This document shows positions 1-64,000 of a DNA stretch of 64,000 bases, piece after piece; the first letter of the stretch is position 1, and each line of letters opens with the position of its first letter. Location: the IMG/VR virus record IMGVR_UViG_3300008116_000027, positions 1 to 64,000 of that record, one strand, 5' to 3'. The notes under the pieces are model-generated. The model made no database searches. It worked only from the letters and a program-made list of their open reading frames with translations, and had not been told where the DNA came from. Origin of the DNA: a virus. The translations under genes were made by a program, and so were the position numbers.

Positions 1-96
1 ATTTTGCCCCTATATTTATATATAAAAATAGGACATATATATCCAAGATGTACATATAGTACAAATCGGACATTATGTCCTAATATGATTATACTG

Positions 97-276
97 TTAC
101 TTATAGGTTATAGTTACTGGACCACATAGTTCATTATATCTATCTATCTCTGCAGTCTTCCGTGCCTTTTCCGCCTTCTTCCATTTTCTAAAAGAAGCAA
201 GGGCGTGATTCTTATCCCGCCCATTGCCCTTCCATTTACGGGGTTTGCGTTGGCTAGATCCAGCAGCTTTGCTCAT
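97..276 (-). CDS. Small basic hypothetical protein (59 aa)
   Basis: The frame begins with MSKAAGSSQRKPRK and is rich in Lys and Arg, including a KWKKAEKARK stretch, so it may bind nucleic acid. Its ATG overlaps the TGA stop of the upstream 91-aa gene (ATGA), which indicates translational coupling at the end of a two-gene operon. I do not recognise a family. Confidence 0.6.
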   Translation of the reverse strand: MSKAAGSSQRKPRKWKGNGRDKNHALASFRKWKKAEKARKTAEIDRYNELCGPVTITYK

Positions 277-548
277 GCCTGGATACCCACCTCATGAGCC
301 TCTATTACTTCAGCAAGATGTGAGGCAAGCATAATAGCCTCAGAGGTAAAACCTTCTTCCCAATACGCCTCAAACCTAGAAGCCTGTTCTTTAATGATTT
401 CGGTCATTAACTCCATTAGTCTATCTTGGGTATATAAAGGAAATCTATTTACAATTACACTAGCACATATAGAAGGATTAAACCAATGGTTATCCAATAC
501 TGTTGCTAATTGTTCTGCGATTTTATCTTCATCTGTTTTCTTTGCCAT
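273..548 (-). CDS. Hypothetical protein (91 aa)
   Basis: This is a mostly helical acidic protein starting MAKKTDEDKIAEQLATVLD. It is the first gene after a consensus promoter at 566-594, with an AGAAAGGCGG Shine-Dalgarno upstream of ATG, and overlaps the next gene by 4 nt. I recognise no domain. Confidence 0.7.
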   Translation of the reverse strand: MAKKTDEDKIAEQLATVLDNHWFNPSICASVIVNRFPLYTQDRLMELMTEIIKEQASRFEAYWEEGFTSEAIMLASHLAEVIEAHEVGIQA

Positions 549-565
549 ATCCGCCTTTCTAAAAG

Positions 566-594
566 ATTATACCAAAAAGGTTGGGGAAGGTCAA
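566..594 (-). promoter_or_regulatory. Consensus sigma-70-type promoter
   Basis: On the minus strand TTGACC is followed by a 17-nt spacer and TATAAT, placed just upstream of the 91-aa gene. It lacks the TGTCRGT-9-TATAAT layout used by most other promoters in this region. Confidence 0.7.
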
Positions 595-597
595 TGT

Positions 598-621
598 TTG
601 GGGGCCACTGACCCTCCCCAA
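598..621 (-). terminator. GC hairpin, possible terminator
   Basis: TTGGGG (598-603) pairs with CCCCAA (616-621) just downstream of the 48-aa gene and upstream of the next promoter. There is no good U-tract, so its role as a terminator is weakly supported. Confidence 0.35.
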
Positions 622-632
622 TGTTAGATAGT

Positions 633-779
633 TTACTTAGACTTGGTAGGAAGCTCTTTTGTAAACTGTACGCCATTCTTAACAGCCTCTGATAGAGCCT
701 GCTTAGCAGCACCTGAGAAGCGACCACGCTTGCCCACGGTAATGCCCTTGCTTACTAGATATTCACGTTTTGTTGTCAT
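633..779 (-). CDS. Small protein resembling the Lsr2-type C-terminal helix (48 aa)
   Basis: The frame reads MTTKREYLVSKGITVGKRGR and continues to ELPTKSK. The pattern REYLxxKGxxxGKRGRFSxxAKxA resembles the short RGR-containing DNA-binding segment seen at the C terminus of Lsr2-like proteins and in small actinophage proteins; that similarity is from memory. It overlaps the upstream gene by 4 nt and is last in its operon. Confidence 0.65.
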   Translation of the reverse strand: MTTKREYLVSKGITVGKRGRFSGAAKQALSEAVKNGVQFTKELPTKSK

Positions 780-1222
780 TGTGTTGACCCTTCTAATACG
801 ACAGGCTCCGCCTTGAAACCTGATTCTTGCGTTCCATATTCAGTTGTGTTATCTGACTCCTCGTCAGAATCTTCGTCTTCGTCATCAAGCCAGTTGTCAT
901 CATCTAGGGCGACCAAGAAATTATTATTGATCATCCAATCCGTGACAGCCTCGTCCATGTACTCAGCGCCATACTCTAATGTAAATTGATCAGGCGGGTT
1001 ACCCCAGAGTTCCTCCCAGATATTATCTAGAGTTACTCCTTCTTTAACAACATATTCATTCCAATCAGATACAGTCTCATATGATTGATACTTATCTCGA
1101 ATAATATCCCAAGACCATAGCCATACTAATGGAATTCCTACATCCATATTATTTAAAGTATTTACTATTTGGTCCAATTGCATTTTGATCTTGACACCAC
1201 GATCATAGTCTGCATTATCCAC
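776..1222 (-). CDS. Acidic hypothetical protein (148 aa)
   Basis: The protein has a Trp-rich middle and a strongly acidic stretch near residues 107-127 (DDDNWLDDEDEDSDEESD). It lies in a run of overlapping minus-strand genes (1995 down to 633). Acidic small phage proteins are often DNA mimics or host-protein binders, but nothing here shows which. Function unknown. Confidence 0.7.
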   Translation of the reverse strand: MDNADYDRGVKIKMQLDQIVNTLNNMDVGIPLVWLWSWDIIRDKYQSYETVSDWNEYVVKEGVTLDNIWEELWGNPPDQFTLEYGAEYMDEAVTDWMINNNFLVALDDDNWLDDEDEDSDEESDNTTEYGTQESGFKAEPVVLEGSTQ

Positions 1223-1469
1223 GTTGTTTAGCCCTTTCGTTGATAGCGAATGATAAATTATACGTCATAACATAGATATCTGTCAAGGCATCCAGCCTAC
1301 CTGATAAATATTGATATTCAGGATTATCTTGTAGCTCAGAAATGTCTAATAGTCTAGTTTCACATTCATACATTAAGTTTTTTAATTCTCCATGCATGAC
1401 ATCAGTTCCCGTTTCTCCCATATCTATCAGCTTTTGAAGATGTGGGCTTAATTCATCAGACATTATCAT
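1215..1469 (-). CDS. Hypothetical helical protein (84 aa)
   Basis: The frame starts MIMSDELSPHLQKLIDMGE. A GGAGG motif 6 nt before the first ATG supports the start at 1469. The gene overlaps its neighbours on both sides. The protein is predicted by eye to be helical; no family is recognised. Confidence 0.65.
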   Translation of the reverse strand: MIMSDELSPHLQKLIDMGETGTDVMHGELKNLMYECETRLLDISELQDNPEYQYLSGRLDALTDIYVMTYNLSFAINERAKQRG

Positions 1470-1599
1470 TTGCTACCTCCAGTAGATGTCTAACTGCATG
1501 TATTTGTCCTTCTAAAAATATAAGATCTTCAGGGCTTTTATCTAATGGGTCTCTATCTTGATTAAGACTAATTAGATGTATATTCATATATTCAATCAT
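1456..1599 (-). CDS. Small hypothetical protein (47 aa)
   Basis: The frame runs from MIEYMNIHLISLNQ to HAVRHLLEVANDNV and overlaps the next gene by 14 nt. It sits in a fully packed operon. The helical C-terminal half (LIFLEGQIHAVRHLLE) looks like a dimerisation helix. Function unknown. Confidence 0.6.
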   Translation of the reverse strand: MIEYMNIHLISLNQDRDPLDKSPEDLIFLEGQIHAVRHLLEVANDNV

Positions 1600-1600
1600 C

Positions 1601-1762
1601 TTAGTATGATTCACCTTGTACATATCCTTCCGCTAATAGACCTTCAAAGAAATCCCATATGGTTAATAGACCTTGCTTAACGCTAGGGTCGGTGGCGGAA
1701 TCAATAGCAACAGTTAATGATGTACCAAACTCCTGTATATCCTTATATGTATATCCTAACAT
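1601..1762 (-). CDS. Small hypothetical protein (53 aa)
   Basis: I place the start at the ATG at 1762 (MLGYTYKDIQEFG), which overlaps the end of the upstream gene. A longer reading from 1798 would give 65 aa but adds an Arg-rich extension embedded in the neighbour. Function unknown. Confidence 0.5.
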   Translation of the reverse strand: MLGYTYKDIQEFGTSLTVAIDSATDPSVKQGLLTIWDFFEGLLAEGYVQGESY

Positions 1763-1995
1763 TCTATGTAGTATTCCTCTCCTGGTTCGACTTGCCAATA
1801 TTCATTAAATTGTTTTTTGACGGATTCATCAGAGCACATGCTAGCCATTTCATAGTCAGCAATAAACATACCTTCGTCTAAATGACCTGATATCCAACTA
1901 TCAAATAAGTCCTCAGATATCTCTTGAACAATAGCATTTGCAATATGTTCAGGCATATCATCAAACATACTTGGTTTATCATTTGAATAACCCAT
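1756..1995 (-). CDS. Hypothetical protein (79 aa)
   Basis: This is the first gene of the operon that ends at 633. It starts MGYSNDKPSMFDDMPEHIAN after a GCGAAAGGA Shine-Dalgarno and is acidic. The promoter at 2020-2043 lies about 25 nt upstream. No family recognised. Confidence 0.7.
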   Translation of the reverse strand: MGYSNDKPSMFDDMPEHIANAIVQEISEDLFDSWISGHLDEGMFIADYEMASMCSDESVKKQFNEYWQVEPGEEYYIEC

Positions 1996-2019
1996 ATATA
2001 TCCTTTCGCTAGGACCTTA

Positions 2020-2043
2020 ATTATATAACAGACCACTGACATT
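2020..2043 (-). promoter_or_regulatory. TGTCAGT-9-TATAAT promoter, copy 1
   Basis: On the minus strand AATGTCAGT is followed by 9 nt and a perfect TATAAT (2025-2020). It serves the gene starting at 1995. Confidence 0.7.
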
Positions 2044-2090
2044 GTATATAGAATATAGGTGTGTTTTACACCACATGTCCAAAGCTTGAG

Positions 2091-2121
2091 ATTTCAGGGA
2101 AATATATTTGACTTCCGTAAA
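2091..2121. promoter_or_regulatory. Bipartite intergenic element, copy 1
   Basis: ATTTCAGGG begins at 2091 and CGTAAA at 2116, a 25-nt offset shared by five of six copies of this element (26 nt in the other). A hairpin (2134-2151) follows on the plus side. See findings. Confidence 0.5.
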
Positions 2122-2133
2122 GACAATATGCTA

Positions 2134-2184
2134 CCCTCTCCTCTTTGAGGGCAAAAGAAATCCCCCCTGGGACAAGGGGGGATT
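2134..2184 (-). terminator. Two hairpins, minus-strand terminator
   Basis: AATCCCCCC (2159-2167) pairs perfectly with GGGGGGATT (2176-2184); read on the minus strand it is followed by TTTCTTTTG, a credible rho-independent terminator for the operon ending at 2295. A second stem, CCCTC/GAGGG, lies at 2134-2151. The stretch 2185-2294 holds no convincing gene. Confidence 0.65.
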
Positions 2185-2294
2185 AAGATGAATGGCTGCT
2201 AGGACCTCAACGAAAGGAAAAACCTGCCTTACTTAGCATCCAATAGATGCACCATTCTATGAATAGGCACAGGGCCTAATCAAATTATATCACA

Positions 2295-2699
2295 CTAGAC
2301 TAGCAGTCTTTCTAGCGCATACTTCTCACAGAACGCTGTTAGGTCCATGGTAAAGATTGCTTCATTCTTCATACCTAAAACTTTATTCTCTAAGTTACGG
2401 TGATCGTCTTGCTCGTGTAATGAGAAGGTCTGATCTTTCCAGTTGATAACAGCAATCTTGTGCTCATTATCTCCAATTGAATTTACTTGAAGACCCCAGC
2501 CTGTTTCCATGTTCCATTGGTCTCCGATTAATTGGCTAATAGCAATACGTGTTGCATATGATTCATCTGTCCAACGAGGACGTGCTGCGATCACAGCATC
2601 CGCCAATTTGCCTAGCATGTTGTAGCCAGCCCAGTGCCCATATAGACATATGGTGTCACCCGCTCCGTCTACGAATACGTAATTTGCTCTGTCTCCCAT
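2295..2699 (-). CDS. Conserved phage hypothetical protein (134 aa)
   Basis: The protein begins MGDRANYVFVDGAGDTICLY and continues GHWAG. I recognise this opening as a conserved actinophage hypothetical family of unknown function. It is the last gene of the operon starting at 4473 and begins 1 nt after the preceding stop. A strong hairpin terminator follows at 2159-2184. Confidence 0.75.
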   Translation of the reverse strand: MGDRANYVFVDGAGDTICLYGHWAGYNMLGKLADAVIAARPRWTDESYATRIAISQLIGDQWNMETGWGLQVNSIGDNEHKIAVINWKDQTFSLHEQDDHRNLENKVLGMKNEAIFTMDLTAFCEKYALERLLV

Positions 2700-2700
2700 T

Positions 2701-2889
2701 TTAAACCGCCTTTTCTAGTTGAGGTATTTCTTCCGTTTTATTTAATTCTATCATTTCAAAGGCCCATTTGTCTAGGGTCTCTGAATTTTTATTTTTATGA
2801 TGTGAACAGAAAGCTAATTCACCGCCTGTACTACGAGCCAGGTATTTGGCTTGAGCTGGGCAGCTGTCGCATTTAATCCATTCGCTCAT
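2701..2889 (-). CDS. Zinc-ribbon protein, DUF7455-like (62 aa)
   Basis: The motif CDSCPAQAKY (Cys7, Cys10) followed about 17 residues later by FCSHHKNKN gives a Cys-x2-Cys ... Cys-x2-His pattern typical of a small zinc ribbon. The same arrangement is found in the actinobacterial DUF7455 family. It probably binds zinc and may bind DNA or a protein partner. It is translationally coupled to the genes around it. Confidence 0.7.
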   Translation of the reverse strand: MSEWIKCDSCPAQAKYLARSTGGELAFCSHHKNKNSETLDKWAFEMIELNKTEEIPQLEKAV

Positions 2890-3032
2890 AGTTTATTGCT
2901 TTCTATCATGTCTGATAATCTATCTAATAACCATGAGTCAATATCTGCAATATCAATTTCCCGTAACTTATCAATCATTTCTTCACGGGCAAACTTATAT
3001 CCGTCTTGAAACCCATCTTTATAATCAGACAT
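2886..3032 (-). CDS. Small hypothetical protein (48 aa)
   Basis: The frame reads MSDYKDGFQDGYKFAREEMI to DMIESNKL. It overlaps both neighbours by a few bases, as expected for a real operon gene. The repeated aromatic/Gly opening (YKDGFQDGY) resembles short helical phage peptides. Function unknown. Confidence 0.6.
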   Translation of the reverse strand: MSDYKDGFQDGYKFAREEMIDKLREIDIADIDSWLLDRLSDMIESNKL

Positions 3033-3264
3033 TTATCATCCTATCATATCTGTACGCTAATTCGTTATCAGCATACTTGCTCTCGATTAAAACCTTAAGT
3101 TGGTGCTTAGATATTAATCTAGTTACCTTCTCAATATTACCAGTTCCAATCTCGAAAGTCAATGCATCAAGATTATATGAATCAGGATCCAGGCCTCCAA
3201 CCTCAGCGTCCCATATAGAAAAATGGAACGCCTTAATTGAATCTGCTTTTAATTTATAATACAT
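3025..3264 (-). CDS. Hypothetical protein (79 aa)
   Basis: I choose the ATG at 3264 (MYYKLKADSIKAFHFSIWD), which overlaps the upstream TAA (TAATG); a 91-aa reading from 3300 would run inside the upstream gene. Alternating strands and helices suggest a compact alpha/beta fold. No family recognised. Confidence 0.6.
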   Translation of the reverse strand: MYYKLKADSIKAFHFSIWDAEVGGLDPDSYNLDALTFEIGTGNIEKVTRLISKHQLKVLIESKYADNELAYRYDRMINV

Positions 3265-3713
3265 TAGTTCCAATCCACATCTGTGTCTTCGATGCTCCAT
3301 GTGTTAACATCAACATTATGACTATTTGAATCTAATGATAATTCATCACCTAGATAATAATGTGCGTCAAAGTTTTCAACTTCATTAAATGGAACATCAA
3401 CCGTTACTTCAAATGATATAGTTCCAGTTACAGTTACTTGCTTAGATGGGTTAAGATCAAAGTATTCGCAGAGTTCACGAATTACATCATCTTTGTCATA
3501 GTTTGGATTAGACCATTCTATGATTTGATCATTTAGCCCGTCAATCTTATTTCGCAGGCTAAAGTACTCGGCAGTGCGTTGTCTAGCGTTTTCGAGCACC
3601 CATTCTAAATCTGTTACTTTTGTAATTGGAAATGTAACAGTTTCTCCGTCAATCACCTTGTACTGTACAAGGGCATTAGGATTATATGTGTCAGGTATTA
3701 CAGTTGATTCCAT
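3264..3713 (-). CDS. Hypothetical protein (149 aa)
   Basis: The protein starts MESTVIPDTYNPNALVQYKV. Residues 30-80 look helical and the C-terminal half is beta-rich (VTVTGTISFEVTVDVPF), a layout seen in actinophage proteins of unknown role. The start has a CGAAAGGAAAC Shine-Dalgarno overlapping the previous gene's end. Confidence 0.7.
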   Translation of the reverse strand: MESTVIPDTYNPNALVQYKVIDGETVTFPITKVTDLEWVLENARQRTAEYFSLRNKIDGLNDQIIEWSNPNYDKDDVIRELCEYFDLNPSKQVTVTGTISFEVTVDVPFNEVENFDAHYYLGDELSLDSNSHNVDVNTWSIEDTDVDWN

Positions 3714-3714
3714 G

Positions 3715-4473
3715 TTAGTTTCCTTTCGTTGTGGTAGTGGCTAATTGTACACCATGGGTCTGACATTCTTTCATTGCTTCCTCATCTTGCCAAGAACCTT
3801 GATTGCATTCTGAGCAGAATTCACCGCAGCCGTCCTCACAATAATCTAATGTATTAAAGGATTGGCAAGCATAGCAGCGATTCTCGTATTCTAGTTTAGT
3901 TGTAACCTCACCATTTACAATCTCATATTCTCCTCCCCAGCCTTGCTCCTCTTCAAATTCTAAAGTAAGGACACAGTTCGGAATTAAGTTAGATAGTTTA
4001 ACTAATACAGAGACGGCAGGCGACCATGCAGTATTATATTTATATACTAGCCATTGGTCCTCACCATCAGACATATGCTCCAGTAGTTCAGTATCAGGAT
4101 ACTCGTCACCATCTGATACAGCAACATCCCATTTAGTTCCCCAATTAGAAGTATTCCAGTTATACCAGTCTTTCTGAGTCTTAGCATGCTCTACTTCTTT
4201 AGCAAACCAATCAGGGGAATTTGTATCTAGTCCTAGTCGTGCAGGTTGTTGAACATATTCTTCCATTGTAATACCATCCTCTAATGGAGAATGTATATTC
4301 CAAAAAGCAAAGACAGGATTAGAATAAGTAGACTTAGTTACTTCCATCTGCATAGTCTTCATGTTCCAACTATCATGCATTACTTCAAATGGCTGATTAA
4401 GTTTATCTTTAATTGAATCTACTTGGTCTTTAGGACCTTGTATAGTTAATGTGTTATACACCCAGTTAGGCAT
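3715..4473 (-). CDS. Api92-like / DUF1281-type protein with C-terminal Cys cluster (252 aa)
   Basis: The start at 4473 gives MPNWVYNTLTIQGPKDQVDS, the characteristic opening of the ferredoxin-like fold found in Api92/DUF1281 phage and plasmid proteins; AAAGGA lies 5 nt before this ATG. A longer reading from 4527 would run through the promoter. Near the C terminus CYAC, CEDGC, CSEC and CQTH form a likely zinc-binding cluster. The biochemical role is unknown. It is the first gene of the operon running to 2295. Confidence 0.75.
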   Translation of the reverse strand: MPNWVYNTLTIQGPKDQVDSIKDKLNQPFEVMHDSWNMKTMQMEVTKSTYSNPVFAFWNIHSPLEDGITMEEYVQQPARLGLDTNSPDWFAKEVEHAKTQKDWYNWNTSNWGTKWDVAVSDGDEYPDTELLEHMSDGEDQWLVYKYNTAWSPAVSVLVKLSNLIPNCVLTLEFEEEQGWGGEYEIVNGEVTTKLEYENRCYACQSFNTLDYCEDGCGEFCSECNQGSWQDEEAMKECQTHGVQLATTTTKGN

Positions 4474-4498
4474 TTCATTCCTTTCGTTGAATGTCGCA

Positions 4499-4527
4499 AT
4501 TGTAGCAGAGTCAACTGACATTATCAA
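4499..4527 (-). promoter_or_regulatory. TGTCAGT-9-TACAAT promoter with -35, copy 2
   Basis: On the minus strand TTGATA (4527-4522) is followed by a 17-nt spacer and TACAAT (4504-4499), so this copy also has a canonical -35. TGTCAGT sits inside the spacer exactly 9 nt before the -10. Confidence 0.75.
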
Positions 4528-4529
4528 GG

Positions 4530-4560
4530 ATTTTGGGGCTTTTTATATGTATGCCGTAAA
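4530..4560. promoter_or_regulatory. Bipartite intergenic element, copy 2
   Basis: ATTTTGGGG starts at 4530 and CGTAAA at 4555 (25-nt offset). The hairpin at 4561-4583 follows immediately. Confidence 0.5.
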
Positions 4561-4583
4561 AGAGCTATGTTGCCTTTAGCTCT
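4561..4583 (-). terminator. Terminator after tRNA-Asp
   Basis: AGAGCTA (4561-4567) pairs with TAGCTCT (4577-4583). On the minus strand the hairpin is followed by TTTTACGG, so it may end the tRNA transcript before the promoter of the next operon. Confidence 0.55.
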
Positions 4584-4595
4584 GGGGGCAGCTTG

Positions 4596-4669
4596 CGATC
4601 CCAACGGGACTTGAACCCGTAGCCTCTACCGTGACAGGGTAACGATCTAACCAATTGATCTATGGGACC
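4596..4669 (-). tRNA. tRNA-Asp (GTC)
   Basis: The minus strand folds as a complete cloverleaf: acceptor GGTCCCA pairs with TGGGATC, the T arm is ACGGG-TTCAAGT-CCCGT, and the anticodon loop CTGTCAC gives GTC for Asp. The discriminator is G and CCA is not encoded. It lies between the DUF932 gene and the Api92-like operon. Confidence 0.92.
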
Positions 4670-4701
4670 AGAATATAGGGCCCTTGCGGGCCCCATATTA
4701 T

Positions 4702-5718
4702 TTATACTAGTTGTAATTTATTTTGTACAACTTTTAACAAACGATTTTTTTCTGCGTTAATTGCAGGATCAAAACCGCTTGCAGATGCTAACATATTTTC
4801 AGTGTTAGTACCACGGGCATTGCGATGCCAATCTAAACGCTCAGTTAAAGCATTTAAAGCACCCCACGCATTACCAGCGATTGTGTGATTATATTCGCCA
4901 GTATAAATATCGTTAATTAAATTAACTTTATTTTCCCATTTCTTGATTGCACCCTTAACATCTTTATCAGGTTTTGGATAAGCAGCAAGAATGATTTCGT
5001 TAAATTGTTGAGCGGTAATTTCCGTCTCAATCATTAACTTAGCCATGATGTCGAATTTATCCATGTATGCATTGGCAAGACCTAAAGTCTCACGGGCAAC
5101 TTGAATGCGACCTTCCGCCGATTGTGTATGACGGATTTTGAAAGATTGCTTTACGCCATCTTTTTTCTTGATGCTACCCAATGCAAGATTGAGAGTATTA
5201 GCACACACAACACGAACGGGTGTTATGGATGCTTGAATTGCAATTGATCCATCATGCGATGTATTAATTAGCAAATATGTTTTAACCACATCTGCCACGC
5301 CGTTAGGATCGAGCACGGTCTCACGCTCTAAAGCAAGAGATCCAAATACAACACGTCCGCCACGGATTGAGCCAGCGGTCTCCCATCGGCCTCCACCATC
5401 TAGGATGTTATCACCAAATGCAAATAAATCTTCATTTTGCAATGGTACATAGCGCTCACCGACAATTCCTAAAACATCGGTTTGTGTTTTGTCCGTAGGA
5501 TTAGTACGCACAACATATTGATAGTTTTTATCGGATGTTAATTGAGATGGGATTTCTAAATCTTCTAATCTAACATTCCATCCGTTAAGATTTGCAGCAA
5601 CTAGCATTTCGCTAGTATTTTTTTCTTCTGTGAACACGGTACCTAAACCATGCCACGCAGGTTCACGGAATGATGCAAAACTTGCTACACCATTTTGTGA
5701 TTCTAGTTCATGAGCCAT
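4702..5718 (-). CDS. DUF932 / TIGR03299 phage-plasmid protein (338 aa)
   Basis: The sequence PAWHGLGTVF near residue 20, followed by GIVGERYVPLQNEDLF and the late segment WGALNALTERLDWHRN, identifies the DUF932 (TIGR03299, phage/plasmid-like) family, and 338 aa is typical. The molecular function is unknown; the family is common in phage replication and early regions. It has its own TGTCAGT-type promoter at 5746-5769 and an AACGAAAGGA Shine-Dalgarno. Confidence 0.9.
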   Translation of the reverse strand: MAHELESQNGVASFASFREPAWHGLGTVFTEEKNTSEMLVAANLNGWNVRLEDLEIPSQLTSDKNYQYVVRTNPTDKTQTDVLGIVGERYVPLQNEDLFAFGDNILDGGGRWETAGSIRGGRVVFGSLALERETVLDPNGVADVVKTYLLINTSHDGSIAIQASITPVRVVCANTLNLALGSIKKKDGVKQSFKIRHTQSAEGRIQVARETLGLANAYMDKFDIMAKLMIETEITAQQFNEIILAAYPKPDKDVKGAIKKWENKVNLINDIYTGEYNHTIAGNAWGALNALTERLDWHRNARGTNTENMLASASGFDPAINAEKNRLLKVVQNKLQLV

Positions 5719-5745
5719 TTTTATCCTTTCGTTTTGAGTTGCCTT

Positions 5746-5769
5746 ATTCTAGCATACATGACTGACATC
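5746..5769 (-). promoter_or_regulatory. TGTCAGT-9-TAGAAT promoter, copy 3
   Basis: GATGTCAGT, 9 nt, then TAGAAT on the minus strand, upstream of the DUF932 gene. Confidence 0.7.
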
Positions 5770-5786
5770 TGGCAATACTACTAAAC

Positions 5787-5817
5787 ATTCCAGGGGAAAA
5801 TTTGGACTTGACGTAAA
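5787..5817. promoter_or_regulatory. Bipartite intergenic element, copy 3
   Basis: ATTCCAGGGG starts at 5787 and CGTAAA at 5812 (25-nt offset). GC hairpins follow at 5826-5879. Confidence 0.5.
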
Positions 5818-5825
5818 CAGAAAAA

Positions 5826-5879
5826 TGCCCCCACAGCTTTGCGGGCAGGGAAATGGGCCAGGAGCAAGGACCTGGCCCA
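5826..5879 (-). terminator. Tandem hairpins, minus-strand terminator
   Basis: TGGGCCAGG (5854-5862) pairs perfectly with CCTGGCCCA (5871-5879). A second stem, TGCCC (5826-5830) with GGGCA (5843-5847), is followed on the minus strand by TTTTT. They end the operon at 5886. Confidence 0.7.
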
Positions 5880-5885
5880 AGATTA

Positions 5886-6098
5886 TTAGATTAAAGAATG
5901 AATCTCTTCTGGAAAATAAGCAGCAAATATTTTTTTGTTATCTTTTGTATCAACTACATATGCTTTGACTGTTCCTTGAAAGCGTTTTATGTTTTGCTTA
6001 ACTGCTTTTGTAATTGCTTCACGATTTACATTTTCTTTAAAATAAAGAGTTAAATCGTGAGCTTTGTTTGCGTCGTAGATTTCTACACGATACCGCAT
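5886..6098 (-). CDS. Hypothetical protein (70 aa)
   Basis: The protein begins MRYRVEIYDANKAHDLTLYF and has alternating beta and helix segments (small alpha/beta sandwich by eye). AAAGGAATAAA precedes ATG. It follows the 140-aa gene by about 70 nt and precedes a strong terminator. Function unknown. Confidence 0.7.
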   Translation of the reverse strand: MRYRVEIYDANKAHDLTLYFKENVNREAITKAVKQNIKRFQGTVKAYVVDTKDNKKIFAAYFPEEIHSLI

Positions 6099-6167
6099 TT
6101 TATTCCTTTGTTAGTAGGGATAACTATTTTAACATAGGGGGCTAGATTTTGTCTAGCCCCCAGTTAA

Positions 6168-6590
6168 TTACAAGTATCTTGCGATAGCGTTGTATGTAGA
6201 AGTAGAAACTACTTCCTCATCGGTCATTTTAAGGATACGGATAGCGTTCTCTATCTCCTCTTTCATCTCACGATAACTATGAACATGGATTACCTCATAA
6301 TTACGCTCAGGCTCTTTTGGAAAGTCTTTCTCATCTATGATTAAATCAAAATCAACATTAAGAGTTGTGTTCCAAGAACGATAATTGGTGCGTAGGTTTT
6401 GTGCTTTGGCAATTTGTCCAACTGCCCATTTGCCAATATCCTTCTGCCACTTTTCGTATGCCTTCTTATATTTGGCTTCGTTCTCGTCTTGCTTTGTGTA
6501 GTCAGCCTCTATCTTTGCTAACTTTGTTTCTAGGGCTTTAATAACCTTAGCAGTTGCGATTTTTACCTGTATTGCTTTGCCTCTTGCCAT
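6168..6590 (-). CDS. Coiled-coil hypothetical protein (140 aa)
   Basis: The N-terminal 55 residues are Lys/Glu-rich and helical (KVIKALETKLAKIEADYTKQ), likely a coiled coil. The C-terminal half contains EVIHVHSYREMKEEIENAIR. Its CGAAAGGA Shine-Dalgarno and dedicated promoter at 6617-6640 support the start. Function unknown. Confidence 0.75.
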   Translation of the reverse strand: MARGKAIQVKIATAKVIKALETKLAKIEADYTKQDENEAKYKKAYEKWQKDIGKWAVGQIAKAQNLRTNYRSWNTTLNVDFDLIIDEKDFPKEPERNYEVIHVHSYREMKEEIENAIRILKMTDEEVVSTSTYNAIARYL

Positions 6591-6616
6591 TGTATTCCTT
6601 TCGTTAGGTTGGTTGT

Positions 6617-6640
6617 ATTGTAGCAGACCCTACCGACAAT
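6617..6640 (-). promoter_or_regulatory. TGTCGGT-9-TACAAT promoter, copy 4
   Basis: ATTGTCGGT, 9 nt, then TACAAT on the minus strand, upstream of the 140-aa gene. Confidence 0.7.
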
Positions 6641-6657
6641 AGAGTCTGCTTATCTTA

Positions 6658-6801
6658 TTACTTAACTGATGCGCTAGTCCAGCGTTCCTTGCCATTTACA
6701 TCTAGCAAGATACGAGCAACACCTGAAGGGTGATTATCAATAGCCTTGATAATTCCCTGAATACCACTTTTAGTGGTTGTGTATAGTTGTCCGATTTCCA
6801 T
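6658..6801 (-). CDS. Small hypothetical protein (47 aa)
   Basis: The frame reads MEIGQLYTTTKSGIQGIIKA and ends KERWTSASVK. It has an AACGAAAGGAAAC Shine-Dalgarno and its own promoter. The pattern looks like a small beta-barrel (KOW/SH3-like) fold, as in actinophage proteins that open MxxGxxYxxxKSGxxGxI. Function unknown. Confidence 0.65.
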   Translation of the reverse strand: MEIGQLYTTTKSGIQGIIKAIDNHPSGVARILLDVNGKERWTSASVK

Positions 6802-6825
6802 TTGTTTCCTTTCGTTTAGGTTTGT

Positions 6826-6849
6826 ATTATAGCACCCTCCACCGACAAT
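6826..6849 (-). promoter_or_regulatory. TGTCGGT-9-TATAAT promoter, copy 5
   Basis: ATTGTCGGT, 9 nt, then a perfect TATAAT on the minus strand. It abuts the stop codon of the upstream 89-aa gene and drives the 47-aa gene. Confidence 0.7.
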
Positions 6850-7118
6850 TAGTAGTCGGTTTCAGGTAGCCACGCTTCTAGGTGATGCGCTTCTATGATT
6901 GCTGAAGCAGGTGCTTGATCTCTGCCCTTCCATAGTACGCCTTCAGGTAATACGATCATCTTATCGTAGTCGTCCTCATAGTAAGCATCGATAGCATCGA
7001 TACATGGCTGTACCATTGATGCAGGTACGGGTGGATAATGATTACCTTGTAAGTGTATTAGTATTGCTTGATCTAAGTCAAAACTCTCAGCCAAGTCCAT
7101 TGCTGTATTTAGTCCCAT
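6849..7118 (-). CDS. Conserved phage hypothetical protein (89 aa)
   Basis: The protein starts MGLNTAMDLAESFDLDQAIL and includes HLQGNHYPPVPASMV and AIDAYYEDDYD. Small actinophage proteins with the HLQGNHYPPVP segment are familiar to me, but no function is known. It begins immediately after the 57-aa gene. Confidence 0.7.
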   Translation of the reverse strand: MGLNTAMDLAESFDLDQAILIHLQGNHYPPVPASMVQPCIDAIDAYYEDDYDKMIVLPEGVLWKGRDQAPASAIIEAHHLEAWLPETDY

Positions 7119-7292
7119 TTATTCTAACTCCTCTAGTATAGTTTCGGATAGGTTTTCCATTTCGCTAATACTATCAACAAGGTCTGACATTTCTTTCTCT
7201 GTTAATAGTACTTTAGTAGTAAGGTCTGCTACCTTGCTATCATATATTGCTTTTTTTGTAGCCTCTGCTAATGATATTGCCGTTGCTAACAT
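7119..7292 (-). CDS. Small coiled-coil protein (57 aa)
   Basis: The frame reads MLATAISLAEATKKAIYDSK and ends SETILEELE, almost entirely helical with heptad spacing. It has an AACGAAAGGAAA Shine-Dalgarno, its own promoter (7322-7345), and is coupled to the 89-aa gene. Function unknown. Confidence 0.65.
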   Translation of the reverse strand: MLATAISLAEATKKAIYDSKVADLTTKVLLTEKEMSDLVDSISEMENLSETILEELE

Positions 7293-7321
7293 TTATTTCC
7301 TTTCGTTGTTGTAGTGGGTAG

Positions 7322-7345
7322 ATTATACACCTACCCACCGACATT
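7322..7345 (-). promoter_or_regulatory. TGTCGGT-9-TATAAT promoter, copy 6
   Basis: AATGTCGGT, 9 nt, then TATAAT on the minus strand, upstream of the 57-aa and 89-aa genes. Confidence 0.7.
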
Positions 7346-7346
7346 A

Positions 7347-7607
7347 TTAGGCTAAAACTACTAGAGCCTCAGAAGCACCAGCATTTACTCTATCTAACTC
7401 ATCCTGCAATTCCTCAACGCTTAGTTGAGTTGGGTCGCCAATAAGTTCTAGTGTCATGCGGATATTTTCAGCAGTAAACATTCCAGCAGGCAAGCGTTCT
7501 ACTTTAGGATAGAAAGAGCCTTGTGGGTCTAGCATAGAGTTAAACTTAACTCCATTAACTTCGAATGGGTAAGAGACCCAATTCGTTGTATCTAGCATTG
7601 TTTGCAT
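7347..7607 (-). CDS. Hypothetical protein (86 aa)
   Basis: The protein begins MQTMLDTTNWVSYPFEVNGV; the C terminus is helical (QLSVEELQDELDRVNAG). AACGAAAGGAAA lies 5-6 nt before ATG. It is a single-gene unit with promoter copy 7 upstream. Function unknown. Confidence 0.7.
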   Translation of the reverse strand: MQTMLDTTNWVSYPFEVNGVKFNSMLDPQGSFYPKVERLPAGMFTAENIRMTLELIGDPTQLSVEELQDELDRVNAGASEALVVLA

Positions 7608-7633
7608 GTATTTCCTTTCGTTTGATTAGTGGA

Positions 7634-7657
7634 ATTATAGCAGGCCTAACTGACATT
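7634..7657 (-). promoter_or_regulatory. TGTCAGT-9-TATAAT promoter, copy 7
   Basis: AATGTCAGT, 9 nt, then TATAAT on the minus strand, upstream of the 86-aa gene. Confidence 0.7.
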
Positions 7658-7675
7658 ATCTAAAACACGCCACAA

Positions 7676-7706
7676 ATTCCAGGGTGTTTTATATCACACT
7701 CTTAAA
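7676..7706. promoter_or_regulatory. Bipartite intergenic element, copy 4
   Basis: ATTCCAGGG starts at 7676 and CTTAAA (variant of CGTAAA) at 7701, again 25 nt apart. A GC hairpin follows at 7711. Confidence 0.45.
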
Positions 7707-7710
7707 GACA

Positions 7711-7736
7711 CGCCCGACCCCGCAGGTGTGTGGGCG
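7711..7736 (-). terminator. GC hairpin after the 42-aa membrane protein gene
   Basis: CGCCC (7711-7715) pairs with GGGCG (7732-7736) just past the stop at 7741. The U-tract is poor, so termination is uncertain. Confidence 0.4.
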
Positions 7737-7740
7737 CCTT

Positions 7741-7869
7741 TTATCCGCTAAGCCCGTTTTCATCTTTATCTGGTTTAGTATATGTGGCAACAAATAAAAA
7801 AATTATAAATGGAGCGATTATAAATAAACTTAATAAGGCGCCAATTATTTCACCTAACAAAAAATCCAT
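7741..7869 (-). CDS. Small membrane protein (42 aa)
   Basis: The frame starts MDFLLGEIIGALLSLFIIAP and ends KPDKDENGLSG. One hydrophobic segment of about 25 residues (5-30) predicts a single transmembrane helix with a charged tail. It starts 5 nt after the GP88 gene stop and lacks a clear Shine-Dalgarno. Function unknown. Confidence 0.55.
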   Translation of the reverse strand: MDFLLGEIIGALLSLFIIAPFIIFLFVATYTKPDKDENGLSG

Positions 7870-7874
7870 GGGCC

Positions 7875-8594
7875 CTATTTCTTAGTAGCAGAAAATCTAA
7901 TATCTGCTTTACCATAAACACACAATCCGCAAGATACGCAAGCAGAACCGCTAGCAGAAATTAATGGAATGCTTTTATTGTTTTCAGGACACTTAGCGCC
8001 AGGCTTACCAATTAATTCTTTCATAGTATTTTCGGTAACGGCAAAAGTCTTCCCAAGATAAGCCAATCTAATTTTAGTACCAGTCTTACGCAGATCATGC
8101 GCTATATCTTTATTCTCATCATCCGTAGAATAATAAAGAGATAGATTAGCAATGTTATCTAGAATAAGCGCAGCAGACTTAACTCGTGTATAAACCCAGA
8201 ATTGAATATCAGCATTAGTTAAGATTACGTATTGCCATGCACGTGCATAGGTATCATTAAAGAAATCTCCATCCCAGTGGATACGGAATAATAATTTAGC
8301 ATTTTTCTTTTCACAATCTTTTCTAAAATCATTAATCATATTTTCTAATAGGTCTACCATAGTAGGCTCATCAGCGTCTTTTAATAAATTCCAATTGTGC
8401 ATGAGCACGTCTCTTACACCTTTATAAACTTTTTCTAATTTGCCAGCATAACACACGCTTTCGCATATGCTAGTAGCGCCAGGACATGAGAATGCTTTAC
8501 CAGCAGGCAACCCGAATGTATTAGCAATGGCAGGGGTCTTACCATTTTTAGAAACTAAATTAGTTACTTTTCTGTCATTAGATCTTTTTAACAT
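7875..8594 (-). CDS. GP88-family protein (239 aa)
   Basis: The protein begins MLKRSNDRKVTNLVSKNGK and then ANTFGLPAGKAFSCPGATSI with SVCYAGKLEK, the signature of the Gene product 88 family of actinophages. Further Cys pairs near the C terminus (CPENNK; CVSCGLC) suggest a metal or Fe-S cluster, but the activity is not established. I place the start at 8594 because TATAAT lies 7 nt upstream, implying a leaderless mRNA; an upstream ATG at 8624 in frame would add 10 residues across that promoter. Confidence 0.85.
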   Translation of the reverse strand: MLKRSNDRKVTNLVSKNGKTPAIANTFGLPAGKAFSCPGATSICESVCYAGKLEKVYKGVRDVLMHNWNLLKDADEPTMVDLLENMINDFRKDCEKKNAKLLFRIHWDGDFFNDTYARAWQYVILTNADIQFWVYTRVKSAALILDNIANLSLYYSTDDENKDIAHDLRKTGTKIRLAYLGKTFAVTENTMKELIGKPGAKCPENNKSIPLISASGSACVSCGLCVYGKADIRFSATKK

Positions 8595-8601
8595 GGGGGT
8601 A

Positions 8602-8625
8602 ATTATAGCAGGGGCAGGTGACATT
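8602..8625 (-). promoter_or_regulatory. Variant TGTCACC-9-TATAAT promoter, copy 8
   Basis: AATGTCACC, 9 nt, TGCTATAAT overlap the end of the 51-aa gene. The spacing matches the other copies but the last box bases differ. TATAAT lies 7 nt before the GP88 ATG at 8594. Confidence 0.55.
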
Positions 8626-8779
8626 AGAGGTCACCCATCTCTGCATCTGCCATGCGTGTCATAGCCCAATCAGCTGCTAGATCACGATCATACACGGCCA
8701 TGCCTTCCGTAGTATAGCCACGGGCACAAATTGTGCAAATAGAGTGATTAGTACAGTAGCATGAATTGATATCGTTCAT
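8624..8779 (-). CDS. Cys-rich small protein (51 aa)
   Basis: The start at 8779 gives MNDINSCYCTNHSICTICAR, with a Cys-x-Cys-x2-His-x2-Cys-x2-Cys cluster that probably binds zinc. AACGAAAGGTC lies about 7 nt before ATG. A longer upstream reading to 8914 would cross the promoter at 8806-8829. Function unknown. Confidence 0.65.
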   Translation of the reverse strand: MNDINSCYCTNHSICTICARGYTTEGMAVYDRDLAADWAMTRMADAEMGDL

Positions 8780-8805
8780 TAGTTGACCTTTCGTTAAGTA
8801 ATGGA

Positions 8806-8829
8806 ATACTAACAGATCACACTGACATT
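8806..8829 (-). promoter_or_regulatory. TGTCAGT-9-TAGTAT promoter, copy 9
   Basis: AATGTCAGT, 9 nt, then TAGTAT on the minus strand, upstream of the Cys-rich 51-aa gene. Confidence 0.65.
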
Positions 8830-8849
8830 TACAAATCGACACGCCGCAG

Positions 8850-8880
8850 ATTTCGGGGGATTTTTTTAATGTGGCGTAAA
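8850..8880. promoter_or_regulatory. Bipartite intergenic element, copy 5
   Basis: ATTTCGGGGG starts at 8850 and CGTAAA at 8875 (25-nt offset), followed by the hairpin at 8893-8909. Confidence 0.5.
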
Positions 8881-8884
8881 TCAC

Positions 8885-8913
8885 AAAATGCCCCCACAGG
8901 GTTTGTGGGCGCA
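8885..8913 (-). terminator. Minus-strand terminator
   Basis: CCCACA (8893-8898) pairs with TGTGGG (8904-8909), extended by GC pairs; on the minus strand GGGGGCATTTTG follows. It terminates the operon ending at 8934. Confidence 0.65.
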
Positions 8914-8933
8914 TCGAACGTTTGTTCTAATAA

Positions 8934-9062
8934 TTAATTAGAAGCTTTTTTATGTTTTATTTTTCTAGTATATTTTTTTTTATTGCGAACAGGTTGCGCC
9001 GCATTTGATCGGCGCAATTCCTGAATGCGTTTTACTTTATTTAGAAGAGAAGTTTGGAACAT
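8934..9062 (-). CDS. Small very basic protein (42 aa)
   Basis: The frame starts MFQTSLLNKVKRIQELRRSN and ends KIKHKKASN; nearly a third of residues are Lys or Arg, so nucleic-acid binding is likely. It overlaps the upstream gene by 26 nt. Function unknown. Confidence 0.55.
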   Translation of the reverse strand: MFQTSLLNKVKRIQELRRSNAAQPVRNKKKYTRKIKHKKASN

Positions 9063-9228
9063 TATAACCGCTTGCCTCATAGAATTTATTTACATTAAAA
9101 TTAGAATTCTCTTTGGCACACAACTCCGCAAAATCTAAAACCATTTTAGAAAAAATAGCGGGGTGAGTTTTGTTAGAGTTATATTTTAAAATTGTAGCAA
9201 TTTCTTTAAAATGTTTTTTTGTCATCAT
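9037..9228 (-). CDS. Hypothetical protein (63 aa)
   Basis: The protein begins MMTKKHFKEIATILKYNSNK and includes FSKMVLDFAELCAKEN. I recognise this as a small phage family opening MTKKHFxxIAxxL that recurs in actinophages, of unknown function. Its ATG overlaps the preceding stop. Confidence 0.7.
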   Translation of the reverse strand: MMTKKHFKEIATILKYNSNKTHPAIFSKMVLDFAELCAKENSNFNVNKFYEASGYNVPNFSSK

Positions 9229-9425
9229 TTAGCAGACACCAAACCAATCTGATTAAAGTTTTTAGTATACATTTTGCCATTAGGCATTTCTAAATTATAG
9301 GTTGCGTATTCATTAGCAAAACCGTGATCTTTACATCTAGCAAAAGCCTCAAACGCTTCTAATGCGTCAGAGAATTGGTGTGTAAATTCTAGTTTGCCGT
9401 CATACCAAGTAAATAGTTTAAACAT
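9225..9425 (-). CDS. Hypothetical protein (66 aa)
   Basis: The ATG at 9425 gives MFKLFTWYDGKLEFTHQFSD and overlaps the upstream stop as TAATG; a longer reading to 9458 would lie inside the upstream gene. The sequence has a beta-helix-beta pattern. Function unknown. Confidence 0.65.
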   Translation of the reverse strand: MFKLFTWYDGKLEFTHQFSDALEAFEAFARCKDHGFANEYATYNLEMPNGKMYTKNFNQIGLVSAK

Positions 9426-9556
9426 TAAATCCCCCAAGTTTCTAAAGCGCAATCGCAACTTTTAACGTCAAATTCTTTTTCATCTCCATAGAATACAAAT
9501 CCTGCGCCACCGCATTCATCACACTCTACGCCAATTATTTCTGCGATATTTCCCAT
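9425..9556 (-). CDS. Small CxxC zinc-binding protein (43 aa)
   Basis: The frame reads MGNIAEIIGVECDECGGAGF and later KSCDCALETWGI. The CDECGGAGF and CDC pairs form a DnaJ-type or rubredoxin-like knuckle that likely binds zinc. It has an ACGGAAGGAAAT Shine-Dalgarno and promoter copy 10 upstream. Confidence 0.65.
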   Translation of the reverse strand: MGNIAEIIGVECDECGGAGFVFYGDEKEFDVKSCDCALETWGI

Positions 9557-9583
9557 TTTATTTCCTTCCGTTTATTTAGCAGT

Positions 9584-9607
9584 ATTGTATCAGTTATCAC
9601 TGACAAT
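9584..9607 (-). promoter_or_regulatory. TGTCAGT-9-TACAAT promoter, copy 10
   Basis: ATTGTCAGT, 9 nt, then TACAAT on the minus strand. The box lies within the last codons of the upstream 48-aa gene, so promoter and coding sequence overlap. Confidence 0.7.
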
Positions 9608-9736
9608 TGGCAAAACTGGAGAGCCTTCTAACTCTAAGCCAATTTCTAAATTAAGTAATTCTGAAGGCGTGGCTTCGGATAAATCTACCCAGCCAGCACC
9701 TTCATCATTTAAGCGAAAAATTTCTACATATCCCAT
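9590..9736 (-). CDS. Small acidic protein (48 aa)
   Basis: The frame starts MGYVEIFRLNDEGAGWVDLS and ends SPVLPIVSDN. It is coupled to the upstream gene as TAATG. Its last codons contain promoter copy 10. Function unknown. Confidence 0.6.
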   Translation of the reverse strand: MGYVEIFRLNDEGAGWVDLSEATPSELLNLEIGLELEGSPVLPIVSDN

Positions 9737-9930
9737 TATTCACCAACCTTTACGCCAACAGTTCGCACCTTACGGGCTGAACCAACTTCCACTAAATAAC
9801 TTTCGATATTCATTCCGTAGAATGTAGCACGAGGATCTTTTTCGGCAGAAACAATTTCGCCTTCCAAAGTATTTGATCGATAGTGTTTACCCACTAACAG
9901 GTTTTCTATTGTGTAGATATTTGCAGACAT
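9736..9930 (-). CDS. Hypothetical protein, small beta-rich (64 aa)
   Basis: The protein MSANIYTIENLLVGKHYRSN ... KVRTVGVKVGE is beta-strand-rich and could be a small SH3-like barrel. AGAAGG lies 6 nt before ATG, and promoter copy 11 lies 30 nt upstream. Function unknown. Confidence 0.65.
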   Translation of the reverse strand: MSANIYTIENLLVGKHYRSNTLEGEIVSAEKDPRATFYGMNIESYLVEVGSARKVRTVGVKVGE

Positions 9931-9961
9931 TGCAACCTTCTTTCTTTTTGGTTATGCCGAT

Positions 9962-9985
9962 ATTATACTAGACCCCACCGACAAT
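9962..9985 (-). promoter_or_regulatory. TGTCGGT-9-TATAAT promoter, copy 11
   Basis: ATTGTCGGT, 9 nt, then TATAAT on the minus strand, upstream of the 64-aa gene. Confidence 0.7.
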
Positions 9986-10030
9986 TTGCATATTACTTGT
10001 GAGTAATTCCATATTTTGAGACGCTCAACT

Positions 10031-10050
10031 CATGTGATCATAATCACATG
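10031..10050. repeat. Perfect inverted repeat CATGTGAT-4-ATCACATG
   Basis: CATGTGAT (10031-10038) and ATCACATG (10043-10050) are perfect inverted copies around CATA. They sit beside the DnaA-box cluster. It could be a protein binding site (CRP-like TGTGA core) or part of an origin. Confidence 0.7.
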
Positions 10051-10051
10051 C

Positions 10052-10147
10052 GACACGCCAGACACGCCCGAAGTTATCCACGACACGCCCGAAGTTATCC
10101 ACAAATTTTCAGGGTTTTTCCACATCTGTGCGTAAACCTGTGGATAA
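10052..10147. other. Candidate replication origin: DnaA-box cluster with tandem repeat
   Basis: A 21-bp unit (GACACGCCCGAAGTTATCCAC) is less than one base from perfect tandem at 10061-10081 and 10082-10102; the two copies read identically. Within 75 bp there are DnaA-box-like 9-mers TTATCCACG (10074), TTATCCACA (10095), TTTTCCACA (10116) and, inverted, TGTGGATAA (10139). This non-coding gap of about 220 bp is the only such cluster I see. Binding of host DnaA is inference. Confidence 0.6.
10105..10136. promoter_or_regulatory. Bipartite intergenic element, copy 6
   Basis: ATTTTCAGGG starts at 10105 and CGTAAA at 10131 (26-nt offset). It is interleaved with the DnaA-box cluster. Confidence 0.45.
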
Positions 10148-10200
10148 CCGCCCACAAAAGATTGGGGGCAGCTATCGCCTTTGTCAAGGCGACACGCCGT

Positions 10201-10299
10201 CTATTCTTTGTGAGTTTGCTCACATACGCATTTAGTATATGCGCCTGCGTTTAACCTGCCACATTTAGGGCAGGTATAAAATCCGCTAGGGTTAGCCAT
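10201..10299 (-). CDS. Tiny zinc-ribbon protein (32 aa)
   Basis: The frame MANPSGFYTCPKCGRLNAGA continues YTKCVCEQTHKE. The CPKCG knuckle and the CVC pair form a plausible zinc ribbon. It is last in the operon starting at 10824 and overlaps its neighbour's stop. Confidence 0.6.
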   Translation of the reverse strand: MANPSGFYTCPKCGRLNAGAYTKCVCEQTHKE

Positions 10300-10437
10300 T
10301 TATTTATCTCTCCTAATTAATTTAATCGAATAGATAAATGCGATAGTGCCTACTAATAGCCATGTCGGAATACTAATTTGTAATCCTATGCTATCAGCGT
10401 ATAAACCAAATGCGTTTAAGTCTAAGTATAATTCCAT
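10300..10437 (-). CDS. Small membrane protein (45 aa)
   Basis: The frame MELYLDLNAFGLYADSIGLQ continues into ISIPTWLLVGTIAFIYSIKL and RRDK, one transmembrane helix followed by a basic end, so the C terminus is probably cytoplasmic. It is coupled to both neighbours. Function unknown. Confidence 0.6.
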   Translation of the reverse strand: MELYLDLNAFGLYADSIGLQISIPTWLLVGTIAFIYSIKLIRRDK

Positions 10438-10611
10438 TTATTCTGCCTCCTCCCAATCTAGTGTTAATTCATTTTCGATTATCTCATCAAGGCTAATCAT
10501 GTCCTCATCAAATAGCGTTTCGCTATTGTGTTTATCTAGTTTTTCTAATTCGTCTAAGTGTGTATAAGCGTCTGCCACATCTAGTTGGATAGTGTCCCAT
10601 TTAGTCATCAT
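10438..10611 (-). CDS. Small acidic protein (57 aa)
   Basis: The frame starts MMTKWDTIQLDVADAYTHLD and ends TLDWEEAE. It is highly acidic and helical. GGAGG lies 8-9 nt before the first ATG, which overlaps the previous stop as TAATG. Function unknown. Confidence 0.6.
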   Translation of the reverse strand: MMTKWDTIQLDVADAYTHLDELEKLDKHNSETLFDEDMISLDEIIENELTLDWEEAE

Positions 10612-10724
10612 TAGTTATTACCTCCATTAACAATAGCACCGACAATAGCAATTATAGTTATCGTGCCTAACACAATAGGCAAAACAATATGAGGATAATC
10701 CTCTACCCAATCAAAAAATAGCAT
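10611..10724 (-). CDS. Small membrane protein (37 aa)
   Basis: The frame MLFFDWVEDYPHIVLPIVLG continues TITIIAIVGAIVNGGNN, giving one long hydrophobic helix. It begins 1 nt after the preceding stop. Function unknown. Confidence 0.55.
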   Translation of the reverse strand: MLFFDWVEDYPHIVLPIVLGTITIIAIVGAIVNGGNN

Positions 10725-10725
10725 A

Positions 10726-10824
10726 TTAGTTATTCTCCTCATCAATTCCAAACATCTCAGCAAACACTTTGTTTGCTTGTTGTAAGGCTTCTATCGCCTC
10801 GTTTATCTTATCCATGTTATCCAT
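10726..10824 (-). CDS. Tiny helical protein (32 aa)
   Basis: The frame MDNMDKINEAIEALQQANKV ends MFGIDEENN and is a single amphipathic helix. GAAGG precedes the ATG, and promoter copy 12 is upstream. First gene of a run of five tiny genes ending at 10201. Confidence 0.55.
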   Translation of the reverse strand: MDNMDKINEAIEALQQANKVFAEMFGIDEENN

Positions 10825-10857
10825 TTTCTTACCTTCTTTCGTTGTTGTTATGGTGAA

Positions 10858-10881
10858 ACCTTAGCATACCTAACCGACAAT
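10858..10881 (-). promoter_or_regulatory. TGTCGGT-9-TAAGGT promoter, copy 12
   Basis: ATTGTCGGT, 9 nt, then a poor -10 (TAAGGT) on the minus strand. The exact box and spacing make it part of the series despite the weak -10. Confidence 0.5.
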
Positions 10882-10900
10882 CGGCAAGGCGACACACCCC

Positions 10901-11080
10901 TTAGAGGGTGTGAGATACCTCACATGCGGTATCGCATCTAGGCACATCTGCCATTATTAAGCGTAGCAGACCTACACGCTCAGACTTAGTAAGTCTAAGA
11001 CGGCTAACGGTATCAGGCTTGATACCTCCATGATTATATTCGAACAAAAGTTCGGTATAGATATCGTCTAAGTTATTCAT
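10901..11080 (-). CDS. Hypothetical protein (59 aa)
   Basis: The frame starts MNNLDDIYTELLFEYNHGGI and ends CDTACEVSHTL, with a central SRLRLTKSERVGLLRLI helix. CGAAAGGA lies 8 nt before ATG. Its stop codon sits in the loop of a CACACCC/GGGTGTG hairpin (10893-10911), which may limit read-through or protect the 3' end. Confidence 0.6.
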   Translation of the reverse strand: MNNLDDIYTELLFEYNHGGIKPDTVSRLRLTKSERVGLLRLIMADVPRCDTACEVSHTL

Positions 11081-11116
11081 TTATTTATCCTTTCGTAGAT
11101 AATTTTAGTTGAGAGC

Positions 11117-11160
11117 GGTTATTCGCTAGGCTCACCTTTCGGGTTATTTGCTAGGCTCAC
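11117..11160. repeat. Two-copy 19-nt direct repeat
   Basis: GGTTATTCGCTAGGCTCAC (11117-11135) and GGTTATTTGCTAGGCTCAC (11142-11160) differ at one base and are bracketed by AGAGCG/CGCTCT inverted ends. The repeat would lie in the 5' leader of the 59-aa gene's mRNA. Confidence 0.65.
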
Positions 11161-11189
11161 GCTCTAATTCTTTATTTTGTTATACTATA

Positions 11190-11213
11190 ATCATATAAGG
11201 GGGCACTGACATT
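11190..11213 (-). promoter_or_regulatory. TGTCAGT-9-TATGAT promoter, copy 13
   Basis: AATGTCAGT, 9 nt, then TATGAT on the minus strand, upstream of the 59-aa gene by about 110 nt. Confidence 0.55.
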
Positions 11214-11221
11214 TTGCCACT

Positions 11222-11320
11222 CACAAATCGGACATGTCGGACATTTTAAAATAAATCTTTTCTAAATCGTGTGATATACCCCACATATGGTCGCTCTAAT
11301 AGGACAAATCGGACATTTTA
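11222..11320. repeat. CGGACAT boxes with ACAAATCGGACAT repeats
   Basis: CACAAATCGGACATGTCGGACATTTT (shown here as ACAAATCGGACAT plus GTCGGACATTTT) lies at 11222-11247, and a second ACAAATCGGACATTTT at 11305-11320. GACATGTC (11231-11238) is palindromic. The same ACAAATCGGACATT occurs at 61-74. The half-site ATGTCCG is related to the TGTCRGT promoter box. Confidence 0.55.
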
Positions 11321-11423
11321 AAACCATGGATCATACAAATAAAATCTCTATTAACATTTTATGAAATCTGATATTATAGTCAACTAGGATTATATGGATA
11401 TATATGGGGGGATTTAAGAAAGA

Positions 11424-12137
11424 TTACTTAACCCAGATGGGGGCGTTTATATTTTTATCTAAAGCTTCTTGCAACATTTTTTGATTAAATTCAGTTTCCT
11501 GATATTGCTCTAATGTAGGAACATTTTCTTCAGATGCTACAATAAAGTTTGTATGGGCATATCTAGGACCTTTTGTTACAGCTTTTACTCCATGTCTATA
11601 TTTTTTGCTTGCACTGTGGATAACAAGGTCGCCCTTCTCTGGTTTGTATTCTACCTCTTGTTCTGGATAAAATAGCTCCCCGCCTTCAAAATCATTTATG
11701 TATACTACAAATCCGTACTGCACTATATGACAAGTATTGTGCGGATCGTATAAGTTTCCTTTTTCAATAGCATCAAAGTATCCAATTAAACTTCCTTCGT
11801 CGTGATCATCTGGATGTCCTGGACTATCCCAATGAACCTCTAAAGATTGACCTTCTATCATTTTAGAAACTCCATTAGATGGAAGTGGCTTATACTCTGG
11901 TCCAAAAAATTCTTCTGTTTTTTTCCACAATTCGTCTAATAAAGCATCTCCTTGAAAAACTTGATTAGGTGCTTTAATTTCAGAGTCATGATCCCATTTA
12001 TCTTTATTTAACCAATAATCATCGTGAAACCCATTTACAATTTCTGTATATTTATCTGCTTCTTCATTTGAAATAAAATTTTTATATACATATATCTCAT
12101 TGGCTAATTTAATTAAATTATTGTTATTTTGAAACAT
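11424..12137 (-). CDS. 2OG-Fe(II) oxygenase 1 (237 aa)
   Basis: The double-stranded beta-helix signature is complete: His102-x-Asp104 (VHWDS), strand YINDFEGGELFYP (146-158), the distal His182 (YRHG) and Arg192 ten residues later for 2-oxoglutarate. The family couples 2OG decarboxylation to hydroxylation of protein or small-molecule substrates; this substrate is unknown. It is closest by eye to oxygenases 3 and 4. TGCTATAAT ends 6 nt before ATG, so the mRNA is probably leaderless. Confidence 0.88.
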   Translation of the reverse strand: MFQNNNNLIKLANEIYVYKNFISNEEADKYTEIVNGFHDDYWLNKDKWDHDSEIKAPNQVFQGDALLDELWKKTEEFFGPEYKPLPSNGVSKMIEGQSLEVHWDSPGHPDDHDEGSLIGYFDAIEKGNLYDPHNTCHIVQYGFVVYINDFEGGELFYPEQEVEYKPEKGDLVIHSASKKYRHGVKAVTKGPRYAHTNFIVASEENVPTLEQYQETEFNQKMLQEALDKNINAPIWVK

Positions 12138-12143
12138 ATGTAT

Positions 12144-12152
12144 ATTATAGCA
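12144..12152 (-). promoter_or_regulatory. Extended -10 (TGCTATAAT), leaderless start
   Basis: TATAAT lies 6 nt before the ATG of oxygenase 1, placing the expected transcription start at or next to the A of ATG. Confidence 0.65.
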
Positions 12153-12174
12153 AATATAGTATACTAAACACTAT

Positions 12175-12247
12175 TGGTCCATAGCTCAATCGGCAGAGCA
12201 CTGAGCTGTTAACTCAGGGGTTCCTGGTTCGAGTCCAGGTGGACCAG
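12175..12247 (+). tRNA. tRNA-Asn (GTT)
   Basis: Acceptor TGGTCCA pairs with TGGACCA, the D arm is GCTC/GAGC, the anticodon stem is CTGAG/CTCAG with loop CTGTTAA (anticodon GTT), and the T arm is CCTGG-TTCGAGT-CCAGG. The discriminator is G; CCA is not encoded. Confidence 0.95.
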
Positions 12248-12269
12248 CATATATTACAAGGAGGTAAAT

Positions 12270-12362
12270 ATGGAACCAAATAAAATGACACCAGAAGGAT
12301 TACTTACAATTGGTGCACTTATTGTGGCTTTAGTAATTCTTTCTATTGTTATAGCATCTTAA
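12270..12362 (+). CDS. Tiny membrane peptide between two tRNAs (30 aa)
   Basis: A strong AAGGAGGT Shine-Dalgarno precedes ATG. The frame MEPNKMTPEGLLTIGALIVA continues LVILSIVIAS, a single transmembrane helix. The gene fills the gap between tRNA-Asn and tRNA-Glu. Function unknown. Confidence 0.65.
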   Translation: MEPNKMTPEGLLTIGALIVALVILSIVIAS

Positions 12363-12366
12363 TTTT

Positions 12367-12438
12367 GGCTTCATCGTCTATCGGTTAGGACATCGCCCTT
12401 TCACGGCGGAAAGACGGGTTCGATTCCCGTTGGAGCTA
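12367..12438 (+). tRNA. tRNA-Glu (TTC)
   Basis: Acceptor GGCTTCA pairs with TGGAGCT using G-T wobbles, the anticodon loop CCTTTCA gives TTC, and the T arm is ACGGG-TTCGATT-CCCGT. The discriminator is A; CCA is not encoded. Confidence 0.93.
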
Positions 12439-12442
12439 CATT

Positions 12443-12451
12443 TGATATAAT
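12443..12451 (+). promoter_or_regulatory. Extended -10 (TGATATAAT), leaderless start
   Basis: The element starts 5 nt after the tRNA-Glu and TATAAT ends 7 nt before the oxygenase 2 ATG at 12459. No Shine-Dalgarno is present. Confidence 0.65.
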
Positions 12452-12458
12452 AGATAAT

Positions 12459-13238
12459 ATGAAAGTCTCTATGTTACATCCAGATATTTGGTATTTTGAA
12501 GATGCCATTCCAGAATCAAAAAAATTTTTATCTTTACTAGAAGACAATAAAAATATTACAAGCGTTATACCAGATTGGTCTACTTGGCTTGATTCTTTTG
12601 CTAGAGGCACAGATGAAATAATTATTAATAAACCGTTGGCCGCTGGAGAAGGCGGCGCTCCTATGGGTGTAGACAAGTTTGTTGACTGGGACATGTCAAT
12701 AAATGATTACGGCAGAATTTGGCCAAGAATAGTTCCCGACTCGGTAGTGCATAAAGAGGCTTATAAAACATTAAAGTTAATAGACATTCCATTTAAAAAA
12801 GTATTAGACTATTATTGGTCTAAAAATTCAGAGTTACCTGAACTTAAATATATTAGTAAAAATTATCTTATTAGAAAATACTCAACTGGAACATCTATGC
12901 CAATCCATGTAGATGCTAGCGGAAGAGCTGGTGCTACAGATGACGACAAAATATCTATGGATCTGGCTGCTTTGATTTACTTAAACGACGACTATACGGG
13001 CGGGGAATTAAATTTTGTAGATTTAGGCATAAAACTTAAACCATCTGCTGGAAGCATTGTAATTTTTGACGGCATAAAGCATCAGCATGAATCTACCCTA
13101 ATTACATCTGGTAACAAGATATACATTCCATTTTATATGCACACAAAATACGGTTTAATTTCCTGTTTTAGAGAACCTGTCGAAGCAGGCGGCAATCAGA
13201 CTTTTATTTCCAACCAAATACCCAGGTTGACAGAATAA
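12459..13238 (+). CDS. 2OG-Fe(II) oxygenase 2 (259 aa)
   Basis: The catalytic triad is His150-x-Asp152 (MPIHVDAS) and His210, with LIYLNDDYTGGELNF between. The 2OG-binding residue ten positions after His210 is Lys220, as in animal collagen prolyl 4-hydroxylase, rather than Arg. KYSTGTSM before the first His matches oxygenase 11 (KYSTGKSM), so the two are likely paralogues. Substrate unknown; transcription appears leaderless. Confidence 0.87.
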   Translation: MKVSMLHPDIWYFEDAIPESKKFLSLLEDNKNITSVIPDWSTWLDSFARGTDEIIINKPLAAGEGGAPMGVDKFVDWDMSINDYGRIWPRIVPDSVVHKEAYKTLKLIDIPFKKVLDYYWSKNSELPELKYISKNYLIRKYSTGTSMPIHVDASGRAGATDDDKISMDLAALIYLNDDYTGGELNFVDLGIKLKPSAGSIVIFDGIKHQHESTLITSGNKIYIPFYMHTKYGLISCFREPVEAGGNQTFISNQIPRLTE

Positions 13239-13256
13239 TTTTTCAAATGCTACAAT
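13227..13256 (+). promoter_or_regulatory. Consensus promoter TTGACA-18-TACAAT
   Basis: A perfect -35 and good -10 overlap the last codons of oxygenase 2 and point into a gene-free stretch, 13257-13499. Confidence 0.75.
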
Positions 13257-13262
13257 CTTAGC

Positions 13263-13440
13263 CTTGGACAGTTTTCGGAGATAATATCAAGGGGTTAAAC
13301 TCCAAGTGCGACAATGACGGAAATGTTATTAGTCTGGCTTATGCATCCAGTATAGGTTCAACCGATGAATTGCAGGCTTACAACCTTAAAAGACAATTTC
13401 GGGGTCCTTTTCTTAAAAAAGGGGTGTAGGGGTTGTATGC
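13263..13440 (+). ncRNA. Candidate structured RNA of unknown class
   Basis: This stretch directly follows a consensus promoter, is visibly richer in G and C than its neighbours, and has no start-codon-initiated gene longer than 13 codons. One frame is open for about 55 codons (from CCTTGGACAG to a TAG near 13429) but has no ATG, GTG or early TTG. The features argue for an RNA product, possibly tmRNA-like in size, but I found no acceptor stem or tag frame that would support that class. Confidence 0.4.
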
Positions 13441-13499
13441 TTTCAAATCTGGAAATACTCCTAAAAAATAAATAAGGATATAAATAATATATTAAATAT

Positions 13500-13658
13500 A
13501 TGAATGATAAAAAAAGCGGGAAGTTTAGAATTTGGGATTACGATCTCAGACCAATACCAGTAGATCATCAGACTGATTGGGAATACATCAATAGATGTCA
13601 TAAAGTCCATACATACGTAGTTGGTCCTACTCCTCCAGCAATATGGTGGTCTATATAA
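13500..13658 (+). CDS. Small hypothetical protein (52 aa)
   Basis: The frame MNDKKSGKFRIWDYDLRPIP ends PPAIWWSI. It is rich in aromatic residues and has a His-x3-Cys-His pattern (RCHKVH). There is no Shine-Dalgarno; a TATATT lies 6 nt before ATG, so it may be leaderless. Function unknown. Confidence 0.55.
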   Translation: MNDKKSGKFRIWDYDLRPIPVDHQTDWEYINRCHKVHTYVVGPTPPAIWWSI

Positions 13659-13674
13659 TTCATATATATTCTAG

Positions 13675-13703
13675 TTGACTAAGATATATATCAGATATAT
13701 AAT
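13675..13703 (+). promoter_or_regulatory. Consensus promoter TTGACT-17-TATAAT, leaderless
   Basis: The -10 ends 6 nt before the ATG at 13710, so transcription should start at the initiation codon. Confidence 0.75.
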
Positions 13704-13709
13704 AGCTAT

Positions 13710-13793
13710 ATGAACTCTATTTATCAGAAATTAATAGCAAGTGCTTTAATTATTATGATGGCATATATAGCTCTTGCCTTCATTGTAGGTTAA
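13710..13793 (+). CDS. Tiny membrane peptide (27 aa)
   Basis: The frame MNSIYQKLIASALIIMMAYI ends ALAFIVG, one transmembrane helix after a short basic end. It lies directly behind a near-perfect promoter and seems leaderless. The strong promoter argues that this very short gene is real. Function unknown. Confidence 0.6.
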   Translation: MNSIYQKLIASALIIMMAYIALAFIVG

Positions 13794-13931
13794 ATTTAAA
13801 ATAGCCTTTAAAAGCCTTCTAAGGCCTATATCCCGATTTTCTGGGCATATGGCTAGGGGTAAGTATGGGTTCTCTACTTTCGACGCACTGAAATTTTTAC
13901 AATTGCACTTATTGAGAGGATTTAGTACCCT

Positions 13932-14447
13932 GTGAATATGGAAGATCAATACATGACTAAGATCATGCAGGGCCCGTTTTTATGGGAGTATTTAAATGAG
14001 ACTCCATATACTATTAGACATACAATGGCTGAATATTTTTTAGCTAATGAACCACTTGTGGTAGATGTTGGCACTTATAAAATCCCGTTAAAGGTAAATG
14101 GAGAATTAATATCTATAGATCCACTTAATACCTTCCCAGGCGGATACAATAAAGATGTTAAGATATTTTTAGAAGAAGTCAATCCAATAAATTTTTCATT
14201 ATCATGCCTAGGTCTGGCAATACAAGGGCCTAAAGAGCAATGGGATGCTTTTTTAGAGTTATTTAAGAGATCTAAAATGGCTGTTATTGAATATTCTAGG
14301 GATGCCCACAATCATTCTGATTTTGATAGGATAGAAGAGTTGTGTAATATTAAACAGGTTTATTTTAAAGCTTATATGGACATGCCAGATGTAGAAGTTA
14401 AAGGCATTAGGCCATACCCTAAAAGAAAGTTTCTAGTTTTTAAATAG
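13932..14447 (+). CDS. Possible degenerate methyltransferase-like protein (171 aa)
   Basis: Residues 42-66 (LVVDVGTYKIPLK ... ISIDPLN) resemble the glycine-containing motif I and the following acidic strand end of class I SAM methyltransferases, and LGLAIQGPKEQW with VIEYSRDA resemble later strands. The length is short and the usual GxG is absent, so activity is doubtful. GTG at 13932 or ATG at 13938 could be the start; AGAGGA lies upstream. Its 3' end overlaps the convergent gene at 14433. Confidence 0.6.
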   Translation: MNMEDQYMTKIMQGPFLWEYLNETPYTIRHTMAEYFLANEPLVVDVGTYKIPLKVNGELISIDPLNTFPGGYNKDVKIFLEEVNPINFSLSCLGLAIQGPKEQWDAFLELFKRSKMAVIEYSRDAHNHSDFDRIEELCNIKQVYFKAYMDMPDVEVKGIRPYPKRKFLVFK

Positions 14448-14582
14448 TTTCCAGAATAGTAGTTTTTGAAAAAACTTTTTTATTGAATTCTGCATCCTTA
14501 ATTCAGGACTTTCGTTTTTATAATGCTCTGATTGAAAATATGGGCTAAACATCTGATCGCTAAAATATCTTCTTGGAGTCAT
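14433..14582 (-). CDS. Small hypothetical protein (49 aa)
   Basis: The frame MTPRRYFSDQMFSPYFQSEH ends KLLFWKLFKN. TATAAT lies 6 nt before ATG, indicating a leaderless mRNA, and there is no Shine-Dalgarno. The C terminus is basic and amphipathic. It overlaps the convergent gene by 15 nt. Confidence 0.55.
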   Translation of the reverse strand: MTPRRYFSDQMFSPYFQSEHYKNESPELRMQNSIKKFFQKLLFWKLFKN

Positions 14583-14614
14583 ACTCTAATTATACTATAG
14601 ATGTAATTATACCT

Positions 14615-15439
14615 CTATTTAATTTCATTTACAGGTTCGTTTATGCTGTACTCAGAATTTTCATTTTCAATACGACGCAAAGCATACATATTTTCTTTAT
14701 TTGTCCAAATGTCTTTTTCTTTTTCCGTATTTCTTTCCCTAAATCTACCTAAACTTAAATGCTCTTTACAAGAAGGCACAGTCCTAAATTCTGCTAGATT
14801 TATATCTCTAGACTCTCCTTCTTCTAATTTTGAATAAGGAGGGCCAACAATTATCCACCTTGAAGCCTGTAATTTACAAAAATAACATTCTATATTACCC
14901 AATTCATTTAGAGTTGTAGACCAAGATCCATCTTTTTCATTCTTAATTAATGGTTCATTTATAAAGTAAGATGATTTAGATCTATCTGATTTACTTAAAT
15001 GATGCACTGGGACACTTTCATGTATTAATGAATAGGTGTAATCAAATACCCCAGGCCCATCAAAAGGTATAGCTGGAGACGTAAGATGATCTATTAGCAA
15101 TTCCACATCATCAAGAGATTCATTTAAAAATAAATCAAACCTTACTTCAGCAGGATAAACAGTATCTGTTATTTTCATTACTAAATAACCATTGCTCATA
15201 TATTGAGTAGCAATCAAACCTTCATTGCCAGGTTGTTCTATATTTACAATATAAGGCTTTCCAATTTGGCTTCCTAAATAGTTTTTATGATAAACCTCAT
15301 GACCATAATCGCATAAATGTTCTTTTGAATATGTAAATAAACCAGAAAGCATATTACTTAGCCATTCTAAATCTTTAATTGGATTTATAGTATATCCACG
15401 CAAAGTAAATTTACTATAATATTTTAATTTTTTATTCAT
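14615..15439 (-). CDS. Hypothetical protein with CxxC ... CxxH cluster (274 aa)
   Basis: The N-terminal part is beta-rich. Around residues 183-186 IECYFCKLQ and about 45 residues later CKEHL form a plausible zinc site (CxxC ... CxxH) resembling an HNH-type treble clef scaffold, but no catalytic HNH is evident. TGATAGAAT ends 6 nt before ATG, so the mRNA is probably leaderless. Function unknown. Confidence 0.65.
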   Translation of the reverse strand: MNKKLKYYSKFTLRGYTINPIKDLEWLSNMLSGLFTYSKEHLCDYGHEVYHKNYLGSQIGKPYIVNIEQPGNEGLIATQYMSNGYLVMKITDTVYPAEVRFDLFLNESLDDVELLIDHLTSPAIPFDGPGVFDYTYSLIHESVPVHHLSKSDRSKSSYFINEPLIKNEKDGSWSTTLNELGNIECYFCKLQASRWIIVGPPYSKLEEGESRDINLAEFRTVPSCKEHLSLGRFRERNTEKEKDIWTNKENMYALRRIENENSEYSINEPVNEIK

Positions 15440-15445
15440 ACATCC

Positions 15446-15454
15446 ATTCTATCA
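15446..15454 (-). promoter_or_regulatory. Extended -10 (TGATAGAAT), leaderless start
   Basis: TAGAAT lies 6 nt before the ATG at 15439, directly beyond the terminator of the upstream operon. Confidence 0.55.
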
Positions 15455-15456
15455 GA

Positions 15457-15488
15457 AAACCCAATCAGAGGCGGATCCGATTGGGTTT
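15457..15488 (-). terminator. Strong hairpin terminator
   Basis: AAACCCAATC (15457-15466) and GATTGGGTTT (15479-15488) form a perfect 10-bp stem. On the minus strand TTTTCTG follows, ending the operon that runs from 18429 to 15576. Confidence 0.75.
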
Positions 15489-15575
15489 CAGGCATCTTAT
15501 GACGCACTGTAGAGAGCTAGGCTCGACCTACAAAATAATTGTATAATTATTATTTTATAAAGTCAACAAAAGAAA

Positions 15576-16385
15576 TTAAATTCCTTCTTTAGATCTTCTT
15601 TCATCCATTATTCTTACTTTTTCCTGGATAACATCAGCAAATTTTGGATTTACTTTTAATGGACCAGCCCACTCATTTAATTGTTGTTCAGTTGGATTTT
15701 TATACTGTCCTATTTGCTCATACCATTCTGGAGTTTTATAATTATAAAAAGTTCCAGGGTTATCTTCTGAATTTAATGCAAAATTAGAAAATACAAACCT
15801 AGTACCAGAAGTTGTTACTTTGGTTCCATGGTCATAAGGTTTACAAGCACCATGCAAAACAACGTCACCAGCCTCTGGCTGAATAACAAGGCAGGGCTCT
15901 TCTAATCTTTCTTTACTAATATCTGTGCCTACTTTAATTGTTCCATCTGGATTAATATTTGGATAGTATAATTCACCACCAGTAAATTCTCCAAAATACG
16001 CAGTCATTCCGTATTGTAAAGAGCAACATGCAGACCAAGTGTCTATTTCAAAAATTTCGTCTTCTCTACCCATTCCAGGACTATCGGCATGCACAAACAT
16101 ACCTTCATCGTGAGGTTCTGCAATCATTAAGCTTCTCATAGGGTGTATAACAATCTCTGGGTGTATTAATTCAGACATAAATTTCCAAACAAGAAAAGTG
16201 CTTGGCATAGGAGGACAAACTTTATCTTCATACCAGTTATTTGAACTCCATATATTTTCAGGCATAGTTCTTTGAAAATTTTCTAAATCTTTGTTAACTT
16301 CATTCATAATTTCTTGTGGAATTATGTTTTTGTAAATAAATATTCTATCTGATAGCTTAGTACATTTTGGATTGTCGTAAAACAT
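15576..16385 (-). CDS. 2OG-Fe(II) oxygenase 3 (269 aa)
   Basis: His99-x-Asp101 (FVHADSPG), the strand YFGEFTGGELYYPN, His186 (YDHG) and Arg196 form the iron and 2OG site. The opening MFYDNPKCTKLSDRIFIYKN is nearly the same as oxygenase 4, so the two arose by tandem duplication. The long insert between the Asp and the distal His (NPDGTIKVGTDISKERLEE) may shape substrate binding. Substrate unknown. Confidence 0.88.
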   Translation of the reverse strand: MFYDNPKCTKLSDRIFIYKNIIPQEIMNEVNKDLENFQRTMPENIWSSNNWYEDKVCPPMPSTFLVWKFMSELIHPEIVIHPMRSLMIAEPHDEGMFVHADSPGMGREDEIFEIDTWSACCSLQYGMTAYFGEFTGGELYYPNINPDGTIKVGTDISKERLEEPCLVIQPEAGDVVLHGACKPYDHGTKVTTSGTRFVFSNFALNSEDNPGTFYNYKTPEWYEQIGQYKNPTEQQLNEWAGPLKVNPKFADVIQEKVRIMDERRSKEGI

Positions 16386-16402
16386 ATTATTTATTTTCTC
16401 CT

Positions 16403-17197
16403 TTATACATTATTTTTTGTTTTTTCTTCAATGATTTCTCTAAATTGTTCATTAACTATTAAAGGAGAGTTCCACTCATTTAATTGTTTATCTGTGGGAT
16501 CTTCATATTTACCTATTTGATCTTGCCACTCAGGGGTTTTGTAATTATAAAATGTACCAGGATTATCTTGAGCCATTAAAGCAAAACAAGAAAAGGCAAA
16601 CCTAATTCCATATTCTGTTTCTCTAGTTCCATGATCATATGGAGAGCATGCCCCATGTAAAACTATATCTCCTGGCTCAGGTTGAACTTCAAAACATGGC
16701 TCTTCTAATATTTGTTTAGTGACTTCCCAATGAGGTCCATTATTTTTTATACTACCATCTGGATTTAAATTGGGATAATATAATTTACCGCCTGTAAAAT
16801 TTCCAAAATATGAAATCATCCCATATTCTAATTCACAACAAGTTGTCCATTGATCAATTTCGCTTAACATATGGCAATTGCCTTTTCCAGGGCTATCTGA
16901 ATGCACAAACATTCCTTCATCGCCTGGTACAGATACCATAAAACTTCTTACTGGATGTATTACAACTTCTGGATAAATGAGTTCTGACATAAATTTCCAT
17001 AATGGAAAACTATTTTTATAAGGAGGAGTCATCTTATCCTTATACCATTCTCTTACACTCCAGTCGTTTTTTTCAACGCCTCTTTCATAAGTGGAAAGGT
17101 CTATGTTAACTAAATCCATTATTTCTTTTGGAATAATATTTTTATAGATATAGATTCTATCTGCTAATTTTGTGCATCTAGGGTCATCATAAAACAT
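16403..17197 (-). CDS. 2OG-Fe(II) oxygenase 4 (264 aa)
   Basis: His99-x-Asp101 (FVHSDSPG), YFGNFTGGKLYYPN, His189 (YDHG) and Arg199 are present. It is a clear tandem paralogue of oxygenase 3 (shared WKFMSELI and CGA/HGACxPYDHG segments). AAAGGA lies about 11 nt before ATG, and a TGATATAAT promoter lies at 17234-17242. Confidence 0.88.
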   Translation of the reverse strand: MFYDDPRCTKLADRIYIYKNIIPKEIMDLVNIDLSTYERGVEKNDWSVREWYKDKMTPPYKNSFPLWKFMSELIYPEVVIHPVRSFMVSVPGDEGMFVHSDSPGKGNCHMLSEIDQWTTCCELEYGMISYFGNFTGGKLYYPNLNPDGSIKNNGPHWEVTKQILEEPCFEVQPEPGDIVLHGACSPYDHGTRETEYGIRFAFSCFALMAQDNPGTFYNYKTPEWQDQIGKYEDPTDKQLNEWNSPLIVNEQFREIIEEKTKNNV

Positions 17198-17233
17198 AGG
17201 GGCATTTCCTTTTTTTAGACATAATATAAATAT

Positions 17234-17242
17234 ATTATATCA
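17234..17242 (-). promoter_or_regulatory. Extended -10 (TGATATAAT)
   Basis: A perfect extended -10 lies about 37 nt upstream of oxygenase 4, leaving room for a leader with its Shine-Dalgarno. Confidence 0.5.
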
Positions 17243-17251
17243 CTCAATGCC

Positions 17252-17440
17252 TTATGAATTGATAATTGATTTCTCTATTAATCTGTCATAAGTGTTGTTA
17301 CATATTAACTCAAAAGACCTAAGTCCTTGTTCAATATACTGATCTGACTCTTCATCCGAAATCCCAGCACTAGAATAAATGCCTTTCATATCTGCAATAA
17401 ATCCATCAAGCATCATTTGTACAATTTCTTCTTTATTCAT
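17252..17440 (-). CDS. Small acidic hypothetical protein (62 aa)
   Basis: The frame MNKEEIVQMMLDGFIADMKG is helical and acidic. Its ATG overlaps the upstream stop by 8 nt. Part of a coupled run following the transglycosylase gene. Function unknown. Confidence 0.6.
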   Translation of the reverse strand: MNKEEIVQMMLDGFIADMKGIYSSAGISDEESDQYIEQGLRSFELICNNTYDRLIEKSIINS

Positions 17441-17654
17441 TTTGAGACCCTTCTTCTGTTGTAAATGCAGGGGCTGGTCCTAATAAGAATCCTTTTTCAT
17501 GGTATTCTATTAGCTTAGCCACCTCGTCCCCATCATCTTTTGATGAGTATTTTGCTAACAAAGTTAAAACATCGTAAATTCTGTGAAGCATTATATAATT
17601 TACCATAGGCAAATTGTCTTCAAGGCTTTTAGCCTCATTTTTATTTTCAGACAT
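17433..17654 (-). CDS. Small hypothetical protein (73 aa)
   Basis: The frame MSENKNEAKSLEDNLPMVNY continues IMLHRIYDVLTLLAKYSSKD and ends TTEEGSQNE. This helical pattern recurs in small phage proteins without assigned function. It overlaps both neighbours by 8 nt. Confidence 0.6.
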   Translation of the reverse strand: MSENKNEAKSLEDNLPMVNYIMLHRIYDVLTLLAKYSSKDDGDEVAKLIEYHEKGFLLGPAPAFTTEEGSQNE

Positions 17655-17859
17655 TCTTGTTTACTCTTTCCTTTATATCATTATACAATTTTTCTCCAAT
17701 AAATTTTTTATAAGAGCAAGATAAACAATATAAATAAATATTGTCTTCTAAATCTAGGTTAGATTGAAGAAGGCCTTGGTCCATTGGGCATTCAAGCCTA
17801 GGCACAAGACCCTCTTCTGATAAAGCTATATATTGAGATACATATTGTATCTGTCGCAA
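17647..17859 (-). CDS. Small zinc-ribbon protein (70 aa)
   Basis: LECPMDQG near residue 24 and YCLSCSYKK about 23 residues later give a Cys ... Cys-x2-Cys pattern, an incomplete ribbon in which Asp or another residue may replace one Cys. It lies between the transglycosylase and a coupled small gene. Confidence 0.6.
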   Translation of the reverse strand: MRQIQYVSQYIALSEEGLVPRLECPMDQGLLQSNLDLEDNIYLYCLSCSYKKFIGEKLYNDIKERVNKNV

Positions 17860-17868
17860 AATTGCTCC

Positions 17869-18429
17869 TTAAGCTTTAGGGAATTGATTAATCAACTCCT
17901 TGGCCTTTCCTATTGAGTTAGGCCATGATGACCAATCTTTACCGCCCTTAGTCATATAGTACGTTATCTCTGCGTTTGTTACTGGATCAAATAATTCCTT
18001 ATTTGACACTAAATTGAATTTTTCTAATCTGTCTACACCAAGTTCCCCTAGCATATTAATTTGAAAAATCCCGTAAGATTTATCACCAGTTGATTTGTTG
18101 TCGTTTAAAGCAAGCGGTCTCCCGTTAGACTCTACCCTAGCAACAGCCCAAGCTGTTTTTAAAGCAATTCCTTCAAATCCTACAGCCCATAATAAATCTT
18201 TTAAATCTTCAGCTGCAAGCATTTCAGAATGCTTATAAGTTTCATTACTGAACTTATTTATTATTTCTCTTTTTAGTTGTTTTTCGGTTTTTTGTACCTT
18301 TTCAGGCGCAGTTGTTAAAGCTTGACTCATTGTAGGTCCAGGCTGGACTGTAAACAAAAATAATGTTATCATTATAATAACAGTCCAATTATGAACTACA
18401 TCGCTCAAACTTTGTTTGATTCTCTCCAT
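17869..18429 (-). CDS. Membrane-anchored lytic transglycosylase, lysozyme-like (186 aa)
   Basis: An N-terminal hydrophobic helix (WTVIIMITLFLFTVQ) is followed by a linker and an SLT-type lysozyme fold. The catalytic Glu lies in AVARVESNG, followed by YGIFQINMLGELG and ITYYMTKGGKDW, typical of transglycosylase/lysozyme-like domains that cleave peptidoglycan. I choose ATG at 18429 because AGGAGG is 7 nt upstream; an ATG two codons earlier is too close. It may be the endolysin or an export-dependent wall hydrolase. Confidence 0.8.
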   Translation of the reverse strand: MERIKQSLSDVVHNWTVIIMITLFLFTVQPGPTMSQALTTAPEKVQKTEKQLKREIINKFSNETYKHSEMLAAEDLKDLLWAVGFEGIALKTAWAVARVESNGRPLALNDNKSTGDKSYGIFQINMLGELGVDRLEKFNLVSNKELFDPVTNAEITYYMTKGGKDWSSWPNSIGKAKELINQFPKA

Positions 18430-18461
18430 TGGCATTCCTCCTTTAGAGATAACGAACTATA

Positions 18462-18491
18462 ATAGTAGCATTGATTAGTTGAGCGTGTCAA
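18462..18491 (-). promoter_or_regulatory. Promoter TTGACA-18-TACTAT for the transglycosylase operon
   Basis: On the minus strand TTGACA (18491-18486) and TACTAT (18467-18462) flank an 18-nt spacer, upstream of the transglycosylase. Confidence 0.7.
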
Positions 18492-18501
18492 CCCAGTTGA
18501 C
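18487..18501. promoter_or_regulatory. Palindrome GTCAAC-CCA-GTTGAC, candidate operator
   Basis: A perfect 6-bp inverted repeat around CCA overlaps the minus-strand -35 and lies 13 nt from the divergent glycosyltransferase start, a good position for control of both. Confidence 0.55.
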
Positions 18502-18513
18502 CAGAAAGAGTTT

Positions 18514-19503
18514 ATGAATATTTCATTTTCTACGCCTATAGTTAATTTAAGAACTAATAATGGATATGGATATGCAAGTAAAAATATAGTAAAATCTTTA
18601 AATAAACTAGGACACTTCACACCATTTCAAGATCCAAAATCAAAATTACAATTAAATTTTTCACAACCATCACATTTTAAATTACATAAAAATCAACATC
18701 AAATTAGTTATACTCCGTGGGAGTCCACAATAATCCCAGAAGAGTGGAAATATTACATGAATGCATGTGATGAAATATGGGTAACTTCAGATTGGTGTGC
18801 AAATGTATTTGAAGATAATGGATTTAAAGTTTCTAATGTTTATCCACACGGTATTGACCCTATGTGGATCCCAAACAGAAGGCAAGATGACGGAGTAATT
18901 AAATTTTTACACATAGGGGAGCCAGCACCAAGAAAAGCTGGACAAATGGTATTAGATGCATTTGGACATTTATTCGGAAATAAAGACGGATTCTCATTAA
19001 CAATTAAAGCAGATCAAATAAATACCACCAGAGTATATAATAACTATTTAGATAAAAATATTTTAGGAACACCAGATAAATATTATAATAACGTATATGT
19101 AATTATAGATGTCTTAAATGATGAGGAATTAGTAGAATTATACCAGTCTCATGATGTCTTAGTTTATCCAAGTTATGGTGAAGGATTTGGCTTTATTCCA
19201 TTACAAGCATTAGCAACTGGCATGCCAACAATATGTACAACAGGATGGGCACATTACGAAAATTATCTTGGTCCACTAAAATTAAAATCAGAATTAATAG
19301 ATTCACCTTGGCCATTTCCACATCAAGGAAAAGTTTTTGAACCAAACTATCAACATTTACTTGAACTTATGAGAGATGTTTCAATAAACTTTAATGCATA
19401 TTCTGGATATTATTTTGCTCAGTCAACTAAAATACATAAAGATTATAATTGGGATCAGTTGACCAAGAATGCATTTAAAGATATTTTAAAAAAAATTTAT
19501 TAA
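18514..19503 (+). CDS. GT4-type (GT-B) glycosyltransferase (329 aa)
   Basis: HIGEPAPRKAGQMVLDAF (133-150) and VYPSYGEGFGFIPLQALATG (217-236) match the C-terminal Rossmann half of GT-B family 1/4 enzymes; the ExxxxxxE motif appears as Glu223 ... Gln231, so the second acid is replaced. The N-terminal half is short, with ISYTPWEST (65-73). It should transfer a sugar from a nucleotide donor. Acceptor unknown: fibre hydroxylysine, DNA or wall polymer are options. AGAAAGAG precedes ATG, and it is transcribed away from the lysozyme operon. Confidence 0.85.
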   Translation: MNISFSTPIVNLRTNNGYGYASKNIVKSLNKLGHFTPFQDPKSKLQLNFSQPSHFKLHKNQHQISYTPWESTIIPEEWKYYMNACDEIWVTSDWCANVFEDNGFKVSNVYPHGIDPMWIPNRRQDDGVIKFLHIGEPAPRKAGQMVLDAFGHLFGNKDGFSLTIKADQINTTRVYNNYLDKNILGTPDKYYNNVYVIIDVLNDEELVELYQSHDVLVYPSYGEGFGFIPLQALATGMPTICTTGWAHYENYLGPLKLKSELIDSPWPFPHQGKVFEPNYQHLLELMRDVSINFNAYSGYYFAQSTKIHKDYNWDQLTKNAFKDILKKIY

Positions 19504-19590
19504 AGTCTTCCCCTTGTGAATAACATTTGATACACTTATATCTCATCTAAATTTTAAAAACTGCACAGGCGGAGAAAAGGTCGTATATAA

Positions 19591-21525
19591 ATGCCATTTA
19601 CAATTGAAAACCCATATGAAAACTTTATTGCATTATCTAGATATGCAAGATGGATGCCAGAAGAAAATCGTCGTGAAACATGGAGCGAAACCGTAGATCG
19701 TTATTTTGTTTTTATGTTAGATCATTTGTTTAGAGAGTATTCGTACGAGCCATCATCAAAGTTAATCCAGGAATTAAAAGAAGCAGTTCTTAAAAGAAAT
19801 GTTATGCCTTCAATGAGAGCAGTAATGACTTCAGGTCCAGCTTTAGAAAGAGATCATGTTGCTGGATACAATTGTTCATTTGTTCCAGTAGATTCTCCTC
19901 GTTCATTTGATGAAACAATGTATATTCTTATGTGCGGTACAGGAGTAGGATTTTCTGTTGAATATAAGTACATTAATAAATTACCAGCAGTTCCAGAATC
20001 ATTAGAAAAATCTACAACCGTAATTACAGTAGAAGATTCTAAACAAGGATGGGCAAAAGCATATCGTGAACTTCTTGCAATGCTTTGGGCAGGACAAATT
20101 CCAGCAATTGATGTAACTAAATTGCGTCCAGCAGGAGCACGTCTTAAAACTATGGGCGGAAGATCTTCTGGCCCACAACCATTAGTTAATCTTTTTGATT
20201 TTACAATTAAAATATTTAAAAATGCAGTTGGAAGAAATTTAAAACCAATTGAATGTCATGACTTAATGTGTAAAATTGGTGAAGTAGTAGTTGTTGGTGG
20301 AGTTCGTAGATCCGCAATGATTTCTCTTTCTAATATTAATGACATTGAGATGGCGTCAGCAAAATCTGGCAACTGGTGGGAAACAAATCCACAACGTGCA
20401 CTATCAAATAATTCTGTTGCATATTCTCGTAAACCAGAAATGGAACAGTTCATAGCAGAATGGAAAAATTTATATGATTCAAAATCAGGAGAGCGTGGAA
20501 TATACAATGTTGCAGCAGCACAGGCGCAAGCAGCTAAATATGGACGCAGGGATCCTGAAATACACTATGGAACAAACCCTTGCTCTGAAATTATTTTGCG
20601 TCCTTATCAGTTTTGTAACCTTTCAGAAGTCGTATTACGTGAAAAAGATACAATTGAGGATGTTGAAAATAAAGTACGACTTGCTACAATTCTTGGTACC
20701 TGGCAATCAACCTTAACAGACTTTAAATATCTTAGAAAAATTTGGAAAGATAACACAGAAGAAGAAAGACTACTAGGGGTTTCTTTAACTGGACAGTTTG
20801 GGCATAAATTCTTTTCTGGAAAAGAAGATATTAATAAATTAGAAAAAACTCTGGTATCGCTTCGAGAGTCAGCCAGAAAAATAAATTCTGAAGAAGCCAA
20901 AAAAATTGGTATACAGGAATCAGCAGCAATTACTTGTGTTAAACCATCTGGCACCGTATCTCAATTAGTAGGAGTGTCTTCAGGAATGCATCCTTGGCAT
21001 TCCAAGTATTATATTCGCACAGTTCGTGGATCAAAGGGAGACCCAATTTCTGTATTTTTAAAAGAAGTAGGAATTCCAGTAGAAGATGATGTGATGAAGC
21101 CAAATGAAACTTATGTATTTTCATTTCCAATCAAAGCACCAGAAGAAGCAATTGTTAGAAGCGACCTTACAGCAATTGATCATTTAAATACTTGGTTGGT
21201 TTATCAGCGTGCATGGTGTGAACACAAGCCATCTATTACTGTTTCTGTAAAAGAAGATGAATGGATGGAAGTTGGATCATGGGTTTATAAAAACTTTGAT
21301 GAAGTATCTGGAATCTCATTCCTACCCCACTCAGATCATTCATACAAACAAGCACCATATCAAGAAGTTACTAAAGAAGAGTACGAAGAGCTTTTGTCTA
21401 AAATGCCAAAAGAAATTAGATGGCAAGATCTTTCATTTTATGAAACAGAAGATGGAACTTCTACAAATGCTACGCTTGCATGTACTTCAGACGGTAACTG
21501 TGAACTTGTAGATATTTCTGCATAG
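19591..21525 (+). CDS. nrdJ: Class II (adenosylcobalamin) ribonucleotide reductase (644 aa)
   Basis: The alpha/beta barrel motifs are present: Cys95 in AGYNCSFVPVDSPRS, MCGTGVGFSVE, and the active-site loop TNPCSEI (Asn329, Cys331, Glu333) followed by FCNLSE. The C terminus has the redox-active pair Cys631 and Cys637 (ACTSDGNCELVD). No separate small subunit gene is seen, consistent with a B12-dependent monomeric enzyme that supplies deoxyribonucleotides for phage replication. GGAGAAAAGG precedes ATG. Confidence 0.93.
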   Translation: MPFTIENPYENFIALSRYARWMPEENRRETWSETVDRYFVFMLDHLFREYSYEPSSKLIQELKEAVLKRNVMPSMRAVMTSGPALERDHVAGYNCSFVPVDSPRSFDETMYILMCGTGVGFSVEYKYINKLPAVPESLEKSTTVITVEDSKQGWAKAYRELLAMLWAGQIPAIDVTKLRPAGARLKTMGGRSSGPQPLVNLFDFTIKIFKNAVGRNLKPIECHDLMCKIGEVVVVGGVRRSAMISLSNINDIEMASAKSGNWWETNPQRALSNNSVAYSRKPEMEQFIAEWKNLYDSKSGERGIYNVAAAQAQAAKYGRRDPEIHYGTNPCSEIILRPYQFCNLSEVVLREKDTIEDVENKVRLATILGTWQSTLTDFKYLRKIWKDNTEEERLLGVSLTGQFGHKFFSGKEDINKLEKTLVSLRESARKINSEEAKKIGIQESAAITCVKPSGTVSQLVGVSSGMHPWHSKYYIRTVRGSKGDPISVFLKEVGIPVEDDVMKPNETYVFSFPIKAPEEAIVRSDLTAIDHLNTWLVYQRAWCEHKPSITVSVKEDEWMEVGSWVYKNFDEVSGISFLPHSDHSYKQAPYQEVTKEEYEELLSKMPKEIRWQDLSFYETEDGTSTNATLACTSDGNCELVDISA

Positions 21526-21594
21526 TGGTATTATATTAGTATTGGGTAACCCCCAAAATTCCTGGGCACACGGCTCAGAAATAGGAGGATCTTA

Positions 21595-21822
21595 ATGAAA
21601 AAAGATCTAAATAACGATGGAGTAATAACAATGACAGAACAAATCCTAGCGGCTCTTGGAACATATGCTCGTGCATTTCTTTCAGCAGCAATCGCTTTGT
21701 ATATGACTGGCAATACAAATCCAAAGGACCTTTTGATGGGTGGAGTTGCAGCAGTAGCCCCAGTAATTTTAAAGGCTCTTTCACCAAGCAATCAAGAGTT
21801 TGGTTTCAAGTCAGCTAAGTAA
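21595..21822 (+). CDS. Holin-like protein with EF-hand loop (75 aa)
   Basis: The N terminus has a textbook 12-residue EF-hand loop, Asp4-x-Asn6-x-Asp8-Gly9-x-Ile11-x3-Glu15 (DLNNDGVITMTE). A hydrophobic helix (ARAFLSAAIALYM) and a second one (LLMGGVAAVAPVILKAL) follow, a size and layout fitting a two-helix phage holin. AGGAGG lies 6 nt before ATG and a terminator follows. The holin role is inferred; the lysozyme gene is 3 kb away on the other strand. Confidence 0.7.
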   Translation: MKKDLNNDGVITMTEQILAALGTYARAFLSAAIALYMTGNTNPKDLLMGGVAAVAPVILKALSPSNQEFGFKSAK

Positions 21823-21845
21823 TTTAGTAAACTGTATTAAGAAAG

Positions 21846-21876
21846 CTCCTATGCTAAAATGAGCATAGGAGTTTTC
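21846..21876 (+). terminator. Rho-independent terminator
   Basis: CTCCTATGCT (21846-21855) pairs perfectly with AGCATAGGAG (21862-21871), followed by TTTTCCTATTTT. Confidence 0.85.
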
Positions 21877-21897
21877 CTATTTTAGGAGATTTTGAAA

Positions 21898-22248
21898 ATG
21901 GCAGTACAAAAGAATTTTGAAGTAGATCAAAATGCTACTTTTACCTTTGAGGTTCAATACACCTTAGAGGACGAAGTCACACCAATAAGTTTAGTAAATG
22001 CAACTGCAAAAATGCAAGTACGTGATACTAAAGGTGGATCTAAATTAGCATTTACACTAACATCACCGTCTGGTGGTATAACAATTAATGGCGCAACTGG
22101 AACATTAACCATTAAAATGACACCTACTCAGACAAATAAACTCTTTTATCCAAAATCTTCTTATGACATTATGGTTGTCGATTCTAACGGGAATAAAATA
22201 AAACTCCTTGAAGGGTTTTTAACTCTCAGCAGATCGGTAACTATATAA
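21898..22248 (+). CDS. Phage structural protein, BppU-like fold (116 aa)
   Basis: The protein starts MAVQKNFEVDQNATFTFEVQ and is all beta (TAKMQVRDTKGGSKLAFTLT, IKMTPTQTNKL). This pattern matches small immunoglobulin-like or BppU N-terminal domains that dock fibres to a baseplate. ATG at 21898 is favoured over an upstream TTG because AGGAG is 9 nt away. It overlaps the next gene as TAATG. Confidence 0.65.
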   Translation: MAVQKNFEVDQNATFTFEVQYTLEDEVTPISLVNATAKMQVRDTKGGSKLAFTLTSPSGGITINGATGTLTIKMTPTQTNKLFYPKSSYDIMVVDSNGNKIKLLEGFLTLSRSVTI

Positions 22249-22700
22249 TGTCAGAAAAAGTAATAGTAACAGAAGTAAAAAATAAAGTAATTATTAAATC
22301 CCCTGGGCCACAAGGACCAGCTGGAAGAACAATATTAAATGGCACTGGTGCTCCCGCAAATAACTTAGGAGTTACTGGTGATTTTTATTATAATACAACT
22401 ACTACAGATTTTTATGGTCCAAAATTAACAGACTTGTCATGGTCTGGATCATCAGTTATTAAATTTGTACAAGAAGGATCTGATTATTCATATTCTACTT
22501 CTTGGGAACTTGCTCAAGTAACTGGACCAGTTTCTGGAATATATTCTGTAACTATTAACCATAACCTAGACTTTTTCCCAAATGCAACAATAAAAGATAG
22601 CTCTGGAGAAACAGTAGAAACTGGATTAGAATACATTAATACAAATACAATAAAACTGACAATGGCTCAACCATTTTCAGGGACAGCATACCTGTCATAA
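22248..22700 (+). CDS. Fibre-associated protein with short collagen-like stretch (150 aa)
   Basis: SPGPQGPAGRTILNGTG near residue 18 is a short Gly-x-y tract followed by GDFYYNTTTTDFYGPK, a common phage fibre linker. The C-terminal part (GIYSVTINHNLDFFPNATIK) resembles a beta-sandwich receptor-side domain. It is coupled to the preceding gene. Confidence 0.7.
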   Translation: MSEKVIVTEVKNKVIIKSPGPQGPAGRTILNGTGAPANNLGVTGDFYYNTTTTDFYGPKLTDLSWSGSSVIKFVQEGSDYSYSTSWELAQVTGPVSGIYSVTINHNLDFFPNATIKDSSGETVETGLEYINTNTIKLTMAQPFSGTAYLS

Positions 22701-22712
22701 AGGAGAAATAAA

Positions 22713-23645
22713 ATGGCAAGAAAATTTTTAGTTAGTTTAGATCTTAACAAAAATGAGTTACTAAACGCTAGATTACAAAATCTGTCTTCCGACCCATCTT
22801 CACCAGTGGCAGGTCAGATTTACTTTAATACACAAGACAATGTAACAAAATTTTATGATGGCAATCAATGGATTTCAGGGGGGTCTACTAAATTTGGCCT
22901 AGAGGCAAATAGACCAAGTCCTTCTAAATCAGGAACCTTATATGCCGCAACAGACACAAGTACATTATTTTTGGATAATGGAACATCTTGGATTCAAATA
23001 TCTGTAAATCCTGAAGATTTAGCAGATGCTCTTCAAGAAGCAAAAGATTACACAGATACTCGTGAAATTGCAATTACATCTGCTTACGAAGCATATGCAG
23101 ATCAAGCAGAGGTAGATGCAAAAGCTTACACAGATGCTCGTGAAACTGCAATAACAACAGCCTATGAATCTTACACAACAACAGCAATTGGTAATTTAAT
23201 TGATGGTGCACCAGGCTTATTAGATACATTAAATGAAATTGCAGCGGCAATTAACGATGACGCTAATTATTTCACAACTATTGCAAATTCACTTGCAACA
23301 AAACAAGATAACTTAACAGCCGCAAACGGTATTGATATTGATAGCTCTCAAAATATTTCTGTAAAGCTAGGAACTGGTTTATCTTTTGATGGCTCTGGAA
23401 ATATCGTTCCTTCAAGCGGATATGGAGTAAGAAAATATTCAGAAGATATTGGAGACGGCACAGCAGTTTCTTTTGTAATTCCACACGGCTTTAGTACAAA
23501 AGACGTAACAGTTCAAGTATATGAAAAAGCTTCACCTTTTTCAAAAGTTGAAACAGATGTAGAGCACACCGATGTAAACACCACTACAATTAAATTTGCA
23601 TTAGCTCCAAGTCTAAATGAGTACAGAGTTGTAGTAATAGGATAA
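22713..23645 (+). CDS. Tail-fibre protein (310 aa)
   Basis: The N-terminal part carries [20 protein letters not shown], a fibre trimer repeat. Residues 100-155 hold helical repeats ([20 protein letters not shown]). [20 protein letters not shown] then [12 protein letters not shown] matches T4-type fibre domains. The C terminus ([20 protein letters not shown]) is shared with other fibre tips. AGGAG lies 7 nt before ATG. Part of the 22.7 kb segment is paralogous to the 24650 gene. Confidence 0.75.
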
Positions 23646-23649
23646 AAAC

Positions 23650-24006
23650 GTGAAGTTAAGGTCTTTACTTAATTTAGCAACACTAGCCTCCGACCCAGCA
23701 GGGTCGGTAGGCGATGTGTTTTTTAATACAACAGAAAAAGCCTTAAAAATTCATAACGGAACAACATGGATTATTCTTTCACAGAACACAGACCCAGCAC
23801 CATTCTATATGCACACACATACATTTGATGGTGACATACATACAATTGATATTGAAAATCCAATAACATTTAAAGATATAAATACTGTAGCAAGTGTCTC
23901 AGAAAATATTCCTAAGATAGTAGGGTTTGACGGAGGGTCACCATCAAACAATGTTACAGATCCTAATTTCTTAGAGTTATCATTACTAGATGGCGGCAAT
24001 ATTTAA
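23650..24006 (+). CDS. Small fibre-like protein (118 aa)
   Basis: The GTG at 23650 starts MKLRSLLNLATLASDPAGSV followed by GDVFFNTTEKALKIHNGTTW, the same fibre repeat as the previous gene. It is likely a short fibre or chaperone-like derivative. ATAGGA lies about 8 nt before GTG. No catalytic motif. Confidence 0.65.
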   Translation: MKLRSLLNLATLASDPAGSVGDVFFNTTEKALKIHNGTTWIILSQNTDPAPFYMHTHTFDGDIHTIDIENPITFKDINTVASVSENIPKIVGFDGGSPSNNVTDPNFLELSLLDGGNI

Positions 24007-24027
24007 TTTTTAGGCAATTATAAATAT

Positions 24028-24040
24028 TATAATGTATAAT
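24028..24040 (+). promoter_or_regulatory. Possible promoter, two overlapping TATAAT
   Basis: Two TATAAT hexamers (24028 and 24035) precede the 185-aa gene by about 30 nt. No good -35 is present. Confidence 0.4.
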
Positions 24041-24068
24041 ATAACTAAGTCATAATTTAGAGGTAAAA

Positions 24069-24626
24069 ATGGCAACAAACTTTCCAAGCTCTTTAGATAC
24101 ATTAACGAATCCAAACTCAACAGATGCGTTATCAAATCCGTCACACTCTCAGCAGCACACCAATCTTAATGACGCTGTCGAAGCAATTCAGACAAAAATT
24201 GGTGTAAATGGATCTAATGACTCAACTTCAATTCAGTATAAAATATCAGAAATAGAAACAACCTTATCAGATATTGAAAATTCAACTGGGGCAACAGAGA
24301 CTCTTTTAGGACTAGAGGGAAACAATGACCTTACAATATCAGGTATTGAAAACAAAACTACTATAGACTCATTTAATAAAAATCTGTATAGAACATTAGA
24401 ATACACTGTTCAATTATCTAGAGGATCAGAGTATCACAGTTCTAATATTTTAATTTTAAATGATGGCACTAATGTAAACATTGCAGAATCAAACATTATT
24501 TCAAACACAAATAATGTTCTGGCTAATCTTACTTTTGAAGAAAATTCGGGTATAATTAGTTTATGCGTTACTCCAACGAGTACAGCAGTTACTGCTAGAT
24601 ATTACAGAACAGCACTTAAAGTATAA
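24069..24626 (+). CDS. Fibre-associated protein (185 aa)
   Basis: MATNFPSSLDTLTNPNSTDA followed by SHSQQHTNLNDAVEAIQTKI is the conserved opening of many phage fibre proteins. A coiled-coil follows (IQYKISEIETTLSDIENS) and a beta-rich C terminus. AGAGGT precedes ATG. Confidence 0.75.
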   Translation: MATNFPSSLDTLTNPNSTDALSNPSHSQQHTNLNDAVEAIQTKIGVNGSNDSTSIQYKISEIETTLSDIENSTGATETLLGLEGNNDLTISGIENKTTIDSFNKNLYRTLEYTVQLSRGSEYHSSNILILNDGTNVNIAESNIISNTNNVLANLTFEENSGIISLCVTPTSTAVTARYYRTALKV

Positions 24627-24649
24627 AAAAAGCAGTAAAAGGGGAATAA

Positions 24650-26071
24650 ATGGCAACAGTAAATAAGAACTTTAGAATCAAACATGGTCTGGTGGTTGAG
24701 GGATCAACCGCTACCGTAAATGGCCAAAATGTATTAACCGAAACAGGTGGAGATGCCTATATTCTCAACCTCGTTGGCGGGGCAACACTTGTAAAATCTG
24801 TATCCTCTGACTTTGCAGTAGACGGAGCAGGAAATCTTACAATCAACGGATCTTCAGATCTTGCAAGAACTGGAGATATTACCACAGCAGTTAATGCACT
24901 AGACACTGATGATATTGAAGAAGGTGCAAGTAATCTTTATCATACCGCACAACGTGCAAAAGATGCAGCAGCAGAACTTTTAACAAATGCATCAACAACA
25001 AATATTACAATTACAGGAACAGGTGCTGGATTAACAATTACTGCCGAAAACGGCGTAGCTGATTCAGACACTGATGATCTTACTGAAGGCACAACAAATC
25101 TATACTTCACCAATCAACGTGCATTAGATGCAACAGCATCAGCATACGATATATCAGGTTCTGCTTCAGCAGCACAAACTGCAGCAGAAAATTATGCAGA
25201 CAGTTTAGCAGGAAACTATGATCCAGCAGGCGCTGCTTTAACAGCAGAAACTAATGCTAATATATATACAGATAGTGAAATCAATGGCTTAGTTACAGAT
25301 GACATTGAAGAGGGTGTAAGTAATCTTTACTTTACAAATACTCGTGCTCGTGGAGCAATTTCTGCAGGAACTGGAATCAGTTACGATAGCGGAACTGGTG
25401 TAGTATCTGTAGACAATACAATTGCAACAGAGTCTTACGTCAATACAGCAATTAGTAACCTTGTTGACGGAGCTCCTGATCTTTTAAATACTCTTAATGA
25501 AATTGCAGCAGCAATCAATGATGACGCAAACTACTTTACAACAATTGCTAATCAGATTGCAGGAAAGCAAGATACATTAACAGCATCTACAGGAATTACA
25601 ATTGATGGTTCAAATAACATTTCGGTAACAGCCAATACATATGATGCATATGGAGCAGCTTCAGCGGCCCAAACAGCAGCAGAGGCTACAGCTCAGGCAG
25701 CACTGGATGATGTTCTTGATGCCACAACACCATTCTCAGACATCAATATAAATGATTTTGCAAAGCAGGTAGCTGCTAGATCTACATCACTTGGTTCAGT
25801 TGTAGTAACTGCTTATCAGTTCAATAAATCAACATTTAAATCAGGTAAGTTCTTGGTTAAGATTGACAACGGAACACATAATGAAATCTCAGAAATTCTA
25901 GTAACACTAGATTCATCTGACAACGTAGCAATTACAGAATATGCAATCGTCGGAACAAATGGTTCAAGAGGAACAATTACAGCAGATGTAGATGGAACTC
26001 ATTGCCGAATCAGAGTAAATCCAGTAAATGATTCAACTATTACTGTAGCTGGTACAATCTTTAACGCATAA
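24650..26071 (+). CDS. Large tail-fibre protein (473 aa)
   Basis: Three copies of the fibre repeat DDxxEGxxNLYxTxxRA occur (about residues 85-100, 139-155, 214-231). [20 protein letters not shown] then [12 protein letters not shown] is nearly identical to the 22713 gene, so these fibres share modules by duplication. The last 110 residues form a separate beta-rich tip (VVTAYQFNKSTFKSGKFLVK). AGGGGA precedes ATG. Confidence 0.8.
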   Translation: MATVNKNFRIKHGLVVEGSTATVNGQNVLTETGGDAYILNLVGGATLVKSVSSDFAVDGAGNLTINGSSDLARTGDITTAVNALDTDDIEEGASNLYHTAQRAKDAAAELLTNASTTNITITGTGAGLTITAENGVADSDTDDLTEGTTNLYFTNQRALDATASAYDISGSASAAQTAAENYADSLAGNYDPAGAALTAETNANIYTDSEINGLVTDDIEEGVSNLYFTNTRARGAISAGTGISYDSGTGVVSVDNTIATESYVNTAISNLVDGAPDLLNTLNEIAAAINDDANYFTTIANQIAGKQDTLTASTGITIDGSNNISVTANTYDAYGAASAAQTAAEATAQAALDDVLDATTPFSDININDFAKQVAARSTSLGSVVVTAYQFNKSTFKSGKFLVKIDNGTHNEISEILVTLDSSDNVAITEYAIVGTNGSRGTITADVDGTHCRIRVNPVNDSTITVAGTIFNA

Positions 26072-26137
26072 TTAAATAAAAGGCTAGGGGAGAGCCTTAA
26101 TCTCCCCACAAAAAACAATTAGGGGATAGTGAACTTA

Positions 26138-26485
26138 ATGGCAACAACAGATAAAAACTTTAAAGTTAAAAATGGACTCAATGTCGCAGGAAACGCTACA
26201 TTTGATTCTAGCGTTATATTGGGATCAACCCCCCTAAGATTTGATACGGCAACAAATAAACTACAGATCCAATTAAATGGAACATGGAAGCCTATTGCAT
26301 TTACCGAAGACCTGGAAAGCCAAATTGGCTTTACAGATATCGGACTAGCAATAGATTACAATGGTCTTCCAATATACACAGTTCAGGCAAATGGAGTAAG
26401 CACCACAGCAACTAAGTTCGCTGACGGTGGAACCCCAGAAACCTCAACATATGGTATGACATTTGATTCTGGGGCTTTAGTTTAA
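26138..26485 (+). CDS. Small fibre protein (115 aa)
   Basis: MATTDKNFKVKNGLNVAGNA is the same opening as the 24650 gene (MATVNKNFRIKHGLVVEGSA-like), followed by LRFDTATNKLQIQLNGTWKP. It is a shortened relative. I choose the ATG because AGGGGA is too close to the upstream GTG. Confidence 0.65.
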   Translation: MATTDKNFKVKNGLNVAGNATFDSSVILGSTPLRFDTATNKLQIQLNGTWKPIAFTEDLESQIGFTDIGLAIDYNGLPIYTVQANGVSTTATKFADGGTPETSTYGMTFDSGALV

Positions 26486-26494
26486 ATAAAATAA

Positions 26495-26503
26495 TGCTAT
26501 ACT
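26495..26503 (+). promoter_or_regulatory. Extended -10 (TGCTATACT)
   Basis: An extended -10 lies about 22 nt upstream of the 824-aa fibre gene, before its AGGGGA Shine-Dalgarno. Confidence 0.45.
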
Positions 26504-26525
26504 TAGCAAATAAGGGGAAATAAAT

Positions 26526-29000
26526 ATGTCAACAGTAAGAATTCAAGTAAGACGAGGTACTGCATCAGAATGGACCTCAGTAAATCCTACACTAGCTGCA
26601 GGAGAACTAGGTGTTGAAACAGACACTAGAAAAATTAAAATTGGAACTGGAAGCACTGCTTGGACTAGCCTTTCTTACATAGCAGCAGACTCACCAGCAA
26701 TTACAGAAATTGCACAAGACGCAATTGATCAAGCTCTTTCTATGGGCTCAGGTCTTACAAAGTCTTATAACGATAACACAAATACAATTTCCCTTGGCAT
26801 CGACGACTCAATTGTCGCACTTAAATCTTATGTTGACAGCCAGGTAGGTGGGTTACAAAATACAGTAACTTCAGACTATGTATTATTAGCAGATGTTGGA
26901 AATGCAGGTGGACCTGCAAAATTAGATGCTGACGGAAACTTGCTTGTTCCAAAATCAAGCATTATTATAGAAGGATCATCAGCAGATGCTCATGAAACCA
27001 CACTAACAGTATCAAATCCAACATCAGATAGAACAATCACACTTCCAGACTCATCTGGTACAGTAGCACTAACATCAGACCTTGCACCATATGCAACAAC
27101 ACAAGCATTAAATTCCGTAGTATCTTCATTGAATATTCATCAAGCAGTAAATGTTGCAACAACAGAACCGTTAGTAGCAACTTATGCTGCTGGTTCCGCT
27201 GATAACGGCAATGGAACTGGAATTGGTGCAACATTAACAATGAACTCAAATGGCACTCTAACAATAGATGGCTTACAAGCAGAAAATGGATTTAGAATAT
27301 TAGTAAAAGATCAAGCAAACTTAGTTCATAATGGTATTTATGAAGTAACAATTGCAGGATCAGCTGGAGCACCAGCCGTTTTAACTAGATCTGCAGACTA
27401 CAATAACTCAGATGTAAACACACCTCTTGATGTTGCTAAAGGCGATGTCGTTTTTGTAACAGATGGAACAGAAAATGGATATAAACAATTTTCTCAAATA
27501 TACGCAGGAACTAACGCAGACGGCTCAGTAAAAATTGGATCTGAAAATATTGACTTTACTCAAATTTCAGGAGCAGCAACAATTATAGCTGGAAATGGTA
27601 TAACTAAATCAGGAAACACAATTAGTGTTGATGCTCAAGAATTTTTAGCAACATCTACCGCATCAAGTACATATTTAACTCAAGCAGATGCAGCAAATGA
27701 CTATTTGTCACAAACAGATGCTGGGGCTACTTATTTAACTCAAGCAGATGCAGCTTTAACATATTTAAATCAAACAGACGCAAGTACGACATACCTGTCA
27801 CAAGCAGATGCAGGTACAACATACTTGTCTCAAGCAGATGCTGCAACAGATTATTTTGCTGTTACAACAGATCAAATTGAAAATGCCAATATTAAAATTG
27901 GCGCAGGAATTGCAGCAGATAAAATATCAGGAAACGCTGTAACACAAGCAGATACAGGAACTGTAACCAATACAATGCTTGCAGGATCCATTGATAATAA
28001 CAAATTATCAAACTCTACAATTTCAGGCATATCGCTTGGATCTAATTTAGAAACATTAACAATTGGAACTGGTTTAAGTGGTACATCTTACAACGGTGGA
28101 TCAGCAGTAACAATTGCAATTGATTCAACAGTTGCTACAGAGTCTTACGCAGACACCGCAGCATCAAATGCTCAAGGAGCAGCAGAAGATTACGCTGACG
28201 GACTTGCAGCAAATTACGAAGTTGCAGGAGCTGTTTCAACACACTCATCTGATACAACAAACGTACACGGAATTACAGATACAGCCCAAATTGCTCTTCT
28301 AGATGCTGCTACACAGCAATTTACAGGAGACATGGGAATTACTGGAGACTTAATTGTTGACGGTGACGTAACTGTTAATGGCGGAAGCTTTACAGCAAGC
28401 GCTACATCTATAACAATTGAAGATAATCTAGTTCAGCTTGCTCATCAAAACGCAGCAAATACCGTAGACTTAGGTCTTGTTGTAGCGTACAATGACGGCG
28501 CAGCAAAACACTCTGGTATAGTAAGAGATGTTTCTGCTAATAAATGGAAACTATTTAAAGGCGTAACAACAGAGCCTGCTACAACAGTAGACTTTACAGA
28601 AGGATCACTTGATGACCTTGAGTTAAATGAAATTAAAACAGCTGGAGTAGTATTCTCAGACGGCACACAGACCAAAGAGGGTGTTCCTTCAAGAACTCCA
28701 ATTATTTCAAAGACTGCAGACTATACATTGTCTGCGCTAACCGAGAGAGATTCATTAATTGAAGTTGACTCTTCTTCAGCAGTAACAATTACAATTCCAA
28801 CCAACTCAGCAGTTGCTTATCCAATTGGAACAACTCTAGATATTCTTGGAGTTAACACAGGACTAATCACAATCGCAGGAGATACTGGTGTAACAGTAAA
28901 TGCTACCCCAGGATTAAAGTTACGTACACAATGGTCATCCGCAACATTACTCAAGAGAGCAGAAAATTCTTGGGTAGTTTACGGCGACTTGAAATCATAA
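26526..29000 (+). CDS. Main tail-fibre protein of Hint cassette A (824 aa)
   Basis: The N terminus (MSTVRIQVRRGTASEWTSVN, GELGVETDTRKIKIGTGSTA) is the widespread phage fibre hyaluronidase-type domain that anchors the trimer. It is followed by fibre repeats, a 10-residue repeat array (27666-27845), and SITIEDNLVQLAHQN/GLVVAYND segments. The last 100 residues, ending LKLRTQWSSATLLKRAENSW, are paralogous to the C terminus of the collagen-like protein at 36984. A Hint-domain gene follows after 12 nt. Confidence 0.85.
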   Translation: MSTVRIQVRRGTASEWTSVNPTLAAGELGVETDTRKIKIGTGSTAWTSLSYIAADSPAITEIAQDAIDQALSMGSGLTKSYNDNTNTISLGIDDSIVALKSYVDSQVGGLQNTVTSDYVLLADVGNAGGPAKLDADGNLLVPKSSIIIEGSSADAHETTLTVSNPTSDRTITLPDSSGTVALTSDLAPYATTQALNSVVSSLNIHQAVNVATTEPLVATYAAGSADNGNGTGIGATLTMNSNGTLTIDGLQAENGFRILVKDQANLVHNGIYEVTIAGSAGAPAVLTRSADYNNSDVNTPLDVAKGDVVFVTDGTENGYKQFSQIYAGTNADGSVKIGSENIDFTQISGAATIIAGNGITKSGNTISVDAQEFLATSTASSTYLTQADAANDYLSQTDAGATYLTQADAALTYLNQTDASTTYLSQADAGTTYLSQADAATDYFAVTTDQIENANIKIGAGIAADKISGNAVTQADTGTVTNTMLAGSIDNNKLSNSTISGISLGSNLETLTIGTGLSGTSYNGGSAVTIAIDSTVATESYADTAASNAQGAAEDYADGLAANYEVAGAVSTHSSDTTNVHGITDTAQIALLDAATQQFTGDMGITGDLIVDGDVTVNGGSFTASATSITIEDNLVQLAHQNAANTVDLGLVVAYNDGAAKHSGIVRDVSANKWKLFKGVTTEPATTVDFTEGSLDDLELNEIKTAGVVFSDGTQTKEGVPSRTPIISKTADYTLSALTERDSLIEVDSSSAVTITIPTNSAVAYPIGTTLDILGVNTGLITIAGDTGVTVNATPGLKLRTQWSSATLLKRAENSWVVYGDLKS
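27666..27845 (+). repeat. Six 30-bp coding repeats (YLTQADA-type)
   Basis: Six tandem 10-residue units of the form STYLTQADAA, with Ser/Asn/Gln and Thr/Ala variation, lie in the 824-aa fibre. They probably extend the fibre shaft. Confidence 0.8.
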
Positions 29001-29012
29001 GGAGAATTATAA

Positions 29013-30350
29013 ATGAGTAAGAGATCTGGTAGAAAATCCCAAGCAGCAAATGACTTTTTAGAGCCAAAACCTGTAGAAAATTTAGTAGCTACAGATGTAG
29101 GAACTTCTAGAGCATACAATGACGGAGCAGTAAATCTATCATGGGAGTTACCTGCAGGATCACCTCCAGCAACCTCTTACTCAATTACAACAACCCCAGC
29201 ATCAACAACACAAACTACATCTAATACCTCTTTTACATTTACTGGGCTATCATCAGATACAGCCTATACATTTTCAATAACTGGAAGCAATGCTGCAGGA
29301 ACTTCTGCTGCTACAACTTCTAGTTCTGTAACAGCAACTACGGTTCCTCAATCTCCACAATCAGTTTCAGCAGCTTCTCCAAACGCAAACGAAGATGTTG
29401 TTTCATGGTCAGCAGGTGCTTCTGGTGGTAAAACAATTACTAGTTATACCGTAATATCTTCAGATGGACCATCATACACAAATTCAACTTCACCAAAAAC
29501 TATTTCAGAAACAGCTGGAACTTCACAATCTTATACAGTTTATGCAATTAACGATAATGGAACATCAGTAGGAGCAACTACTGGTTCTGTTACTACAACA
29601 GCACCGTTCTTCCCACCGTTCTTCCCATATTTCCCACCGTTCTTCCCATATTTCCCACCGTTCTTCCCATTCTTCCCGTTCTTCCCACCATATTTCCCAC
29701 CATTCTTCCCATTCTTCCCGTTCTTCCCACCATATTTCCCACCGTTCTTCCCATATTTCCCACCGTTCTTCCCATTCTTCCCGTTCTTCCCACCGTTCTT
29801 CCCACCGTTCTTTCCACCAAGATTCGGTCCATATTTCCCAGCGTGTGTTGACGGAGATACTTTAATCTTAACTAGCGAAGGTCCAAAACCTGCTAGAGAG
29901 ATAAAAGTAGGAGATAAACTACTAACAGTTGATGCTTTAGGGTTAGCCGATCAACCTAACAAAACACCTCTTGAAATTAATGTTCAAGATTTGATGATAA
30001 GTAACATGGTACACACAGAAGTTACAAATGTTATAGTCTCAGACAAACAGGACAGAGTTTACTTCAATGGAAACAAAGAAGTTCAGTTTACAGAAACTCA
30101 TCCAATATTCGTAAAACGAAATAACGAATATCGTGTAGTCGAAGCAGGACTAGTACAACAAGGAGATGTTTTAATAAATATCTCAGTAGATAACTTATCT
30201 GAAACTTTAGATATGACCAAGGTAATATCAGAAGTTGAAGTGTCTAAGGTAGATAAAATAACTTTAGATTTAGCAAAAGATGTGTACACATTTAGCTGCG
30301 ATCCACATAATTGGTACTTCGCAGGAGATATATTAACACACAATAAGTAA
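29013..30350 (+). CDS. FN3 / Phe-Pro-repeat / Hint-domain protein A (445 aa)
   Basis: Two fibronectin-III-like domains (about 20-197) lead to a tract of Phe, Tyr and Pro only (198-276, units PFFPPFFP and PYFPPFFP). A complete mini-Hint (intein-like) domain follows: catalytic Cys278 (FPACVDGDT), block-B Thr360-x2-His363 (TETHPIF), and C-terminal His443-Asn444 before a single Lys445. There is no endonuclease insert. Hint domains make a thioester at the first Cys, so the repeat segment could be released or joined to a nucleophile. AGGAG lies 7 nt before ATG. Confidence 0.88.
   Translation: MSKRSGRKSQAANDFLEPKPVENLVATDVGTSRAYNDGAVNLSWELPAGSPPATSYSITTTPASTTQTTSNTSFTFTGLSSDTAYTFSITGSNAAGTSAATTSSSVTATTVPQSPQSVSAASPNANEDVVSWSAGASGGKTITSYTVISSDGPSYTNSTSPKTISETAGTSQSYTVYAINDNGTSVGATTGSVTTTAPFFPPFFPYFPPFFPYFPPFFPFFPFFPPYFPPFFPFFPFFPPYFPPFFPYFPPFFPFFPFFPPFFPPFFPPRFGPYFPACVDGDTLILTSEGPKPAREIKVGDKLLTVDALGLADQPNKTPLEINVQDLMISNMVHTEVTNVIVSDKQDRVYFNGNKEVQFTETHPIFVKRNNEYRVVEAGLVQQGDVLINISVDNLSETLDMTKVISEVEVSKVDKITLDLAKDVYTFSCDPHNWYFAGDILTHNK
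29603..29818 (+). repeat. Degenerate 12-bp repeats coding Phe/Tyr-Pro
   Basis: Units of the TTCTTCCCACCG / TATTTCCCACCG type repeat through the low-complexity tract of the Hint protein A. Confidence 0.85.
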
Positions 30351-30362
30351 AATAATAATCAC

Positions 30363-30393
30363 CTAAAGCCCCCAAACGGGGGCTTTAGTATTC
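30363..30393 (+). terminator. Strong terminator
   Basis: CTAAAGCCCCC (30363-30373) pairs perfectly with GGGGGCTTTAG (30378-30388) around AAAC. Only a short T-rich run follows. Confidence 0.75.
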
Positions 30394-30422
30394 TTGACAG
30401 TTAATTATATATTATATATAAT
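30394..30422 (+). promoter_or_regulatory. Perfect promoter TTGACA-17-TATAAT for the oxygenase island
   Basis: TTGACA (30394-30399), a 17-nt spacer and TATAAT (30417-30422) directly follow the terminator and drive the oxygenase genes. It is the only fully consensus plus-strand promoter in 22-40 kb that I see, implying strong expression of the island independent of the fibre genes. Confidence 0.85.
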
Positions 30423-30446
30423 GTATACATAGTAGAAAGATAAAAT

Positions 30447-31166
30447 ATGCAAGATATTTATGATATAAACGATAATCCATGGTTTACAAAAGATAGATCA
30501 GAATCAACTTCTTTTAGGGTAAATAGATCTTTTGGTAATATTAAAGTTTTAAATCCAGGTATTGGATTAAATATTTATGAATCAGCTATTCCAAGCAGTG
30601 TTTGCGAAACATCAATTAAAACATTAGAAGATAAGCTAACAAATGGCAACATGTATAAATGGTCAGAAGCACAAGTTACGACCTCAGACAAACCAGTAAA
30701 ATCTGCAAGAGATTGCGTAGATTTTAAATTTAAACCAGAAAATCTTGGAAAAAGAAATGAAAATAATGCAGAACTTCTAGATATGCATGAATCCATTTAT
30801 AATGTATTAAAAAAATGCGTAGATGATTATTGTCAATATTGGGGAATTAATGTTGTATATTATGAAGCTTTTAATTTTGTGAAATACACCAGCCCAGGAC
30901 AACATTTTAGAGTTCATGCTGATCATGGTCCACACTATAATTGTACAGTTTCAGCTGTAATATATTTAAATGATGATTACGAGGGCGGGGAGATAGCATT
31001 TCCAAGATTAGATAAATTAGTATATAAACCAAAACGTGGTGACGTAGTAATTTTTCCATCAAACTATATATACGAACATTCTTCAGAACCAATGATTTCT
31101 GGAGATAAATACTCTGTTGTAATTATGATGGATATTAACCTATTAGGACATAAGGAGAACAATTAA
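30447..31166 (+). CDS. 2OG-Fe(II) oxygenase 5 (239 aa)
   Basis: His157-x-Asp159 (RVHADHG), YLNDDYEGGEIAFP, His211 and Lys221 form the site; the 2OG anchor is Lys, as in collagen prolyl 4-hydroxylase. CVDFKFK, EAFNFVKY and HYNCTVSAVIYL are shared with oxygenase 6. AGAAAG lies 9 nt before ATG. The ATG of the next gene overlaps this stop. Substrate unknown. Confidence 0.88.
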   Translation: MQDIYDINDNPWFTKDRSESTSFRVNRSFGNIKVLNPGIGLNIYESAIPSSVCETSIKTLEDKLTNGNMYKWSEAQVTTSDKPVKSARDCVDFKFKPENLGKRNENNAELLDMHESIYNVLKKCVDDYCQYWGINVVYYEAFNFVKYTSPGQHFRVHADHGPHYNCTVSAVIYLNDDYEGGEIAFPRLDKLVYKPKRGDVVIFPSNYIYEHSSEPMISGDKYSVVIMMDINLLGHKENN

Positions 31167-31822
31167 TGAATAAACAAACTTGGTCAAGCGCAGAAGACTT
31201 AGGATCAGGAATTTGGGTATATAGAGATGTTTTAACAAAAGATTTAGATATTATTAATAGGCTAGAAACAAATTTAGATGGAAGCACTCCAGGTTGGACT
31301 TGGCAGCCAGCTTATGTTGGATATCAAGAAAGAATGCCAGAATATAGAGACTGCGTAGACTTTAAATTTAAAAAATCAGATATAGCAAATGATAAGTCTC
31401 CTATATCATTAAAAATGCAAGAATTGTGGCAAGACTGCTATGATAGGCAAGCACCAGCAGTAGAAGATTATTGTCAAAAACATAATATACATAAACTTCA
31501 ATATTGGGAAGCTTTTAATTTTATTAAATATGTTCCTGGACATCACTTCATGGAGCACCATGATCATGGATTTTCATATAATTGCACTGTATCTTTAGTT
31601 GGCTATATTAACGATGATTACGAGGGCGGAGAATTATATTTCAGATTACAAAATTTAAATATTAAACCAAAAGCTGGAGATTTATATATTTTCCCTTCAA
31701 CATATATGTATCCTCATCAAGCAAAAGTAGTTAAGTCTGGAACAAAATATTCATTAGTTACAATGTTAGATTATAGCGCAAAATTTCATACTCCAGCAAT
31801 GTACGAAGATACTGGTAATTAG
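31166..31822 (+). CDS. 2OG-Fe(II) oxygenase 6 (218 aa)
   Basis: His131-x-Asp133 (MEHHDHG), YINDDYEGGELYF, His184 and Lys194 are present. It is a tandem paralogue of oxygenase 5. The ATG overlaps the previous stop (AATGA), and the next gene's GTG overlaps this stop, so translation is coupled. Confidence 0.88.
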   Translation: MNKQTWSSAEDLGSGIWVYRDVLTKDLDIINRLETNLDGSTPGWTWQPAYVGYQERMPEYRDCVDFKFKKSDIANDKSPISLKMQELWQDCYDRQAPAVEDYCQKHNIHKLQYWEAFNFIKYVPGHHFMEHHDHGFSYNCTVSLVGYINDDYEGGELYFRLQNLNIKPKAGDLYIFPSTYMYPHQAKVVKSGTKYSLVTMLDYSAKFHTPAMYEDTGN

Positions 31823-32541
31823 TGTCTATATTAAAGGCATATAAAAGACATCCAAATTCTTTTATAATTGAACCTATTTCAGTAAAAAGACAATGGATGG
31901 ACGAAACTCCAGACGGTCATGCGTATAGGTGTTTTCCAGTAACAATGGCAAATACAATAGGTTGGACATTATCGTGTCCAGTGGACGTATCATTTATATG
32001 GGATGGGCAAATAGACACAACGCCAGATAGAGTTAAAATTTTATCTGGTCAAGAATATTGTTACACTGGAAGAGGCCAAGGTTCAGTAAGTTTTAATACA
32101 GGTCTTATTCTAAAATCAGAAAAACATATAAGTGTATTAAGTATTACTCCACAAAATTATTTTTATGAAGATTTTGAAGTAATGTCATCATTAATAAGTA
32201 CATCTTTTTTTAATGTTGATTTTCCATTAGCAATTAAAGTTAAAATTCCAAATAAAGAAATTATTATAAAAGCTGGCACTCCCATTGCTACAATTATTCC
32301 GATTTCTCTTACATCATTAAAAGATGAATCTATAGAAATAGAAAATTTTATAAAGCCAGAAGATTATGATGCTAAATTAAAAAGTTATGGAGATGCTGCT
32401 CAAGTAATAAATCAATCTGGACAGTGGACAGATTGGTATAGAGATGCTATTGATGAAACTGGCACATCTATTGGAGAGCATGAAACTAAAGCTTTAAAAT
32501 TAAAAGTAATAGATAATACAACAAAGGAAAATAACAATTAA
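31822..32541 (+). CDS. DUF6065-like protein 1 (239 aa)
   Basis: The GTG at 31822 starts MSILKAYKRHPNSFIIEPIS. The middle is beta-rich with WTLSCPVDVSFIWDGQID and ends in KAGTPIATIIPISL, a jelly-roll-like pattern I associate with DUF6065 phage proteins of unknown function. A paralogue follows. Its place between oxygenases suggests a role in the same pathway, perhaps substrate binding. Family name from memory. Confidence 0.65.
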   Translation: MSILKAYKRHPNSFIIEPISVKRQWMDETPDGHAYRCFPVTMANTIGWTLSCPVDVSFIWDGQIDTTPDRVKILSGQEYCYTGRGQGSVSFNTGLILKSEKHISVLSITPQNYFYEDFEVMSSLISTSFFNVDFPLAIKVKIPNKEIIIKAGTPIATIIPISLTSLKDESIEIENFIKPEDYDAKLKSYGDAAQVINQSGQWTDWYRDAIDETGTSIGEHETKALKLKVIDNTTKENNN

Positions 32542-33262
32542 TATAATTAAATTTGTATCAAATAGGCCTTGGTTAAATAAAGAAAGTATTTCTAAGCCAA
32601 CAGCAGCCATAAAAGAAATACCAGAATGGTTTAGAAAGGCAGATAGATTTGCAGTTAATCCAATTACTAAAGATTATTGGAAAGGGCCAGACGGAGGCAA
32701 AGTTCCTACATGGAAGGCTTGCCCAGCTATATTTGATATATTAGGCACTGGCTATGTTCTTAAAACACCATGCGACATTAAATTTTATTTAAAAAATAAT
32801 AAAATGTCTGTTGAAATAAAAGAAGATAGGTATAAAGATTTTTGTTCTCAAAGAGACCCTATGCCACAATTTGTTCATCCAAAAGGTTACCATAAAGAAC
32901 ATTTTGCATGGTACCCAGACTGGGCAATTGAGTTGCCAGAAGGATACAGTGCTTTATACACAACCCCATTTAATAGGTTTGATTTACCATTTTTAATGAC
33001 TACTGGAATTGTAGATAATGATAAAATTAATTTACCAGGAACAATGCCATTTTTTATAATTAGAGGATTTGAAGGAGTGCTACCAGCAGGAACTCCATAT
33101 GCTCAAATAATTCCATTTAAAAGAGAAGATTGGTCATCAGAAATATTTATAGAAAATCCAAATAATTTATACAAAAAGAATCAAAAAAATAGTGATAAAT
33201 ATAGAGTAAAAGATGGTGGAGTCTATAAAAATGAAGTTTGGTCTAAAAGAACATATGAATAG
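32537..33262 (+). CDS. DUF6065-like protein 2 (about 241 aa), probable ATT start
   Basis: An in-frame ATG exists only at 32804, but the frame is coding upstream (IIKFVSNRPWLNKE, IKEIPEWFRKADRF, GGKVPTWKACPAIF). The best start I see is ATT at 32537, 8 nt after AAAGGA and overlapping the upstream TAA as ATTAA. LPAGTPYAQIIPFKRE near the C terminus matches protein 1. If a caller insists on ATG, the first third is lost. Confidence 0.65.
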   Translation: MNIIKFVSNRPWLNKESISKPTAAIKEIPEWFRKADRFAVNPITKDYWKGPDGGKVPTWKACPAIFDILGTGYVLKTPCDIKFYLKNNKMSVEIKEDRYKDFCSQRDPMPQFVHPKGYHKEHFAWYPDWAIELPEGYSALYTTPFNRFDLPFLMTTGIVDNDKINLPGTMPFFIIRGFEGVLPAGTPYAQIIPFKREDWSSEIFIENPNNLYKKNQKNSDKYRVKDGGVYKNEVWSKRTYE

Positions 33263-33264
33263 AA

Positions 33265-33273
33265 TGATATAAT
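33265..33273 (+). promoter_or_regulatory. Extended -10 (TGATATAAT), leaderless start
   Basis: TATAAT ends 6 nt before the oxygenase 7 ATG at 33280; there is no Shine-Dalgarno. It may provide an internal promoter in the island. Confidence 0.65.
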
Positions 33274-33279
33274 AAATAT

Positions 33280-33951
33280 ATGGACAATAATTTAGCAAAT
33301 GGTGCAGCAAATTGGGATAACCGTGTTTCAATAACACCACCTGGATTTTTTGGCAACAGTCCAGAGCATATTCAGGCAAGAGAAAATTTTATGACTGAAG
33401 AAGAGAGATTATTCTTATTAGAATCAGCTAAATCAATTAATGAGTGGGATAGAACCGAAACTCATTATAATGATGACGGAATTGTAATTTATGACTCTTC
33501 TTATTGGGATAACCGTGTTGCATCAAGACCAATTCTTGATAAAATAAATCCAGAGATATCTGTTGTAATTGAAAAACTTGTTGAAAGATTAAAAGTTGAA
33601 GTTGATAATCATTTTAATGTTGATGCTAAACCTACAAGTCCAGCAATTGTTAGATGGATGAAAGGATATAGACAAGAGCCACATGCAGACAAACAGTTGC
33701 AAAATGGAGAGCCAAATGATTTTCCTTGGTATGATCTTGCTGGATTATTTTATTTAAATGATGACTACGAAGGCGGAGAACTTTATTTTATGCATCATGA
33801 TGTACAATTTAAACCAAAACCTGGAGCAGCATATTTCTTCCCAGGAGATGTAGGATACAGTCACGGAGTAAAAGAAATAACAAATGGAATTAGATATGTT
33901 ATTCCATTTTTTTGGACAATTTTAAAACATACTGGTGATAAGCAGCCATGA
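33280..33951 (+). CDS. 2OG-Fe(II) oxygenase 7 (223 aa)
   Basis: His135-x-Asp137 (EPHADKQ), FYLNDDYEGGELYF, His195 (YSHGV) and Arg205 form the active site; the terminal IPFFW is typical of prolyl-4-hydroxylase-like (P4Hc) domains. Likely leaderless. Next gene overlaps by 4 nt. Confidence 0.88.
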   Translation: MDNNLANGAANWDNRVSITPPGFFGNSPEHIQARENFMTEEERLFLLESAKSINEWDRTETHYNDDGIVIYDSSYWDNRVASRPILDKINPEISVVIEKLVERLKVEVDNHFNVDAKPTSPAIVRWMKGYRQEPHADKQLQNGEPNDFPWYDLAGLFYLNDDYEGGELYFMHHDVQFKPKPGAAYFFPGDVGYSHGVKEITNGIRYVIPFFWTILKHTGDKQP

Positions 33952-34742
33952 CAGTAGATTACACAGAAATATATCCTAAAATATATGTATACCACAATTC
34001 AATAAAAGATCCTAATTTTTTTTTAAAGCAGTCTTTAAATCAATATAAAATTGGTTGGAAGGATTGGTCATTTTTTGGAAGATATATAGGAATTGGCGGG
34101 AAAACAGCTAAATATAAAAAATTTCCAACCTGGGAAGAATTTAAAGAGTCTATAGATTTACAAGAAAATCAACAACTAAGTTTAGAGTATATTGATAAGT
34201 TTTATCACAACACTAAACATTATATAGATAATAATTTAATTACTTTAAACGAATGGGCATACGAGTCTTCCTCTTTATGTGAATATGATATAGCAAAAGG
34301 ACATGACGGAGAATTCTCTATGGCCTATCACTCAGACTTTATTGTGCCAGAAAAAAATTGGCCAGGATTAAAATTTGAAATATCAGTAACAACTTATCTT
34401 AATGATGATTACGATGACGGTGAGTTGTGTTTTGCTATAGATAACGATTTATTTTCTTATAAACCTAAAGCTGGAGATATGATTATTTTTCCATCAAGAC
34501 CACCATATTTTCATGGAGTAAGAAAACATAAAAATAAAAATAGATATATGATTAGAGGATTTTGGCTATCTTCTTACGAAGGAAGTCTTGAATGGCATGA
34601 GGGATTGCTTAAATACGGTAAAGAAGAGTGGGAAAAAATGCAAAGAATCGAACTAGAAAAATATACCATAGAAAATATACCTTCTCCATCAGAATACGCA
34701 TCTTCTTATTCTAGAGATAATGAAAGATTAAATATAAAATGA
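33948..34742 (+). CDS. 2OG-Fe(II) oxygenase 8 (264 aa)
   Basis: His128-x-Asp130 (AYHSDFI), TYLNDDYDDGELCF, His189 (FHGVRK) and Arg199 are present, with IRGFW after. It begins with EIYPKIYVYHNSIKDP and is a tandem paralogue of oxygenase 9. Translation is coupled on both sides. Confidence 0.88.
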   Translation: MTVDYTEIYPKIYVYHNSIKDPNFFLKQSLNQYKIGWKDWSFFGRYIGIGGKTAKYKKFPTWEEFKESIDLQENQQLSLEYIDKFYHNTKHYIDNNLITLNEWAYESSSLCEYDIAKGHDGEFSMAYHSDFIVPEKNWPGLKFEISVTTYLNDDYDDGELCFAIDNDLFSYKPKAGDMIIFPSRPPYFHGVRKHKNKNRYMIRGFWLSSYEGSLEWHEGLLKYGKEEWEKMQRIELEKYTIENIPSPSEYASSYSRDNERLNIK

Positions 34743-35548
34743 AAAATTTAGAATTTATAACAATATATCCTGGAGTAAACGTATACAGAAATGTTTTTCA
34801 GGATGTAAATGATTTTTTAGAAAAAGCAAAAAAATGTGAAAAATGGGAGCAATGGTATACATTTGGATCAATGCTTGCTCTTCAAGAAATGCCAATTAAA
34901 TTTGATTCATTTCCAAATAAAGATGAGTATATGACATCAAGAAAATGGGACGACGGTACAGAAAATTCAAAAATAAGAGGACAGCTAGCAGAAGAAGTAG
35001 CAGAAATATTTTATGATGTAACAAGTCATTATATAAAAATGCATCCAGAGCATTCATTACAAAATTGGATAAAAAACCCCGCTTCTGTTAATAGATACAA
35101 TGATGGATCAAGTATATCTGATAACTATTCAATGAACTACCATACAGACTATAATCAAGAAATTGAAGATTCAAGTGGTATTAAATTTGGAATTACTACA
35201 ACATTTTATTTAAATGATGACTATAAAGATGGAGAAATTTGTTTTAAAATTAATGATCATTTTATTTCTCATAAACCACAAAAGGGAGACGTAATAGTAT
35301 TTCCATCTAAGCCACCATACTATCATGCAGTTAGAAAATCTAGTGGAACAGATAGATATATGATTAGATCATTTTGGCAATTTGAGTATGAAGGATCAAA
35401 AGAATGGCTAGAAAATCAAGAAAAATACGGCAAAGATGTTTGGGCGTCTATGGAAGAAAAAAGAATTAGCAAAGAAAGATTTATGTATCAAATTGAAGGA
35501 GAGTCTATGCATAAATTTTTTGGAAAAGATAATGGAATTAAACTATGA
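34739..35548 (+). CDS. 2OG-Fe(II) oxygenase 9 (269 aa)
   Basis: His135-x-Asp137 (NYHTDYN), FYLNDDYKDGEICF, His196 (YHAVRK) and Arg206 (DRYMIRSFW) are all present. The match with oxygenase 8 extends through the N-terminal ITIYPGVNVYRNVFQD and the C-terminal EYEGSKEWLENQEKYG. The next ATG overlaps its stop (ATGA). Confidence 0.88.
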   Translation: MKNLEFITIYPGVNVYRNVFQDVNDFLEKAKKCEKWEQWYTFGSMLALQEMPIKFDSFPNKDEYMTSRKWDDGTENSKIRGQLAEEVAEIFYDVTSHYIKMHPEHSLQNWIKNPASVNRYNDGSSISDNYSMNYHTDYNQEIEDSSGIKFGITTTFYLNDDYKDGEICFKINDHFISHKPQKGDVIVFPSKPPYYHAVRKSSGTDRYMIRSFWQFEYEGSKEWLENQEKYGKDVWASMEEKRISKERFMYQIEGESMHKFFGKDNGIKL

Positions 35549-36387
35549 GACAATGTACTTGTGGAAGATCTAATGCGTATCCATATTGTGATGGAACTCA
35601 TAAAAAGAAAAAGGAGCCAATAATGAAAGACGGCATGATAGATGTTTTAGATAAAAGTAAATTTATTGTTTTGCAAGACGAAGAAGTTCCAGAAAATAAA
35701 GCTGGTGTACTTGGAGTCTATACCAATAAAATTGTAGAAATACCCAACTTTATTGACCCAGCAATAGTTCCCAAGATGATTCATTTTTTTGAAAATTGTA
35801 ATGTTGAGTGGGGAGATATTGCGTTTTACGGATCTTCTGGAAAAGGTATTTTAACTGACTCTGAAACAATGAAAAAATTTGGATTGCCAGATGAATTTTT
35901 TGATAAGTTAAAAAATAAATATCAGGAAACAGTAGAACTGGTATTCGGCAGAGAAGTTAGAGCAAATACTTCTCATGCACAAAAATGGGATGTTGGAGGA
36001 TTTGCAAGCCCGCATTCAGATAATTCAGATAATGAAGGAAAACCTAATGCTTTTGAAATAAATAAGTATGTTGGAATTTTATACTTAAACGATGACTATG
36101 AGGGTGGGGAATTATATTTTTGCGATAAAGATAATGAGATGAATCCATATCTATCATTTAAACCAAATGTATATTCTTATTATGTATTTCCTGGAGGGTA
36201 TGAAAATATTCACGGAGTATCAGAAATTACTAAAGGAACAAGATACACTATGGTATCATTTTGGGATTTTGCAGATTTAGTATATGACGATGCTACTTTA
36301 GAAAAATGGAAAGAAGAAGAAAAGCAAGTTAGAATTGAACAGGCTGCACAAAAAGAAGAATGGCTAAAAGGAAATAAATATGCCTAA
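35545..36387 (+). CDS. CDGSH iron-sulfur / 2OG-Fe(II) oxygenase fusion, oxygenase 10 (280 aa)
   Basis: The first 20 residues, MRQCTCGRSNAYPYCDGTHK, contain the exact CDGSH ligand set C-x-C-x2-S-x3-P-x-C-D-G-T-H (Cys4, Cys6, Cys15, His19) that binds a [2Fe-2S] cluster in mitoNEET-type proteins. A full oxygenase follows: His157-x-Asp159 (SPHSDNS), LYLNDDYEGGELYF, His223 (IHGVSE), Arg233 and SFWDF. Codon use and the lack of any stop argue that it is one protein. The cluster could donate electrons or iron to the active site; that is inference. Confidence 0.9.
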   Translation: MRQCTCGRSNAYPYCDGTHKKKKEPIMKDGMIDVLDKSKFIVLQDEEVPENKAGVLGVYTNKIVEIPNFIDPAIVPKMIHFFENCNVEWGDIAFYGSSGKGILTDSETMKKFGLPDEFFDKLKNKYQETVELVFGREVRANTSHAQKWDVGGFASPHSDNSDNEGKPNAFEINKYVGILYLNDDYEGGELYFCDKDNEMNPYLSFKPNVYSYYVFPGGYENIHGVSEITKGTRYTMVSFWDFADLVYDDATLEKWKEEEKQVRIEQAAQKEEWLKGNKYA

Positions 36388-36976
36388 TGTTCAAAGATTT
36401 GAAAAAATATCATATTATAAAAACGTTATAGACGATCCTAAATCACTAATCAATTTAATAGAGGAGTCAGATAAAAATTTAACGTCAGATACTAGTATCC
36501 CAAGTTGGCAAGAATGGAATGCTAGCGGAGATAGTCCTTATCAATTTGGTTATCAAAAAAGATTTAACAATAATGTTGAAGCTGATACTTCTCTAGAAAT
36601 TAAAAAAATAAATATGACATTAAAAAATGCTATTGTAGATGCATCTAATGATTATTCAAAAGAATATGGTATAAATATAGGAACATTAATGCCTTTATCT
36701 ATAAGTAAGTATTCCACTGGAAAATCTATGGGCCCTCATGTAGACGATTATAATAATGGAGATGACCCAAACATATCAGTAGTTTTATATTTAAATGATA
36801 ATTATGACGGTGGTGAGATTAATTTCCCAAATCAAAACATAACAATAAAACCAGAAGCAGGAAGCATTGTGATATTCCCATCTGTAGAGCCATATTACCA
36901 CGAATCCCTACCAGTTATTTCTGGTATTAAATATATGTCTCCTGGATTTTGGCGTAAAGTAGACAAGGTGGTATAA
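36380..36976 (+). CDS. 2OG-Fe(II) oxygenase 11 (198 aa)
   Basis: His120-x-Asp122 (GPHVDDY), LYLNDNYDGGEINFP, His174 (YYHES) and Lys184 form the site, with a Lys 2OG anchor. KYSTGKSM matches oxygenase 2. It overlaps oxygenase 10 by 8 nt and the collagen-like gene starts 7 nt after its stop, so the last oxygenase and the fibre are co-transcribed. Confidence 0.88.
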   Translation: MPNVQRFEKISYYKNVIDDPKSLINLIEESDKNLTSDTSIPSWQEWNASGDSPYQFGYQKRFNNNVEADTSLEIKKINMTLKNAIVDASNDYSKEYGINIGTLMPLSISKYSTGKSMGPHVDDYNNGDDPNISVVLYLNDNYDGGEINFPNQNITIKPEAGSIVIFPSVEPYYHESLPVISGIKYMSPGFWRKVDKVV

Positions 36977-36983
36977 TTTAAAA

Positions 36984-38087
36984 ATGGCCACTATTCCAAA
37001 TGATAAAAACTGGAGATTCCCAGACTACACAGATTCACCAGATATACCAAGAGATATTTCTTATTTAGCTGCAGATATTTCAGAGTATATAGATTCTCAC
37101 CCAGGTCCACAAGGTGAGCAGGGGGATACTGGACCAGCAGGACCAGCAAACGTTTTATCAGTCGGAACAGTAACAACTGGACCAGCAGAGTCTTCAGCCT
37201 CAGTTACAATTACTGGTACATCACCAGAGCAAACAATCAATTTTACAATTCCTCGTGGCGATACTGGAGCAACTGGTGCAACTGGCGCACAAGGTATTCA
37301 GGGAATACAGGGCATACAAGGAGAACAAGGAATTCAAGGTATACAAGGAGAAAAGGGCGACAAGGGCGATACTGGTGCAACTGGCGCAACAGGACCTCAA
37401 GGTATACAAGGCGAAAAAGGTGATGATGGTGACCAGGGCATACAAGGAGAACAAGGAACTGGCGTTAATATATTAGGTTCTTATGCTAATCTTACAGCAC
37501 TACAGACAGCACATCCAACTGGAAGCTCTGGAGATGCATATTTAATAGATAATGATTTATATGTTTGGTCTCAATCAACATCTTCATGGATAAACGTTGG
37601 AACAATAAGAGGCCCACAAGGTATTCAAGGAGAGCATGGCATACAGGGTCCAAAAGGCGATAAGGGAGATACTGGCGATACTGGAGCAACTGGTGCACAA
37701 GGACCGCAAGGCCCACAAGGCGAACCAGGATTAACAGGAGCAGACGGAGCAGACGGAGCAGACGGAGCAGACGGTCAAGACCTTACATCAGTATTTACAA
37801 TATCACAAAAATCTACATCTTACACATTAGTGGCATCAGATCTTGGAAAATTAATAGAAATGTCAAATGGCGGAGATCTAATTATACCAACAGATTCAGA
37901 AATATTTGATATCGGATCTACTATAGATATAATTCAAACTGGATCATCGCAAGTAACAATAGGCGGAGATACTGGTGTAACAGTAAACTCAACCCCAGGA
38001 TTAAAATTAAGAGCACAGTGGTCATCTGCAACATTAATTAAAAGAGGAAATAATCTTTGGGTTGCTGTAGGCGATTTGAGCGTCTAA
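36984..38087 (+). CDS. Collagen-like fibre protein of Hint cassette B (367 aa)
   Basis: Gly-x-y triplets fill residues 41-55, 92-160 and 210-266 (PRGDTGATGATGAQG, GEKGDKGDTG, GPKGDKGDTG, GADGADGADG). Five Lys residues occupy the y position before Gly (X-Lys-Gly), the consensus for collagen lysyl hydroxylation, while Pro is mostly in the x position. Residues 267-367 repeat the C-terminal module of the 26526 fibre, ending LKLRAQWSSATLIKRGNNLW. It should form a triple-helical fibre segment. Confidence 0.9.
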   Translation: MATIPNDKNWRFPDYTDSPDIPRDISYLAADISEYIDSHPGPQGEQGDTGPAGPANVLSVGTVTTGPAESSASVTITGTSPEQTINFTIPRGDTGATGATGAQGIQGIQGIQGEQGIQGIQGEKGDKGDTGATGATGPQGIQGEKGDDGDQGIQGEQGTGVNILGSYANLTALQTAHPTGSSGDAYLIDNDLYVWSQSTSSWINVGTIRGPQGIQGEHGIQGPKGDKGDTGDTGATGAQGPQGPQGEPGLTGADGADGADGADGQDLTSVFTISQKSTSYTLVASDLGKLIEMSNGGDLIIPTDSEIFDIGSTIDIIQTGSSQVTIGGDTGVTVNSTPGLKLRAQWSSATLIKRGNNLWVAVGDLSV

Positions 38088-38088
38088 A

Positions 38089-39003
38089 ATGCCAAAAAGA
38101 AATCGTGGTAGATCTGGTACAAGAAAAACAAATGTTCCAAATTATTTAGGACAAACTTCTACCGACACGCAAACATCTTTAACAAATCTTGGATTTGTTT
38201 ATATATATAATACAACCGATACTACAACAGAGTCTGATAATTTAAAAATATATTCACAAAGTATTTCTTCTGGTCAATTATATACTTTGGGATCACAAGT
38301 TTCAGTTGAATATTATGTGTATGTTGCGCCGTTCTTCCCACCGTTCTTTCCATTTTTCCCACCCTATTTCCCACCGTTCTTTCCATTTTTCCCACCCTAT
38401 TTCCCACCGTTCTTTCCATTTTTCCCACCCTATTTCCCACCGTTCTTTCCATTTTTCCCACCAAGATTTGCCCCAGTGGGTCCTTATTTCCCAGCATGCC
38501 TAGATGAAAACACTTTAGTGTTAACTAACGAAGGAATGAAGCCAGCTAAAGATATTAAGGTCGGGGATACATTATTAACAGTTGATGCATTAGGATTGTC
38601 TAATCAACCAAATGCAACCCCACTTGAAATTAATGTTAAAAATCTTAATATAACAAACTTAAGATCTACACAGGTTACAAATGTAATTGTTTCTGATAAA
38701 ACAGATAGAGTCTATTTTAATGAAAATACAGAAATTCAATTTACTGAAACTCACCCAATATTCGTAAAACGAAATAATGAATATCGTGTAGTAGAAGCGG
38801 GATCAGTTCAAGAGGGAGATATCATTATAATTATAAATATAAGTCTCTTAAAAGAACAAATAAATATATCAGAAGTAATAACTGAAACTGTAATAAATAA
38901 AGTTGAAAAGAAAACTTTAGATGTTGCAAAAAATGTATATACGTTTAGCTGTGATCCATATAATTGGTATTTTGCTGGAAATATATTAACTCACAATAAG
39001 TAG
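38089..39003 (+). CDS. PASTA-like / Phe-Pro-repeat / Hint-domain protein B (304 aa)
   Basis: A PASTA-like domain (residues 16-78; VPNYLGQTSTDTQTSLTNLG, then LGSQVSVEYYV) replaces the FN3 pair of protein A and may bind peptidoglycan. The Phe/Tyr-Pro tract (81-126) and the mini-Hint domain follow: Cys137 (FPACLDENT), Thr219-x2-His222 (TETHPIF), and His302-Asn303 before Lys304. The Hint part is closely paralogous to protein A. It starts 1 nt after the collagen-like gene's stop. Confidence 0.88.
   Translation: MPKRNRGRSGTRKTNVPNYLGQTSTDTQTSLTNLGFVYIYNTTDTTTESDNLKIYSQSISSGQLYTLGSQVSVEYYVYVAPFFPPFFPFFPPYFPPFFPFFPPYFPPFFPFFPPYFPPFFPFFPPRFAPVGPYFPACLDENTLVLTNEGMKPAKDIKVGDTLLTVDALGLSNQPNATPLEINVKNLNITNLRSTQVTNVIVSDKTDRVYFNENTEIQFTETHPIFVKRNNEYRVVEAGSVQEGDIIIIINISLLKEQINISEVITETVINKVEKKTLDVAKNVYTFSCDPYNWYFAGNILTHNK
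38329..38461 (+). repeat. 33-bp coding repeat array (Phe-Pro tract)
   Basis: A 33-bp unit (coding PFFPFFPPYFP) repeats about three and a half times with almost no divergence, unlike the looser array at 29603-29818. This indicates recent expansion by slippage or recombination. Confidence 0.85.
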
Positions 39004-39021
39004 ATTGGAGGTTGTCAATAA

Positions 39022-40872
39022 ATGTCATATAAACTTAAAATATTAAAAGACCATCCTATTGGATTTTGGCAACTTGATGATGTGGCTACAAATCCTACTT
39101 TTGACTTTACTGATATTTTAGAAAAATATGATACCTATCAAGATTTATTAGATGCATATGAAGACTATGCAAATATAAACTATTTTGCAGAAGATAGTTC
39201 TGGATGCTCTAATACTGGACTGTATGTCGGAACTTTTGATACTAATAAAAAATATTTTCCTTTATCTCCAGGAGGAAGATATTCTATAGATATAACATCA
39301 TCTAAAAGTATAGATTTCCCAATAATTAATAGTTACTATAAAAATAATGCACCTGGCGGTTTTGCTACAAGAGATTATGGAGATAATGATTTTACACTAG
39401 AATGCTGGATCTACCCAGAAATAACCACTAATTCTTTAACAACAATATTTGCCGATAGTAGTAAAAATGTTGGCATATTTTACCAAAATGGAAATATCAT
39501 TTTTAAATTAGATCAAGAACTTTTAGAATATACATTACCAATTATAAATAAATCAATGCATATAGTTGCAGTATATTTAGTAACAGAAGCTCATTTATAT
39601 ATAGATGGCAAACTATCCATTAGTAAAACAATATCTTCTAATCCATTTACCAATACTGAAATTTTATTAACCTCTGGGCCCACATCAAATTTAAACGATA
39701 AATTTTTAATAGACGATATAGCAGTATATAGATATGGTCTATCTAATATAAAAATATTAGATCATTATTATAATGATAGCTATACAAATCCATCTCAAAT
39801 AATACAAGTAGACAATGGAGAAATTTTTGAATTTTACGATACAGATATAAGTAAAGTTTTTTCTTATTCATATCCTTTAAATAGGCCCTGGCAAGAAGTC
39901 GTGACAGAAGATTTATATTATGACCAAACAAATCAATATATACAAATTAAAAAAAGTGGCGTACAAGAGTCTAAGTCTATTGTAATAGAAGATACAATAT
40001 ACTTACCAGCAGCAACTTCTATAAATTCTTCAAAAATAGATTGGTTTGGAGATAATGGAATTACTGTTGAAACTAGTATTAATGGAGAAGATTATGAATT
40101 GTGTATCAACGGACAGTCTATACCACAATACACCTCATTAAATTTTAACAATAGTAGAGTTTTAAATATAAAAATAACAATAGGCTCAACGGACATTTCT
40201 AAATATTTACCAAAATTATATAATTTAAATATTAGTTTTTATAATAATCAAATTATGTATTCAAAAAATGGAACAAGCTATTTGTCAAAAATTGAAAATA
40301 AAGACTATTATTTAGGAGAAAATAAATACCCAATTTTATCTAGGGATCCAAGAAATGGAATATTGTGTCCAAGTAACTCTGGATTTAATATTAATTTATT
40401 TCAATTAAAACAATCAATAGAATTTTTTTATACACCATATAGTTTAAATAAAGGTCTACTAATTAGCTCAATTATAGATGAAGACGGGGCAGCCAGCGAA
40501 TATTCATGGAATACAGATGGATCAATTAATCAAACTAACATAGAGTCTATTTATGTCAATGGTATAGATGTTTCTCTAGAAGATGACATATCTAATATAT
40601 TTACATTAAACGATATACATCACGTTGTGATTAATTTTACAGACCCTATATATGGGCTAGCAACAATCAACTACAAGTCATCTGGTTCAACAAAAGCCCT
40701 ATATCAATATATGTCATTTTACCAGAATTCATTAAGTTATAATACTATAATTAATCATTATCGTTTATATACCTCTAGAGACCTATATCAAACAAGTTAT
40801 TCTTCCATGTTTATGTCAGAAAACTCAGTTAATCTATATAATAATGACTGGATTGTGGTACAAAACTCATAA
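39022..40872 (+). CDS. LamG / concanavalin-like tail protein (616 aa)
   Basis: The opening KDHPIGFWQLDDVATNPT and later AHLYIDGKLSISKTISSN and IDDIAVYRYGLSN match LamG/concanavalin A-like jelly-roll domains that bind glycans (about residues 90-250), and a second similar region lies near 420-610. It could be a receptor-binding or adhesin protein. AGATTGGAGG lies 10 nt before ATG. Confidence 0.78.
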   Translation: MSYKLKILKDHPIGFWQLDDVATNPTFDFTDILEKYDTYQDLLDAYEDYANINYFAEDSSGCSNTGLYVGTFDTNKKYFPLSPGGRYSIDITSSKSIDFPIINSYYKNNAPGGFATRDYGDNDFTLECWIYPEITTNSLTTIFADSSKNVGIFYQNGNIIFKLDQELLEYTLPIINKSMHIVAVYLVTEAHLYIDGKLSISKTISSNPFTNTEILLTSGPTSNLNDKFLIDDIAVYRYGLSNIKILDHYYNDSYTNPSQIIQVDNGEIFEFYDTDISKVFSYSYPLNRPWQEVVTEDLYYDQTNQYIQIKKSGVQESKSIVIEDTIYLPAATSINSSKIDWFGDNGITVETSINGEDYELCINGQSIPQYTSLNFNNSRVLNIKITIGSTDISKYLPKLYNLNISFYNNQIMYSKNGTSYLSKIENKDYYLGENKYPILSRDPRNGILCPSNSGFNINLFQLKQSIEFFYTPYSLNKGLLISSIIDEDGAASEYSWNTDGSINQTNIESIYVNGIDVSLEDDISNIFTLNDIHHVVINFTDPIYGLATINYKSSGSTKALYQYMSFYQNSLSYNTIINHYRLYTSRDLYQTSYSSMFMSENSVNLYNNDWIVVQNS

Positions 40873-40935
40873 TTATGTCAACTGTCTTGACAATATATGG
40901 ACTTTAACCGTAAGTAATGGTAGAATTGAGACCTA

Positions 40936-41271
40936 ATGGATATTAAAAATGTTAATCAAAAAGTAATAGAGGAAACAACTCTAGGAATATATGTGTGGGA
41001 AATGCCAGACGGAAGATGGATTGGCGATGACGATGGCAATTTTCTATCAATAACATCTAAAAAAGGCAACCGCTCAAAAATGGACACATTAGCAAAAGCC
41101 GTAAGATCTTATGGAATTTATGAGGGACAGCCTAAATTTTTATCAGGCAGACGTAAAATTGATGATGAAGAATTTGAATATCAAAAACAAAGATTAGATT
41201 GGGGACTAACACCAGACCCACTAGATATTGGTGTATATAAAGATTCAATTAAAAATGGAGGAAGACCATAA
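40936..41271 (+). CDS. Hypothetical protein before portal (111 aa)
   Basis: The protein starts MDIKNVNQKVIEETTLGIYV with WEMPDGRWIGDDDGNFLSI and ends NGGRP. Proteins with this WxMPDGxWIxDDxGNFLSI pattern commonly precede portal genes in actinophages; their role is unknown. Its last bases overlap the portal start. Confidence 0.75.
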   Translation: MDIKNVNQKVIEETTLGIYVWEMPDGRWIGDDDGNFLSITSKKGNRSKMDTLAKAVRSYGIYEGQPKFLSGRRKIDDEEFEYQKQRLDWGLTPDPLDIGVYKDSIKNGGRP

Positions 41272-42857
41272 TGGAGTTCATTAACGACGACACAGATCCT
41301 ACACAAAATATAGATATATCAAACTCTGCCGACTGGATGAGATTTAACAGCAAAGAAGTTGTAGTAGACAATGATCCATTTAGTATTGGAGAAGCAGAGT
41401 TAAAAAAAGTTAATGGTCTTGGAACAAGTTTTCGTAGAAAGATGTCTAGAGAATTTTCTAAAAGATTTATCGGTCAAGATGGAACTGGAACACAGCAGAA
41501 TTTATTGCAGCAGGCAGTTACGGGATATGCAATGTTCGATCTCGTTCAACCAGTATACAACCTAGAATATCTATCAAAGATTTATGAAATATCTCCTTAT
41601 AATTACGCAGCAATTAATGCAAAAGTTGCAAATATTGTAGGGCTTGGGTATACGTTCGTAGAAACAAAAAAAGCAAATGATGCACTAGACAATATTTCAG
41701 ATGAAAAACAATTAGATAGGGCACGTAGAAAATTAAATAAGCTTCGTCAAGATTTAGATTATTGGCTAGAAGAAACAAACGAAGAAGAAACATTTACAGA
41801 AACATTAATTAAAGCCTATACAGATTTAGAAGCTACTGGTAATGGCTTTATTGAAATTGGTAGAACCACTGCTGGCAATATAGGATACATAGGACATATC
41901 CCAGCAAAGACTATGCGTGTTCGTCGTTTGCGTGATGGATTTATTCAATTGCTATATGGTAAGGCTGTATATTTTAGAAACTTTGGAGATCAAGAAACCC
42001 CTAATCCAATAGCGGATGGAACAGATAGACCAAATGAAATTATTCATTTAAAGAAATATACTCCAATGAATAATTACTACGGGCTACCAGATATAGTTGC
42101 AGCACAAACATCAATGGCTGGAAATGAATTTGCTGGTAAATATAATTTAGACTATTTTGAAAATAAAGCAGTTCCACGATATGTTATTACTGTAAAGGGA
42201 GCAAAGCTTTCCCCAGAATCCGAAAGAAAATTATTAGAATTTTTCCAGGTAGGATTAAAAGGTAAAAATCATAGATCGTTATATGTACCGCTTCCACCAG
42301 ACAGCCCAGACTCAAAGGTTGAATTTAAAATGGAGCCTATTGAGGCAAGCTCTCAAGAGTCTTCATTTAATGTTTACCGAAAGGCAAATAGAGACGAAAT
42401 ATTATTAGCTCACAGAGTTCCTATTAATAAAATAGGAGTTCCAGAAGGAATTAGTCTAGCATCTGCAAGAGACGCAGATAAAATGTTCAAAGAGCAGGTA
42501 TGTCGTCCAGCACAGGATATTTTAGAGAAGAAATTAAATAGAATTATTTCTGAAAAAACAGATGCCTTAATTCTTAAATTTAATGAATTAACCCTAACTG
42601 ACGAAGATACTCAATCTAAAATTGATGAACGTTATTTAAGAATGCAGGTAATTACTCCAAATGAAGTTAGAATTAGAAAGGGTATGGTGCCTAGGGATGG
42701 CGGAGATAATGTTGTTGATTTAAAAGCTCAAGGGGCAGCCGAACAAACCGCTCAAGCAATGAATTCTAGAAATAGGACTCAGGAGAGATCTGCAAATTCA
42801 CCAGATATTTCTGGGGAGGCCAGAAATCCAAAAGGTGAGGGTCGAACCACTGCTTAA
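41271..42857 (+). CDS. Portal protein (528 aa)
   Basis: The length, location upstream of protease and capsid genes, and motifs such as YNYAAINAKVANIVGLGY and IIHLKKYTPMNNYYGLPDIV and HRVPINKIGVPEGISLASAR identify an HK97-type portal (phage_portal). The portal ring is the DNA packaging and ejection channel. GAGGAAG lies 6 nt before ATG. Confidence 0.9.
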   Translation: MEFINDDTDPTQNIDISNSADWMRFNSKEVVVDNDPFSIGEAELKKVNGLGTSFRRKMSREFSKRFIGQDGTGTQQNLLQQAVTGYAMFDLVQPVYNLEYLSKIYEISPYNYAAINAKVANIVGLGYTFVETKKANDALDNISDEKQLDRARRKLNKLRQDLDYWLEETNEEETFTETLIKAYTDLEATGNGFIEIGRTTAGNIGYIGHIPAKTMRVRRLRDGFIQLLYGKAVYFRNFGDQETPNPIADGTDRPNEIIHLKKYTPMNNYYGLPDIVAAQTSMAGNEFAGKYNLDYFENKAVPRYVITVKGAKLSPESERKLLEFFQVGLKGKNHRSLYVPLPPDSPDSKVEFKMEPIEASSQESSFNVYRKANRDEILLAHRVPINKIGVPEGISLASARDADKMFKEQVCRPAQDILEKKLNRIISEKTDALILKFNELTLTDEDTQSKIDERYLRMQVITPNEVRIRKGMVPRDGGDNVVDLKAQGAAEQTAQAMNSRNRTQERSANSPDISGEARNPKGEGRTTA

Positions 42858-42912
42858 TTATTAGGCAACTAGTTATTTGCCTTTTTATATATACAAAGAT
42901 AAAATTAAGCAT

Positions 42913-44220
42913 ATGAATATTGAAAAATCTTATTGGTCCAGCAATGGCGATGATATCAGTTTATCTATTCCTTTCACAAAAGTCAATCGTGAAAAGAGAA
43001 CTGTCTCTGGTTTTGCGACACTAGACAACATTGATCAAACAGGAGATGTTGTAACTGCAGAGGCCAGCTTAAAAGCTTTTGAAAACTTTAGAGGAAATAT
43101 CCGTGAGATGCACGGATCAAATGCAGTCGGTAAAATGGTTTCATTTAAACCAGAAACTTACTATGACCCAAAGTCAGGTGAATTTTTTAACGGAGTATAT
43201 GTAGACGCATATATCTCAAAGGGCGCACAAGACACCTGGGAAAAAGTTTTAGACGGAACACTACAAGGATTTTCAATTGGCGGAAAAATTGTGGATTCAG
43301 AGAATGAAGTAAATAAGTCTACAGGAAATCCAGTAAGATTTATTAAAGAGTATTCATTGATTGAGCTATCAGTAGTAGACTCACCAGCAAATGAATTATG
43401 TAATATTTTATCTATTCAAAAAATGAATGGACAATTAATTTTTAAAGGAATAGCAGCAGATACTGTTACGGAAAATATTTTTTATTGTGAAGATAGCGAT
43501 TCCGTATTCATGTCAACAGACGCAACTTATACCTCACCAGTAACTGGTAAATTAGCAAGTTTAATTGGTTGGGTAGAAAGTAACGATGTTAATAAAGCAA
43601 AAGAAATAGAAAAGATTCTTGCTTCATTCAAGAAGTCAAGATTAACGTTGCCTGAAACACAAATAGCAAAACAGGCAAACGCAGAAGGAGGTAATGAAGT
43701 GTCAGAAAACACAGAAACAGTAGCAGTAGAAGAAACTGCTCCAGTAGAAGTTTCAAGCGCTGCAGAGGCAGTAATTGAAAAAGCTGTTACAGAAGATGTA
43801 GTAGCCGAAGATACTTCTGCCGAAACCGTTGAAAAAGCAGCAGACGTCTCAGAAGTCGTCGTTGATGAACCTGATTTTGCAAAAATGTTAGGTGACCTAA
43901 AAGGCTTTTTCTCAGAAACTCTAAGCAAAGCTTCAGAAGCAAATGCAGCACAAGTTACAACTATTAAAGAAACAGTTGAATCTTTTAGCAAGAGCGTAGA
44001 AACTAGAATTTCAGAGTTGGCAGAACAACACTCAGAACTCAGCAAAACTGTTGAGAACATCAAGAACACGATTGATGGTGTAGAAAAGCGTGTCGATGCA
44101 GTAGAATCAGAGACTGCAATTAAGAAGTCCTCAGACCTTGGCGGGTCTAGGGAAGTAAAAATCCAAAAATCAAAATGGAACGGTTCTTTCCTCGGTTCCG
44201 TAAACGAACTATTTAAATAA
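42913..44220 (+). CDS. Prohead protease with fused scaffold domain (435 aa)
   Basis: REMHGSNAVGKM (His67), LQGFSIGGKI (Ser121) and YSLIELSVVDSPAN (Glu151) match the serine-type HK97/S78 capsid maturation protease. From residue 263 on, the protein is acidic Ala/Glu/Val-rich and then coiled-coil (ETVESFSKSVETRISELAEQ), as expected for a scaffold. ATG at 42913 gives the conserved start; an upstream TTG at 42877 is possible. An internal GTG at 43699 likely makes the scaffold alone. Confidence 0.85.
   Translation: MNIEKSYWSSNGDDISLSIPFTKVNREKRTVSGFATLDNIDQTGDVVTAEASLKAFENFRGNIREMHGSNAVGKMVSFKPETYYDPKSGEFFNGVYVDAYISKGAQDTWEKVLDGTLQGFSIGGKIVDSENEVNKSTGNPVRFIKEYSLIELSVVDSPANELCNILSIQKMNGQLIFKGIAADTVTENIFYCEDSDSVFMSTDATYTSPVTGKLASLIGWVESNDVNKAKEIEKILASFKKSRLTLPETQIAKQANAEGGNEVSENTETVAVEETAPVEVSSAAEAVIEKAVTEDVVAEDTSAETVEKAADVSEVVVDEPDFAKMLGDLKGFFSETLSKASEANAAQVTTIKETVESFSKSVETRISELAEQHSELSKTVENIKNTIDGVEKRVDAVESETAIKKSSDLGGSREVKIQKSKWNGSFLGSVNELFK
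43699..44220 (+). CDS. Internally initiated scaffold protein (173 aa)
   Basis: An in-frame GTG at 43699 lies 7 nt after a perfect AAGGAGG (43685-43691), stronger than the RBS of the full-length gene. It would start at VSENTETVAVEE and produce the acidic scaffold domain alone, as lambda Nu3 is made within gene C. The expression is inferred. Confidence 0.55.
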   Translation: MSENTETVAVEETAPVEVSSAAEAVIEKAVTEDVVAEDTSAETVEKAADVSEVVVDEPDFAKMLGDLKGFFSETLSKASEANAAQVTTIKETVESFSKSVETRISELAEQHSELSKTVENIKNTIDGVEKRVDAVESETAIKKSSDLGGSREVKIQKSKWNGSFLGSVNELFK

Positions 44221-44240
44221 AGGGTAGGTGAAATAAATAA

Positions 44241-45293
44241 ATGAGCAATGAATTATTAGAAAAAGCAGTAGCTGCCGATACGACAGTAACTGGTACATTT
44301 GCTTCAGCAACTGGAGGAGAAGGAATCCACACAGGGTCAGAAAATGGCAACGGTGGTCTTCTTAATCCAGAACAGTCAGCTCGATTCCTAGACTATATGT
44401 TCGACGCAACCGTAATTGGTAAAGTCGCACGTACCGTCAGAATGAAGTCTGATACAACTGAAATTGATCGCATGGGCGTAGGCGAAAAGCTTATGAAACT
44501 TGCGACAGAAGGAGATAACACAAACAGCGACAACGCTGCAGTGACATTCTCAAAGATTTCTTTGACAACAAAGAAGTTACGTCTAGATTGGGAACTTTCA
44601 ACTGAGTCTCTAGAAGACAATATTGAGGGTGCAGATCTAGAAGATCACATTGCACGTCTAATGGCAACACAAGCTGGTAACGACATTGAAGATTTGGTTC
44701 TTAACGGAAACACATCTCTATCATCTGATCAGCTTTACAAGGCATTTGACGGAGCAGTTAAGCTTTCAAAGACAAACGGTCACGTAGTTGACGCAGGTGG
44801 AGATACAATCTCCCGTGCAGTATTTAATGATGCGCTTAAGGCTCTTCCACGTAAATACAAGCAACGCCGTACAGACCTACGTTTCTTGTCAGGTTCAAAC
44901 TTGATTCAAGATTACTTATATGCAACTTCACAAAATATCCAAAACGTTAACCCACAAGATATTGCTTCTGGCATTATTCGTGGTGAGGTAGCACCTGTAT
45001 CTGGCCCAGCTGGATATGTAGCTCCATACGCATTTGGTATTCCAATCGTTGAAGTTCCATTACTAAATGAGACACAAACTGGCTCATACTCAGGAGCAAC
45101 AGGATCACACGGTGACGTCCACTTGACATTCCCAAATAACGTAGTTATTGGTATCAAGCGTGATGTAACTGTATACCGATTCTTCTGGCCAAAGAAGGAC
45201 TCAATCGAGTACACAATGTATACTCGTGTTGGCGTTCAAATTGAGCAAGCAGATGCTTGGGTAGTAGTAAAGAACGTAAAGGTTGCTTCTTAA
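44241..45293 (+). CDS. Major capsid protein, HK97 fold (350 aa)
   Basis: The position after the protease, LNPEQSARFLDYMFDATVIG, GEKLMKLATEGDNTN and FWPKKDSIEYTMYTRVGVQI fit an HK97-fold major capsid protein of a size usual for actinophages. AGGTGAAATAAATA precedes ATG. A terminator follows at 45315. Codon use is visibly different (more C- and G-ending codons) from neighbours, as for a highly expressed gene. Confidence 0.88.
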   Translation: MSNELLEKAVAADTTVTGTFASATGGEGIHTGSENGNGGLLNPEQSARFLDYMFDATVIGKVARTVRMKSDTTEIDRMGVGEKLMKLATEGDNTNSDNAAVTFSKISLTTKKLRLDWELSTESLEDNIEGADLEDHIARLMATQAGNDIEDLVLNGNTSLSSDQLYKAFDGAVKLSKTNGHVVDAGGDTISRAVFNDALKALPRKYKQRRTDLRFLSGSNLIQDYLYATSQNIQNVNPQDIASGIIRGEVAPVSGPAGYVAPYAFGIPIVEVPLLNETQTGSYSGATGSHGDVHLTFPNNVVIGIKRDVTVYRFFWPKKDSIEYTMYTRVGVQIEQADAWVVVKNVKVAS

Positions 45294-45314
45294 TTAAGAA
45301 TTAACCATATTGAA

Positions 45315-45343
45315 GGCCCCCAATTAATTTTGGGGGCTTTTCA
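45315..45343 (+). terminator. Terminator after major capsid gene
   Basis: GCCCCCAA (45316-45323) pairs with TTGGGGGC (45330-45337), followed by TTTTCATTT. Confidence 0.85.
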
Positions 45344-45357
45344 TTTAAATTTAGTAA

Positions 45358-45366
45358 TGATATAAT
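45358..45366 (+). promoter_or_regulatory. Extended -10 (TGATATAAT)
   Basis: It lies 17-25 nt before the AAGGAG and ATG of the 131-aa gene, directly after the capsid terminator. Confidence 0.55.
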
Positions 45367-45391
45367 TAAAGAACTAGACTAAGGAGAATAT

Positions 45392-45787
45392 ATGTCATTT
45401 GAGACATTAAAACTATCTGAAATTAAAAAAGTAGCCGAAGACTTTGGCGTAGATATAGAAGCACTAAAAAGCAAGAACGATATTATTGCAGCATTAGCTG
45501 AAGAAGGCGTAACCTGGTCAATATATCAAAAGACAATTAAAGATATAGCAGATGCCACAGAAGAGATTGAGGTTTTACCAAGGTTTGATGCTAAAAAGAA
45601 TCAAGACAAAGATTCAGTTTTAGTTAGAATGGAAAGAGCAAATCATAGATATGATACTATGGGATTTACATTTACAAGTACACACCCATTTGTAGCAATG
45701 TCTGAGGAACAAGCTCAAGAAATTTTTGATAGGGAGGAAGGTTTTAGATTAGCCACACCAAAGGAAGTTCAAGACTTCTATAACTAA
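45392..45787 (+). CDS. Head-associated protein with HeH/Rho-N-like domain (131 aa)
   Basis: Residues 5-40 (LKLSEIKKVAEDFGVDIEAL) form the helix-extended loop-helix pattern of Rho-N/SAP-like domains, seen in phage head proteins. The C terminus (MGFTFTSTHPFVAMSEEQAQ) is a conserved segment in this family. It probably decorates the capsid or neck. AGGAG lies 7 nt before ATG. Confidence 0.75.
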   Translation: MSFETLKLSEIKKVAEDFGVDIEALKSKNDIIAALAEEGVTWSIYQKTIKDIADATEEIEVLPRFDAKKNQDKDSVLVRMERANHRYDTMGFTFTSTHPFVAMSEEQAQEIFDREEGFRLATPKEVQDFYN

Positions 45788-45801
45788 TCTAAGCCTATAA
45801 T

Positions 45802-46785
45802 ATGGCTGAAGTATATGTAGATAGCAATTCAATAACATCAACTAAAATTATTTATGGGGGAGAAATTGTAGATGCTGATGGTGCTGTAATGGTAACTGTA
45901 TTTGATATTACAGAAGACCCTGCCGTAACTCCTGCAGTTGATCCTGGCACCTCAGTATACACAACTCAAGCAACAAAAACGGAAACTGACATTGGGTCAT
46001 ATAAAATTAATATACCGTATTCTTTAGCAAACAGAAGTAAAAATTTTAAAATAAGATGGAATTATTCTATCAATGGACAGGCGCACCAACACTACACTAC
46101 ATTAGATGTAGTAAAGCCATATTGTAATTTAGCAGAAGCAATTGATGATTTAGGTTTAGGAACAGACCCATCTGATCCAAATTACAAGTCATACCATGAG
46201 TTAGTAATGGCTGAAAAATATGCAAGAAAAATAATTGATGAATTTACTGGACAAAAATTTGCAACATACGACGACGTACACATAGTGTATGGATCAGGAT
46301 CAGACATTCTTCCTTTACCATATAAATTAAATACATTGCATGAACTATATCAAAATGATGTGCTAATTGTAGATACAATAAATGAAATTAATAATTGGAA
46401 TTTTACAACAAGAATTTCAGAAACTGGATTTGGATTAAGAGTCGATAGACAAAGTACTCTAGACAACACAGTTTATTCAGCTAATGGAATGGTGCCTCCA
46501 TCTATTAATGATTCTTATAATGGAGCTTTTATTAAAGACTATACATATCGTGTACAAGGAAGGTTTGGTTGGGACGTGGTACCAGATCAAGTTGAACAGG
46601 CCTGTATACAATTAATGGGACAATATTTTGCTAAAGATAGATTGTGGACAGATAGATACTTGAAGAGCGTTTCAACATTTGATTGGGACTTTGAGTACGC
46701 AGACGCAGCATTTACTGGTACTGGTTCTTCATATGTAGACAAATTACTTTCCCCATATGTTTTAACAAATATGGTGATTATTTAA
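45802..46785 (+). CDS. Head-to-tail adaptor protein (327 aa)
   Basis: An Ig-like N-terminal domain (residues 1-105) precedes helical DPNYKSYHELVMAEKYARKI and IDEFTGQKF, typical of phage head-tail adaptor (gp6-like) proteins that plug onto the portal. Its stop overlaps the next ATG. Confidence is from position plus this motif. Confidence 0.78.
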   Translation: MAEVYVDSNSITSTKIIYGGEIVDADGAVMVTVFDITEDPAVTPAVDPGTSVYTTQATKTETDIGSYKINIPYSLANRSKNFKIRWNYSINGQAHQHYTTLDVVKPYCNLAEAIDDLGLGTDPSDPNYKSYHELVMAEKYARKIIDEFTGQKFATYDDVHIVYGSGSDILPLPYKLNTLHELYQNDVLIVDTINEINNWNFTTRISETGFGLRVDRQSTLDNTVYSANGMVPPSINDSYNGAFIKDYTYRVQGRFGWDVVPDQVEQACIQLMGQYFAKDRLWTDRYLKSVSTFDWDFEYADAAFTGTGSSYVDKLLSPYVLTNMVII

Positions 46786-47213
46786 TGTTTGATATCATGG
46801 AAGCAGTGCTATCCATGAAAATGGATATATATAAACAGTTTGATATACAAAATCCAGACACTGGCGCTATAGTAAAAGAATGGAACTACTATAAAACATT
46901 GAACTGTCATGCAAAAGGAGTAATAACAAACTCTGCAACAACAAGATCTGGTGACAAGCAAATACTTGGAAACAAATATACTAATGAACAGGTTATCCAA
47001 GTTCGTACTTCAGATAGACTTACGGCTAGAGAAAAAATTACTAATATTAGAGATAGCAATGAAAAAACAATTTGGACAGAATTAAATTATCCATCTGACA
47101 CCCCAACCGTTTTTGAAGTCATTGGAACAACTCCAATAACAGATCCATTTGGACAAGTTTTAGCATATAATTCAACACTAAAAAGATCGGAGAATCAGCA
47201 AATTGGAATCTAA
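46785..47213 (+). CDS. Head-tail stopper protein (142 aa)
   Basis: The beta-barrel pattern (MDIYKQFDIQNPDTGAIVKE, EVIGTTPITDPFGQVLAYNS) and location between adaptor and tail-terminator fit a head-closure/stopper of the SPP1 gp16 type. It starts with an overlapping ATG. Confidence 0.7.
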   Translation: MFDIMEAVLSMKMDIYKQFDIQNPDTGAIVKEWNYYKTLNCHAKGVITNSATTRSGDKQILGNKYTNEQVIQVRTSDRLTAREKITNIRDSNEKTIWTELNYPSDTPTVFEVIGTTPITDPFGQVLAYNSTLKRSENQQIGI

Positions 47214-47217
47214 CGTA

Positions 47218-47991
47218 ATGCTTCTACAAGCTGCCTCTGGTCTTGAAAGACTAATGTATAATAAAAATCCCAAAGGTGCTATTAATGATAGCAACGTGGC
47301 CCAAATATCAGCAGCCCTATATTATCAGGCCAATGTAATATCCAAATTAAGCAATAGCAAAAAGTTTAAAAATTCTTTTAAGAAAATAATATTTACTCAG
47401 ATAGAAAAAGATTTTGGTAATTATATAGATGCTCAAGCAAGGTCAAAGCCTAAATCATTTCACCATGTATATGAATGGAAAAAGTCTGGAAATAAGAATG
47501 CTAGATTATTTAAATTAACATCTATGGATTCTGAGGGAATATCATTTAAAATTGATTTTGAATTTATATTATCTAAATCATTAGTTCCATCATCAAATAG
47601 TAAGCGTAGGCATACATTTGCAATGAAAGCTTCTGTGATGGAGGCAGGAATGCCCCTTAAAATTGCTCCACGCCATTCTGAGAGGCTAGTATTTGAAGTT
47701 GATGGTAATACAGTGTTTATGCCCAAAGGGGCCGCAGTGACCGTTAAAAGGCCAGGAGGAACTAGTGTCAAAAATCAATTTACATTACAATATTCAAGAT
47801 TCTTTAGTGGAGAATTAATAAATAACTCTATTAAAAAATCTGGGTTCAAAGAATTATTTAATTCAGAGTCATTAAAGGCTCTAAGAATCCCAGCTTCAAT
47901 TAGAACAATTAAATATTCATTCTCTCCAAATTTAATTAGATCAATGGCGGATGCAGCATCAGAAAAAGCATTTGGAGGGTACATGTTATGA
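47218..47991 (+). CDS. Neck or minor structural protein (257 aa)
   Basis: The protein begins MLLQAASGLERLMYNKN and includes a central RHTFAMKASVMEAGMPLKIA segment with IAPRHSERLVFEVDGNTVFM. I recognise no catalytic motif; position in the neck cluster suggests the tail-completion or HK97 gp10-like role. I chose ATG at 47218; a TTG at 47203 would add five residues. Confidence 0.65.
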   Translation: MLLQAASGLERLMYNKNPKGAINDSNVAQISAALYYQANVISKLSNSKKFKNSFKKIIFTQIEKDFGNYIDAQARSKPKSFHHVYEWKKSGNKNARLFKLTSMDSEGISFKIDFEFILSKSLVPSSNSKRRHTFAMKASVMEAGMPLKIAPRHSERLVFEVDGNTVFMPKGAAVTVKRPGGTSVKNQFTLQYSRFFSGELINNSIKKSGFKELFNSESLKALRIPASIRTIKYSFSPNLIRSMADAASEKAFGGYML

Positions 47992-48500
47992 CAGCTGATT
48001 TTAAATTAGATGCTATGCTAGAAATTAGAAAGTTCCTCTGGTCAGAATTAGTAGAAGCAGGCATATTCGACTCAGATGAGTATTATAGCGATAATATAGG
48101 AAAATCCGTAGTCCCTATAATCCCAGTTCAGCAGGCCCCAGAAATGAACCAATTCTTAAGTGGAAAAAAGCATATAATTTATGACAAGATAGGTCTTTCA
48201 TATGAGGACAATTGGTTGATATGCTGTGAGCAAGTTCTTTTTACTGTATATTCCATAGATGTATCAGAGATCAATGAAATAAGAAATTTTATGACTGATC
48301 TATTTAGGAGAATGGACGACTCTGCAAAAGATATCAATAGATTTCAAAAATTAAATAATAAGTTTAAATTCCATAGTATTTTTATAGCCGACATATCTCC
48401 CACAGAGCCCTCTGAAGAACTACAGGGCTTTCTTTCAACAGACATTATTCTAGAGGTCAAATATTCAAGAATAACAGACTCAGTAGGCCGATTCCTCTAA
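47988..48500 (+). CDS. Tail terminator-like protein (170 aa)
   Basis: Alternating beta strands and helices (LLFTVYS-type core, EINEIRNFMTDLFRRMDDSA) fit the tail terminator fold that caps the tail tube, and it directly precedes the major tail gene. Coupled to the previous gene by an ATGA overlap. Confidence 0.7.
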   Translation: MTADFKLDAMLEIRKFLWSELVEAGIFDSDEYYSDNIGKSVVPIIPVQQAPEMNQFLSGKKHIIYDKIGLSYEDNWLICCEQVLFTVYSIDVSEINEIRNFMTDLFRRMDDSAKDINRFQKLNNKFKFHSIFIADISPTEPSEELQGFLSTDIILEVKYSRITDSVGRFL

Positions 48501-48507
48501 ATTGCTT

Positions 48508-48552
48508 TAGGCTTTGATATGCCGTATCATAGGACATGAGGAAAGAAGCCTA
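48508..48552 (+). other. Structured leader upstream of major tail gene
   Basis: TAGGCTT (48508-48514) pairs with AAGCCTA (48546-48552), enclosing a GATA-TGCCG-TATC hairpin (48516-48528) and a purine-rich strand. It could be an attenuator or mRNA stabiliser for the highly expressed tail-tube gene. Confidence 0.45.
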
Positions 48553-48614
48553 GCCAGCTTTGGTTTTTAAAATATATATATATATAGTTTAAAACACAGG
48601 AGGTAACAAATACT

Positions 48615-49325
48615 ATGGCACAATCCGTAGGTAATGCTAAAAATATTCTTGTTGGTGCGTCACCGCTGTTTTTATCAACAGTAGACGTAAACGACTCAGA
48701 TTATATCGCTAACGCAGAAGCAGGAGTAGCAATTGCATCAGGTTCAGGCAATGTAGCAATTCCAGCTTTCGCAACAGGTGTATCATACACAACTTCACTA
48801 AATGCAGTAAATCAGGAAGAAGGTAAGTTTGGATATCGTAACGTTGGTTTTACTAACAACGGTCTTCAAATCACTTACAATCCAACATACGATTCAGTAA
48901 CTGTTGACCAATTGCTAGATACAGCTAAGCTGTTCAAATCTGCAATGGAGGTTATGATTGCAACAGAAATGTCAGAAGGTACTCTAGAAAATATCGTAGC
49001 AGTATTCGGACAATCAGCATCATCACTATCAGACAATGGTTTGACTGGACAGTCAAACAAGAAAGAGTTAGGTCTAGAAGCAGGTGCACTTGGTGCAGCT
49101 CCAACAGAGCGTCAGCTAATTGCAGTAGGACAAGCTCCAACTGCTAGTGCAACAGCAACAGAGCGTGTATATTATGCACGTCGAGTATTGTCTGTACAAC
49201 AGTCACAATTCTCACTTGCTCGTACAACTCCAACCACGTTCCCAGTAACATTCCGTCTTCTACCAGATGCTAACTACTCTGGCTCAGAATACGGCAAGAT
49301 TATTGACCGTGTATTGACAGCATAA
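48615..49325 (+). CDS. Major tail (tube) protein (236 aa)
   Basis: Position before the frameshifted chaperone, sole gene with a strong AGGAGGT RBS here, and beta-rich sequence with SVTVDQLLDTAKLFKSAMEV and TFPVTFRLLPDANYSGSEYG support a siphovirus tail-tube subunit. Its codon use resembles the major capsid gene (more C-ending codons), fitting high expression. A terminator follows at 49348. Confidence 0.88.
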   Translation: MAQSVGNAKNILVGASPLFLSTVDVNDSDYIANAEAGVAIASGSGNVAIPAFATGVSYTTSLNAVNQEEGKFGYRNVGFTNNGLQITYNPTYDSVTVDQLLDTAKLFKSAMEVMIATEMSEGTLENIVAVFGQSASSLSDNGLTGQSNKKELGLEAGALGAAPTERQLIAVGQAPTASATATERVYYARRVLSVQQSQFSLARTTPTTFPVTFRLLPDANYSGSEYGKIIDRVLTA

Positions 49326-49347
49326 ATTTAATTAATTTAAATTATAG

Positions 49348-49376
49348 AAGCCCCCATTAATTTGGGGGTCTTTCTA
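49348..49376 (+). terminator. Terminator after major tail gene
   Basis: CCCCCA (49351-49356) pairs with TGGGGG (49363-49368), followed by TCTTTCTATTT. Confidence 0.8.
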
Positions 49377-49377
49377 T

Positions 49378-49406
49378 TTGTGGTGATAATACCATTATGT
49401 TATAAT
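49378..49406 (+). promoter_or_regulatory. Promoter TTGTGG-17-TATAAT for tail operon
   Basis: TTGTGG, 17 nt, TATAAT lie upstream of the chaperone gene with a Shine-Dalgarno AGGAGG in the leader. Confidence 0.65.
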
Positions 49407-49432
49407 AATTAAGACAATCCTAGGAGGATAAA

Positions 49433-49771
49433 TTGGCTACAACAGTATACGACGTAGAAGAAATTGAACTTCAAAATGGCTCAAAGGTTAAGCTAAAACC
49501 ATTGACTATCAAAGCCTTAAGAAAGTTCATGACAGAAATCAAAAAGACAGAAAATTCTTCTGGCGAAGATGAAACTCTTACAATTCTAATTACAGCATGT
49601 GGAATTGCAATTGAGTCTCAGGTGCCAGAATTAGTAGCAGATAAAGATAAATTAGAAGAGGCATTAGATATGCCAACCATTAATCGCATTCTAGAAGTAT
49701 GTGGTGGAATAAAACTTGACGACCCAAACCTTCTAGCGGCAGCGGTTCTGGCTGGGCAGAACTCGATTTAG
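49433..49771 (+). CDS. Tail assembly chaperone, gpG-like product (112 aa)
   Basis: TTG at 49433 follows AGGAGG by 5 nt (MATTVYDVEEIELQNGSKVK). The protein is the short product; a -1 slip at 49723-49729 yields the long form. It should coat the tape measure protein during tail assembly. Confidence 0.85.
   Translation: MATTVYDVEEIELQNGSKVKLKPLTIKALRKFMTEIKKTENSSGEDETLTILITACGIAIESQVPELVADKDKLEEALDMPTINRILEVCGGIKLDDPNLLAAAVLAGQNSI
49723..49729 (+). other. -1 ribosomal frameshift site CCCAAAC
   Basis: The heptamer is in the correct X XXY YYZ register (Asp codon C, CCA Pro, AAC Asn). A slip of -1 leads into a frame with no stop until 50091, reading SGSGWAELDLAALLGEVFLL, the usual start of the T-type extension. 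Confidence 0.85.
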
Positions 49772-50091
49772 CCGCTTTGTTAGGAGAAGTTTTTCTTTTA
49801 GGTAATTGGAAAAATTACGAAGAACTAGAAGAAAGCCTCTCAATGCCAGAACTGATACAAACATTTAAGTCAATGCAAAAAACTGAAGATGAAAAAAGAA
49901 AATTCCTAGCATCACTTCAGGGAGTAAACTTAAATAGCGAAGAAGAAAAAGAAGGTCCTACCTTTGATGATATTCGAAGAAAGGCACTTGGAGTAAATGC
50001 AAAAGGTGACGATGTATTATCACTACAAGGCAGTTTTGCTTCAGAAGCTGGATTCGGAATAGGAGCAGGTTTAGGATACTCTAAGGAGTAA
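49729..50091 (+). CDS. Tail assembly chaperone T-type extension (about 120 aa; fused product about 219 aa)
   Basis: The frame begins at the slippery site (PSSGSGSGWAELDL) and runs on to GFGIGAGLGYSKE. A TTG at 49777 would permit a separate 104-aa reading, but translation by frameshift from 49433 is the expected mode in this family. Confidence 0.82.
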   Translation, partial: PSSGSGSGWAELDLAALLGEVFLLGNWKNYEELEESLSMPELIQTFKSMQKTEDEKRKFLASLQGVNLNSEEEKEGPTFDDIRRKALGVNAKGDDVLSLQGSFASEAGFGIGAGLGYSKE

Positions 50092-50102
50092 AATTATAGT
50101 AA

Positions 50103-53100
50103 ATGGCTGAAGAACAGATAGTCACCCGAATAGTCGCTACGTCCGACTTTTCAAACCTTATTGCAGATCTCGGTAAGGTTTCTTCAGCCTTAACTACTTT
50201 ACAATCAAAGCTAAACGCAACAAACAAAAATTTATCATCACAAGTTGCTGTGATGAATCGTTCTTTTGCCGAAACACTTAGAAGCACTGGTCAATTTTCT
50301 AGCCACTTTGTAAACCTACAATCAGATGTAGAAAAATTTGGAACTCAATTAGATAAAGGCCAAATTAAATTAAAACAATTTTTTCAAGTATATCAAAGTC
50401 ATTTAAAGACTAATGGCGGATTAATTAGACAACTTGCAACTCAACAAGTTCAATTACAAAATGCAATATTACAACCTCTTGGCAAAAACGCAGAAGGTTT
50501 GATGCAGTACAATGTGCATATACCAGCTGGCCTAGATAGGGTAAAAAGCAGAACAGCTTTAGCAAGACAAGAATTGCAGATTATGAATCGTGTAATTCAA
50601 GAAGGTGCAAACTCATTAATTAATTGGGGTAAAAATACACAGTGGGCTGGACGTCAATTAACAGTAGGATTAACTGTACCGCTTGCAGCATTTGGAGCAG
50701 CATCTGCAAAAGCATTTAGAGAAGCAGATCAAGAATTAACACGTTTAACTAAGGTTTACGGAGGACTTGCTGCAACCTCTGCTTCTGATTTAGGAAAGAT
50801 AAGAAAACAAGTTACCGACACAGCATCAGAACTTTCAAAATCTTATGGCGCATCATTTAAAGAAACAATTGCTTTAGGTGCAGATATTGCTGCCACTGGC
50901 AAACAGGGTAATGAGTTATTAGGGTCCATTAAAGAAACAACCCGATTAGCAGTTCTCGGAGAAGTTGATAGACAAGATGCAATGAAAGCAACATTAGCAA
51001 TTCAATCTGCATTTAAACAAAATACAGACGAGTTAGCAGAATCAATTAACTTTTTAAACGCAGTTGAAAACCAGACATCAACAACGCTTAACGATCTTGT
51101 AGAAGCAATTCCAAAAGCTGGTCCAATTATTAAAGGTCTTGGAGGAAGCGTAGAAGATTTAGCCCTTTATCTCACTGCAATGAGAGAAGGTGGAATTAAT
51201 GCATCAGAAGGAGCTAACGCATTAAAGTCAGGACTTGCATCTTTAATTAATCCAACAAAGGTTGCAAAAGAAATGTTTGCGGGATTTGGAATATCCTTAA
51301 CAGATATTGTACAAAAAAATGCTGGCAATACAACTGAAACTTTACTAGCACTGCAAGCAGCATTAGACTCTTTAAACCCATTACAAAAACAACAAGCATT
51401 AGAACAGTTATTTGGTAAATTCCAATTTGCTCGTATGAATGCTTTATTTGAAAACCTTGGAAAACAAGGAAGCCAGACTTTGCAGGTAATGGATTTAATG
51501 AAAGCAAGCTCAGAAGACCTAGCAAATATTGCAGGTCGAGAGTTAAGTATGGTAACAGAGTCTGCTTCTGGTAAATATCGTAGAGCTTTAGAAGGATTAA
51601 AAGCCGATCTTGCAGAAGTAGGAGAACAATTCTTAACAATCAATACTCATTTAATTAATATTGTTAGTGGAATATTAAAATTTATTGATAAACTTCCTGG
51701 ACCAATTAAAACAATCTTAGCATTTTTTGGAGGACTAACAGCAGTTGCAGGACCATTAATTATGTTAACTGGTGTTCTTGCAAACTTCTTTGGATATGTA
51801 ATTAAAGGAGCTTCACATTTTAGATCTATGTTTAAAGGTGGAGAAGGATGGAGATTATTAACTCCAGAAATTCTTGCAGCCAATAAAGCTGGATCTTTAG
51901 TAGAACAAACATTTTATAGCGATGCAAAAGCGGCAGAAATATTAAAAACAGCAGTAGATAGATTATCCGCCTCTTATCAAAAACTAGCAGCAGATGCAAA
52001 TAGTGCAAGAATTGTAACAAACCCTGGAGTTTCTACAGTAGGTGGAACACAGATAATTGCTGCAGGTGGACCAAGAATTGTTGATCCAAAACATCCCTTA
52101 GTTGGAGATATGGGAACAAGAGCTGGGGCACATCATAATCCAAGATCTCTAATGTCTATTAATCAAAGAAATGCTACAACTATACATGGAATTACTCCAC
52201 AAGCTATTCCAGTAAACGGAGGCATTGGTGCAGTTCCTCAAATATTTATGAATAAGGATCTTCCAAGAATTGAAGGCCTAACAACATCTAGGGGAATTTC
52301 AACTGGAATAGTTGCTGGCGAAGCGGCAAAATGGCATGCCCTTATGGGAACACTTTCTATGTTATCAAAGAGAGAAGTTGCAGATCTACAAAAAGAAATT
52401 GCCAGAACAGGAACTTTTAGTACAGAAATAAGTGCTACATTTTCACAATTATTGCCTCACATGACTAAGATAACATCTAATGCTGCGGCACAATCTGCAA
52501 AAATTGTTGCAGAACTTCAAGCAAATAAAATAACTTTAGATGCTGCAAGAGCTAAAATTATTGCTTTAAATACACAAATAGAAACAATGATGGTTCAAAC
52601 TACACAACAGGTAGCAGCATCCCTTAGCAGAAATGCCGCTGTTACACAAGTTCCTTTGCTTAATCAACCAATAGTAAATGCTAAAGGTAAAGCAAACATT
52701 AGAGAAATATTTAGACCCGAAAGACCAGTTGCAAAGATAATTGATAAAATTGCAAGAGGTTTGGGAGTAAGAACTTCTGGAGCTGGATATTCTATAGAAA
52801 CAACAAAACCAAAGAATTTTGCTACTGGAGGAAGAGTATTTGATGGACCTAGGTCAGACACAACAGATACACAGTTTGAATACTTACCAGAAGGATCTTT
52901 TGTATTAAATAGAAAAGCTTCTGATAATTTATTAGGATTTAATAAAGGCGGAATGGTACCAGCAATGGTTACCCCTGGAGAAATTTTAATTGAAAATCCT
53001 ACATCAGACGAATTGGATATGCTTGAAGCATATAATAATCAATTTGCCGCTGGCGGAAAAGTTGTTAAATCACAAAATAATTATGGAATACCTACAACAA

Positions 53101-56100
53101 GCTTACTTAAACTATTAAGTGCAAATCAAATGAAAAAATTAGTTCCTGGATTTTCTGGATCTCAAAGATATTATCAAGCTAAAGGAACTGCTGGAGTTTT
53201 TATTGGAGACATATCAGATCCAAAAATACTTAAAAAATATTCACATCTTGTAAATAAAAATGGAGTCATAAGTAGAACAACTATTAATAGCTTAGGAACA
53301 AATTATAAGATTCCAGGAGATTTATTTAAAGCTGCAATTAAAGCAAGGCCAAAGGGAGTTAATCTAGGATCTGCAGATAACTTTTTAGATACACTTGCAA
53401 AAAATGGAATAGTAGATCCAAAACAAGCTAAAAATATTAGAGATGCAATAGAAGCAAAATATTTTGATTATTTAAGTAAAAATAAAGTATGGGATACAAA
53501 TAACGAATATTGGAAAGTTGTAAATTCAATACTTTCTAAAGAATTAGTTGGTAACTCAAATGCAAAGAATTTATGGAAACAATACTCAAGTACAGTTGCA
53601 GTGCACACAGGATCAAATACAGCAAAACGTGGAAAATCTGGAGCGTCTACTAGCCCTCAAACAATAAAAATTAGAGATAAAGATGGTAAAGTAATAAATT
53701 TTGGAACCCTAGAGGGAGATTTAAAACAAGGTTATTTATTTGCACATACTAAAACGCCAGACCCATTAAGAAAAATGGCATTACAAAAACTTAACATGGG
53801 CGGAGTAGTAGGAGGAAGAGTAAGACGTGGAAAAAATAATTATGGAATTCCAGGATTAAATACTTCTGGATTAAATCAACCACCATTGATTCAACAAATG
53901 GGACTTCAGTCTCCAACACAAATGCAACCAGACGAGCAAATGCCAAAACAAAGAGGAATGCTAACTGGAAATTTAATTGGCATGGCTGGCTCTATGGGAG
54001 GATATTCTTTAGGAAGTAAATTTGGTGGACAACTTGGGGGTTTTGCTGGCATGATGCTCGTGCCAGCCCTTTTAGATAAAGTTATATCTAAAATGGGAGT
54101 TTTAGGAAAAACATCTACTGGAACAGCTAGTATTGCTGGAAGACTTGGCCCTATTTTGGCAAATCCATACGTAGCATTTGGAGCAGCAATTGTTGGCGCA
54201 ACTGCAGTATTGCTTAAGCTAAATGCTAAAATAGAAGAAACAAGAAGAATTAATAGACTTGCATTTTCTGGCGGAGTAAAACCTATTAAAGATTTTGATT
54301 CAGAATTGAAACAAGTTAAAGAAAATATTGAAAATACAAGGGCTGCATCAGAATTATTGCATGCTCAAATGAATTCTGCTGGAATATCTGGACTAACTAT
54401 AACTATAAAAGAATTTGCAGATTTAAGAGAAAAAATTAAATCAACTCACCCAGAATTAATAAAGTTATTTAATCAAACTCCAAATGATAAGTTGAGTAAA
54501 GTTGCAGAAGGATTAAAATCACAATTTGTGGCAGCAGGAGATTCTGCCGCACAAGCAAATACAAAAATAGCAGCTTTAATGGCTGAAACAGGAAAGACTG
54601 GATTTATACAATCTGTTTTAGGATCTGAAGGAGTTAAAGGAATAGTAGACGCAAAAACTGCAATATCTTCTATGTTAAAAGCCCTAGAAGGATTTATGAC
54701 TAGCAAAGATAAAGCAGCTGGAATTCTTCAAGTATTTAGTTCAATGTCAGACTATATAGCAAAATCAAATGATAAGGGCGCAGCATTAAAAGAACAGTTT
54801 GATCTTATTGCTAAATCTGGTCAGGCAAATGTTCAAATAACTCAAGATCAAATAGTAGAATTATCAAAAACTGATCCTATACTAGCTGGAATATTAGATA
54901 GAACAGATACGGTTGGAAAGGCTTTAGCAAAATGGAGATTAGCTGTAGCTGGAGTAAATAAAGAATTAGACGGATCAGAAGCACAGTTAATGCAATATGC
55001 AATAGCGGCAGAAGGAATTGACTCATATTATAAGAAATTGTTAGACGTATCTAGCAAAGAAGCTCAAAGCAATAAAATGACTGGTCAATGGGCAAAAGAT
55101 ATTGATGCATTTGAAAAGAAACAGGTTACTGCAAGTAAAACTGCTATCCAAAATCTTGAAAAACAAATTGATTTAAAAAATAAACAAATAGATCAAATTA
55201 AAAAAGAAGCTGATGCAAGAAAGAAAGCACTAAGAGATCAACAACAAATTGAAGATGTAAGATTACAGATACAGCAAGAACAATTAAGTTATCAAATGGC
55301 TTTGGCTGCTGGAGACATGTCATCTGCAGCACAAGCGCAAATTAATATTCAAAGACTTGTTGGCCAACAACAATTAAAAACCGCAGAGGATGCAATAGAT
55401 TCAGCAGCACAAGCAAAAATAGATGCTCTTCAGGCACAAATAGACGTTCTTAATAAAAAATCAACTGCTGTAAGTAATGCTGCCAGCACAGCTAAGCCAG
55501 CACAGTCCCCATCAAGACCAACATATGAAGCAATTCAATCAGTATATAAACAATATTCTTTGGGCAATATAGATGAAGCAACCGCCGCAAGTCAACTTAA
55601 TGATTTAGTTAGAAAATTAGAACAAACAGAAGGCGGAGACAAATATATTAAAGATCTTGGACTTTCAAAATCAGCAAGCAATTTTGTAAGAGAAGATAGG
55701 GAAACAAGAAAAGTTAATCTTGATTTAACATCTGGAGTTGGACTAGAGTTAAAGAATGCTTTAAATAAAGGTACAGACACTCTTGTTAAAGCAGCAATTG
55801 ATAAATCTAATACTTACTTACAAGAAATTAGAAATAAGTTAGTTAATGATACAGACCCCGCTCCAGTTTCAACAGGAGGAGGAGCAGGATCAAGAAGCGG
55901 AAGACCAGGACCAGCAGATAATACTCCTAATTCTGGCTGGGGAGGGTATGCTGATGCTGTTAACAAAAAGCCAGGAAGACTTTATACTCCACCTGGTGCA
56001 TCTAGATATATTATGGATCCTGCAGGAAATGCAGTATACGAAGATTTAAGTCCAAAAGAATTTAAAGAAATTGCAAAACAATATGGCACAAAACTTGCAA

Positions 56101-56486
56101 TGGGTGGCTTTATTAAAAAATATGCTCAAGCAGGTGTGGTGGTAGGACCAGGAACTGGAACTTCCGATTCAATTCCAGCAATGCTTTCAAACGGTGAATA
56201 TGTAATAAGAGCAGCTTCCGTACAAGCAGTCGGAACATCTTTCTTAGACGGAATTAATAAAATGTCAGCAGGCGGAATTGCAACAAAATATAGTATTCCT
56301 AAAATGAGTATGGGCGGACGAGTAAATATGTCTAACGCTGGACATGCTTCTACATCAAATGCTTTGTATAATATAAATGTTACACTTAATGGAACAGAAT
56401 TAACAGCAGACGATGTTGCAAGAACTATAGAGGAAAGAATGAGAAGAATGCAGTCAAAAGAGGGGTTAAATAGAGTATACTCATGA
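50103..56486 (+). CDS. Tape measure protein (2,127 aa)
   Basis: Great length, coiled-coil segments, a hydrophobic region near residues 537-575 (TILAFFGGLTAVAGPLIMLT), repeated FATGGRVFDGP and GGMVPAMVTPGEILI segments, and position after the chaperones identify the tape measure. At about 1.5 angstrom per residue for helical tape measures the tail should be near 300 nm (family rule of thumb). The C terminus includes a long coiled coil (KKSKAVS-type, near residues 1700-1800). Confidence 0.95.
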   Translation: MAEEQIVTRIVATSDFSNLIADLGKVSSALTTLQSKLNATNKNLSSQVAVMNRSFAETLRSTGQFSSHFVNLQSDVEKFGTQLDKGQIKLKQFFQVYQSHLKTNGGLIRQLATQQVQLQNAILQPLGKNAEGLMQYNVHIPAGLDRVKSRTALARQELQIMNRVIQEGANSLINWGKNTQWAGRQLTVGLTVPLAAFGAASAKAFREADQELTRLTKVYGGLAATSASDLGKIRKQVTDTASELSKSYGASFKETIALGADIAATGKQGNELLGSIKETTRLAVLGEVDRQDAMKATLAIQSAFKQNTDELAESINFLNAVENQTSTTLNDLVEAIPKAGPIIKGLGGSVEDLALYLTAMREGGINASEGANALKSGLASLINPTKVAKEMFAGFGISLTDIVQKNAGNTTETLLALQAALDSLNPLQKQQALEQLFGKFQFARMNALFENLGKQGSQTLQVMDLMKASSEDLANIAGRELSMVTESASGKYRRALEGLKADLAEVGEQFLTINTHLINIVSGILKFIDKLPGPIKTILAFFGGLTAVAGPLIMLTGVLANFFGYVIKGASHFRSMFKGGEGWRLLTPEILAANKAGSLVEQTFYSDAKAAEILKTAVDRLSASYQKLAADANSARIVTNPGVSTVGGTQIIAAGGPRIVDPKHPLVGDMGTRAGAHHNPRSLMSINQRNATTIHGITPQAIPVNGGIGAVPQIFMNKDLPRIEGLTTSRGISTGIVAGEAAKWHALMGTLSMLSKREVADLQKEIARTGTFSTEISATFSQLLPHMTKITSNAAAQSAKIVAELQANKITLDAARAKIIALNTQIETMMVQTTQQVAASLSRNAAVTQVPLLNQPIVNAKGKANIREIFRPERPVAKIIDKIARGLGVRTSGAGYSIETTKPKNFATGGRVFDGPRSDTTDTQFEYLPEGSFVLNRKASDNLLGFNKGGMVPAMVTPGEILIENPTSDELDMLEAYNNQFAAGGKVVKSQNNYGIPTTSLLKLLSANQMKKLVPGFSGSQRYYQAKGTAGVFIGDISDPKILKKYSHLVNKNGVISRTTINSLGTNYKIPGDLFKAAIKARPKGVNLGSADNFLDTLAKNGIVDPKQAKNIRDAIEAKYFDYLSKNKVWDTNNEYWKVVNSILSKELVGNSNAKNLWKQYSSTVAVHTGSNTAKRGKSGASTSPQTIKIRDKDGKVINFGTLEGDLKQGYLFAHTKTPDPLRKMALQKLNMGGVVGGRVRRGKNNYGIPGLNTSGLNQPPLIQQMGLQSPTQMQPDEQMPKQRGMLTGNLIGMAGSMGGYSLGSKFGGQLGGFAGMMLVPALLDKVISKMGVLGKTSTGTASIAGRLGPILANPYVAFGAAIVGATAVLLKLNAKIEETRRINRLAFSGGVKPIKDFDSELKQVKENIENTRAASELLHAQMNSAGISGLTITIKEFADLREKIKSTHPELIKLFNQTPNDKLSKVAEGLKSQFVAAGDSAAQANTKIAALMAETGKTGFIQSVLGSEGVKGIVDAKTAISSMLKALEGFMTSKDKAAGILQVFSSMSDYIAKSNDKGAALKEQFDLIAKSGQANVQITQDQIVELSKTDPILAGILDRTDTVGKALAKWRLAVAGVNKELDGSEAQLMQYAIAAEGIDSYYKKLLDVSSKEAQSNKMTGQWAKDIDAFEKKQVTASKTAIQNLEKQIDLKNKQIDQIKKEADARKKALRDQQQIEDVRLQIQQEQLSYQMALAAGDMSSAAQAQINIQRLVGQQQLKTAEDAIDSAAQAKIDALQAQIDVLNKKSTAVSNAASTAKPAQSPSRPTYEAIQSVYKQYSLGNIDEATAASQLNDLVRKLEQTEGGDKYIKDLGLSKSASNFVREDRETRKVNLDLTSGVGLELKNALNKGTDTLVKAAIDKSNTYLQEIRNKLVNDTDPAPVSTGGGAGSRSGRPGPADNTPNSGWGGYADAVNKKPGRLYTPPGASRYIMDPAGNAVYEDLSPKEFKEIAKQYGTKLAMGGFIKKYAQAGVVVGPGTGTSDSIPAMLSNGEYVIRAASVQAVGTSFLDGINKMSAGGIATKYSIPKMSMGGRVNMSNAGHASTSNALYNINVTLNGTELTADDVARTIEERMRRMQSKEGLNRVYS

Positions 56487-56956
56487 GTACAGTATCAATG
56501 CCAAGAGGATCTATATTACAAATAAGAGCATATGACTTATCCCTTAATGGTGGAAATGGCACATTTAAATATAATAAAGTTACAGAACATAACAGATCTG
56601 CATTTGATATTAGCAATGAAAGAATTGAAAAAAGCACTAGAATGTCTAACGGATCATTAAGAAAATATTTTATTGCAGATAAAAAAACATTTTCTTTATC
56701 TTGGGACATGCTTCCCTCATATAGAACATTAACTGTAGATGGAGCATGGGGAGCAGAAGACTTAAGATCATTTTATAATAGTGCAGAAGGACAATCTTCT
56801 TTTAATATAAGAGTTAATTTAGCAAAAAATGGTTCAAGTCAAGAATCTTCTGGATATGAAGAGTATACGGTTGTCTTTGGAGATTGCAATTTCTCTGTAT
56901 TAAAAAGAGGACTTCAGCCATTTTGGAGTGTATCGTTAACCCTGGTAGAGGTATAA
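56483..56956 (+). CDS. Distal tail protein (157 aa)
   Basis: The gene follows the tape measure with a 4-nt overlap and encodes MSTVSMPRGSILQIRAYDLS followed by a beta-rich body (KKTFSLSWDMLPSYRTLTVD). Length and place fit a Dit-type tail tip protein that links tube and baseplate. Confidence 0.75.
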   Translation: MSTVSMPRGSILQIRAYDLSLNGGNGTFKYNKVTEHNRSAFDISNERIEKSTRMSNGSLRKYFIADKKTFSLSWDMLPSYRTLTVDGAWGAEDLRSFYNSAEGQSSFNIRVNLAKNGSSQESSGYEEYTVVFGDCNFSVLKRGLQPFWSVSLTLVEV

Positions 56957-58999
56957 ATGATATCAGCACCTGCAAATTTAAAAACTTTATTATATAACAA
57001 TACAAATATTAAAATTAACTCTGGTTGTTATATTGAGTACAACATGAACACAATGCTAGACGGAGTATCGGCATCTACTAATATAACGGATACATCGTAT
57101 ACATCACAAATTGTAGATATAATTGGGCAGCCAACTTGGCCAAATGGCAGACCAAATCCATATAAAAAACTATTTCCAGTAGATTCAATTATTAAGCCAT
57201 TTAGACCATTAGCCTCTGGAATTAAATATTTTATTTTAGAAAAACCAGTTGCAAATGGTGGACCAACCGAAACACAAAAAAATACTTTTTCTAACTATAG
57301 ATCAGTTTTATATCCAGAGACACAACCAAGAATATATTATCCAGGGGCAAACACATATTATAAATACTGGGTAACACCTAAAGACACTGGAGTAAATATT
57401 ACTGTTAACTATTTAACAAATTTAACTCAATATGCATTAACTAATAAAATAGTTTTAAAATTTGAAAGCACACACAGTCTTCCAGGAACCTATACAGTTA
57501 AAATTACAAAATCAAATAATACAGAAGAAACTATTGCAAATGCCTTAGCAACACCATTAAGTGGACTTATTGAATTATATTACAATGGAACATCATGGTC
57601 TACGTCAGCACCCTCAGAACCACAATCATTTTCAGATCCAATATCAATTAAATCAATAACGGTTACTACTCCAAGTGCTGGTACAAATAGAATAATTGGT
57701 GTAACTGAAATTTCTGCAAGATGGATAAAAGATATTTCCTCAGACGTAGTTTCATTTGATATAAGTAAAGAATCGTCATCTAGCTCAGAAGAGTTGTTGC
57801 CAATAGGTAAAATAACAGCAAATAGTATTAATTTAAATTTAGTTAAATATAACCAAAGCACACTTCAATATGTTTCATACAATAGAAATATTGCTTTAAA
57901 CTCTTCATTAACCTATATGACAAAAAATGCAAAAGTAATTCCATTTTTTAAAATATATCATCAGGATGGTTTAATATCAGAAGGATCAAGTAAATATGAT
58001 AAAGTTAATCAGGGATATTTTTATATAAATGAATGGAACATTTCTAGTTACGGAGAAGTATCACTCAGCGCCCTCGATTCAGCAAAATATTTAATGGAAG
58101 TGGTGTGCCCAGATATACTATGTGAAGCATATCCAGTAACTGCAATTATTAGAAGATTGCTAGATTCAGTAGGATACACTAATTATAAATTTAATTTATC
58201 ATCTAACTCGGATTCTTCTGTTCCATTAATTAATTATTTTTGGACAGATGGTTCTAAAACTGTTTGGGAATACCTACAAGAATTATGTAGAGATATTCAA
58301 ATGAATGCAATTATTGATGAAAATGATATACTTCAATTTTATAGTAGAAATTATATGTATTCACGAACAACAAAAGATTGGAACTTTTATCAAGAAGTAG
58401 AGGGAAGCGCTTTACCAAATATTATTGAATTTTCTAAAAAAGAAATGCCGTCTGCCAATCAAGTAAAAGTAAGGTGGAGTACACCAACAACCAGCGAATA
58501 CCTACAGTCCTCAGATCCATTGTGGCAGTCTTCTCAATCATTTATAGTGGCTGGCGGACTTACAGAATCATTAGGAGTTTCTGGAAATAATAATATTGCA
58601 ATTGATTTATCTGGACCTAGTGTATATAACAAATTAATATCTGGATTTAATTTTGAAGGGTATTTTTTGGTGGATTCAGAAATTATTGAATACGATGCAA
58701 TGGGGTATCAATACATACCAGCAGAAACAACAAACAATACTGTTACAGATGCAATTAACGGAACTGTTTTGAATAATGGTACTAATCCAATAAATATATG
58801 GATAGAGTCTTCTGCAGATTTGAGCAAATATACTGCCTTGTCTAAACCGCCAACTGGTACAACTCTTCAAATAAATATAAAGCCAAATGGTAGATACAGA
58901 ATTAAAACAAGAGGTGCTTTAGGAACTACCGCTGCTGCTCATAATTATAGCGGTGCACCGTCCTCACAGTATGCTTGGACGGGAGTTTTAATAGGATGA
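56957..58999 (+). CDS. Minor tail / baseplate hub protein (680 aa)
   Basis: The protein has a jelly-roll-like middle (YWVTPKDTGVNITVNYLT, SVDFDISKESSSSSEELLPI-like segment) and LCEAYPVTAIIRRLLDSVGY, as in tail-tip hub or Tal-like proteins of actinophages. It starts 1 nt after the Dit stop. Catalytic residues are not evident. Confidence 0.75.
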   Translation: MISAPANLKTLLYNNTNIKINSGCYIEYNMNTMLDGVSASTNITDTSYTSQIVDIIGQPTWPNGRPNPYKKLFPVDSIIKPFRPLASGIKYFILEKPVANGGPTETQKNTFSNYRSVLYPETQPRIYYPGANTYYKYWVTPKDTGVNITVNYLTNLTQYALTNKIVLKFESTHSLPGTYTVKITKSNNTEETIANALATPLSGLIELYYNGTSWSTSAPSEPQSFSDPISIKSITVTTPSAGTNRIIGVTEISARWIKDISSDVVSFDISKESSSSSEELLPIGKITANSINLNLVKYNQSTLQYVSYNRNIALNSSLTYMTKNAKVIPFFKIYHQDGLISEGSSKYDKVNQGYFYINEWNISSYGEVSLSALDSAKYLMEVVCPDILCEAYPVTAIIRRLLDSVGYTNYKFNLSSNSDSSVPLINYFWTDGSKTVWEYLQELCRDIQMNAIIDENDILQFYSRNYMYSRTTKDWNFYQEVEGSALPNIIEFSKKEMPSANQVKVRWSTPTTSEYLQSSDPLWQSSQSFIVAGGLTESLGVSGNNNIAIDLSGPSVYNKLISGFNFEGYFLVDSEIIEYDAMGYQYIPAETTNNTVTDAINGTVLNNGTNPINIWIESSADLSKYTALSKPPTGTTLQINIKPNGRYRIKTRGALGTTAAAHNYSGAPSSQYAWTGVLIG

Positions 59000-60672
59000 G
59001 TACATTTACAATCATTAAAGATTTAGTTGTAAATCCTAGTGAAAATGGAGCAATAATAGTTGTAGACACATATGATGGATATGATGCTCCTACTAATTAT
59101 AATGTTGTAATAAATGAAATATTAGATAGCGGGCAAGTTATCATTCAAGATTTTAATGTTAGTCCAAATCCACCAACACTAACTACATCAATTACAGTAA
59201 GTGGTTTAAAAAGTGGAACTTCGTATGAGGCTGTTGTAATACCAACTTTAAATGGAGTATTTGCCCCAATGAGACCTCGTTGGACAAAAAAGTTTAGCAC
59301 TATATCTAGTTATGGTGGGCAAACAGTTTCTTCAACAAGACAAGATTTTAAAGTTAGTAAATCATATCTGCAGTTAGCAGTAACTGCTGCACAATATAAG
59401 AATAAACAGTCTGCAGTTTTTTATAGAAATTTTGATTCTATAACAATACCAACTACTAAAACTGTATCGCAAACAAATGGAAATTCATATAACACTGGAT
59501 ACTTTTCTTTTGGAACAAGTTTAATAATGAAAGATACTTTAGAAAATACATTGCATGCTGGCGGTATAGGATTCTTTTTAAATGAGACAGGAACAAGTGG
59601 GTACTATATTGTAATGGAATCAACTGCCTCAGCATCAGCAATATTAGATAAAAAATCAGTAAGAATTGAAAAATGGGTAGGCAGCAATAAGATACCACTT
59701 AAAGAAGTTGGAACAAGAACTGAGTCTAATATAGAAGGAATATTTGGAGGAAGAACATACAATATTGATGTTAAGGTTAAAATAGATAATCAAACAGTTA
59801 TTATTAATGCCTTTATAAATGGTTACGGAATAACAGCAGTAGATACTACTTATAAAATTAATAATAAAGTTCAAATTAAATCAACAATTTTGCCTCCCAC
59901 CAAAAAAATAGGTTTAGCGTGTACTAGAGGAGAAGTAGCTTTTGATTATGGATATGGATATTCAATAACAGAAAATCAATACAACGACAGACTTTCAGAG
60001 TTAAATATGTATCAAGGTCAATTTAATAATGATTTAATAAATGCATCATATGGAGATTTAATCTATATGGCAAATTATCAAGCAGATGAAATATCTATGA
60101 ATAATAAAAAAGAAATAGCAATAGATGAATTTGGAACAGTAGTAAGAGAAATTATTAAAAAAGATGTAACGTTTAATAAAAGGCCAGCATACCCAGTAAT
60201 GTGGAGCACTGGTATAAATCCTTTTGCAAAAATACTTGGGGAAAAAATTTCTAATTTTGGATCACAAGTTTTTGTCATGAATAATACATCTCAAACAATT
60301 CCATTATCAAATGGAGCAGAAGCATCATTTTTATTATTAGGAAATAGCTTAGGAAATTCAGGAGACCTAGAGTATTCTACTGATGAATTAAATGACTACG
60401 TAAATAAAGAGCCAGCAATATTTATTTCTAGTTGGCTACAGAATGAGTCGGATGTCAAATCTCTTGCTACTTGGATTAAATCTAATATAGTAAATAAAGG
60501 TAAAATTGTAAATATGACAATTTTTGGAAATCCTCTTATTTCTGTAGGAGATATTATTTCAATAAAGCATACATATCAAGGTCTTGCAGGGACAGAAAAC
60601 TTTATTGTAACTGAAGTAAAACAATCATTTTCTGAAGGATTGGAGACATCAATTACCTGTAGAACTTTATAG
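58996..60672 (+). CDS. Minor tail protein with FN3-like and LamG-like parts (558 aa)
   Basis: ATG at 58996 overlaps the preceding TGA (ATGA) and gives MSTFTIIKDLVVNPSENGAI. The first 95 residues look like a fibronectin-III domain, and 140-300 (YFSFGTSLIMKDTLENTLHA, GGIGFFLNETGTSGYYIVME) resemble a concanavalin-like fold. The last part (GNPLISVGDIISIKHTYQGL) matches tail-hub-like segments. Confidence 0.75.
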   Translation: MSTFTIIKDLVVNPSENGAIIVVDTYDGYDAPTNYNVVINEILDSGQVIIQDFNVSPNPPTLTTSITVSGLKSGTSYEAVVIPTLNGVFAPMRPRWTKKFSTISSYGGQTVSSTRQDFKVSKSYLQLAVTAAQYKNKQSAVFYRNFDSITIPTTKTVSQTNGNSYNTGYFSFGTSLIMKDTLENTLHAGGIGFFLNETGTSGYYIVMESTASASAILDKKSVRIEKWVGSNKIPLKEVGTRTESNIEGIFGGRTYNIDVKVKIDNQTVIINAFINGYGITAVDTTYKINNKVQIKSTILPPTKKIGLACTRGEVAFDYGYGYSITENQYNDRLSELNMYQGQFNNDLINASYGDLIYMANYQADEISMNNKKEIAIDEFGTVVREIIKKDVTFNKRPAYPVMWSTGINPFAKILGEKISNFGSQVFVMNNTSQTIPLSNGAEASFLLLGNSLGNSGDLEYSTDELNDYVNKEPAIFISSWLQNESDVKSLATWIKSNIVNKGKIVNMTIFGNPLISVGDIISIKHTYQGLAGTENFIVTEVKQSFSEGLETSITCRTL

Positions 60673-60680
60673 TTTTAAAA

Positions 60681-60689
60681 TGGTATAAT
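60681..60689 (+). promoter_or_regulatory. Extended -10 (TGGTATAAT), leaderless start
   Basis: TATAAT ends 8 nt before the ATG at 60698; no Shine-Dalgarno is visible. Confidence 0.5.
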
Positions 60690-60697
60690 AAAAATAT

Positions 60698-61498
60698 ATG
60701 AATAATCCAAATAAAAGATTAAGTTTAAGCGACCTTAATAGAGGACAAGTTTTTGTTTTAACTGAGGGAAGTCCAGAAACCATAGTTTCTTTCCCAGGAA
60801 CATATTTAATATTAAAAGGTGGCTCAATAGATTATTCTAAATATTTATCTGCCAGTCTATATTCGGCGGGATCTGGTAGCGGATTATATGTAAATGAAGA
60901 TGGGGAAGTTAATACTAATCTGCCAAGTCTAGAAGATCTATTAGATATTCCAGAGTTATCGGATATAGAAAGTATAACTTATGAGCCATACTATGACATT
61001 GCAACAAAGGTACAAAAAGTAAGGGCTATATTAAAAATTAGAAATTCAAGTCAAAATAAAATTAATGTAGACGGAGTAGACGCTAGAATATTTAATCCCA
61101 CCACAATTGTTCAGGTTGCAAGCAAAACATCTACATCCGTACAATTTATTACTCCAACTCCTGGAGTTCCTGCTGTTTATTTTAAGAGAGACAGCACAGA
61201 AATTTTTTGGGGATGGAATAACGTTTCTGGACTTGGGTCATATTCAAGTGTAAGATATGATTGGATAATAAGCTCATCAAGTTCGTCTACCGCCACGGCA
61301 TTAAACAGCGGGTCAGAAGTTTATTCCACATCTGCTTCAAATGGTATTGGTAGTAGCGGAGTAATGAAAACTTATAGAGTAAGTTCAAGGGATGGAGATA
61401 CAGCAGCAACATCTTCATTTAGATGGCTTAGAGTAAAAACTGTAGTAACAGGAACAAATGGAATAGAGTATTCATCTTCATACTCTACACCAATTTAG
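60698..61498 (+). CDS. Minor tail protein (266 aa)
   Basis: The protein starts MNNPNKRLSLSDLNRGQVFV and has a Ser-rich beta domain near residues 185-220 (SSSSSTATALNSGSEVYSTS). It is followed by a gene only 7 nt away, so it belongs to the baseplate or tail-tip set. The family is not recognised. Confidence 0.65.
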   Translation: MNNPNKRLSLSDLNRGQVFVLTEGSPETIVSFPGTYLILKGGSIDYSKYLSASLYSAGSGSGLYVNEDGEVNTNLPSLEDLLDIPELSDIESITYEPYYDIATKVQKVRAILKIRNSSQNKINVDGVDARIFNPTTIVQVASKTSTSVQFITPTPGVPAVYFKRDSTEIFWGWNNVSGLGSYSSVRYDWIISSSSSSTATALNSGSEVYSTSASNGIGSSGVMKTYRVSSRDGDTAATSSFRWLRVKTVVTGTNGIEYSSSYSTPI

Positions 61499-61505
61499 GA
61501 GAAAA

Positions 61506-62633
61506 ATGATTAAAGGAACATATATATATTATCAAGACGGAAAAGAAATTGCCCGTTCTTCAAATGTTATTACAAAATTTGGAAAAAGATTTTTAACAAA
61601 TACAATAGCTGGAAACGTATCTAATTTAAAAAAAGACATAGCAATAGGAATAGACTACACTACTGCCGCAGAAAATGACACAAGATTAGGTTTTGAGTTT
61701 TATAGAGTACCAGTATTTTTTGGATCATCTGACATACAGACAGTTGACGGTACATCAACATATTCTGCAATTTTTAAAACATCAATACCGCAAGATGTAG
61801 AGGGACATATTAATGAGATAGGACTCTACCCATCGGACAGAACTTCAATTAATAATTATGATAGTAAATTTTTAACAGATTTTTCTAGCTACTTAGACTG
61901 GACAGATGAAGATTTATTTAAAGCAGACTATTCTACTAACAATCCAAGAATTGGTAACAATTTAGTAGTAATGCAGTCAGACGGGCCAGATGCTAATGAA
62001 TATTTTTATAACATTACACCAATTGATTTATCTGGATACAGCGTAAACGACACTTTAAGATTAGCATATAATAAATTAGATCAAGAACTGGAATCTATTA
62101 AAATTAAATTGTATAGCTCAGATACTCAATATTTTGAATATGAAATAATGCCATCTCAAGAGTTAGGACATGCAATTACAAATGATATATTAATGTCATT
62201 AGTATATGCTGGAACAAGTGCTGTTTCCCCAGACAAAAAATTAATTAATAAAATTGGAATAACAATTACACCATCTGGAAGCAATACTACATATGTTGGC
62301 TTTGATGGATTAAGAATTAATGATGAAGATACATTTGATCCATTTTTTGGATTAATCAGTAGATCTGTTGTAAACAATACAACATCAATATCTGGAACAT
62401 CGGGACAAAATACAATAACAGTTGGATCAATAAATAATCTGTTTGTAGGTCAACCAGTTGTTGGAACTGGAATAGCGTCTGGTTCTCTAATAACTGATAT
62501 TTCAAATAATACAGTAACACTTTCAAAAAATAATACTGGAACAGTATCTGGTGCTGGATCTTTTTATGGCATTAAAAAAATTGCTGGTAGGTCTTTGGAT
62601 ATAGAATATAAATTAGACCTAGACTGGAACTAA
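61506..62633 (+). CDS. Minor tail protein (375 aa)
   Basis: The opening MIKGTYIYYQDGKEIARSSN is a common phage tail-protein pattern. GQNTITVGSINNLFVGQPVV and SGSLITDISNNTVTLSKNNT form a repeated beta module used in phage fibres. AGGAG lies 4 nt before ATG. Its role is probably tail tip or adhesion. Confidence 0.7.
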   Translation: MIKGTYIYYQDGKEIARSSNVITKFGKRFLTNTIAGNVSNLKKDIAIGIDYTTAAENDTRLGFEFYRVPVFFGSSDIQTVDGTSTYSAIFKTSIPQDVEGHINEIGLYPSDRTSINNYDSKFLTDFSSYLDWTDEDLFKADYSTNNPRIGNNLVVMQSDGPDANEYFYNITPIDLSGYSVNDTLRLAYNKLDQELESIKIKLYSSDTQYFEYEIMPSQELGHAITNDILMSLVYAGTSAVSPDKKLINKIGITITPSGSNTTYVGFDGLRINDEDTFDPFFGLISRSVVNNTTSISGTSGQNTITVGSINNLFVGQPVVGTGIASGSLITDISNNTVTLSKNNTGTVSGAGSFYGIKKIAGRSLDIEYKLDLDWN

Positions 62634-62634
62634 A

Positions 62635-64000
62635 ATGTCAGCATATCAAGATCTGCTAAAAGACACATCGGTTGCTGTTGAAGACGGCAACTATTTTATA
62701 GTAACAGTCGCAGATCTAAATTTAAATACAACATATCCAATTCAATTTAGATGGAAATATAAAGATGGCACATATGGGCTATGGGGTGCTACTAAAATAA
62801 TAACAACAACTGGAGAAATTGTGCCAGGCAGACCAAATCTTGGAGTTTCTGATGTTGTTGGAGATAAAGGGTTTATTAAAGTTACTTGGAATGGAAATGA
62901 TAGTTCTGGGAAACCAATAACAAACATAGATAGAGTTGATATATATATAGATGGTTCTCCATTTAATGGATTAAAACCAGCTGGTAGCTTTAAAACTTCA
63001 GGAACACAAACAATTGCCGCACCAGCAGGACAATACATAGTTGCCTTGTATGCAGTAACTAATTATGGAAGTACGTCTCCTGTAAGCACTTCAAGAACAG
63101 TAACTGTGGCTGATGCTGGACAGACAATAATTAGTCCAGAAAACCCAGATGTTCCAACATTAACTGCAGGGCTAGCATCAATTATTGTTTCTTGGAATGG
63201 TAAAAAATTAGTCGATGGCGTTGCCAGCAATTTTTCTGAAGGGGCTTTTGCAAGCGCTAAGGTTTATGTAGGAACCTCGGCTGAGTTTGTTACAAGTGAT
63301 AATAATTGGGTTCATTCATTAAACTTTGCAAACGGAACTAATCAAGTATCAATTGGAGTTGGAACTGTAATTGATAAATCGCTTGGGACAAAATTAGAAT
63401 ATGGTGTGCCATATTACGTTAAGATTAAAACTGTAAATGCTGCAGTACCACCAGTTGAAACATCAACAGCAGTTTCTTCTAGCCCAACAAATATTACAGT
63501 TGATAAGGTAGCAGCAAGCGAAATTAAAACAGGATTCCTTTCAGCAGATGCACAAATACTTGCTGGAATTAGTGGCGGAGCAAGAGTAGAATTATCAGGA
63601 TCTACAACACCATTTGTAATATATGGAACTGGCGGACAAGAGTTATTAAAATTTATTTCAAGCCCAACCCCAAGCTTAACAGTTAATGGAGGAGGAATAT
63701 TTACTGGAGATCTTTCAGCAGGATCAGGGACTTCAATATTTAAATCAGATTCAAGCGGAATATATTTAGGAAATGAAACATTTGGATTAGCCCCATTTAG
63801 TGTATCTAGAAACGGTACATTGAAAGCACAATCTGGAACAATTGGTGGATGGCAAATATCAGGAAGCTATTTACAGAATACTACTGGCACATTTCAGATA
63901 AATAGTAATGACTCCGCTATGTATTTAGGAAGTCCAGATTCAAGTCATATAAGATTTACTCCTTCTCAAATTGCACACTATAACGGATCGGGATCTCCTA
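62635..64000 (+). CDS. FN3-containing tail protein (partial, runs off window)
   Basis: ATG at 62635 starts MSAYQDLLKDTSVAVEDGNY just after the previous stop. Two fibronectin-III-like repeats cover about residues 60-160 and 170-280 (VSDVVGDKGFIKVTWNGNDS; LASIIVSWNGKKL). The following beta-helix-like part (AGISGGARVELSGSTTPFVI) suggests a receptor-binding tail protein. The gene has no stop in the window. Confidence 0.75.
   Translation, partial: MSAYQDLLKDTSVAVEDGNYFIVTVADLNLNTTYPIQFRWKYKDGTYGLWGATKIITTTGEIVPGRPNLGVSDVVGDKGFIKVTWNGNDSSGKPITNIDRVDIYIDGSPFNGLKPAGSFKTSGTQTIAAPAGQYIVALYAVTNYGSTSPVSTSRTVTVADAGQTIISPENPDVPTLTAGLASIIVSWNGKKLVDGVASNFSEGAFASAKVYVGTSAEFVTSDNNWVHSLNFANGTNQVSIGVGTVIDKSLGTKLEYGVPYYVKIKTVNAAVPPVETSTAVSSSPTNITVDKVAASEIKTGFLSADAQILAGISGGARVELSGSTTPFVIYGTGGQELLKFISSPTPSLTVNGGGIFTGDLSAGSGTSIFKSDSSGIYLGNETFGLAPFSVSRNGTLKAQSGTIGGWQISGSYLQNTTGTFQINSNDSAMYLGSPDSSHIRFTPSQIAHYNGSGSP

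Follow-up and report, generated by a model that had tools for sequence, protein, structure and literature searches.

A minimal CDGSH iron-sulfur motif of 20 residues is fused to the N-terminus of a 2OG-Fe(II) oxygenase in the viral DNA analyzed here, and CDGSH peptides accompany Fe(II)/2OG oxygenases in unrelated phages, either fused at one of the two ends or encoded adjacently. It is tentatively proposed, with a confidence somewhat below even, that residues 1-20 constitute a minimal CDGSH site serving phage Fe(II)/2OG oxygenases as a redox partner, in cis or in trans. The analyzed DNA, designated as the window, is a stretch of 64,000 nucleotides from a 76,885-base IMG/VR virus record. Its portal protein and those of Streptomyces phages share 56-59% identity, and thus the virus is actinophage-like. 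The gene of interest and its parts are as follows:

35545-36387, + strand: fusion of a mini CDGSH tag, a linker and a 2OG-Fe(II) oxygenase, 280 aa, ATG start (profiles, invariant residues, pN/pS)
35545-35604, + strand: mini CDGSH tag, residues 1-20 (PF09360, sequence matches to solved CISD proteins, pN/pS)
35554, 35560, 35587 and 35599, + strand: tag ligands C4, C6, C15 and H19
35605-35622, + strand: Lys-rich linker, residues 21-26, under relaxed selection (pN/pS)
35611-35625, + strand: Shine-Dalgarno sequence AAGGAG (35611-35616) and the Met27 ATG (35623-35625) (duplex energy)
35623-36384, + strand: 2OG-Fe(II) oxygenase body with H157-x-D159, H223 and R233 (PF13640, alignment, AF2)

Residues 4-19 are CTCGRSNAYPYCDGTH, which fits exactly the CDGSH pattern C-X-C-X2-(S/T)-X3-P-X-C-D-G-(S/A/T)-H, and the ligand set that the original prediction placed within the first 20 residues is thereby confirmed. 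PF09360 scored 33.7 bits in the genome scan and 29.0 bits with hmmscan (cut-off 29.5), and the tag sequence matches the solved CDGSH proteins 3tbn, 6avj and mitoNEET 2qh7. The SEC-C zinc motif, considered as another candidate, was rejected, because the fourth-ligand spacing CxxxH and the S, P and D residues agree with CDGSH. The profile match begins at position 29 or 32 and ends at position 48 of 48; with 3 residues before the motif, the beta cap (the beta-sandwich dimer module) is absent from the tag. No strands were predicted for residues 1-26 in the AF2 model, where pLDDT is about 50, and at this value the tag is not placeable relative to the active site. The tag is therefore not a canonical NEET protein, as it spans 20 of 48 profile positions and has no beta cap; what had been predicted as a CDGSH domain has an intact ligand motif but is incomplete as a domain. 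With three Cys and one His, the tag would bind a [2Fe-2S] cluster, and it is chiefly the missing beta cap that calls for caution on the cluster itself.

The motif is followed by a complete oxygenase, as predicted. PF13640 matches residues 148-239 with 37.3 bits, and H157, D159, H223 and R233, which represent the iron triad and the distal Arg for 2OG, are invariant across 34 relatives. The body matches phrog_61 and, among solved proteins, the sequences of prolyl 3- and 4-hydroxylases. The AF2 model (pLDDT 73) has a fold resembling P3H1, PHD2, P4H, OGFOD1, vCPH, and mimivirus lysyl hydroxylase; the best Foldseek match was P3H1 with the E-value 6e-7, followed by PHD2 and P4H.

Selection was analyzed with 10 distinct fused genes, which were fetched by whole-protein search and not by motif. 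The pN/pS was 0.126 for tag residues 1-20, 0.132 for the body, and 0.755 for linker residues 21-26, and the synonymous sites of the tag are well diverged (pS 0.63). Since the pN/pS of the tag is close to that of the enzyme body, the tag is constrained as a protein and is therefore translated. This rejects the possibility, considered along with the original prediction, that the true protein starts at Met27 and the motif is an untranslated artefact of a wrong start. Met27 nevertheless has the better Shine-Dalgarno sequence. The duplex energy is -8.1 kcal/mol for Met27 versus -3.3 kcal/mol for Met1, the medians in the 10 fused genes are -6.65 versus -3.1 kcal/mol (the median of the window genes is -7.1), and the Shine-Dalgarno-like run before Met27 is kept in 10 of 10. 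The stronger signal at Met27 combined with the selection on the tag makes two products likely; Met27 is probably a second, internal start from which an untagged form is made as well. As the Met1 ATG overlaps the stop codon of the previous gene in ATGA, the long form probably needs coupled translation.

The 77-kb record encodes about a dozen 2OG-Fe(II) oxygenases, 7 of them inside 6.5 kb (30447-36976). The oxygenases other than the fusion and the adjoining tail protein are as follows:

30447-31822, + strand: first two 2OG oxygenases of the cluster, 30447-31166 and 31166-31822 (PF13640)
33280-33951, + strand: 2OG oxygenase in the operon of the fusion (PF13640)
33948-34742, + strand: 2OG oxygenase in the operon of the fusion (PF13640)
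34739-35548, + strand: 2OG oxygenase directly upstream of the fusion, with the ATGA overlap (profile match)
36380-36976, + strand: 2OG oxygenase directly downstream of the fusion (PF13640, 51.4 bits)
11424-12137, 12459-13238, 15576-16385, 16403-17197 and record position 67790: other 2OG-Fe(II) oxygenases of the record
36984-38087, + strand: collagen-like (Gly-X-Y) tail protein adjoining the cluster (PF01391, 76.9 bits)

The collagen-like protein contains uninterrupted runs of 23 and 19 Gly-X-Y triplets, and it is a possible substrate of the cluster oxygenases in this virus. A general link of CDGSH and oxygenases to collagen-like tails was rejected, as in the DNA searched it was seen in 2 of 32 dereplicated CDGSH+2OG loci among the matches listed. 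The 26526-29000 and 36984-38087 products are differing tail-fibre-like proteins with a common C-terminal stretch, VTVN(A/S)TPGLKLR(A/T)QWSSATL(L/I)KR. The oxygenase cluster is flanked by two tail-region proteins (29013-30350 and 38089-39003) with PFFPFFPPYF repeats and an intein/Hint-like C-terminal domain (PF14890, below cut-off) ending in ...THNK; they look like self-processing structural proteins. Two phrog_7084 proteins, at 31822-32541 (DUF6065) and 32804-33262, are encoded within the cluster.

Among 80 relatives fetched by whole-protein search, about 20 keep the fusion, and thus the fusion is not a chance event. In these relatives, the tag is fused to the homologue of the 35545-36387 oxygenase. 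In others it is a separate ORF of ~40 codons with an ATGA overlap with the oxygenase start (L028, L041), or a separate ORF 1.2-1.7 kb upstream (L052-L054, L057, L058, L061-L064, L068). It was also found on the upstream paralogue, the homologue of 34739-35548 (L026, L027, L031, and others), on another paralogue (L022-L025), and on a further one (L073), while some of the 80 have no tag. The position of the tag is free within the oxygenase operon. On the tree of oxygenase bodies these states require at least 7 changes, some of which may be explained by recombination of neighboring genes. In whole-record searches 15 records were positive, 14 of them with exactly one CDGSH and one with three, and 14 other records had none. 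Several close relatives have an oxygenase cluster but no CDGSH in the record DNA searched, so that CDGSH is probably not essential.

The clusters contain 5-9 same-strand oxygenases per locus. With one tag per 5-9 oxygenases and an optional fusion, a shared partner fits better than a loader of a single enzyme. The original prediction, in which the cluster maintains or loads the iron of the fused enzyme, is thus retained in part: the fusion is real and selected, and the association of CDGSH with oxygenases recurs in unrelated phages, whereas a dedicated role for one enzyme fits less well with tags that are separate or carried by paralogues. NEET clusters are labile, and a CDGSH site could donate Fe to apo-oxygenases during an expression burst. 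The genomic association would be equally expected for such an iron or cluster donor, and one tag per several oxygenases suits a loader acting in trans. This explanation is considered unlikely, as a single Fe-S peptide carries little iron and 2OG oxygenases normally take Fe(II) from the cell pool without a chaperone. The mitoNEET cluster is redox active and reversibly binds NO when reduced (PMC9490426), which would be compatible with a sensor of redox state, O2 or NO, whose cluster toggles oxygenase activity with the redox state of the cell. For a sensor, a tag that is often a separate gene and is outnumbered by the oxygenases is not expected, and a regulatory domain was not seen; the sensor is thus quite improbable.

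The association was then screened across IMG/VR with a CDGSH DNA pattern, and at least 120 stretches matched. The codon-reversed pattern had no match in the IMG/VR viral scan; it therefore serves as a chance control only, and glutaredoxin loci were taken as the background. With an oxygenase HMM trained on the enzymes of the window, 32 of 58 dereplicated CDGSH sites among the matches listed were either part of a 2OG oxygenase fusion or located no more than 2 kb from such an oxygenase, versus 0 of 49 glutaredoxin sites (Fisher 1e-11). With Pfam's own PF13640 profile, and after exclusion of 8 close relatives of the window, oxygenases were found in 29 of 50 whole CDGSH records among the matches listed versus 3 of 49 glutaredoxin records (1e-8). 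The glutaredoxin set comes from other habitats and somewhat shorter DNA, and therefore random positions within the same CDGSH loci were also compared. Twenty CDGSH sites are within 300 bases of an oxygenase, versus 10.8 expected (p 0.0002). Outside the clade of the window, the numbers are 9 versus 5.0 within 300 bases (p 0.03) and 14 versus 8.6 within 1 kb (p 0.009).

A search for other CDGSH-2OG fusions, which the original prediction had suggested, revealed them at both termini and on several oxygenase types. Outside the window clade, there are two types of N-terminal tag fusions (L090, L123) and one C-terminal type (L091, L094, L108, L122). The body of the C-terminal type aligns with the untagged window ORFs 15576 and 16403; its HxD, H and R residues are kept and the fold is supported. 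An N-terminal tag is also present on a JmjC_2 protein (L100, L193; PF08007, 30.6 and 29.6 bits, cut-off 22). In a FastTree phylogeny of 108 representatives, 7 tagged oxygenase types need 7 changes, at least 4 of them by well-supported branches.

It is conceivable that mini-CDGSH genes and oxygenases simply share a variable cargo region and that the fusions are read-through accidents. Oxygenases are dense in this region, recombination can bring neighbors together, and for about half of the phage CDGSH sites among the matches listed the vicinity contains no 2OG oxygenase. Selection acting on the fused tag, the repeated independent fusions on the oxygenase tree, the tag on the unrelated JmjC_2 protein, and the proximity exceeding that of random positions within loci all contradict such a coincidence, which is very improbable. 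The free operon position and the attachment to either the N- or the C-terminus are typical of docking tags, and the tag could be a structural metal finger whose Zn or Fe site anchors oxygenases on each other, on the nascent chain or on a substrate in the tail fibre. The very short tag with no beta cap and the Lys-rich, fast-evolving linker would suit this role. A finger has a low probability, since the CDGSH-specific Ser, Pro and Asp are conserved besides the ligands, in one comparison partly by construction but not so in the fused-gene alignment, and [2Fe-2S] CISDs are the solved proteins that the tag matches best.

Three further observations concern phage CDGSH genes. At L153:9868-10741, a tandem of two near-duplicate, longer CDGSH genes, spaced by 445 bases, lies next to a 2OG oxygenase, and residues precede their motifs as in canonical domains. 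Other small CDGSH proteins (L086, L089, L128, L135, L136, and others) come from phages whose searched DNA lacks a 2OG oxygenase. A 112-kb phage record (G057, the contig of L091) has 3 CDGSH sites and 10 2OG oxygenases.

Bacteria are as a rule devoid of ascorbate. Ascorbate regenerates PHD2 from the inactive Fe(III).2OG complexes into which it lapses (PMC11525979), and the [2Fe-2S] cluster of mitoNEET relays electrons that it receives from FMNH2 (PMC9490426). In the redox-partner reading, a labile [2Fe-2S] cluster would be held by the three Cys and one His of the tag, and docking on the partner may complete it. Electrons would flow from host flavin or thiol reductants through the tag cluster to the active-site iron, and Fe(III) or uncoupled oxygenase states would be returned to Fe(II), a task that ascorbate performs in animal prolyl hydroxylases. 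In addition to its own attached enzyme, a single tag would act in trans on several oxygenases of the cluster, and the Met27 start would supply untagged copies of that attached enzyme. With ascorbate as a rule missing from bacteria, and with 2OG hydroxylases of such a fold able to slip into inactive Fe(III) states, the mini-CDGSH would be a natural re-reducer of the iron. Reduction, iron delivery and sensing all predict the same genomics. With more reserve, it is suggested that the portable CDGSH [2Fe-2S] peptide of ~20 residues evolved in phages as a dedicated redox partner substituting for ascorbate, and that it may be the smallest NEET-type module known.

Aquatic phages commonly carry 2OG-Fe(II) oxygenases as "auxiliary" genes, about whose role little is known; the attached peptide offers a handle on them. 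The tag predicts that phage 2OG oxygenases are redox-limited in the host and names a candidate partner. For protein design it may serve as a mini Fe-S module, and, if the reading is true, the NEET family would extend to a truncated form functioning without the dimer cap. Both parts belong to known families; what is new, as far as tested, is the truncated and portable form and its repeated pairing with oxygenases. In agreement with the original prediction, which knew of no such fusion in the literature, no report of CDGSH combined with a 2OG oxygenase, or of such phage CDGSH proteins, was found in the openly accessible papers searched.

The phage form differs from its cellular counterparts. In a sample of 137 bacterial CDGSH sites, K or Q usually precedes Pro and a median of 40 residues precedes the motif, whereas Y or F precedes Pro in 56 of 66 phage sites near oxygenases among the matches listed. 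The phage-trained HMM detected no 2OG oxygenase near any of the 137 sampled sites. The tag-specific pattern had no match in 84,980 species genomes, where the general CDGSH pattern does match, and tblastn against 50,697 annotated phage records revealed no tagged relative; none was found in cultured phages.

The CISD/NEET proteins (mitoNEET, CISD3/MiNT, MmCISD 3tbn; PF09360) have the same C-x-C-x2-S-x3-P-x-C-D-G-T-H pattern as the tag, and its R-S-x-x-[FY]-P-[FY]-C-D-G context is similar to that of mitoNEET. The tag differs in its length of 20 residues, the absence of the beta-cap/dimer module, its location on or beside oxygenases, and the motif G, which is often N or E in relatives. Seven CISD types were described (Lin et al., PMC3174974), and the tag fits none of them. 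The type 5 and type 7 fusions, with a glutamate synthase FMN-binding domain and DUF1271, respectively (PMC3174974), likewise join CDGSH to a redox or metal partner, but they are cellular, contain full CISD domains, and have partners other than a 2OG oxygenase. Term searches of PMC3174974 and PMC5859297 found no mention of oxygenase, phage or virus. The match to phage 2OG-Fe(II) oxygenases (phrog_61, PF13640) covers only the oxygenase part of the fusion. P3H1, bacterial P4H, PBCV-1 vCPH and PHD2 have the fold and triad in common with the body, at 8-20% identity, and are themselves without a known Fe-S partner; the animal collagen prolyl hydroxylases and PHD2 stay in the Fe(II) state only with the help of a reductant, for example ascorbate. 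The Rieske- or ferredoxin-fed oxygenases have unrelated folds, and 2OG enzymes, unlike them, do not need an electron donor in each turnover. They are nevertheless a works-like analogy to the tag, in that a [2Fe-2S] module supplies a non-haem iron oxygenase.
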